From the NCBI GenBank assembly GCA_011390475.1, contig JAABSG010000005.1, positions 1 to 37,383 of the forward strand: a stretch of DNA of 37,383 bases, written 5' to 3'. Source of the stretch: Geminicoccaceae bacterium (lineage in GTDB: Bacteria > Pseudomonadota > Alphaproteobacteria > Geminicoccales > Geminicoccaceae). The first letter of the stretch is position 1, and every line of letters starts with the position of its first letter. The position numbers and the translations under genes were made by a program. This document shows, piece after piece, positions 1 to 37,383 of the stretch. The notes below the pieces were generated by a model. The model ran no database searches. It was given only the letters and a program-made list of their open reading frames with translations, and was not told the origin of the DNA.

Positions 1-956
1 CCGTTGGCCAAGGGCCCGTAGACGATGTAGCTGTGGCCGGTGACCCAGCCGACATCGGCGGTGCACCAGTAGACGTCGCCTTCCTGGTAGTCGAAGACGT
101 ACTGGTGGGTCATGGACGCGTAGACGAGGTAGCCGCCCGTCGTGTGCAGGACGCCCTTGGGCATGCCGGTGGAGCCCGAAGTGTAGAGGATGAAGAGCGG
201 GTCCTCGGCGTTCATCGGCACGTAGTCGCACTCGTCCGCGGCTTCCTTCATGGCGAGCATGCCGTCGACGTCGCGGTCGGGGTTCATCGCCACGTCGAGG
301 CCGGTGTGGCGGAACATCAGGATCTTGACGTCGCCCGCGCATTTCTCGAGCGCCTTGTCGGCATTGGCCTTCAAGGGAACGCTCTTGCCGCCGCGGAGAC
401 CGCCATCCGAGGTGACGACCACCTTGGAGTCGCAGCCGTTGATGCGGTCGGAGAGGCTGTCGGGGGAGAAGCCGCCGAAGACGATGGAATGGATCGCACC
501 GAGCCTGGCGCAGGCGAGCATGGTGTAGGCGGCCTCGGGGATCATCGGCAGGTAGATGGTGACCCGATCGCCTTTCTCGACGCCCATGTCCTTGAGAATG
601 TTGGCGACGCGGCAGACGTTGCGGTGCAGCTCACGGTAGGTGATCTTCTGGTCGACCTCGGGGCTGTCGCCTTCCCAGATGATCGCGACCTGGTTGGCGC
701 GCGTCTCGAGGTGCCGGTCGACGCAGTTGTAGCAGACGTTGAGTTCGCCGTCCTCGAACCACTTGATCGAGACGTCGCCGTCGAAGCTGGTGTTCTTGAT
801 CTTGGTCGGCTTCTTGCTCCAGGTCAGCCGTTCGGCTTCGCGCGCCCAGAACGTGTCGGGGCTGTCGACCGATTCCTTGTAGAGCTTTTCGTATTTGGCC
901 TTGTCGCAGTGAGCCGATTCGGCCCATTCGGCCGCAACTGGGTAAATATCCGACAT
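1..956 (-). CDS. acs: acetyl-CoA synthetase (acetate--CoA ligase), N-terminal part; runs off the left edge
   Basis: Reverse-strand translation begins [37 protein letters not shown] and contains [12 protein letters not shown] and [23 protein letters not shown] (adenylate-forming motif). Confidence 0.96.
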
Positions 957-1290
957 CTTCTTCCTCCCTCTACAGGCGGTTCATTGGCTGATTCGCAGCG
1001 GAGTGTGCCGCCACCCGTCTTTCCGACACGATGCCCCAGAGCGACGCGGGGACGTTTTGCCGCAACGCCGGATGGGCAGGGTGCCGGCCTGTCCGGGTGT
1101 TGTTCGCGGGCTTATCCACACCACCACCCACAGCCTCCGTGCTATCCCCATTACTATCAACAAGATGTGGGTAAGTCACAACCGTCGATAGTCGGGCGAG
1201 CACTTGGCGGTGCGTCGATCGAGGGTCAGATCAGGTCAGACGGAGCCGAGCGTCAAGGATAAAGAGGACGGTATGGGCGACCGCCGCAAC

Positions 1291-1965
1291 TCAGCCGGCG
1301 GCGCCGTTCAGCCAGGTGACGACATGCGGCAGGATGCGCTCGACGATGACGGCCACACCCTGGGCGTTGGGATGGATGCCGTCATCGGCCATGAGATCCC
1401 TGTCCTCGATCGCGCCGTCGAGAAAGAACGGGTAGAGGGGCACGTCGTAGCGCTCGGCGAGGCGCGGGTAGACATCGGCGAAGGCTTCCGTGTAGCGGGC
1501 ACCCAGATTGGGCGGGGCGAGCATGCCGGCGAGCTTGACCCTGACGCCTGCGGCCTGGGCTGTCTCGATGATGCCGGCGAGGTTCGCTTCCAGGGTTTCG
1601 ACCGGCAATGCGCGCAAGGCGTCGTTGCCACCGAGCTCGATCAGGATGTGGGTCGGCTCGTCGCCGAGCACCCAGTCGATGCGGCTGAGGCCGCCGGCCG
1701 AGGTGTCGCCCGAGACGCCGGCATTGAGGACCTCGCAGGTGATGCCTGCGCCGGCCAGCGCGCGTTCGAGCTGGGCCGGAAAGGCGTCGGCGAAGTCCAC
1801 ACCGTAGCCGGCGGCGAGCGAATCGCCGAGCACGGCGAGGCGGCATGTTTCGGTTGCGGTGCCCACTTTCGCCGAGCCCGTACCGAGGACGGCGAGTGCC
1901 GCGATTGCGCCCGCGAGGTTGAGGAACCGGCGGCGGCTCCCACTTCTGCCTTTGGGTTCAGTCAT
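1291..1965 (-). CDS. tesA: arylesterase / SGNH (GDSL) hydrolase, TesA-like, exported
   Basis: LAVLGDSLAAGYGV (GDSL block I), ELGGNDALRALP (block III), DGIHPNAQGV (block V); hydrophobic N-terminal segment; start chosen at internal Met (MTEPKG). Confidence 0.9.
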   Translation of the reverse strand: MTEPKGRSGSRRRFLNLAGAIAALAVLGTGSAKVGTATETCRLAVLGDSLAAGYGVDFADAFPAQLERALAGAGITCEVLNAGVSGDTSAGGLSRIDWVLGDEPTHILIELGGNDALRALPVETLEANLAGIIETAQAAGVRVKLAGMLAPPNLGARYTEAFADVYPRLAERYDVPLYPFFLDGAIEDRDLMADDGIHPNAQGVAVIVERILPHVVTWLNGAAG

Positions 1966-1984
1966 CGATGAGAGTTGGCACTTC

Positions 1985-2679
<695 letters not shown>

Positions 2680-2683
<4 letters not shown>

Positions 2684-5223
2684 GCGCGGCTTCGCTTTCG
2701 GCGACCGCCTTGGCGCGGATCGCCTGGCGAGATTTGCGCGGTAGCCGGGCCGCGGCCCTCATCATCCTCGCCTGCCTGACACTCGGTGTGGCCACCATCA
2801 CCGGCATCGGCTCGCTCCGCGAGAGCGTGACCGACACGGTCGCGCGCGATGCCAGGGCGTTGCTCGGTGGCGATCTGGTCATCGAATCGACCAATCAAGT
2901 GCTGCCGGAGGCGGAACTCGCGGCGGTCGTGCCGGCGGATGCCCGGGTCAGCCATTGGGTGACGACCAACGCTATCGCTTTTGCCGACAACGGCCGGCAG
3001 GTGGCGGTGGCGTTGAAGGCCGTGGACGATCTCTACCCGCTCCATGGCCGGGTAATGATGGAGCCCGAGCAGCCGCTCGACGACGCGCTCGAGAGTGGCG
3101 GGGCCTTGGCCGAACAGAGTCTGCTGCAGCGGCTGCAGGTCGAGGTGGGCGATACGCTGGAGCTCGGCACCGGGCGGGTCGAGATCCGCGGCGTGTTGGT
3201 CTCGGAGCCCGACCGGCTCGGCCGGTTCGTCGGGCTCGGGCCCAGGCTGATGGTGCATCAGGAGACCGTGGCCGATCTCGGCATCCTCGCACCCGGGGCC
3301 CTGGCCCGGCACAGTTACGGGCTGGCTCTGGCCGATCCCGGCACGGCCGAGGCGCATGTGGCGACGTTGCGCCGGGATTTCGCCGATGCGCATTGGCGCG
3401 CGCAAACGTTCGAATCGGTGCAGCCGCGAATCGCGCGTAATGCGGATCGGCTGGCGAGCTATCTCTCGCTCGCCGGCATCGCGGCCTTGCTGATCGGCGG
3501 GCTCGGCGTCGGGATCGTCGTCGACGCGCATCTCGCATCGCGGCAGCGGACGATTGCGACCTTGCGCTGCATCGGCAGCACGCGGCGTGACATTGCCGTG
3601 ATCTGTGGGCTGCAGATCTGTCTCTTGTGCGCGGCCGGGCTCGGACTGGGAGCGCTGGTCGGTACCACCTTGCCGTTTGCGATTCATCTGCTGCCGGCCG
3701 GGCTCTTGCCGATCGATCTCGCCATCGGCGTGCATCCCGGGGCCATCGTCTCGGCGGCCATGTTTGCGCTTGCGACTGCGGCGCTGTTCACGGCCCTGCC
3801 GCTCTTGCAGGCGACCGCGATCACGCCGGCGGCGCTGTTTCGTGACGATGGGGCGGCGCCGGCCGGTGTGGTGGTCGGCGCTGGCCGGGCGGCGCCGCGG
3901 CGCTGGCCCTGGCTCTTGGGCGTCGCGGTCTTCCTCGCGGCAACGGCCGTGCTCGCCGTGCCCGATCCCTTCATCGCCGCCGTCTTTCTCGGCATCGTCG
4001 CGGTCGCCGCGGCGTTCATTCAGGGCCTCGCCCGGCTCGGGCTGCTGGCCGTCGGCGCCATGGCGCAGCGCAGCTCCGGTCTCACCCGGCTGGCGCTGAG
4101 CCAGTTGCGCCGTGGCGAGCGGGCGGCGACCTCGTCGGTGGTGGCACTGGCGGCCGGTACGGCGGTCTTGACCACCGTGCTCCTGGTCGAGCACAGCATT
4201 TCGCGTGAACTCGCCGAGAATCGCCCGGCGGCGGCACCCAGCTCGATCTTCATCGACATCCAGCCGAACCAGCGAGAGGACTTCACGAGCCTCGTCCAGT
4301 CCTTCGCGGGTGCCCGCATCCTGCAGATGGAGCCGGTGCTCCGGGCGCGGGTCGTGCGGATCGGCGGCATCCCGGTCGACGAGGCCGAGATCGCCGACGA
4401 TGTGCGCTGGACCGTGCGCCGCGATCGCGGGCTCTCCTACCGCGCGGCATCGCCGCCGGCGGAGCAGATCGCCCTGGGCGAGTGGTGGCCCGCGGACTAC
4501 GCCGGGCCGCCGTTGGTCTCGGTCGAGGACGAGGTGGCCATCGGCTACGGACTCGGGATCGGCGACACGCTCACCTTCAATGTCATGGGGCGCATGGTCG
4601 AGGCCGAGATCGCCAATCTCCGCCGCGAGATCGACTGGTCGGAGGGTCGGGTGGATTTCGTCTTCGTGCTCAGCCCCGGGGTCATCGACCGGGCACCGCA
4701 CACGCTGATCGCCACGGTCGATATCGGCTCGGGCGATCAGACCGAGCTGATCGACCGGATGGCGCGGGAACTGCCCAACGTCACGCCTTTCGCCATTGCC
4801 GACATGATCGCCAGGATCGAGGCGATCCTGGGCCAGATCGGCCTCGCCGTCCGCTTCATGGCCGGGGTGACGCTGGTCACCGGGCTCGCGGTCCTGGTCA
4901 GCGCCTTGGCCGCGGCCCGGCGTCAGCAGTTGCGCCAGAGCGTGCTGTTCAAGGTGGTGGGCGCGGAGCGGCAGCAGATCGGGCGGATTTTTCTCGCCCA
5001 GTACCTGATGATCGGGACGGTGGCGGCGATCCTGGGCGCCTTGCTCGGGCTGGTTGCGAGCTTTGCCGTGGTCCGCTTCGGGTTCGGGCTCGACTGGAGC
5101 CTGGCGCCCCTGCTCGCCTCGGCCGTGCCGGTCGCGGCGGTGCTGGCCACGCTGGTGATCGGTGCCATCGGGCTGCAGCGGGTCTTGGGCGTGCCCGCGG
5201 CCACTATCCTGCGCAGTCCTTAA
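2680..5223 (+). CDS. ybbP: ABC transporter permease, FtsX-like, YbbP type
   Basis: 847-aa multi-TM protein with FtsX/MacB-type repeats, overlapping the end of the ybbA-like gene; E. coli-like tesA / ybbA-ybbP layout. Confidence 0.9.
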
Positions 5224-5408
5224 AGGTTTGTTAAACAACCGTGGAGAAACGGGTCCGGCCGATCGATGAAACTTCAGTCATAATCGACCCCGAGCCGTTC
5301 CGTCTGGTGGAAACGGCGGCGCCTCGGCTTGATCGGCCAAGGCGTTCTGCCATATACGAGAACGCGAGATTTGCCGCTTGCTGGCTTGCACAAAAGAGGT
5401 GACTGACG

Positions 5409-6122
5409 ATGGAACCACGGATGGATCAGCGACTGGCGCAGGGGCGCGTCGATGCCGCGGAGGTCGATGCCGGCCTGCGCAGCCATATGCTGTCGGTCTA
5501 CAATTACATGGGCCTGGCCCTGGCGTTGACCGGGCTCACCGCCTTCGTAACGGCCACCACGCCCGCCATGGTGCAGCTGATTTTCGGCACGCCGTTGCAG
5601 TGGGTGGTGATGCTGGCACCCTTGGGCTTCATCTTTTTCCTCGGCTCCAAGGTACATTCGATGAGCGTGAGTGCCGCTCAAATCACCTTTTGGGCCTTCG
5701 CGGTCACCATGGGCCTGTCGATGGCCAGCATTTTCCTGGTCTTCACCGGCACCAGCATCGCCCGGGTCTTTTTCATCACCGCCGGCACGTTCGGCGCGAT
5801 GAGCATCTACGGTTACACGACGAAGCGTGATCTGTCGAAGTATGCTTCGTTCCTGATCATGGGCGTGATCGGCATCGTCATCGCGATGATCGTGAACCTC
5901 TTCATCGGCAGCTCGGCGCTGCAGTTCGCGATCAGTGTGATCGGTGTCCTGGTCTTCACCGGCCTCACCGCCTACGACTCGCAGCGGATCAAGGAGGAGT
6001 ACAACGAGCTCGCCGGTCACGAGATGCTGTCGAAGATGGCGATCATGGGCGCCCTGAGCCTCTACCTCAACTTCATCAACCTCTTCATGATGCTGCTGCA
6101 TCTCTTCGGCAACCGCGAGTGA
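5409..6122 (+). CDS. Bax inhibitor-1 / YccA family membrane protein
   Basis: Seven-TM-like protein with YNYMGLALALTGL, GLTAYDSQRIKEEY and ALSLYLNFINLFMMLLHLFGNR, typical of the BI-1 family. Confidence 0.95.
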   Translation: MEPRMDQRLAQGRVDAAEVDAGLRSHMLSVYNYMGLALALTGLTAFVTATTPAMVQLIFGTPLQWVVMLAPLGFIFFLGSKVHSMSVSAAQITFWAFAVTMGLSMASIFLVFTGTSIARVFFITAGTFGAMSIYGYTTKRDLSKYASFLIMGVIGIVIAMIVNLFIGSSALQFAISVIGVLVFTGLTAYDSQRIKEEYNELAGHEMLSKMAIMGALSLYLNFINLFMMLLHLFGNRE

Positions 6123-6151
6123 TCTAGTCACTCTGCGTTGCGCGACGATGG

Positions 6152-6176
6152 ACGGCCCGCTTCGGCGGGCCGTTTT
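6152..6176 (+). terminator. Rho-independent terminator after the BI-1 gene
   Basis: ACGGCCCGC-TTCG-GCGGGCCGT followed by TTTT: perfect 9-bp GC-rich stem, TTCG loop, T-run. Confidence 0.9.
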
Positions 6177-6215
6177 TCGTTGCTGCCCGAGCCGTCAGCC
6201 GAAGGCGCCGAACTC

Positions 6216-6926
6216 TCAGCCGAAGGCATTGGGATCGCCGGCGCAGGCCGCGAACAGACGTTGGTCGGCCAGCAACTCGCCCGGCCGACCTTCCGCCACC
6301 AGCCGACCCTGGGCCAAAACGTAGCCGTAATCGGCGAGGCCGAGGACCGGCTCGGCGTAGCGGTCGGCCACCAAGAGGGTATAGCCGTCGCGCGCGAGGC
6401 TACGTAGCAGATCGCTCGCCCGATCGACGCCGATGGCGGGCATCAGATCGTCGATCAAGAGCAATCGCGGCAGGCCGAGCAGGGCGCGACCGAGATCGAC
6501 CAGGCGCAACAGCTCGGGCTCGAGATCGTCGACGCGTTGGTCGAGGCAGCCCTCCAGTTCCGGCAGATAGTCTGCCAACCGCTCGAATGCCGCAGCCTCC
6601 AGGCGAACCGAGGCCGCGGCCAGCACCAGATACTCGCGCACCGCGAGGCCCGGGAACACCGGCGGTGTCTGGAAGGCGCAGCGCAGGCCGAGCTGCTGGC
6701 GGGCGAGAGGACCGAGCGGCATCAGCTCGTGGCCGGCGAGTCGCAGCTCGCCGGCGCGCGCCGGGCGAAGGCCGAGCAGCAGCTCGAATAGCACCGACTT
6801 GCCGGCCTGGGCGCCGCCGACGAGCGCCACGAGGCTGCCTTCGGCGACGTCGAGCGAGAGGTCGCGGATCAACCAGTCGCCATCGGCGACGGCCTCGAGT
6901 CCGCGGGCTTGCAGGAGTCCCGGCAT
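6216..6926 (-). CDS. divergent LivF-like ABC nucleotide-binding-domain protein
   Basis: Walker A VGGAQAGKS retained, Q-loop-like AFQTPPVFPGLAVREYL, Walker B LLLIDD; expected LSGGE signature replaced by LEPEL; C-term GYVLAQGRLVAEGRPGELL is LivF-like. Confidence 0.75.
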   Translation of the reverse strand: MPGLLQARGLEAVADGDWLIRDLSLDVAEGSLVALVGGAQAGKSVLFELLLGLRPARAGELRLAGHELMPLGPLARQQLGLRCAFQTPPVFPGLAVREYLVLAAASVRLEAAAFERLADYLPELEGCLDQRVDDLEPELLRLVDLGRALLGLPRLLLIDDLMPAIGVDRASDLLRSLARDGYTLLVADRYAEPVLGLADYGYVLAQGRLVAEGRPGELLADQRLFAACAGDPNAFG

Positions 6927-7723
6927 CAGAGGGTGGAGCCCGTCAGCAGCCGATAGACGTGGGCGGCCGAACCGATGGCGGCCGGTGTCGCGTCGGCGAT
7001 CAGCCGGCCCCGATCGAGCACCAGGCAGCGATCGGCGAGCCGGCCCAGGGTCGCCAGATCGTCCTCGATGACCACCATGGTGAGCGCTGCCTTGCGCAGC
7101 CGGGCGAGCAACTCGGCGAAGCGGGTGCGGTCGGCGGGCCCGAGCCCGGCGAGTGGTTGCTCGAGCAACAGGAGCCGTGGCCGTTGGGCGAGGCAGCGGG
7201 CGAGCTCGGCGAGCCGTGCGTCGAGACCGCCCAGGCTCGGCACCGGCCGCTCGGCGAGGCCGTCGATGTCGAGAAACTCGAGGATGGCGGCGATGTCCTC
7301 GGCATCGCTCAGGGTTGGCGCGGCGCCGATGCCCAGGGTGAGCCGCCAGCCCGGCCTCGCGACCATGACCCGGGCCGCGATGAGCATCTCGCGGACGCTG
7401 CCGGCCGTGAGCAGACGCTGGCGGCGCATGGCGAGGATGCCGAGGCGGACCCGCGCCGTCGGCCCCAGCCGATCGATGCGCAACCCGCCGAAGCGCAGCG
7501 AGCCAGCCGTCGGCAAGGTGTGGCCGGTGACGAGATCGCGCAGCCCAGAGCGTCCGCCGAAAGCCCCTTCGGCCTCGCCGTCGAGCCCGATCACGCCGGT
7601 GATCGAGGCGGTATCGAAGCCACAGGTGAGGCGGTCGATAGCTTTGCCGCGGCGGCTTTCGAGGGTCACCTCGACCAGCTCCAAGAGCGGCCGCAGCGGC
7701 TGGTCGAGGACCAGATCGCTCAT
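6926..7723 (-). CDS. divergent LivG-like ABC nucleotide-binding-domain protein with degenerate catalytic motifs
   Basis: LivG-like layout (LVTGHTLPTAGSLRFGGLRIDRL ... ARCLAQRPRLLLLEQPLAGLGPADR ... ADRCLVLDRGRLIADATP) but no Walker A Lys (IGLDGEAEGAFGG), Walker B LLLLEQ, H-loop IEDD. Confidence 0.75.
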   Translation of the reverse strand: MSDLVLDQPLRPLLELVEVTLESRRGKAIDRLTCGFDTASITGVIGLDGEAEGAFGGRSGLRDLVTGHTLPTAGSLRFGGLRIDRLGPTARVRLGILAMRRQRLLTAGSVREMLIAARVMVARPGWRLTLGIGAAPTLSDAEDIAAILEFLDIDGLAERPVPSLGGLDARLAELARCLAQRPRLLLLEQPLAGLGPADRTRFAELLARLRKAALTMVVIEDDLATLGRLADRCLVLDRGRLIADATPAAIGSAAHVYRLLTGSTL

Positions 7724-7779
7724 CGGTCGGCCCGTTGTCTCTGGGCCGGTTGTTCCTGGGCTCGTCACTTCTGTCCCGG

Positions 7780-8718
7780 TCATCTCGGGGCCGAGCGCGG
7801 CTGGGGCAGGCTGCCGGTGAAGGCGGTGCTCGGCGGTTGCCAGGCGGGTGACCCGTCGGGGCGAACGATCAGCTGCAGAATCAGCGCGGCGAGTGCGGCG
7901 GCAAGCGTCAGATCGACGAAATGGGGGGCGAGGAGGACGGTGAACTTGGGCAGGAGGATGAGCGGCAAGGCAGCGAGCAAGGCCCCGCCGATGCGCACCC
8001 CGCCGAGCCGGCCGACGGCGAAAAGGGCCAGCGATAGCGCCACCCAGTCGTTCGCATCGCTGCTGATGAGCGGGGCCGGCCCGACTGCCAGGATGCCGCC
8101 GCCGAGCGTGGCCGTTGCGGCTGCCAGCAGTAGCGCCGTCGCGCGAAAGGCGGCGAGATCGAGGCCGAGGCCGTCGGCCGGCAGCCGGGCCAGGACAGCC
8201 GCCTCGTGCAACCGGGCCATGGTGGCGCCCGCGAACCGCGCTGTGGCCGAAAGGAGCAGGGTCGAGGCGAGGAGGGGCAGCAGCAGAAAGGCGTCGATGC
8301 CGAGGCCAGCGAGCTCGAGGTCGGGCTCGGTCGTGACCGAGGGCAAGCTCGCGAGACCGAGGAGGAGGGCGAGCAACAGGGCGGTCGCAACGACGCCGGC
8401 CTGGCCGCGGATCGCGAGCCAGACCAGCCCGCCCAGGATCAGGCCCAAAAGCGGTGTGGTGGCCAGGGCAGCGGCGGTCGGCCAGCCGAGATCCACGGTC
8501 AAGATCGGCATCAGGCTGGCGCCCATGGCGGCGAACCCACCCAGACAAACGAGCGGCAGCCGCGCGATGCCGATGCCGATCAGGGCGGCGACGGTGAGCA
8601 GTGCCAGCCCGCCCGAAAAGCCGGCAAACGGCAGAAAGGCCGGATGGCCGATAGCGGCCAAAAGGATCGGCAGGAGCAGGAACGGGGCGAGTGCCGTCAA
8701 GAGCGGGGCCATGCGCAT
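7780..8718 (-). CDS. LivM-like multi-TM permease, divergent
   Basis: Very hydrophobic 312-aa ORF; ATMARLHEAAVLARLPADGLGLDLAAFRATALLLAAATATLGGGILAV and VALSLALFAVGRLGGVRIGGALLAALPLIL resemble the conserved LivM segments. Confidence 0.65.
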   Translation of the reverse strand: MRMAPLLTALAPFLLLPILLAAIGHPAFLPFAGFSGGLALLTVAALIGIGIARLPLVCLGGFAAMGASLMPILTVDLGWPTAAALATTPLLGLILGGLVWLAIRGQAGVVATALLLALLLGLASLPSVTTEPDLELAGLGIDAFLLLPLLASTLLLSATARFAGATMARLHEAAVLARLPADGLGLDLAAFRATALLLAAATATLGGGILAVGPAPLISSDANDWVALSLALFAVGRLGGVRIGGALLAALPLILLPKFTVLLAPHFVDLTLAAALAALILQLIVRPDGSPAWQPPSTAFTGSLPQPRSAPR

Positions 8719-8733
8719 CAGCCGCGATCGCGC

Positions 8734-9408
8734 TCAGTCGATACCGGAGCGCACGAGGCGCGGTGCCACGAGCTTGGCTGCGAGAAGTGCTGCTGCGGCG
8801 ATGACGAAGACATGGACGGGCGGTCCGAGCAGGAGTTCGCCCGTGGCGACCAGCGCCCCGGTGAGCCAGGCGAGGAGTACCGTCAGCGTGGCTCGGCCCT
8901 TCGGTCGGCCGACCCGCCCGAGGACCAGCAGTGCCAGGCACGCGAGTGGCAGCCAGTCGGTGGTCGCCGGCACCGGGGCGAGGTTTCCGGCGAGTCCGGC
9001 GAGGAGCAGGCCCAAGAGAGTCGGCAGCACGAGGCCGACCGGCACGCCGACCGCGACGAGGCCCGCGGCATTGGCCGCCATCGCCCGCCAGGTGCGCCCG
9101 AGCCGGCTCGTTTCGTGGAGCAACAGGGCGAGGAACAGCAGGACCAGGGCGCCGAGCCAGCCGAGGGTGACGAGCCAGGCATGGGCGCCGGCGGCGATCA
9201 GCCGATCGGGGGCGAGGCCGAGTGCCGCCGTGACGGCGTTGGTCGCCAGTGCCATACCGACGGCGGCGGCAACGGCAGCGGCGATCAGCGTGAGTGGCTC
9301 CAGGGTCACCCGGCGGGTGGTAGCCCAAGCGGCAGCGGCCGCGTGCAGGAGGCAGGCAGCCTCCAGGACCAGTGCGTAAACCAGGGCCAGGGTGAAAGCG
9401 TGAGACAT
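8734..9408 (-). CDS. LivH-like multi-TM permease, divergent and short
   Basis: Hydrophobic 224-aa ORF with SRLGRTWRAMAANAAGLVAVGVPVG resembling the LivH 'GRAMRAVAQN..A...GI' loop; collinear with the LivM/G/F-like genes. Confidence 0.6.
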   Translation of the reverse strand: MSHAFTLALVYALVLEAACLLHAAAAAWATTRRVTLEPLTLIAAAVAAAVGMALATNAVTAALGLAPDRLIAAGAHAWLVTLGWLGALVLLFLALLLHETSRLGRTWRAMAANAAGLVAVGVPVGLVLPTLLGLLLAGLAGNLAPVPATTDWLPLACLALLVLGRVGRPKGRATLTVLLAWLTGALVATGELLLGPPVHVFVIAAAALLAAKLVAPRLVRSGID

Positions 9409-9426
9409 CGAGGCGATCGGCGCATC

Positions 9427-10461
9427 ATGGGTTGGCGGGCGGTGGCGCCAGAAATCGACTGGCGCATCCCGGGCTGGTTGCGGGCGAAACAGACCCTCGG
9501 CCGACGGCTCACCGGACTAGTCTTACTGCTCGGCACAGGCGCGCTCGCCATGGGCTGCGCTGCCGGTACGGCCATACCGGGTCAGTCGCCATCTGTCACG
9601 ATCTCACGCCTCTCGGCTGAACCGATCGGACTACGTACAGCACCCGGGGTAGAGCTACTGGCGGCTTATGCGCTTTCCGGCAGTGACCCCCGCTTCGGCG
9701 GCTTTTCGGCGATCGAGACGGATGGTCGCACTCTCTGGCTGCTCAGCGACCGGGCGACGCTCTGGCGGGCCGCGCTCGACCTCGACGGCACGACTGGCGC
9801 CCTGATGGCCTTGGACTGGCAGGTCGGTGAGGTCGTCGGCGATGCTCTCGACCGCCGCCCGCTCGACAGCGAGGCCTTGGCTCTGGCCCAGGACGGCACG
9901 CTGTTTGCCGCCTTCGAGCACGACCAGTCGCTACGCCGACTGGAGCGCCTGCCGGCGGGCGAATGGTCGACCGAGCGGCTGCATCCGGGCCGGCTGATCG
10001 AGGGTGCGCCGCGCAACCGGGGGCTCGAAGCGCTGGCGCGTCTGGCGGACGGCTCGTTGGTCGCACTTTCCGAGGGGGCTCGGCTGGCCCCGAACGTGGC
10101 CGAGGGCGCACGGCTGACGAGGGGAGCCGTGACACCCTTCGGCTACGCCATCTCACCCGGCTTCGATCCCGTTGGGGCCGCGACCAAGGACGGGCACCTC
10201 TATGTCCTGGAGCGCAGCCTGAGCGTGTTGGGCGGCTGGCAGAGCCGGCTGACCCGCAGCGCCGTTCCGGCTTCGGGTGAGTGGGGCACGCTCGAGGCCG
10301 AGGAGCTGATCCGGATCGACGCCGGTCCTCTGGCCGAGAACTACGAAGGGGTCGCGATTCTCGAGCATGGCGTCGAGGCCGCCTCCATCCTCTTGATCGC
10401 CGACGACAATCAGTCCGCCTTGCAGCGGACGCTGCTCCTGGTCTTCAGTTATGCCGGCTGA
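9427..10461 (+). CDS. esterase-like activity of phytase family protein (PF13449-like), putative exported protein
   Basis: N-terminal hydrophobic segment ending ALAMGCAAG; FGGFSAIETDGRTLWLLSDR, DSEALALAQDGTLFAAFEHDQSLRR, NRGLEALARLADGSLVALSE typical of the family. Confidence 0.85.
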   Translation: MGWRAVAPEIDWRIPGWLRAKQTLGRRLTGLVLLLGTGALAMGCAAGTAIPGQSPSVTISRLSAEPIGLRTAPGVELLAAYALSGSDPRFGGFSAIETDGRTLWLLSDRATLWRAALDLDGTTGALMALDWQVGEVVGDALDRRPLDSEALALAQDGTLFAAFEHDQSLRRLERLPAGEWSTERLHPGRLIEGAPRNRGLEALARLADGSLVALSEGARLAPNVAEGARLTRGAVTPFGYAISPGFDPVGAATKDGHLYVLERSLSVLGGWQSRLTRSAVPASGEWGTLEAEELIRIDAGPLAENYEGVAILEHGVEAASILLIADDNQSALQRTLLLVFSYAG

Positions 10462-10991
10462 CGGTCGGCGCCGCCGGCACTCACATCGCGCGCGCCCATC
10501 AGCAGGCGGAACGGCAGGAGCATGGCCAGAGCCACGGCGAACTTGACGCCGAGATCACCGATCGCCCAGCCGACCCAGGGCAGGCCGGTCATCGCGAAGG
10601 CGAGGGTGAAGAAGAGGGCAGTATCCACGGTCGAACCGATGCCCGAGGAGACCAGGGGTGCCCGCCACCAGGTGCCCTGCCGGAGACGGTTGAAGACGAA
10701 GACGTCGAGCAATTGGGCGATCAGGAAGGCGGTCCCGGACGCGATGGCGATCCTGGGCGTGGCGAGCACGGCCGAGCAGAGGACGGCGAGCGCGAAGCCG
10801 GCATAGACCACCCGTCTCGCAGCGGTGGGACCGAGCCGGCGATTGGCGAGGTCGGTGACCAGAAACGCGATCGGGTAGGTGAAGGCACCCCAGGTCAGCC
10901 AGTCGTTGACCGGATATTGAACGAGGATGTTCGAGGCGACGACGATCACCGTCATCGCCGCGATTGCGGCTGCGAGCGTGGCTATCGGCAT
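10449..10991 (-). CDS. yhhQ: queuosine precursor transporter YhhQ-like (VUT family)
   Basis: TMTVIVVASNILVQYP, GAFTYPIAFLVTDLANRRLG, GTAFLIAQLLDVFVFNRLR, SSGIGSTVDTALFF are YhhQ hallmarks; start at internal Met of the 10449..11021 ORF. Confidence 0.9.
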   Translation of the reverse strand: MPIATLAAAIAAMTVIVVASNILVQYPVNDWLTWGAFTYPIAFLVTDLANRRLGPTAARRVVYAGFALAVLCSAVLATPRIAIASGTAFLIAQLLDVFVFNRLRQGTWWRAPLVSSGIGSTVDTALFFTLAFAMTGLPWVGWAIGDLGVKFAVALAMLLPFRLLMGARDVSAGGADRQPA

Positions 10992-11017
10992 GGTCGAGCC
11001 GGCGGCTTCGAAACGCC

Positions 11018-11305
11018 TCAAGCGGTGGCCTTGGTCGCCTCGAGCAGGCGGCGGACCCGGACGAGCTCGCTCGGCAGGGTAGCTTCGCTGCTGCTCAACA
11101 AAAATCCGTCGAGGCCACCGCGCTTTTCGATGGTTCTGAGCGTGTTCGCCGCGATCTTGAGCCGAACGCTGCGGCCCAGGGCCTCACTGTAGAGCCGTCG
11201 GCTCTGGATGTTCGGCAAAAAGCGCCGCCGCGTCTTGTTGTTGGCGTGGCTGACATTGTTGCCGGCCTGCACGCCCTTGCCCGTCAGACTGCAACGTCTG
11301 GCCAT
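11018..11305 (-). CDS. rpmB: 50S ribosomal protein L28
   Basis: [70 protein letters not shown]. Confidence 0.98.
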
Positions 11306-11544
11306 GACCCGTCCTCACATGTCGGGAGGTTAACAAAAAAAGAGCGCCCGAACCCGGCCGCTTTGCTGACGTCTGGTAGCCCCGGCGATGCTCGTTCGTC
11401 AAGCGCCATGTCGCCCGGGGCCCGGATCGCGGCCGGGGTCTGGTAGCGTTAACGGAATCTTCACCGACTTCAGGCATGGTCCGCTTCATGATGTAGCCAG
11501 ACGACGAGGAGCGGGCTGATGTCGAGTGTCGGGGTGGACGCAGG

Positions 11545-12054
11545 ATGAGGGCCGTGATGCGAGCCTTGCTGATGCTGCTGCTTTTGGTCGCCGTCGCTGC
11601 GCCGGCCGCGGCGACTAGCGGTGTCGGGCGCGCCTTGCAAGCGCTCGAGCGGGATATCGTGGCGGTCACGGCACATGCGGCGGCCTTGCGCGAGCGCTTC
11701 GCGGCGGATGTCGAGACCGGCAAGGGGGCCGAGATCGCCGGGATCGCCGATGGCGGTGTCGACTCGTCGCTCACCGCCCTGCGCCTCGCCGCCCGCGCGG
11801 TCGACCGCAGGCTCGAGCGGCTGCGCCTGGCCACGGCAGGCGAGCTCACGCCCGACCGGGCAGAGGTCATGCTGGCCCTGCGCTCGTCGCTGGCGAGCCT
11901 GCTCTGGACGATCGAGGTCATTCCCTCGACGCCAGAGCCCGACGCCGCGACCAAGGCCAAGCGCGAGCGCCAGCTCGCTCAGCTCGACGAAGCCCTGGCC
12001 GAGCTCGACCTGGCGACGGCGGCGATGGCGAGCTTCGACTGGGCGGAGCATTGA
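11545..12054 (+). CDS. hypothetical exported protein
   Basis: Signal-peptide-like N-terminus MRAVMRALLMLLLLVAVAAPAAAT; helical Ala/Leu/Arg/Glu-rich body; no family recognised. Confidence 0.6.
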   Translation: MRAVMRALLMLLLLVAVAAPAAATSGVGRALQALERDIVAVTAHAAALRERFAADVETGKGAEIAGIADGGVDSSLTALRLAARAVDRRLERLRLATAGELTPDRAEVMLALRSSLASLLWTIEVIPSTPEPDAATKAKRERQLAQLDEALAELDLATAAMASFDWAEH

Positions 12055-12213
12055 GCCTGCATCGGCACCGATCGATCGTGGATCTGGGCTGAACGACACG
12101 GCAAGCGCTCCTGCTGCGACATCGGCGGGTTGGTCGCGTGGTGTGGTCTCTGGTAGACCAAAGCTCGACGTGCCGTGGGCGCGCGTTTTGATGCCACGCT
12201 TCGAGAAGAGCCG

Positions 12214-15036
12214 ATGCCGCCGACTGACGACCGCCGTCCGGCCGCCGAGACCGAGGCAGCCGCCGACCGGGCCCCGACCGCTGTCGGCGGGGCCGACCAT
12301 GCCGCTGACGGTGGTGACAGCGGTCAGGGGGGCGACAGGGGCGAGCGAACCGACTGGGCCGCAATCGCCGTCGATGACGTCATGGCAGAGCTCGAGACCT
12401 CGAAAAGCGGGCTCGATGCCGACACGGCCGCTGGGCGGCTGAAGGAATATGGCCCCAACCGGTTGGCCGCGACCGTCAAGCGCGGGCCGTTGAAGCGGTT
12501 CTTGGCCCAATTCGACAATCTCTTGATCTACGTGCTCCTCGGCGCCGCCGGCCTTGCCGTGCTCATCGGCCACGCCATCGACGCGCTGGTGATTCTCGCC
12601 GTCGTGATGGTCAACACCGCAATCGGCTTTTTCCAGGAAGGCAAGGCCGAGGACGCGCTCGAGGCGATTCGCGGGATGATCGATCCCGAGGCCACGCTGC
12701 GCCGGGCCGGCGAAAAGACCAAGGTGCCGGCCGACGAGGTGGTGCCGGGCGACATCGTCCTGATCGAGTCCGGCGACCGGGTGCCGGCCGACCTCCGGCT
12801 GATCCGGGCGAAGAACCTGAAGCTCGACGAGGCGGCGCTGACCGGCGAATCGGTGCCGGTCGACAAGCACATCGAGGCGATCGAGCCCGGGGCCGAGCTC
12901 GGGGATCGCAGCTCGATGGCCTTCTCCGGCACTTTCGTGGCCGCCGGCCAGGGTGTCGGGGTCGTGGTGGCGACGGCGACGAAGACCGAGCTCGGCCGGA
13001 TCAGCGGCATGCTGAGCGAGGTGGTCGAGCTGAAGACGCCGCTGATCCGGCAGATGGACCAGTTCGCCCGCCAGATCACCTTCGCCGTGATGGCAGCCGC
13101 GGTCCTCGTCTTCGTAATGGCCTATCTCGTCCAGGGCTTCGCTCTGGTCGAGGCGTTCATGGCGGTGGTCGGCCTGTTCGTTGCGGCCATTCCCGAGGGA
13201 CTGCCGGCGGTCATGACGGTCACGCTCGCGATCGGCGTCCAGCGCATGGCGGGCAGGAAGGCCATCATCCGCCGGCTGCCGGCGGTCGAGACCCTGGGTG
13301 CGGTCTCGGTGATCTGCTCGGACAAGACCGGCACCTTGACCCGCAACGAGATGACCGTGCGCTCGATCGCGACGGCTTCCGGGATCGTCGACGTGAGTGG
13401 CACCGGCTACGCGCCGGAGGGCGCGTTCGAGCGGGACGGCGAGACGATCGATCCAGATGAGGACCCACTCCTCGAAGCGTTGGTCGAGGTCGCCATTCTC
13501 TGCAACGACGCCGAGATCCGCGAGAAGGACGGCAATTGGCAGGCGGCGGGCGATCCGATGGAGGCGGCGCTCACGGCGCTGGCGATGAAGGCTGGCCACG
13601 ATCCGGCCGAGCGCCGCCGGCGGCAGGAACGGCTCGACGAGATCCCCTTCGACTCGGCGCACAAGTTCATGGCGACGCTGAATGTTCGGGACGGCGGAGC
13701 CGAGGCCGAGGGCCACGCGATCCTGGTCAAAGGCGCCCCGGAGCGGCTGATCGAGCTGGCGGGCGAGGTCTCGGGTGCCGACGGCCCCGAGGCGATCGAC
13801 CGCGACGCCTGGCTGGAGCGGGTGAGCGACCTCGCCGCGCGCGGCGAGCGGGTACTGGGCTTCGCGATGAAGCGGGTGGGCGCCGATCACGGCAGCCTGG
13901 AGCACGGCCATCTCGAGGAGGGGCTGGTGCTGCTCGGCCTCATGGGCTTCATCGACCCGCCGCGCGACGAGGCGATCGAGGCGGTGGAAGCCTGCAAGGC
14001 CGCCGGTATCCGGGTCGTCATGATCACCGGCGATCATGGGCTGACCGCCAAGGCCATCGCCAAGCAGCTCGGTCTCGCGGACGACCCGCATGTGCTGACC
14101 GGCCGCGAACTCGAGGAGATGAATGACGCGGAACTGAAGAAGGCCGCCCTGGAGACACAGGTCTTCGCCCGGACCACGCCCGAGCACAAATTGCGGCTGG
14201 TCGAGGCGCTGCAATCCGACGGGCTGACGGTGGCGATGACCGGCGACGGGGTCAACGACGCGCCGGCCCTCAAGCGCGCCGATGTCGGCGTGGCGATGGG
14301 CAAGAAGGGGACGGAGGCCGCCAAGGAGGCCTCCGAGATGGTGCTCGCCGACGACAATTTCGCCTCGATCGTGGCGGCGGTGCGCGAAGGGCGGACGGTC
14401 TACGACAATCTGAAGAAGACCATCCTCTTTCTCCTGCCGATCAACGGCGGTGAATCGATGACCATCGTGTTCGCCATCCTGGCCGGGCTCGAACTGCCGA
14501 TCACGCCGGTGCAGATCCTCTGGGTCAACATGGTGAGCTCCGTGGCCCTGGCCATGGTCCTCGCCTTCGAGCCGACCGAACCCGGTACGATGCGCCAAAA
14601 GCCGCGGCCGTCGGGCGAGCCGATTCTCAGGGGCGATGTCATCTGGCGGATCGTCTTCATCTCCGTCCTCTTTCTGATCGGCGCCTTCGGCATGTTCACC
14701 TGGGCGATCGATCGCGGCCTCTCGGTCGAGCTGGCGCGAACCATGGTGGTCAACACCATCGTCGTGATGGAGATCTTCTACCTCTTCAGCGTGCGCTATA
14801 CTTACGGTGCCTCGTTGACGTTCAAGGGCTTGTTCGGCACACCGGCGGTACTCGCCGGTATTTCGGCCGTCGTCCTCTTGCAGTTGACCTTCACCTACGC
14901 GCCCTTCATGGCGATCCCGTTCGACACCGCCCCGGTCGCCTTCGCCGATGGTCTGGTGATCGTCGCGATCGGCGCCTTGCTGTTCGCCGTGGTGGAGGTC
15001 GAAAAACGTGTACGGCTCGGCTGGCGCAATCGCTGA
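12214..15036 (+). CDS. cation-transporting P-type ATPase (Ca2+/PMA-type, P2-like)
   Basis: CSDKTGTLTRNEMTV phosphorylation motif, TGESVPV, MTGDGVNDAPALKRADVGVAMG; GTG at 12175 is an alternative start. Confidence 0.95.
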   Translation: MPPTDDRRPAAETEAAADRAPTAVGGADHAADGGDSGQGGDRGERTDWAAIAVDDVMAELETSKSGLDADTAAGRLKEYGPNRLAATVKRGPLKRFLAQFDNLLIYVLLGAAGLAVLIGHAIDALVILAVVMVNTAIGFFQEGKAEDALEAIRGMIDPEATLRRAGEKTKVPADEVVPGDIVLIESGDRVPADLRLIRAKNLKLDEAALTGESVPVDKHIEAIEPGAELGDRSSMAFSGTFVAAGQGVGVVVATATKTELGRISGMLSEVVELKTPLIRQMDQFARQITFAVMAAAVLVFVMAYLVQGFALVEAFMAVVGLFVAAIPEGLPAVMTVTLAIGVQRMAGRKAIIRRLPAVETLGAVSVICSDKTGTLTRNEMTVRSIATASGIVDVSGTGYAPEGAFERDGETIDPDEDPLLEALVEVAILCNDAEIREKDGNWQAAGDPMEAALTALAMKAGHDPAERRRRQERLDEIPFDSAHKFMATLNVRDGGAEAEGHAILVKGAPERLIELAGEVSGADGPEAIDRDAWLERVSDLAARGERVLGFAMKRVGADHGSLEHGHLEEGLVLLGLMGFIDPPRDEAIEAVEACKAAGIRVVMITGDHGLTAKAIAKQLGLADDPHVLTGRELEEMNDAELKKAALETQVFARTTPEHKLRLVEALQSDGLTVAMTGDGVNDAPALKRADVGVAMGKKGTEAAKEASEMVLADDNFASIVAAVREGRTVYDNLKKTILFLLPINGGESMTIVFAILAGLELPITPVQILWVNMVSSVALAMVLAFEPTEPGTMRQKPRPSGEPILRGDVIWRIVFISVLFLIGAFGMFTWAIDRGLSVELARTMVVNTIVVMEIFYLFSVRYTYGASLTFKGLFGTPAVLAGISAVVLLQLTFTYAPFMAIPFDTAPVAFADGLVIVAIGALLFAVVEVEKRVRLGWRNR

Positions 15037-15086
15037 TCCGAGCGTAGAGCCTCACCAACACGACAACCCGAAAAGGAACCGCTTCG

Positions 15087-16208
15087 ATGTTGCACGTCGA
15101 TATTCCGACATTGCCCGAAATCAAGCACTTGACGCAGGCGCGCGGCGGCATCTGCGTCTCGTTCTATTTGCCGACCAGCACGCTCGGTCAGGCGGCCGAC
15201 CACGACCGGCTGACCTTGAAGAATCTCGGCCTCGAAGCGACCCGGCAGCTCGAGGAAGCCGGTGCCGACAAGCGGCAGATTTGGCCGATCAGCGAGCAGC
15301 TCGAGGACCTGCTCGAAGACGACGCTTTCTGGCAGCTCCAGGCGCGGAGCCTCGCGGTTTTCGTCACGCCCGAGAGCGTGCGCACCTTTCGCCTGCCCAA
15401 CCAGCTCGAGGAAACCGTCCAGGTCGCCGACCGCTTCCACCTCAAGCCGCTGCTGCGCGCGATAACCTTTCCGCACGAGGCGATCGTGCTGGCGCTATCG
15501 GTCGGCCATGTTCGCGCCGTCGAAGTGTTCGCCGAGTTGCCACCGCACGAGGTGCGGGTTCCGGGCATGCCCAAGGATGCGATGGACGCGGTCGGCAAGG
15601 CCACTGTCGGTCATCGCTCGCCCAGCGGCCGTATCCAGGGTTCGGAAGGTGAGAAGGTGCGGCTGCGCCAATATGCACGGGCCGTCGACCATGCACTGCG
15701 CGGCCTCCTCGCCGGCCGCGAGACGCCGATGATTTTGGCCTCCACGGGCCCGGTCGATCAAATTTTCCGGTCGGTCAACACCTATCCGCATTTGGTCGCC
15801 CAACAGGTGGTGACCAGCCCGGACCATCTGAGCGATCAGGAACTCGCCGAGGCGGCGCGCCCCCTGCTCGACGAGATTTACGCCGACCAGATGCGGGGCA
15901 TGATGGACCTGTTCGAGACCAGAAAGGGCCAGGGCCGGGCCACCACCGACATCGCCCAGGCCGCCCGGGCCGCCACCTACGGCGCCATCGAATCGCTCAT
16001 GATCGACATCGACGAGGTGATCCCGGGCTGGGTCGACGAGACCGACGGCAGCATCCGCTTCGCCGATCACGGTGATGCCACGAGCTACGGCATCGTCGAT
16101 GAAATCGCCGCCCGGGCGATGGCGCACGGTGCCAAGGTGCTCGGTGTGCGCAAGGCCGATCTGCCGGACGGGGCGCATCTGGCGGCCATCCTGCGCTACG
16201 CGATCTGA
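15087..16208 (+). CDS. baeRF3-like protein (bacterial archaeo-eukaryotic release factor family)
   Basis: GGICVSFYLPTSTLG, FWQLQARSLAVFVTPESVRTFRLPNQLEETVQVADRFHLKPLLR, VLALSVGHVRAVEVF match the baeRF3 N-terminal pattern. Confidence 0.75.
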   Translation: MLHVDIPTLPEIKHLTQARGGICVSFYLPTSTLGQAADHDRLTLKNLGLEATRQLEEAGADKRQIWPISEQLEDLLEDDAFWQLQARSLAVFVTPESVRTFRLPNQLEETVQVADRFHLKPLLRAITFPHEAIVLALSVGHVRAVEVFAELPPHEVRVPGMPKDAMDAVGKATVGHRSPSGRIQGSEGEKVRLRQYARAVDHALRGLLAGRETPMILASTGPVDQIFRSVNTYPHLVAQQVVTSPDHLSDQELAEAARPLLDEIYADQMRGMMDLFETRKGQGRATTDIAQAARAATYGAIESLMIDIDEVIPGWVDETDGSIRFADHGDATSYGIVDEIAARAMAHGAKVLGVRKADLPDGAHLAAILRYAI

Positions 16209-16330
16209 GCCGCGTGCCGGGCGGCCGGCCGCGCGTCTCCTCGATGCACCGCCGACGCGCCGGCCGAGGGGCGGAACAGGCGGACTGAAACCCTCTTGCG
16301 CGGCGCGCCGGCGCCCGGCACACCTCTTTT

Positions 16331-16517
16331 CGACGGTGTCCATCGAGGACCGAAGAGGGAAGCCGGTGAGGGCTTTTGCCGCGAGGCGAGGCCCCTAGTC
16401 CGGCGCTGCCCCCGCAACTGTAGGCGGTGAGCCGCGATCCAACCATGCCACTGGGGCCCCTAGCCCCCGGGAAGGCGGATCAAGGCTTCGACCCGCGAGC
16501 CAGGAGACCTGCCGTCG
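16331..16517 (+). ncRNA. cobalamin (B12) riboswitch
   Basis: GAAGAGGGAAGCCGGTGAGG, CCGGCGCTGCCCCCGCAACTGTAGGCGG, GCCACTGG...CCGGGAAGGCG and the B12 box GAGCCAGGAGACCTGCC (16497-16513), in canonical order. Confidence 0.95.
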
Positions 16518-16644
16518 CCCGTTCCACCCGTTTTGCCGGTCGGGGTGCGCCGGTGGAGGTCGACGATGCGTCTCGTTTGCTGCTTCTTCCATCGATTGTT
16601 GCTCGACCGCCCATGGCTGCCCTTTGGCTGGCCCGGTGGTCGCC

Positions 16645-17553
16645 ATGTCGGCTGAGCCGGTAGCGCCGCAGCTGGCCTCGCCATGCGTCGGCACCTGCCG
16701 GCTCGATCCGGCGACGGGCTGGTGTATCGGCTGTGGGCGCGACGCGGGCGAGCTGCTCCGTTGGCGGGACTTGGCGGCTGCCCAGCGGGCGGAAGTCTGG
16801 GCCGAATTGCCGGGACGCCTGCGCCAGCTCGGCCAGGACTGCCGGCTCTTGCCCTGGCTGCCGGAGGATGCCCTCGCGGGCATCGCCATGCTCGCCAAGG
16901 CCCCCGGTGCCGTGTTGGTCATGGGCGTGGAGGGGGCCGTCGGCGAGTTTACGGCGACAGCCGGCGGCAACGTGCTCACCCGGCAATTCGGCGATGTGCT
17001 GGAGCTGCACACCGCCGGCGGGCGGGCGCGGCTGGTCGCCCATCCGGGGTTGCGGGTGTTCGCGGGGCCCGGGCGCACGGCGCTGACGCTGCATCGCAGC
17101 CGGCTCTTGCCGATGCCGTCGCTGATCACCGAGCTCGGCGCTGATCGTGACGCGATGCGAGAGGGTGACCGGGCGCTGCCGCTGGTCGATCTCGGGCTCG
17201 GCCGGCCGGGCTTTCGCTTTACCGTGCGGCTGAGCGATCCGGCGCTGCTCGATCTCGCCCGGCGGCATTGCGGCCGGTCGCTGTTCGACGAGGCGGGCGA
17301 GCTGATCGACGCCTTGATCGCGGCCGCACCGACGCGCGTGCTGATCACGCCGCTCGGGCGGGTCGAGGTCGACGGTCCGATCGATCGGATCGACCGAGTG
17401 GGCCCGGCCACCCACCTTCTCCCGGAGCAGCGGAGCAGCGATCGGCCGTTGCGCAGCGGCCCGGCACTGCCCGAGGCCTATGCGCCGCTCGCCCTGGTGC
17501 TGGTGCCCGAGGCGGCGCGCCTGCCGCAGGGCGATCGCGTGGCGGTTTTCTGA
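16645..17553 (+). CDS. DUF1289-domain protein with an uncharacterised C-terminal region
   Basis: N-terminal SPCVGTCRLDPATGWCIGCGRDAGELLRW is the DUF1289 Cys motif; C-terminal ~230 aa not recognised; TTG at 16624 is an alternative start. Confidence 0.8.
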   Translation: MSAEPVAPQLASPCVGTCRLDPATGWCIGCGRDAGELLRWRDLAAAQRAEVWAELPGRLRQLGQDCRLLPWLPEDALAGIAMLAKAPGAVLVMGVEGAVGEFTATAGGNVLTRQFGDVLELHTAGGRARLVAHPGLRVFAGPGRTALTLHRSRLLPMPSLITELGADRDAMREGDRALPLVDLGLGRPGFRFTVRLSDPALLDLARRHCGRSLFDEAGELIDALIAAAPTRVLITPLGRVEVDGPIDRIDRVGPATHLLPEQRSSDRPLRSGPALPEAYAPLALVLVPEAARLPQGDRVAVF

Positions 17554-17628
17554 AGACGAACGGCGCTGTCGTCGGCGGGCTTGTGCCGCCGACGCATGGC
17601 CTTATGGTCCGATTGCTCAGGAGGACCG

Positions 17629-18231
17629 ATGCCGGCACCGATCGATTTCTACTTCGATTTTTCGAGCCCATACGGCTATCTGGCGAGCCGGCGGATCGGC
17701 GAGCTCGCCGCCGCGCACGGGCGCAGCGTCCGCTGGCGGCCGATGATGCTGGGGGCGGCTTTTGCCGCGACCGGCGGCAAGCCCTTGGTCGACTTGCCGC
17801 TCAAGGGTGATTACGCCCGGCACGATCTGGCCCGAACGGCGCGCTTCTGGGGCATTCCGTTTGCCCTGCCGAAGCGGTTTCCGGTACCGACACTGGCTGC
17901 GGCCAGGGCTTTCTACTGGCTCGAGGAAGCCGCACCCGCGCGTGCCGTGCCCTTCGCCGAGGCGGCGTTTTCGGCCCTTTTCGCCGAGGATCGGGACATT
18001 GCCGACCGGGCAGTGGTGGGGGCGCTGCTGGGGGCTGTGGGCGCCGATGTGGAGGCCGGATCGGTGGCGATCGATCGGCCCGAGATCAAGGAGAAGCTCA
18101 AGGCCGAGACCGCTGCCGCGATCGACCGGGGTGTGTTCGGCTCGCCGTTCATCGTCATCGACGGCGAGCCTTTCTGGGGTGCCGACCGGCTCGACCAGGT
18201 CGAGCGCTGGCTGGTGACGGGCGGGTTTTGA
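17629..18231 (+). CDS. 2-hydroxychromene-2-carboxylate isomerase family (DsbA/GST-kappa-like)
   Basis: MPAPIDFYFDFSSPYGYLASRRIGELAAAHGRSVRWRPMMLG...GVFGSPFIVIDGEPFWGADRLDQVERWL. Confidence 0.93.
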   Translation: MPAPIDFYFDFSSPYGYLASRRIGELAAAHGRSVRWRPMMLGAAFAATGGKPLVDLPLKGDYARHDLARTARFWGIPFALPKRFPVPTLAAARAFYWLEEAAPARAVPFAEAAFSALFAEDRDIADRAVVGALLGAVGADVEAGSVAIDRPEIKEKLKAETAAAIDRGVFGSPFIVIDGEPFWGADRLDQVERWLVTGGF

Positions 18232-18233
18232 AC

Positions 18234-19019
18234 ATGGACGCTGCACTGGTGCGGAGCGAGCGGGCCGCCTCGGGTGTGGTCACCCTGACCATCGACCGGG
18301 CGGCGCGGCGCAATGCCTTCGACGATGCGCTGATCGCCGCCTTGCGCGCGCAGTTCGAGAGTTTGGGCCGGGATCCGGACGTCCGGGCGCTGGTGCTCAC
18401 CGGTGCCGGCTCGGCCTTTTCGGCTGGCGCCGATCTCGACTGGATGCGCCGCGCGGCCAGTTTCACGGCCGCCGAGAATCTCGCCGACGCGCGCCAACTC
18501 GAAGCCATGCTGGCGGCGCTCGACACCTTTCCGCGGCCGACCATCGCGCGGGTCAACGGGGCGGCGATCGGCGGCGGCGTCGGTCTGGTGGCGGCTTGTG
18601 ACATCGCGATCGCGAGCGAGCAGGCGGTCTTCGCCATGAGCGAGGTCCGGCTCGGCTTGCTGCCGGCGGTCGTTGCCCCCTTCGTCCGCCGGGCGATCGG
18701 CGAGCGGGCGTGTCGTCGGCTGTTCTTGACCGCAGAGCGGCTCGATGCGGCCGAGGCCCGGCGGCTCGGCTTGGTGCACGAGGTGGTTGCCGACGAGGCC
18801 CTGGATCAGGCGGTGGCGACGGTGCTGGAGCAGCTGCTGCAAGGTGGGCCCGAGGCGCTGACGGCCGCCAAGGCGCTGCTCGTCGATCTGCGTCACGCCT
18901 CCTTCGACGAAGCGGCCGACCGGACGGCGCGCGCGATCGCCGAGCGCCGGGCGTCGGCCGAGGGCAAGGAAGGTGTGCTGGCGTTCCTGGAAAAACGGCA
19001 GCCGGCGTGGAAGGGATAG
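18234..19019 (+). CDS. enoyl-CoA hydratase/isomerase family (methylglutaconyl-CoA hydratase-like)
   Basis: RRNAFDDALIAAL, GSAFSAGADLDWMRR, RVNGAAIGGGVGLVAACDIAIA, FAMSEVRLGLLPAVVAPFV. Confidence 0.92.
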   Translation: MDAALVRSERAASGVVTLTIDRAARRNAFDDALIAALRAQFESLGRDPDVRALVLTGAGSAFSAGADLDWMRRAASFTAAENLADARQLEAMLAALDTFPRPTIARVNGAAIGGGVGLVAACDIAIASEQAVFAMSEVRLGLLPAVVAPFVRRAIGERACRRLFLTAERLDAAEARRLGLVHEVVADEALDQAVATVLEQLLQGGPEALTAAKALLVDLRHASFDEAADRTARAIAERRASAEGKEGVLAFLEKRQPAWKG

Positions 19020-19159
19020 CGCCGTCGAGCGACTACGAGAGGGTCAGACCCCTCTGAGAAGTCGTTGTCGACAGGGGCTTGGCACTAACCCGGCGACGCG
19101 CCGTCGGCCGGGGCAGGCAGACCGCCCGTCCAAGACAAGCAACTGTCGGCGACAAGCCG

Positions 19160-20068
19160 CTAGCGCAGCCGCGCGCGGAACGGTGAGGCCGGGTAGACGC
19201 CGAAGATTTCGATGTGATGGGCGAAGAAGCGGAGTTCGTCCATGGCGAAGCGGACCGCCTCGTCTTCCGGATGGCCGAGGATGTCGGCGTAGAACTGGGC
19301 CTGCTGGAAGGTCGGATCGATATAGCTTTCGAGCTTCAGCATGTTGACGCCATTGGTGGCGAAGCCGCCCATCGCCTTGTAGAGGGCAGCCGGGACGTTT
19401 CTCACTTTGAAGAGGAAGCTGGTGATCACGAGGCCGTCCTTGGTGCCCGGATAGCGGGGCTCGCGGGCGAGGACGAGAAAGCGGGTCGTGTTGTGCTCGG
19501 CGTCCTCGACGTCCGAGCTGAGGATGTCCAGTCCGTACGTTTCCGCCGCGAGCCGGGACGCGATCACCGCGTGCGCTTTGTCGCCCTTCAAGGCAATGTC
19601 GGCGGCGGCCCCGGCCGTGTCGGCGGCGACGACGGGTGTCAGCTTGTGCTCGCGGATGAAGTCGCGGCACTGGCCCAGCGCGTGAATGTGGCTGTGCACC
19701 CAGCGAACGGTCGCCATGCTGCTGCCGGGAACCACGAGGAGGTGGTGGTTCACCCGCAAGAACTGCTCACCCACGATGTGCAGGCCGCAATGCGGCATCA
19801 GGTGGTGGACGTCGGCGACCCGACCCGCGACCGAGTTGTCGACCGGGATCATCGCATAGCGGGCCTCGCCATCGCGTACGGCGGCGAAGGCGGTCTCGAA
19901 GGTCTCGCAGGCGTAGGGCTCGAAATCCGGGAAGGCTTGGCGGCAGGCCAGGTGCGAATAGGCGCCGGGACGGCCCTGAAAGGCGATCCGCTGCTGCGGG
20001 TCGCCGAGCGGCGCGCCAGCGCTCGCGGTGTCGGGGGTAACGGTGTCGTCGGTCTTTGCTTCAGCCAT
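19160..20068 (-). CDS. pheA: prephenate dehydratase
   Basis: RIAFQGRPGAYSHLACRQAFP, YAMIPVDNSVAGRVADVHHLM, TTRFLVLAREP, ACT domain VITSFLFKVRNVPAALYKAMGGFATNGVNMLKLESY. Confidence 0.96.
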   Translation of the reverse strand: MAEAKTDDTVTPDTASAGAPLGDPQQRIAFQGRPGAYSHLACRQAFPDFEPYACETFETAFAAVRDGEARYAMIPVDNSVAGRVADVHHLMPHCGLHIVGEQFLRVNHHLLVVPGSSMATVRWVHSHIHALGQCRDFIREHKLTPVVAADTAGAAADIALKGDKAHAVIASRLAAETYGLDILSSDVEDAEHNTTRFLVLAREPRYPGTKDGLVITSFLFKVRNVPAALYKAMGGFATNGVNMLKLESYIDPTFQQAQFYADILGHPEDEAVRFAMDELRFFAHHIEIFGVYPASPFRARLR

Positions 20069-20825
20069 GGCCGAGGATCTTTCGTGCCTTGTCGAGATCG
20101 GCCGGGGTGTCGACCCCGAAGGGAACGGCTTTTACGAGCTTTACACCGATCCGCATACCGTTCTCGAGGGCGCGGAGCTGTTCCAGCCTTTCGCGCTGCT
20201 CCAGGGGGCTCGGCTCCAGCGCGGCGAAACGGTCGATAGCGGCCCGGGTGAAGGCGTAGATGCCGATATGGTGGAAGACCGGGCCATCGCCCCAGGGAGC
20301 GGGGGCGCGGGTGAAGTAGAGGGCTCGGCCCAGATCTTCGGTCACGAAGGAGATCACCGCCTTGACGGTGTTGGGATCGACCCGCTCCTCGGGATCGTCC
20401 GTGGCGTTGGCGAGCGTGCCGATGTCGGCGCCCAGCCGGTCGAGGGGCTCGAGCACCGCCGTCAGGCACTCGGGATCGATGGTCGGCATGTCGCCCTGCA
20501 GGTTGATCACCCGTTCCACCCGCTGGTCGGGATCGAGGGTCTGCAGGGCCGCGTGGATGCGATCGGTGCCGGAAGGGAGAGCCGGGTCGGTGAGGACGGC
20601 GGCACCGCCCGCGGCCTCGACCGCCTCCTTGATCGCCGGCTCGGCGCAGGCGACGACCACGCGTCCGACGGCCGCCTCCATCGCGCGGCGCCAGACATGG
20701 ACGATCATCGGCACGTCGCCGATCAACGCCAAGGGCTTGTTCGGCAGCCGGGTCGAGGGCAACCGGGCCGGGATCAGCACCAGATTGCGCGACGAATTGC
20801 CGCCAAGGTTCTCGAGCGAAACCAT
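20061..20825 (-). CDS. kdsB: 3-deoxy-manno-octulosonate cytidylyltransferase
   Basis: LVLIPARLPSTRLPNKPLALIGDVPMIVHVWRRA, SGTDRIHAAL, VINLQGDMPTIDPE, HIGIYAFTRAAIDRFAALEPSPLEQRERLEQLRALENGMRIGV. Confidence 0.97.
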   Translation of the reverse strand: MVSLENLGGNSSRNLVLIPARLPSTRLPNKPLALIGDVPMIVHVWRRAMEAAVGRVVVACAEPAIKEAVEAAGGAAVLTDPALPSGTDRIHAALQTLDPDQRVERVINLQGDMPTIDPECLTAVLEPLDRLGADIGTLANATDDPEERVDPNTVKAVISFVTEDLGRALYFTRAPAPWGDGPVFHHIGIYAFTRAAIDRFAALEPSPLEQRERLEQLRALENGMRIGVKLVKAVPFGVDTPADLDKARKILGHG

Positions 20826-20985
20826 CTGACGTCACCTCTGGGTAAACTCAGGACCTGACAGCGACACGGTGGCGGCTTGACGGTCGATGGCCGCCTCCGC
20901 TACCGACCCTTGCTATTGTGCGCACTCGGGTTTCACCGCGCGCCGCGCTCGACCGTCTTCGGCAGACTGAGGAACAGGCAGTCCT

Positions 20986-22323
20986 ATGGCATCATCCCTC
21001 GAACTCAACAAGTTGCTCGCAGGCGTGCTCACCGCCGGCATCATCGGCGTCGGCGCTGCCGTGTTTTCCGGGCTGCTCTATAGTCCGAGGTCGCTCGAGG
21101 AGCACGCCTTCAGCGTGGTCGTCTCCGATGATGCCGCGGACGTCGCCGATGCCGAGGCCGTGGAGGAACCCTCGATCGAGATGTTGCTCGCCAGTGCCGA
21201 CCCGAGCGCCGGTCAAACCATCACCCGGCAGTGCACGGCCTGCCACGTCTTCGACGAAGGTGGCGAAAACCGGGTCGGCCCGGTCCTCTGGGACGTCGTC
21301 GGTCGTGACGTCGCGAGCGTCTCGGGCTTCAGCTATTCTGCGGCCTTGCAGGAGATCGAGGGCGAGTGGACCTTCGCGGCGCTCGACGGCTTTCTCGCCA
21401 ATCCGCGCGGCTGGGCCCCCGGCACCTCGATGAGCTATGCCGGGCTGCGGAGCGCCGAGGACCGCGCCAACCTGATCGCCTATCTGCGCGAGCAGTCGAA
21501 CGATCCGGTGTCGCTGCCCGAGCCCGACGCCGAGACAGCCGAGGCGGCGCCGGTGGAGGAAGCCGATGCGGCGCCGGTGGAGGAAGCGGTGGCGGACGAG
21601 CCTGCCGAGGCGGAGGCGGTAGAGGAGGATGTCGCGGCTGCCGAGGCGCCGGCCGAAGCCGAAACCGTCGTCGAGGAAACGGCAGAGGCTGTCGAAACGG
21701 CGGTGAGCGAGGCGACGGAAACGGTGGTCGAGGAAGCCGAAGAAGTGGCGGCGGCTGCCGGGGAAGTGGTCGAGGAGGTCGCCGAGACCGCCGAGACCGC
21801 GGCGGGCGAGGTCGCAGCCACGGCGACCGAGATGGTCGAGGCGGCGGAGGAGACGGTGGCCGAGGTCGCCGAGGAGACCGCCGATGTCGCGACCGATGTC
21901 GTCGACGAGACCGAGGAAGCGGCCGAAGAGGTTGCGGCGGAAGCGACCAATGGTGCGGAAACGAGCGCGATGGTCGCCATGGTTGCCGCTGCCGACCCGG
22001 CCAATGGCGAGCGCAACTTCCGCCAGTGTGCTGCCTGCCACACGCCCGACGAGGGCGGCGGCAACCGCGTCGGCCCCAATCTCTGGGGGGTGTTCGGCGC
22101 GGATGTCGGCAGCAAGGACGGGTTCAACTATTCCGACGCGCTCACCTCGATCGACGGCATCTGGACGGTCGATAAGCTGAATGCCTATCTCGAAAATCCG
22201 CGCGGCTTCGCCCCCGGCAACCGCATGGCCTTTGCCGGCCTTCGCGGCGAAGAGGACCGGGCGGCGATGATCGCCTATTTGCGCAGCTTGAGCGAGGACC
22301 CGAAGCCGGTCGATATCCAGTAG
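20986..22323 (+). CDS. membrane-anchored di-heme cytochrome c (two CycM-like domains joined by a long E/A/V-rich linker)
   Basis: N-terminal anchor LNKLLAGVLTAGIIGVGAAVFSGLLY; CTACH and CAACH heme motifs; paired NPRGWAPGTSMSYAGLR / NPRGFAPGNRMAFAGLR; linker ~160 aa. Confidence 0.93.
   Translation: MASSLELNKLLAGVLTAGIIGVGAAVFSGLLYSPRSLEEHAFSVVVSDDAADVADAEAVEEPSIEMLLASADPSAGQTITRQCTACHVFDEGGENRVGPVLWDVVGRDVASVSGFSYSAALQEIEGEWTFAALDGFLANPRGWAPGTSMSYAGLRSAEDRANLIAYLREQSNDPVSLPEPDAETAEAAPVEEADAAPVEEAVADEPAEAEAVEEDVAAAEAPAEAETVVEETAEAVETAVSEATETVVEEAEEVAAAAGEVVEEVAETAETAAGEVAATATEMVEAAEETVAEVAEETADVATDVVDETEEAAEEVAAEATNGAETSAMVAMVAAADPANGERNFRQCAACHTPDEGGGNRVGPNLWGVFGADVGSKDGFNYSDALTSIDGIWTVDKLNAYLENPRGFAPGNRMAFAGLRGEEDRAAMIAYLRSLSEDPKPVDIQ
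21544..21587 (+). repeat. short tandem repeat inside the cytochrome linker (24-nt period)
   Basis: GCGGCGCCGGTGGAGGAAGC occurs at 21544-21563 and 21568-21587 (protein AAPVEEADAAPVEEA). Confidence 0.9.
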
Positions 22324-22370
22324 GGCAAAAGATCTCGGCCGCTCAATCGATTGGCGAAATTTAATCGACC

Positions 22371-22387
22371 GGCGGCAGGCTGCCGCC
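22371..22387. other. short GC hairpin in the intergenic region after the cytochrome gene
   Basis: GGCGGCA-GGC-TGCCGCC, 7-bp perfect stem with 3-nt loop; no T-run. Confidence 0.5.
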
Positions 22388-22482
22388 TACCCTTCGGTTG
22401 CATCTGAGGCGGGTGTCGCTACATCGTCGAGACGGATGGCGACATCCGCAACAGCTTTGCTGACGAAGCGGAAGGGGCAGGG

Positions 22483-24354
22483 ATGATCCGATCGACGGTG
22501 TTGGCGCGACTGGGGCTCGCAGCGGCGGTGATGGTCGCGATCGGTGGCGCTTCGGTCGCCGCCGATGTCGAGCCGGCGCACGGCATCGCGATGCACGGCG
22601 ACGTCAAATATCCGCCGGACTTCACCCATTTCGAGTATGTCGATCCGGATGCGCCCAAGGGCGGTAGCATCACCTATTCGGCGATCGGCAGCTTCGACAG
22701 CCTGAATCCGTTCATTCTACGCGGGCAGGCGGCGGCGGGCCTGGGCGTGCTTTTCGAGACGCTGACCCAACGCTCCAACGACGAGGCCTTCACCGAATAC
22801 GGCCTTCTGGCCGAGACGATCGAGATGCCCGAGGACCGTTCCTGGGTCGCCTTCACGCTCCGCCCCGAGGCGCGCTGGAACGACGGTGAGCCAGTGACCG
22901 TCGCGGACGTGATCTGGAGCCTGGAGACGATCAAGGCCAAGGGGCATCCCTTCTATCGTGCCTATTACGCCAATGTCGTGAGCGCCAGGGAAGAGGGCGA
23001 GCGGCGGGTGGTCTTCGAGTTCGACGGGGCGATCAATCGCGAACTCCCCTTGATCGTCGGGCAGATGCCGATCCTGCCCAAGCACTATTGGGAAACCCGT
23101 GATTTCGAGGCCTCGACGCTCGAGCCGCCCTTGGGCAGCGGGCCCTATCGGGTCGCCAGGGTCGATCCGGGCCGGTCGATCACCTACGAGCGCGTGCCCG
23201 ACTACTGGGGTGCCGAGGTTCCGGTGAGCAAGGGTCGGTTCAACTACGACCAGATTCGCTACGAGTATTTCCGGGATTCCAACGTCGCGCTCGAGGCCTT
23301 CAAAGCCGGACAGTACGATTTCCGCGTCGAGAACACGGCCCGGCTCTGGGCCACGGCCTATACCGGCCCCGGTGTCGATGCCGGGCTGATCGTGCGCGAG
23401 GAGATCCGCGACGAGAGCGGGACGGGCATGCAGGGCTATGTCTTCAACACGCGGCGCGCCATGTTCGAGGATCCCAGGGTGCGCCAGGCACTGGCTTATG
23501 CGTTTGATTTCGAGTGGTCGAACAGCACGCTCTTTTTCGATCAATACGTGCGCAGCGAGAGCTATTTCTCCAATACCGAACTGGCCGCGACCGAGCTGCC
23601 GGACGAGCGTGAGCTCGCGATCCTCGAGCCGTTTCGCGACCAGTTGCCGGAGGCCGTCTTCACCACGGTCTACGAGCCGCCCACGACCGACGGGTCGGGT
23701 GAGCTTCGGGGCAATCTCCGCACCGCCTTCGAGATGCTGCAAGAGGCCGGCTGGGAGGTCGACCGGGCGACCCGCAAGCTGATCGATACCGAGACCGGCC
23801 AGCCGATGCGTTTCGAGATCCTCTTGATCAACCCGGCTTTCGAGCGGATCACCGGGCCTTTCCTGCGGAACCTGGAACGGCTCGGCATCGATGCCACGAT
23901 GCGCACGGTCGATACGGCGCAGTACCAGAACCGGGTCGACGCCTTCGATTTCGACATGATCGTCGGGGTCTGGGGGCAGTCGCTCTCGCCGGGTAACGAA
24001 CAGCGCGATTTCTGGTCCTGCGAGGCCGCCGAGACGCCGGGTAGCCGCAACTTTGCCGGGATCTGCGATCCGGTGGTCGATGCCCTGATCGAGCGCGTCA
24101 TCCAGGCCGAGAGCCGCCAAGGGCTCGTTGCCGCCACGCGCGCCCTCGATCGGGCGCTCTTGTTCGGCCACTACGTGATCCCGCACTGGCACTCGCCGGT
24201 GACCCGAGTCGCCTATTGGGACAAATTCGACCGGGCGGAAATTGACCCGCGCTACGGTCTCGATCTCAATGCCTGGTGGGTCGATCCGGGCAAGGCCGAC
24301 CAGGTGGCCCGCCGGCAGCGCGATCTCGATCTCGACGACGTCGTGACCGAATAG
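22483..24354 (+). CDS. extracellular solute-binding protein family 5, YejA-like
   Basis: GIAMHGDVKYPPDFTHFEYVDPDAPKGGSITYSAIGSFDSLNPFILRG, FTLRPEARWNDGEPVTVADVIWS, HYVIPHWHSPVTRVAYWDKF. Confidence 0.94.
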   Translation: MIRSTVLARLGLAAAVMVAIGGASVAADVEPAHGIAMHGDVKYPPDFTHFEYVDPDAPKGGSITYSAIGSFDSLNPFILRGQAAAGLGVLFETLTQRSNDEAFTEYGLLAETIEMPEDRSWVAFTLRPEARWNDGEPVTVADVIWSLETIKAKGHPFYRAYYANVVSAREEGERRVVFEFDGAINRELPLIVGQMPILPKHYWETRDFEASTLEPPLGSGPYRVARVDPGRSITYERVPDYWGAEVPVSKGRFNYDQIRYEYFRDSNVALEAFKAGQYDFRVENTARLWATAYTGPGVDAGLIVREEIRDESGTGMQGYVFNTRRAMFEDPRVRQALAYAFDFEWSNSTLFFDQYVRSESYFSNTELAATELPDERELAILEPFRDQLPEAVFTTVYEPPTTDGSGELRGNLRTAFEMLQEAGWEVDRATRKLIDTETGQPMRFEILLINPAFERITGPFLRNLERLGIDATMRTVDTAQYQNRVDAFDFDMIVGVWGQSLSPGNEQRDFWSCEAAETPGSRNFAGICDPVVDALIERVIQAESRQGLVAATRALDRALLFGHYVIPHWHSPVTRVAYWDKFDRAEIDPRYGLDLNAWWVDPGKADQVARRQRDLDLDDVVTE

Positions 24355-24379
24355 GGCGGCTTTTGTCCATGGCCGCTCA

Positions 24380-24646
24380 GAGCCTGTCCGAGAAGTTTAC
24401 GAGGCCTTTCATGAGCTTGCCAGTGAGCAAATGCGAGGAGTTGATCGGCCGTCGATGCAGCGCATCGTCGGTCGATCAAGGACGAAGCAGGTGCCGCTGC
24501 CAAGCTCACCCTCTGGGTCGTCTTGCGATCGGCTCCGGCTTTGTTGCCGAGCTTGCCCGATGCCCCGGCATCGGGCCGCGCTCGGCTCCGCGCCGGCGGT
24601 CGATCGCAGGCCGATGAAATGCCTCGTAAACTTCTCGGGCGGGCTC
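24380..24646. repeat. 267-bp element bounded by 33-bp near-perfect inverted repeats, MITE-like candidate
   Basis: Left end gagcctgtccgagaagtttacgaggcctttcat; reverse complement of right end gagcccgcccgagaagtttacgaggcatttcat (30/33 identical); interior contains further hairpins; no convincing ORF of its own. Confidence 0.75.
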
Positions 24647-24650
24647 TGGC

Positions 24651-25331
24651 TCAAGGCCAGGCGGCGACGCCGAAGAGCCACGGGTGGGCGACGAGCAGGA
24701 CGACGAAGAGGCCGATGGCCAGGGCCACTCGCGGCCAGCCGATCTCCGCCCAGACGAAGTGCTGGCGGCCCTCCAGGATGGCGGCGAAGGGCAAGAAGGA
24801 GGTGCGCTGGACGAAGATGCCCCAGCCCGGCCGGTTTTGCCGGTTCAGCCGGTGGTCGAGGGCGGCCGCACCGCCGAAGGCCAGGACGGCGAAGGCGCCG
24901 AAGAAGACGGCCGAGGCGAGGTCCGGATTGGCGAGCAGGTGGGTGACGGCCCAGAGGCCGATGCCCCACATCATCGGGTGGCGGGTCACCCGGAGCATGC
25001 CGCGGGCCGGCTCGGGCGCGTCCTGGTCGGGCTGCTGCCCGATCGCCGTCGGATTGGGCTGGCTCAGGGCCGTCACTAAAAAGAGGCTGGCGAACGGCAT
25101 GACGAGAATCGCCACCACATCGAAGAAGGTGCTGCCATACCAGAGTGGGACGAAGGGCGATGCCCGATAGGCCATGACGAGCCAGATGATCGCGGCAATG
25201 GAAACGAGCGAGAAGAGCAACCGGTACCAGGTCTCGCCGACCCGCTCGATCACCTCCGTCCGCAGCGGGGTCGTGCCGATGCCGATATGGGTCCCGACAA
25301 AGAAGAGGGCGGCGACGAAGAGATCGGTCAT
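24651..25331 (-). CDS. NnrU family membrane protein
   Basis: MTDLFVAALFFVGTHIGIGTTPLR, RVTRHPMMWGIGLWAVTHLLANPDLASAVFFGAFAVLAFGGAAALDHRL; start at internal Met. Confidence 0.9.
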   Translation of the reverse strand: MTDLFVAALFFVGTHIGIGTTPLRTEVIERVGETWYRLLFSLVSIAAIIWLVMAYRASPFVPLWYGSTFFDVVAILVMPFASLFLVTALSQPNPTAIGQQPDQDAPEPARGMLRVTRHPMMWGIGLWAVTHLLANPDLASAVFFGAFAVLAFGGAAALDHRLNRQNRPGWGIFVQRTSFLPFAAILEGRQHFVWAEIGWPRVALAIGLFVVLLVAHPWLFGVAAWP

Positions 25332-25486
25332 GCGAGACTCACGCGCCCTCGACTGCGCATCGGTTCGGCCATCCAAGGCCGTGCCCATTGCGTATCGATT
25401 GCTGACGACAGAACTTCGACACCGGCTGCACCGTTTCGCTGGACGATGACCGACTGGCTATCACGGTAGCGGCTCGAGGGAAACCT

Positions 25487-26122
25487 ATGCGCCTATGTCA
25501 AATGATCGGCGGCTCGAAAGCGGCTCTCGTCGGCAAGGGGAGCCGCGCCGTCCTCTTCCTCGCCACGGCGGCACTCGTCACCATCGGCACGGCCTCACTC
25601 GCCGAGGACGAGGACAAGGCGGCAGCCGCGCCACCGAGCGGCGATGCCTTCGCGTTCGCCTTCACCGCCATCGAGGGACACGATCTGCCGCTGGAGCAGT
25701 TTCGCGGCCGGCCGATGCTGGTGGTCAACACCGCCTCTTTTTGCGGCTTCACCCACCAATATGCCGAATTGCAGGCCTTGTGGGAGACCTACCGCGACCG
25801 CGGGCTGGTGGTCCTCGGGGTGCCGTCGGACGACTTCAACCAGGAGCTGGACGACAACGCCGCGATCCAGGAATTCTGCGAGGTCGAGTTCGGCATCGAC
25901 TTTCCGATGACCGAACGGGTCGCGGTGCGTGGGACCGAGAGCCATCCGCTCTTCGCCCATTTCAGGGACGAGCTCGGGCCGAGCGCCGGGCCGAACTGGA
26001 ACTTCTTCAAGTACTTGGTCGCAGCAGACGGCCGGGTGGTGGAGAGCTGGTCCTCGCGCACCGCACCGAGTGCGGCGGCGATCATCAGCGCCATCGAACA
26101 CGCGCTCGACACGGCCTCCTGA
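25487..26122 (+). CDS. glutathione peroxidase family protein with N-terminal export signal
   Basis: LVVNTASFCGFTHQYAELQALWETYRDRGLVVLGVPSDDFNQE and PNWNFFKYLVAADGRVVESWSS; hydrophobic N-terminal segment ending SLAED. Confidence 0.92.
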   Translation: MRLCQMIGGSKAALVGKGSRAVLFLATAALVTIGTASLAEDEDKAAAAPPSGDAFAFAFTAIEGHDLPLEQFRGRPMLVVNTASFCGFTHQYAELQALWETYRDRGLVVLGVPSDDFNQELDDNAAIQEFCEVEFGIDFPMTERVAVRGTESHPLFAHFRDELGPSAGPNWNFFKYLVAADGRVVESWSSRTAPSAAAIISAIEHALDTAS

Positions 26123-26456
26123 CGCAAGGCGTGAGGAACGGCAGCGGGCATCGGTCAGCCGGCGGCGGCATCGGCACCTGCCAGCGCGGGCTCCAGGCAG
26201 CCTCTGATGAGCCCAGCCAGGGCCGCCGACGGGCTGGGGCGCAGGCAGGTCTCGCGCCAGACGAGGGTGAGCAGCCGGCCCGCGGCATCGCCGGCGCGCG
26301 GGCGCGCGGCGAGTCCGACATGGCCTGTATCGGCAATGGCGACGATGTCCTCGCGATCGCGGAGATCCATCGCATCCGAACGCTCGTTGCGCCGAGAGCC
26401 TCTTCTCTGGCCGGTTTCGCGACGGCGCTAGGAATGCCGCCCGAAGTGCCGCCAGG

Positions 26457-28379
26457 CTAGGTCGGCTCGACGGTCAGGATCATCAGCCCATAGGGCTCGA
26501 GGGTGTGGGCCTTGTCAGGATCGAAGACGGCATCGTTCCAGAGGTCGTGGCTGCGGCGCGGCCCCAGTCGTTCGGCTTCGATATCGACCCAGTGCTCGCT
26601 CAGATTGGCGACGATGGTGAGCGTTTGGCCCTGGGCTCGTCGCTCGAAGGCCAGCGTATAGCGGGGATCGAGGGCGATGGGGTGGATCGTGCCGACCCCG
26701 AGGGCCGGTGCCTGCTTGCGCAATGCCCCGAGCCGCCGCATGGCGGACAAGACCCGCCCTTCCGGGGTCGCCGGCTGGTCGAGCGCCCGGGCCAGCCGCT
26801 CATCCGAGAAATACGGCCGATGCACCCAGCGATTGTCCGCAGCCTCGGCCAACCGGTCCGTATAGGTCGGATCATTCGGCTGGGCGATCTCGTCGCCGAG
26901 ATAGAGGAGCGGGATGCCGCCCAGCGTGTAGACCAGGGCATGCATCGAGATGATCCGCCGGACGGCATGGTCGATCAGCGACGGATCACCGTCCGCCTCG
27001 GCAGCCTCCAACCCGGCCAGCGCCGCGCACGTGCCCGAGACACGACAGTCGCCCGTTCGCGGGTTCTCCTGAAACGGCAGCCCACGGGCGAAGCTGCCGG
27101 GAAAGCGCCCGGTATAAAAGGCGTTCAAAAAGCGGCGGTGGCCGTCCGGATCGATGCCCAACGCCACCATGTCTTCGTTGGCCATGCCCCAGCCGATATC
27201 GTCGTGACAGCGGAGATAATTGACCCAGGCGGTACCGATCGGCGTCCCGTGGCGGCGGGCCAGGATGTCCCGCAGATGCCGGGTGTCACGGGTGGCGAGC
27301 GCATCCCAGAGCGAGCACATCAAGAGCGGATTGTAGGACAGCCGACACTCGTCCGGCCGGACATAGCGGACGACCTCGTCCGGATGGACGATGGCCTCGG
27401 ATTTGAAGACGAGCGACGGGGCAGCGATGGCCGCCGCGGCATTCAGCGCGCGAACCACGAGATGCGCTTCGGGCAGGTTCTCGCAGGGGCTGCCGGGCTT
27501 TTTCCACAAGAAGGGCACGGCATCGAGCCGGAGCACGTCGACGCCCTGGTTGGCGAGAAACAGCATCTCGCCCAGGATGGCGCGGAGCACCGCCGGGTTG
27601 CTGTAGTTGAGGTCCCACTGGAAGGGGTAGAACGTGCTCCAGACCCACTTGCCGCCGGCCAGATCCTCACGCCAGACGAAGGCGTCGCCGCCGCGATCGG
27701 GGAAGATCTGGCGGAGGTGGCGGGCATAGGGCTCGACCGCTGCGCGATCGTCGAACATCCAGTAATAGGCCTGTTTCTCCGGGTCCCCCGCCTTGGCAGC
27801 CTCGGCCCAGGCGTGATCGTCGGCGGTGTGGTTGAGAACGAAGTCGAGGACCAGCGCCATGCCGCGCTCGTGCAGCGCGTCGGCGAATTTTGCCAGCTGG
27901 TCCATGGTGCCCAGCCGTGGCGCCACCTCGCGATAGCTCGAGACCGCATAGCCGCCGTCGTTCGGTCCGTCCGGGACACGGAAGAGCGGCATGAGGTGGA
28001 GATAGGTGACGCCCAGGCGCTCGAGATGGGGCAGGCGGTCGTAGAGGCCGATGATGCTGCCGGCGAACCGGTCGACATAGCCCATCGCACCGATTTGCTC
28101 GGCAGCCCTGATCCAGTCCGGCGGGCGGTCGCGGTCGCGCTCGGCCAGTGGCTCGGGGCGCGCGATCGCGGCCTTCAGCGCCGTCTCGGCGATGGCCTCG
28201 AGGTGCCAGGCGACATCCCAGCGATGGCCGTAGAGCGGCAGGAGGGCATCGACCAGACGCGGCAGGTTCGCCTCGAGCCTGGCCTCCAGCACCTCTCGCC
28301 TGCGGCCGGCCCGCTCCAAGAGTGGCGTCAGCCGGCAGCACAGGGTCGAAAGGGCGATCCTGGTTTCGGCCGGGGTCAT
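26457..28379 (-). CDS. GH13 alpha-glucan enzyme, amylosucrase-like (GH13_4)
   Basis: VDVLRLDAVPFLWK (nucleophile Asp), LVFKSEAIVHPDEV (acid/base Glu), NYLRCHDDIGWGM, GGIPLLYLGDEIAQPND. Confidence 0.88.
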   Translation of the reverse strand: MTPAETRIALSTLCCRLTPLLERAGRRREVLEARLEANLPRLVDALLPLYGHRWDVAWHLEAIAETALKAAIARPEPLAERDRDRPPDWIRAAEQIGAMGYVDRFAGSIIGLYDRLPHLERLGVTYLHLMPLFRVPDGPNDGGYAVSSYREVAPRLGTMDQLAKFADALHERGMALVLDFVLNHTADDHAWAEAAKAGDPEKQAYYWMFDDRAAVEPYARHLRQIFPDRGGDAFVWREDLAGGKWVWSTFYPFQWDLNYSNPAVLRAILGEMLFLANQGVDVLRLDAVPFLWKKPGSPCENLPEAHLVVRALNAAAAIAAPSLVFKSEAIVHPDEVVRYVRPDECRLSYNPLLMCSLWDALATRDTRHLRDILARRHGTPIGTAWVNYLRCHDDIGWGMANEDMVALGIDPDGHRRFLNAFYTGRFPGSFARGLPFQENPRTGDCRVSGTCAALAGLEAAEADGDPSLIDHAVRRIISMHALVYTLGGIPLLYLGDEIAQPNDPTYTDRLAEAADNRWVHRPYFSDERLARALDQPATPEGRVLSAMRRLGALRKQAPALGVGTIHPIALDPRYTLAFERRAQGQTLTIVANLSEHWVDIEAERLGPRRSHDLWNDAVFDPDKAHTLEPYGLMILTVEPT

Positions 28380-30103
28380 GGGGCGATCGGCCCTTCGACC
28401 AGCCAGCGCACAGCGAAGGCCGGCATCGTGACGGACGGCCCCGCGAACGTCTCTCCCGACAGCATGTCCGACCAGCTACCACTTGCCTCTGCCTCGGTCT
28501 CGGCCTCGAAGTCGCGCGGTGAGGCGGTGACGTTGATGGCGGCGAGAAGCCGGCGCCCGGCCGTGCTGCGTTCGATGAGCACCAGCCCCGGATCGCCGGT
28601 GATGACGCGCTGTTCGGCGTCCGGATGGAGTGCCGGCTCGGTCGCTCGGGCGCGGAGCAGCCGGCCGATGCCCGTGAAGACGCGATGCCGTAGCGATGCT
28701 GGATCGTCGAGGGCGGCACGGACCGCGGTCACATCCAGCTTCTCCCGGTTGATCGACCGGTTGCGCCCGGTCGTCGCCAAGCCGGCATGGTCACTTCGCG
28801 AGCCCAAAAGCGAGTGGATGTAGAGTCCGGGCAGGCCCGCCATGGCGAGCAGAATGCCGTGTGCCGCGATCATCGCGGCCGCTCGGGTCGCGTCATCGGC
28901 GGCAGCCGGCACGAGCCCGTCGATATAGCTGATATTCAGCTCGTAGGGCTTGGTCGAGCCGTCCGGCAAGGCGCGCATCGAGACGGCCCCACCTCGCTCG
29001 ACAATTGTCTCGGCCATGCGGGCCACGGCCTCGGGCGGCAACAGCCCCTCCAAGGGCCGCATGCCGATGCCGTCATGGGACGCCAGGAAATTGAAGAAGG
29101 TCGTGCCGGGGGGCGGTGGCTCGAGATCCTTGGCCCAGGCGGTGAGGGCCGAGGCATCGCCTGTCTGAAACGCATGCTGGACCAAGGGCGGCAGCGGGAA
29201 CTGATAGACCAGGTGAGCTTCGGGTGCCGCGTCGCCGAAATAGGAAATGTTCTCGGCATGCGGCACGTTGGTCTCGGTGATGATCAGCGTGCCCGGTGCC
29301 GCCGCCTCCACCACTTCCCGCATCACCTGGACCAGCGCATGCGTCTCGGGCAAATGCATAGAGCCGGTGCCCAGCCGCTTCCACATGAAGCCGATGGCAT
29401 CGAGGCGGATGAAGCGGGCGCCCTTGGCACAATAGTCGAGGAGGAGGTCGAGGATCTCCAGCAGGAGTTCGGGATTGCTGTAATCGAGATCGACCTGATC
29501 GGGACTGAAGGTGGTCCAGACATGGACTGGCCCGCTTGCCGTCTCGACCTCGGTCAGGAGCGGCAGGGCCCGGGGCCGCACGACCGCAGTGTAGTCGGCC
29601 TCGGGATCGGCGCGGATGAAGTAGCCGTCATAGGGCGCCTCGTCCGCCAAAAAGCCCATGAACCACTCGCTCTCGGCCGAGGCGTGATTGATCACCGCAT
29701 CGACCATCACCTCGAAATCACCGGCCAGGGCCAGGACGTCCGACCAGTCGCCGACCGCCGGATCGACGGCGCGGTAGTCCTTGACCGAAAAGCCGTCGTC
29801 CGAGGTCCAGGGGAAGAAGGGGAGGAGGTGAACCGCGGAGACGAGATCGACGCAGCGCTCTTGGAGAAAGCCGTGCAGCGTGGCGAGCGGCGCCTCGTCC
29901 GGATGCCGCAGCGTGTCGGCATAGGTGATCAGCATGGCGTCCGCCTCATCGAGCCACGGCCGCCGTTCGACCATCGCCGGCTGCCACCGATCGACGAGAG
30001 CAGCGATCCGGGTTAGGAGAGCGGCCGCCTGGTCATGCCCGTAGACGAGCCCGAGCTGTGCCTCGATGCGGGCCTTAAGCCTTTTTTCGTTATCGTCTGC
30101 CAT
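28376..30103 (-). CDS. GH13_18-type sugar phosphorylase (sucrose / glucosylglycerate phosphorylase family)
   Basis: VHLLPFFPWTSDDGFSVKDYRAVDPAVGDW, FIRLDAIGFMWKRLGTGSMHLPET, IITETNVPHAENISYFG, FFNFLASHDGIGMRPLEG. Confidence 0.88.
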   Translation of the reverse strand: MADDNEKRLKARIEAQLGLVYGHDQAAALLTRIAALVDRWQPAMVERRPWLDEADAMLITYADTLRHPDEAPLATLHGFLQERCVDLVSAVHLLPFFPWTSDDGFSVKDYRAVDPAVGDWSDVLALAGDFEVMVDAVINHASAESEWFMGFLADEAPYDGYFIRADPEADYTAVVRPRALPLLTEVETASGPVHVWTTFSPDQVDLDYSNPELLLEILDLLLDYCAKGARFIRLDAIGFMWKRLGTGSMHLPETHALVQVMREVVEAAAPGTLIITETNVPHAENISYFGDAAPEAHLVYQFPLPPLVQHAFQTGDASALTAWAKDLEPPPPGTTFFNFLASHDGIGMRPLEGLLPPEAVARMAETIVERGGAVSMRALPDGSTKPYELNISYIDGLVPAAADDATRAAAMIAAHGILLAMAGLPGLYIHSLLGSRSDHAGLATTGRNRSINREKLDVTAVRAALDDPASLRHRVFTGIGRLLRARATEPALHPDAEQRVITGDPGLVLIERSTAGRRLLAAINVTASPRDFEAETEAEASGSWSDMLSGETFAGPSVTMPAFAVRWLVEGPIAP

Positions 30104-30173
30104 CAATAGTGCTCCCCGACGCGAACGCCGCACTCGAACCCGCCTTGGATACCGTCTCGTCCGTCAACCCGCC

Positions 30174-32330
30174 ATGGAAACGCCGCGTGTCCGAACCGAG
30201 AAACGGCTCGATCCGATCATGACCCGCATGCCCGGTCGACTCTATCCTGGCAGCCCCTATCCCCTCGGCGCCACGATCGACGAAGGTGGGATCAATTTCG
30301 CGCTTTTCTCGGCTCATGCCGAGGCGGTCGAGCTCTGCCTCTTCGACCCGGCCGGAGAGCGGGAGGTGGCACGGCTGACATTGCCGGAATGGACCGACGA
30401 GGTCTGGCATGGCTATCTGCCGGGCGCGGGCGCCGGCCTCGTCTATGGCTATCGCGTGCATGGACCGCATCAGCCGACGAACGGGCATCGATTCGATCCG
30501 GCGAAACTCCTGCTCGACCCCTACACTCGGCGCCTGTGCGGCCGGTTCGATCGAGCGGCGCTCGGGCGCGACGGTGCCGCCTGCAGGATCGGTGCCGATA
30601 CGGCGCCCTTTGTCGCCAAGGCCGTGGTGACAGCGGCCGACGAGGCCTATGCCGGCACCTGGAGCAGACCCAGCAACGGCCGATCCGAGACCTTGATCTA
30701 CGAGGCGCATGTCAAGGGGCTGACCAAGCTGCATCCCGATATCGCCCCGGCGCTGCGGGGCACCTATGCGGCCCTCGGCGAGCCGCGGCTGATCGAGCAT
30801 CTCCAGCGTCTGGGCGTTACGGCCCTCGAGCTCTTGCCGCTCCAGGCTTTCGTCGACGAGCCGCATTTGATCGACAAGGGTCTCGTCAATTACTGGGGCT
30901 ACAACCCGATCAACTGGTTCGTGGTCGAACCACGCTACGCCCATGGTGAAGAGCCGCTCGCCGAGCTGAAGCTCGCCATCAGTGCCCTCCACGCCGCCGG
31001 CATCGAGGTGCTGTTGGATGTCGTCTACAACCACACGGGCGAAGGTGATGGCCAGGGTCCCTGTCTCGCCTATCGCGGGATCGACAACCATAGCTACTAC
31101 CGCCTGGATTCGGCGACGGCCGACGGCTATGCCAACCTCACCGGCTGCGGCAACACCATCGACGCCAGCAACCCGCGCGTCCTGCAACTCATCATGGACT
31201 CTTTGCGCTACTGGGTCGAGATCGTCGGCGTCGACGGGTTCCGCTTCGATCTCGCGGCCACCCTCGGCCGCGAGCCGGCGGGCTTCGACAAGGGCGCCGG
31301 GTTCTTCGACTGCCTGAAACAGGACCCGGTGCTGTCGCGGGTCCGGCTGATCGCGGAGCCCTGGGACATCGGCCCCGAAGGCTATCGGATGGGCGGCTTC
31401 GGCCCCGGCTGGTCCGAGTGGAACGACCGCTACCGCGACGTCGTTCGAGGTTTTTGGCGCGGCGACGAGCGCATGCTGCCCGAGCTCGCGTCACGTCTCT
31501 TGGGCTCGGCCGATCTCTTCGAGCATCAGGGCCGCCGCCCCTGGTCGAGCATCAACTTCGTCGCCGCCCATGACGGCTTCACGCTGGCCGACCTCGTAGC
31601 GTTCGAGGATCGCCACAACGAGGCCAATCTGGAGAACAACGGCGACGGCCACGGGCACAACCTCTCCTGGAACAACGGCGTCGAGGGGCCGAGCGACGAT
31701 CCGACCATCATTGCCGACCGCAGGCGCGACGTCCGCAACCTTCTGGCGACGCTCTTCTTCAGCCAGGGCACCGTCATGCTCGCCATGGGCGACGAGCTCG
31801 GCCGCAGCCAATCGGGCAACAACAACGCCTATTGCCAGGACAACGACCTCTCCTGGCTCGACTGGCAGGAGGCCGACAGCGAGCTTCTGACCTTCGTCGC
31901 CGAGCTCGCCGCCATCCGCCGCGCCCACCCGGCTCTCCGCCGCCAGCACTTCGTCCACGGCGACGTCGAAGCCGCGGACGGCACACCCGACGTGCAATGG
32001 CTGAACCCGGATGGTACGGCCATGACGAGCGCCGACTGGCATGACCCGAGCTGCAGGGTGGTCCTCCTGGCCCTCGCGGGCGACGCCACCAAAGAGTGCT
32101 CTTCAGACGGCAGCCCGGCGCGCGACAGTCGATTCATCATCGCCCTCAATGCCGCCTCCGTCCCCTCGCCGCTCCATCTGCCCGAGGGCAACTGGTCGAT
32201 TCGCCTCGATACCAGCGGCGAAGCTGATCTCGGGCTGTTGCCGCCGCGGAGCCTGGTGTTGTTCCAGACCACCGCCGTTCCCACCTCTGACGATGAAGAT
32301 CAGCCGAGTCCCGAGGAGCAGCGTCCGTGA
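30174..32330 (+). CDS. glgX: glycogen debranching enzyme GlgX
   Basis: GRLYPGSPYPLGATIDEGGINFALFSAHAEAVELCLFD, TLIYEAHVKGLTKLHPDI, GFRFDLAATLGRE, AEPWDIGPEGYRMGGFGPGWSEWNDRYRD; ATG at 30219 is also possible. Confidence 0.95.
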   Translation: METPRVRTEKRLDPIMTRMPGRLYPGSPYPLGATIDEGGINFALFSAHAEAVELCLFDPAGEREVARLTLPEWTDEVWHGYLPGAGAGLVYGYRVHGPHQPTNGHRFDPAKLLLDPYTRRLCGRFDRAALGRDGAACRIGADTAPFVAKAVVTAADEAYAGTWSRPSNGRSETLIYEAHVKGLTKLHPDIAPALRGTYAALGEPRLIEHLQRLGVTALELLPLQAFVDEPHLIDKGLVNYWGYNPINWFVVEPRYAHGEEPLAELKLAISALHAAGIEVLLDVVYNHTGEGDGQGPCLAYRGIDNHSYYRLDSATADGYANLTGCGNTIDASNPRVLQLIMDSLRYWVEIVGVDGFRFDLAATLGREPAGFDKGAGFFDCLKQDPVLSRVRLIAEPWDIGPEGYRMGGFGPGWSEWNDRYRDVVRGFWRGDERMLPELASRLLGSADLFEHQGRRPWSSINFVAAHDGFTLADLVAFEDRHNEANLENNGDGHGHNLSWNNGVEGPSDDPTIIADRRRDVRNLLATLFFSQGTVMLAMGDELGRSQSGNNNAYCQDNDLSWLDWQEADSELLTFVAELAAIRRAHPALRRQHFVHGDVEAADGTPDVQWLNPDGTAMTSADWHDPSCRVVLLALAGDATKECSSDGSPARDSRFIIALNAASVPSPLHLPEGNWSIRLDTSGEADLGLLPPRSLVLFQTTAVPTSDDEDQPSPEEQRP

Positions 32331-32671
32331 TCGCCGTCATTTTCGAGTTCTGGCCGGCAAACGAGCACAAAAGCGAGTATTTCGACCTCGCGGCCGAGCT
32401 CAGACCGATGCTGGAAGACATTGACGGCTTCGTCTCGATCGAGCGGTTCGAGAGCGTGACCACCCCCGGCAAGTTCGTCTCGCTTTCCTTCTGGCGTGAC
32501 GAGGCGGCGATCGCCGCTTGGCGCCGGGTGGCCGAGCATCGCGTCGCCCAGGCCAAAGGCCGTGGCCACATCTTCACCGACTATCGGCTGCGCGTGGCCG
32601 AGATCGATCGCGACTACGGCATGCGCCACCGCGAGCAAGCGCCGACCGACAGCCGCGAACGGCACGGCTGA
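32327..32671 (+). CDS. antibiotic biosynthesis monooxygenase (ABM) domain protein
   Basis: GTG start overlaps the glgX stop; IAVIFEFWPANEHKSEYFDLAAELRPMLEDIDGFVSIERFESVTTPGKFVSLSFWRDEAAIAAWR is ABM-like. Confidence 0.85.
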   Translation: MIAVIFEFWPANEHKSEYFDLAAELRPMLEDIDGFVSIERFESVTTPGKFVSLSFWRDEAAIAAWRRVAEHRVAQAKGRGHIFTDYRLRVAEIDRDYGMRHREQAPTDSRERHG

Positions 32672-32681
32672 GAACATCGGT

Positions 32682-33614
32682 TCAACGTGGGAAGTCGAGC
32701 CCCATCTCGCCGTAGCGCTCGGCATCGTCCTGCCAGCGTTCGCGCACCTTGACGAAGAGGAAGAGATGGACCCGGGCCTCGAGAATATCCTCGAGCTCGA
32801 GCCGCGCGGCCTCGCCGATGGCCTTGATCTGCCGCCCGCCCTTGCCGAGGACGATGCCCTTCTGGCTCGGTCGCTGGACGTAGATCACCTGATCGATCCG
32901 GATTTCTCGACCATTCGCGGACTCGGTCCAGGCCTCGGTCTCCACGGTGGCCGAATAGGGGAGTTCCTGGTGCAGCTGGTGGAAGAGCTTCTCGCGCGTG
33001 ATCTCGGCGGCGATCGCCCGATTGGAAAGATCCGAGAGCTGGTCTTCCGGAAACAGCCAGGGGCCCTCCGGCAGCCGTGCGGCTACGTCGGCCAGAAGCT
33101 CCGGACAGCCACTGCCGGTCTCGGCCGAGACCAGGAAGGTGGCGGCGAAATCGCGGGCGTCGTTGAGCTCCTTGATCATCGGCAGGAGCTTGGCAGCGGG
33201 CACGAGGTCGATCTTGTTGACGACCAGGATGGGTGGCGACTTCAGGCCGGTGAGGCCTTCGAGAACGGTGCGGCCGGCCGCATCGAGCCCGCGTTTCGCG
33301 TCGACGAGAAAGAGGCATAGGTCGGCGTCGCTGGCCGCGGCCCAGGCCGCCTGGACCATGGCCCGCTCGAGACGCTTCTTGGGCGTGAAGATGCCGGGCG
33401 TGTCGACGAACAGTACCTGCGCCTCGCCCTGCATCGAGATGCCGATGATCCGCCGCCGCGTGGTCTGCACCTTGGGCGAGACGATCGAGACTTTGGTGCC
33501 GACGAGCTGGTTCAACAGCGTCGACTTGCCGACATTGGGCGCACCCAGGATGGCCACGAAGCCGGCGCGGGTCGTCGCGGCTGTGGCATCGGCGGGAGAA
33601 GCTGTTTCAGTCAT
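32682..33614 (-). CDS. era: GTPase Era
   Basis: GFVAILGAPNVGKSTLLNQLVGTKVSIVSPKVQTTRRRIIGI, FVDTPGIF, LVVNKIDLV, C-terminal KH domain KGIVLGKGGRQIKAIGEAARLELE. Confidence 0.98.
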   Translation of the reverse strand: MTETASPADATAATTRAGFVAILGAPNVGKSTLLNQLVGTKVSIVSPKVQTTRRRIIGISMQGEAQVLFVDTPGIFTPKKRLERAMVQAAWAAASDADLCLFLVDAKRGLDAAGRTVLEGLTGLKSPPILVVNKIDLVPAAKLLPMIKELNDARDFAATFLVSAETGSGCPELLADVAARLPEGPWLFPEDQLSDLSNRAIAAEITREKLFHQLHQELPYSATVETEAWTESANGREIRIDQVIYVQRPSQKGIVLGKGGRQIKAIGEAARLELEDILEARVHLFLFVKVRERWQDDAERYGEMGLDFPR

Positions 33615-34344
33615 TGGCCTTGCCTTCGAGCTGCTCGAGCAGGAGGGCGGCGGCCGCCTGCTCGGCGGCGCGCTTGGCGCCGGCTTCGGCGACCGCACGA
33701 CCGAGGCCCTCGATCGCAACCTCGACCGTGAAGACCGGTGCATGCGCCGGGCCGTCGCTGTCGAGCACGCTGTAGCTCGGCAGGCGACGGCCACGGGCGA
33801 GTGCCCAGACCTGCAGCATCGTCTTCGCGTCGCGCGGCGACTGCGTCATGTCGACCACGCGGCCATGCCAATAGCGACGGACCAAACGCGCGGCTGGCGG
33901 ATAACCGCCATCGAGAAAGACCGCCCCGATCACGGCCTCGCAGGCATCGGCGAGGATGGTCGGATTCGCCATTCCGCCACTGCCACGTCCGCCATGCGCG
34001 ACCTCGAGCCATTGGCCGAGACCGATCTCCATCGCCACGTCCGCCAACGTCTCACGCCGCACCAGCATCGAATGGCGATGGGTGAGCCCGCCCTCCGCTT
34101 CGTCGGGATAGACTTCGATCAAGAGATGCGCCACCGCGAGACCGAGCACGCGATCTCCCAGGAACTCGAGGCGCTCGTTGCTCCGTGGCCGCGACTTGCC
34201 GGCCGGCTGCCGTCGCCCGGACGCGAGCGTGCTCGCGTGCGTCAAGGCCTCGGCCAAAAGCCCGACATCACCGAAGCGATAGGCGATAACGGCCTGAATT
34301 TCATCGAGATCGCCCGAGCGGCTGCGGACGGGACGCGGTTTCAT
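33607..34344 (-). CDS. rnc: ribonuclease III
   Basis: ALTHAS, NERLEFLGDRVLGLAVAHLL, ADACEAVIGAVFLDGG and C-terminal dsRNA-binding region. Confidence 0.98.
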   Translation of the reverse strand: MKPRPVRSRSGDLDEIQAVIAYRFGDVGLLAEALTHASTLASGRRQPAGKSRPRSNERLEFLGDRVLGLAVAHLLIEVYPDEAEGGLTHRHSMLVRRETLADVAMEIGLGQWLEVAHGGRGSGGMANPTILADACEAVIGAVFLDGGYPPAARLVRRYWHGRVVDMTQSPRDAKTMLQVWALARGRRLPSYSVLDSDGPAHAPVFTVEVAIEGLGRAVAEAGAKRAAEQAAAALLLEQLEGKAND

Positions 34345-34356
34345 CGCCAGGGCGGA

Positions 34357-35094
34357 TCAAATGATGCGCTTGAAGATGCGGTCGTAGCGGATCGCCCAGG
34401 GCCATTTCCACGGCTCCCAGATCCGCGCGGTGCCGTTGACCGAGAACATCATGATCTCTGCCCGGCCGATGAGGTTCTCGACCGGAATGTAGCCTACTGC
34501 ATCGGTCCGGCTGTCGAGCGAGTTGTCACGGTTGTCGCCCATCGCGAACACGTGGTCCGCCGGCACCTCGAAGATCCCGACATTGTCGAGCCGGCCGCTC
34601 GTGGTGAGGTCGAGGATGAAGTGCTGACGATCGGAGTCCGGCAACGTCTCGGCGTATAATCGGGCATCGGGTTGCCTGGCGTCCATGTCGTCGACGAAGG
34701 TACCGAGTGGCTCGAGCTCGGCCGGCTGGCCGTTGACGTGCAGGACCCCCTCGATCACCTCCAGCCGATCACCCGGCAAGCCGACGATGCGCTTGATGTA
34801 GTCTGTCTTGTTGTCGGTCGGCAGCTTGAAGACCGCGACGTCGCCACGCTCCGGCAGCGAGCCGAAGATTCGCCCGGAGAACAGCGGTAGACTCAGTGGC
34901 ATCGAGTATTTGCTGTAGCCGTAAGCGAATTTCGACACGAACAGGTAGTCGCCGACGAGCAAGGTCGGCTTCATCGATCCCGAGGGGATATTGAAGGGTT
35001 CGTACGCGAAAGTTCGCACGAAAAGGGCGATCGCGATGGCATAGACCAGCGTTCGCACCGTATCCTTGACACCACCCGTTTTGCGGGCGTTCAT
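34357..35094 (-). CDS. lepB: signal peptidase I
   Basis: PFNIPSGSMKPTLLVGDYLFVSKFAYGYS, DYIKRIVGLPGDRLEV, VFAMGDNRDNSLDSR; start at MNARK. Confidence 0.97.
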   Translation of the reverse strand: MNARKTGGVKDTVRTLVYAIAIALFVRTFAYEPFNIPSGSMKPTLLVGDYLFVSKFAYGYSKYSMPLSLPLFSGRIFGSLPERGDVAVFKLPTDNKTDYIKRIVGLPGDRLEVIEGVLHVNGQPAELEPLGTFVDDMDARQPDARLYAETLPDSDRQHFILDLTTSGRLDNVGIFEVPADHVFAMGDNRDNSLDSRTDAVGYIPVENLIGRAEIMMFSVNGTARIWEPWKWPWAIRYDRIFKRII

Positions 35095-35230
35095 GATGGA
35101 TGGGTCGCGCGAGTGACGGGATGATCTGGCTGACACACGCTTGGCTATTGCTCTGCTCGCGCTGCTGAAAATGGAAGGTGGCGCCCTGATGACTGCGTAG
35201 ACGGATCAACCGGCGTATCCGAAGCGCAAC

Positions 35231-35665
35231 CTAACCGAGCGCCGCTTGCTGGTAAAGCGCCACCTGCTCGCCCGGTGCGGCGCTGATGATCACCATGGCA
35301 TACGCCAGCGGCGGCTCATCGGTCAGCGTCAGCTCGAGTGTCGCCACCATGCCTTCCGGCGTCATCGCCGCGAGGCGGGTTGCAGCACCGCCCGAAAGCT
35401 GCAGCGTCGGCTTGCCCGACGGCAAGTTGACGACCCCGATCTCGCGCCAGAAAACGCCACGACTGAGGCCGGTGCCGAGCGCCTTGGCGCACGCCTCCTT
35501 GGCGGCATAGCGCTTGGCATAGGTGTCGGCGCGGCGTAGCCGGCGATCCGCCTTCGTCCGCTCGATGTCCGTAAAGCAGCGTTGGGTAAACCGTTCGCCG
35601 AACCGCTCGAGCGTTTTTTCGATCCGCCGAATGTCGATGAGATCGCTGCCGATGCCGATGATCAT
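35231..35665 (-). CDS. acpS: holo-[acyl-carrier-protein] synthase
   Basis: [52 protein letters not shown]. Confidence 0.97.
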
Positions 35666-35671
35666 TGTGCT

Positions 35672-36451
35672 CTATCGTGCTTCCGGCTCGGCCGCCTTGG
35701 CGCCGAGCGGGGCGCGCGCTTCATCCATCAGGCGACGCATCCGGGCAATGGTCGGGACGAAGCCCGCGAAAATCGCCTCGCCGACGAGGTAGTGACCGAT
35801 ATTGAGCTCGATGATCTCGGGAATCGCCGCCACCGGCCCGACCGTAGCGAAATCCAACCCGTGACCGGCATGACATTCGATGCCGAGTTCCATGGCCAAG
35901 GCCGCCGCTCGCCGCAGCCGAGCAAGCTCCATCGCTCGAGCATCACCGACGGCCTCGCAATAAGTGCCGGTATGCAGCTCGACCACAGGTGCTCCGAGGC
36001 GAGCAGCAGCTTCGAGCTGTGCGGGCTCCGGGTCGATGAACAGTGAGACCCGACAGCCGATCTCGCCCAGTCCGTGGACGATCGGCCGAAGCGAGTCCTC
36101 GACCCGCACCACGTCCAAACCACTCTCGGTCGTTCGTTCCTCGCGCTTTTCGGGCACCAGACAGGCGGCGTGGGGCCGCACACGCCTGGCGATCTCCAGC
36201 ATCTCGCCGGTCGCCGCCATTTCGAAGTTCAGCGGCAGTGGGCATTCGGCTTTGAGCCGGTCGATATCCCGGTCGGTGATGTGCCGCCGATCCTCGCGAA
36301 GATGCGCGGTGACGCCTTCACCGCCACCTTCGGCGATCGACATGGCCGCACGCAACGGGTCGGGGTGCGAACCGCCGCGCGCGTTGCGCAAGGTCGCCAC
36401 ATGGTCGATGTTCACGCCCAGACGTTGGTGCCGCACACTCGCTCGTGCCAT
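35672..36451 (-). CDS. pdxJ: pyridoxine 5'-phosphate synthase
   Basis: RLGVNIDHVATLRNARGGSHPDPLRAAMSIAEGGGEGVTAHLREDRRHI, VSLFIDPEP, VELHTGTYCEA, INIGHYLVGEAIF-type ending (ELNIGHYLVGEAIFAGF). Confidence 0.98.
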   Translation of the reverse strand: MARASVRHQRLGVNIDHVATLRNARGGSHPDPLRAAMSIAEGGGEGVTAHLREDRRHITDRDIDRLKAECPLPLNFEMAATGEMLEIARRVRPHAACLVPEKREERTTESGLDVVRVEDSLRPIVHGLGEIGCRVSLFIDPEPAQLEAAARLGAPVVELHTGTYCEAVGDARAMELARLRRAAALAMELGIECHAGHGLDFATVGPVAAIPEIIELNIGHYLVGEAIFAGFVPTIARMRRLMDEARAPLGAKAAEPEAR

Positions 36452-36803
36452 GATCGTTCCATTTCAGCGCGCAGTGATCTGGACAGAAGCATCTAGTTCA
36501 TCGTTCGACCAGGGCCAATCGATCGTCCCGACCGCACGCCATCGTCGTTGCCCATCGCGACCGCGCGCCGGTTTGCGATGGTCTGATCTTGCGGCGAGTC
36601 GCCCACGTTATCGGTCTTCAGCCCAAGCTCGGTGGTCTCGGGCCTAGCAGCCGACCGACCCGTGACCAATCTCCTGTTGATGACGACATCGACGGTGCCT
36701 CGGACCGCCGCCGGCTGAATGGCTCGTTCACCGAAGCACAGGATCAGCAAGCCCTCGAGACCGACCGGAGCCTGCAATCGACACCAAGCACTCCCTCGCG
36801 CGG

Positions 36804-37383
36804 TCAGTGCGAGATACGCTGCCCCGAGGCCTTGTCGAAAATGTGCACGGCGTCGAGGGTCGGGGCGAGGTTGATCCGATCCCCCGGCAGCAGGCGATGC
36901 CGCTCGCGGAACACCGCTTGCGCCTCACCACCGGCGAAACGCGTGACGACCAGGATCTCGGCGCCGGTCGGCTCGACGACGATGACCTCGGCCGGAGCCC
37001 CATTCTCGCCCTCGCCGTCCCCGACCAAGGTCAGATGTTCCGGGCGAATCCCGTAGACGACCTCTTGGCCGTCGGTGCCACCCACGCCCTCGGGCAGCGG
37101 CAACCGGCTGCCGTCGGCCGTTACGGCGACGACCGCACCGTTCTGCCGGTCGATCCGCGCGTCGATGAAATTCATGGACGGAGAACCGATGAAGCCCGCA
37201 ACGAAGAGGTTGGCCGGGTTGTCGTAGAGATCGAGTGGGGCACCGATCTGCTCCACATAGCCACCCTGCATGACGACGATCCGGTCGGCCATGGTGAGTG
37301 CTTCGATCTGGTCGTGGGTGACATAGATCGACGTGGTCTTCAGCCGCTGGTGCAGTTCTTTGATCTCGGTGCGCATCTGCACC
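36804..37383 (-). CDS. ABC transporter ATP-binding protein, UgpC/MalK type, C-terminal part; runs off the right edge
   Basis: SIYVTHDQIEALTMADRIVVMQGGYVEQIGAPLDLYDNPANLFVAGFIGSPSMNFI, YGIRPEHL and TOBE-like region. Confidence 0.95.
   Translation of the reverse strand, partial: VQMRTEIKELHQRLKTTSIYVTHDQIEALTMADRIVVMQGGYVEQIGAPLDLYDNPANLFVAGFIGSPSMNFIDARIDRQNGAVVAVTADGSRLPLPEGVGGTDGQEVVYGIRPEHLTLVGDGEGENGAPAEVIVVEPTGAEILVVTRFAGGEAQAVFRERHRLLPGDRINLAPTLDAVHIFDKASGQRISH

Follow-up and report, generated by a model that had tools for sequence, protein, structure and literature searches.

A four-gene ABC cassette of LIV descent, kept by selection in one alphaproteobacterial family and probably repurposed

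The window analysed here is a stretch of 37,383 nucleotides from contig JAABSG010000005.1 of Geminicoccaceae bacterium (assembly GCA_011390475.1). It contains four tightly spaced open frames on the minus strand, in the order LivH-like, LivM-like, LivG-like and LivF-like (Table 1), with the coordinates and the 224-residue LivH-like product that an earlier note, made from the letters alone, had described. The LivH-like and LivM-like genes are 15 bp apart, the LivM-like and LivG-like genes overlap by 4 bp, provided that the upstream ATG of the latter (7783) is its start, and the LivG-like and LivF-like genes share a stop/start overlap, TGATG. Orthologs of the LivG-like protein in two congeners, the MAGs Rhodospirillales bacterium CSSed165cm_57 and Alphaproteobacteria bacterium Co_bin.244, have 74% and 51% identity to it, and its N-terminus SDLVLDQPL is conserved. 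Promoter and terminator scans of the locus found none. The LivF-like and BI-1 genes converge, and the interval separating them holds a GC-rich inverted repeat (cggcccgc-cgaa-gcgggccg, 6153-6172). A similar repeat occurs in locus L081. The one in the window could be a terminator that the two genes share, though the terminator scan called none.

Table 1. Genes of the cassette and its two flanking anchors in the window
Feature	Position	Strand	Description
LivH-like membrane protein (gene 1)	8734..9408	-	224 aa; congener orthologs 70% and 45% identity; LivH profile match
LivM-like membrane protein	7780..8718	-	312 aa; congener orthologs 69% and 48% identity; LivM profile match
LivG-like ATPase	6926..7723	-	265 aa (285 aa with alternative upstream ATG at 7783); ABC_tran 26.9 bits
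LivF-like ATPase	6216..6926	-	236 aa; ABC_tran 46.3 bits; congener orthologs 73% and 57% identity
BI-1 (Bax1-I) family gene	5409..6122	+	PF01027, 211 bits; downstream syntenic anchor, outside cassette
Phytase-like gene (PF13449)	9490..10461	+	102.5 bits; N-terminus resembles a lipobox (by eye); upstream syntenic anchor, divergently oriented, outside cassette

Elsewhere in the window, a TesA-like gene on the minus strand lies beside plus-strand genes for a LolD-like ATPase and an FtsX-like permease (1291-5223), an arrangement that is conserved in both congeners and looks like a YbbAP-TesA type VII ABC system (compare PMC12646458). A 169-residue protein with no Pfam match (11545-12054) has syntenic counterparts in the two congeners (65% and 43% identity), and a cluster of alpha-amylase-family and debranching-type enzymes was recognised by eye at 26457-32330.

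Synteny of the cassette is complete in both congeners, where it again sits between the BI-1 and phytase-like genes, with 69-74% identity to the window's proteins in one and 45-57% in the other. A sequence search with the membrane protein reached only the genus, and synteny reached further: in representatives of three further genera (G014, G010 and G008) a gap of 3.2-4.3 kb separates BI-1 from the phytase-like gene and contains the same four genes, and in G019 pieces of the cassette are split over two contigs. In all, the cassette is found at one locus in seven genomes of four genera in a single alphaproteobacterial family; the same four-gene order, for which the earlier note had proposed a genome-neighbourhood survey as a check, recurs across genera. 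Identity between the window and the other genera is about 40% for the LivF-like ATPase, 30-33% for the LivG-like ATPase and 22-33% for the membrane proteins. Two of these loci have peculiarities of their own. In G010 a gene for an SDR-type oxidoreductase (by eye; L078 2027-2836) stands between BI-1 and the LivF-like gene, and in G019 the LivH-like frame runs into an alpha-amylase-like frame (L080 2631-4246), which is probably a chimeric MAG contig.

In 14 other genomes of the family, BI-1 and the phytase-like gene are directly adjacent, no more than about 210 bp apart, and the cassette is therefore absent from that locus there. We rejected a functional tie of the cassette to either anchor on the same ground, that the two adjoin each other without it in these 14 genomes. 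A profile built from the seven LivF-like sequences found no further member among 31 family genomes, the best outsider scoring 157.5 bits against 312-358 bits for the cassette members, whose scores are high partly by construction. Among a sample of 385 genomes of the class, no ortholog was found outside the family; the best outsider, G109 at 167.5 bits, was rejected as a cassette ortholog, being a canonical LIV set. A tree of BI-1 and rpoB unites genera g1, g7 and g9 in a single clade (95.8/99); six of six genomes there carry the cassette, and G014 stands apart. Either ancestral presence followed by losses or one transfer would account for this history.

The descent of the ATPases is clear from their sequences. 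Both LivG-like and LivF-like proteins pass the Pfam ABC_tran model and branch with LivG and LivF respectively: a 53-sequence tree places the LivF proteins of the cassettes in one clade and their LivG proteins in another (100/99 each), on the matching sides of a deep LivF/LivG split (97/96). The simplest reading is that both clades go back to a single LIV-derived ancestor, with an exact sister group that is unsure because the branches are long. For the membrane proteins, the earlier note's likeness to LivH and LivM stood as a weak profile match. Neither protein of the window matched a Pfam model, PF02653 included, and among the seven cassettes a PF02653-type permease match was obtained for one LivH-like (4.8e-4) and one LivM-like protein (0.048). 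Profile-profile comparison aligned 223 columns of the LivM-like family with canonical LivM (E=1.5e-6), a better match than that to LivH, and the LivH-like family with canonical LivH in the region of the coupling loop (E=2.1e-5). Because of these matches the gene order H-M-G-F is right as first read; the assignment of the membrane proteins to LivH and LivM is weak by sequence alone. A PDB sequence search with both membrane-protein profiles gave no match, and AlphaFold models built from three-row alignments (pLDDT 43.5 for LivM-like, 45.2 for LivH-like) were too poor for use. A hydropathy count of transmembrane helices was set aside, since its numbers were implausible even in canonical controls. 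NCBIfam matches were led by UrtE, LivG and UrtD, and all lay far under any equivalog cut-off; for the urea transporter UrtABCDE, the scores were 76.6 bits against a cut-off of 285.8 for UrtE and 71.7 against 304.1 for UrtD. The open-access literature searched yielded no description of such a cassette.

Canonical LIV cassettes are defined in part by a periplasmic binding protein encoded in or beside the operon. Consistent with the earlier note, which had remarked on its absence, no match to the LIV-type family PF13458 (Peripla_BP_6) was found on the window contig, and no binding protein of the LIV type was seen among the frames between the anchors in loci L077-L079. The only binding protein seen in the window is of the family-5 type (by eye; 22483-24354), 13 kb away. 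The genome as a whole has ten PF13458 matches, all on other contigs and six of them sharing a contig with PF02653 permeases, so a distant partner could be encoded elsewhere.

Another way to view the cassette is through its two composite ATP sites. In the canonical controls LivG has the P-loop, the Walker B Glu and the H-loop His, and LivF has the LSGG signature, so the site formed by the LivG Walker motifs and the LivF signature carries the full catalytic set; at the other site, Gln occupies the H-loop position of LivF, and the opposing signature, from LivG, is of the LPYG type. These controls were partly chosen by their P-loop, signature and H-loop motifs, and the comparison with the cassettes is therefore independent only at other columns (the catalytic Glu, the Q-loop Gln and new constraints). 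The LivG-like proteins have lost the Walker B Glu, the H-loop His and the Q-loop Gln in all seven genomes, and the P-loop Lys in six of them. At the position of Glu188 the seven genomes read Q/H/H/R/R/H/R (Gln in the window) and at that of His220 D/D/D/E/E/D/S (Asp in the window); the P-loop of the window's protein is destroyed and bears a six-residue insertion, an in-frame one recorded for G000 and G002. The LivF-like proteins have in turn lost LSGG in all seven, with Ser-Gly-Gly absent, and keep P-loop Lys43 and Walker B Asp159 as invariants. The window's own LivF-like ATPase has an intact P-loop (GGAQAGKS), Asp in place of the catalytic Glu, Arg at the H-loop position and no LSGG. Across the genomes the catalytic Glu position reads D/N/D/E/E/E/Q, and slow hydrolysis may thus be possible in G008, G010 and G019, where Glu is kept. 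As a separate observation, in G008 (L079 4102-5606) the LivG-like P-loop is intact (GPTGSGKS) and the LivF-like one reads GGSHAHKS, so that the better P-loop belongs to another subunit here than in the other six genomes.

Judged by these motifs, the composite site with the full canonical set is destroyed in all seven cassettes, and the already atypical site, made of the LivF-like P-loop and Walker B Asp with a non-consensus LivG-like signature, keeps a predicted nucleotide-binding core. A full catalytic set at one composite site, another defining feature of LIV/HAAT systems, was found in no cassette. Additionally, seven sites of the LivF-like protein are invariant among the cassettes and conserved with another residue in canonical LivF (A38G, R88P, F121L, Q141R, I145L, V187A and Q189R), and there are more such sites shared by six of the seven. 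This pattern suggests a new constraint rather than drift, and one that falls mainly on the LivF-like subunit, since the LivG-like protein has only one such site.

Decay of a paralog, with frames merely held open by high GC, might also explain the lost catalytic motifs, the fast divergence and the many family members without a cassette. We consider this very improbable, and the decay reading is largely refuted by the following. The complete cassette loci showed neither stops nor frameshifts, and the gaps in their alignments preserve the frame. For the pair G000 and G002, the four genes have dN/dS of 0.02-0.16, and an omega of 1 is rejected (LRT 106-182). The same rejection holds for all pairs, with LRT of at least 27.9. 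Saturation of some dS values makes the exact ratios unreliable but leaves the rejection of neutrality unaffected. Divergence in the minus-strand frames is highest at third codon positions, gene order and start-stop coupling are kept across genera, and new invariant residues have appeared. The dN of the cassette genes is about that of the neighbouring phytase-like gene and exceeds that of BI-1 and the FtsX-like gene. A wrong-strand reading was ruled out by dN/dS, frame conservation and codon-position divergence. The mild lean of the earlier note against simple decay is thus strengthened: with 45-74% identity in congeners and dN/dS far below 1 in conserved synteny, the four genes are more than chance open frames, and its grounds for calling the cassette a decaying LIV paralog (orthologs in relatives with canonical motifs and an adjacent binding protein, together with frameshifts or dN/dS near 1) found nothing to match them.

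What, then, is the cassette kept for? LIV descent, synteny, selection, loss of the full site and the keeping of one predicted nucleotide-binding core are the firm part of the account, and they indicate that it is probably maintained as a repurposed membrane complex that does not pump or does so very slowly. Our preferred reading, which we hold tentatively and at somewhat under even chances, is that a LIV-derived four-subunit complex has been turned from pumping to gating or signalling that depends on ATP binding. ATP would bind at the single kept site, the LivF-like P-loop; binding there would close the ATPase pair; closure would move the LivH/LivM-like membrane part; and hydrolysis would be absent or very slow. 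With no sustained hydrolysis, the complex would act as a nucleotide-gated sensor, regulator or gate and not as a pump for solute import. The strictest form of this, a purely ATP-binding, non-hydrolysing sensor or gate without a binding protein, and so a conversion of transporter to receptor within the HAAT family, is possible if on the unlikely side. The changed role that the earlier note preferred to early decay is supported in this inferential sense, and the strongest evidence for it is the consistent loss of catalytic motifs in the ATPases, which that note did not contain.

The main rival is a working but unusual transporter, driven by slow ATP hydrolysis at the LivF-like P-loop. It would either act on a membrane-soluble ligand (by import, export or flipping) with no binding protein, or rely on an orphan one encoded elsewhere. 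The LivF-like proteins, all seven of which retain the P-loop Lys and the Walker B Asp and three the catalytic Glu, the ten PF13458 matches elsewhere in the genome and the coupling-loop regions that still align to LivH and LivM all fit such a transporter; however, the canonical full-set site is destroyed and LSGG lost in every member, the LivF-like Glu is D, N or Q in four genomes, and no binding protein was found at the locus in the genomes examined, so we regard it as rather unlikely. Less probable again is a regulator whose subunits mix with or compete against those of canonical LIV systems, dampening or retargeting amino acid import. Common descent with LivG and LivF and the many canonical LIV sets that the genome also carries would suit it, but a poisoning subunit would have no need of the other three, which are all retained with it, and the four sequences, coupling loops included, are very diverged from the canonical ones.

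Compared with the LIV-I/HAAT systems LivFGHM (and UrtBCDE), the cassette is alike in its order H-M-G-F, in the descent of its ATPases and in the profile matches of its membrane proteins, and differs in having no adjacent binding protein, no detectable PF02653 in the window and a destroyed full catalytic site. Among solved structures, the LivG-like profile comes closest in sequence to LptB and the MJ1267 LivG (1g6h), ATPases that retain their catalytic motifs, and no Lpt partners are encoded at the locus. FtsEX, a type VII mechanotransmission ABC system whose FtsE hydrolyses ATP, has a membrane protein of a different family, and we claim no homology to it beyond the ABC fold. Asymmetric ATP sites, one of them without catalytic residues, are described for TM287/288, TAP and ABCB11 (PMC5216877, PMC7544095). 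These transporters keep one consensus hydrolytic site, whereas the cassette has lost the complete site of canonical LIV. Despite the LIV-derived ATPases, the failure of two defining LIV features means that the cassette should not be filed as a LIV importer.

ABC importers of the LIV type are abundant, and the general assumption is that they are pumps which run on ATP and receive their solute from a binding protein. The cassette is a warning that genes like these should not be labelled as transporters of branched-chain amino acids. Lacking both LIV hallmarks and yet under purifying selection at one locus across genera, it would be a natural case in which an ABC importer has taken on a different function, and may serve to test what remains possible for a LIV complex with an atypical ATP site alone.
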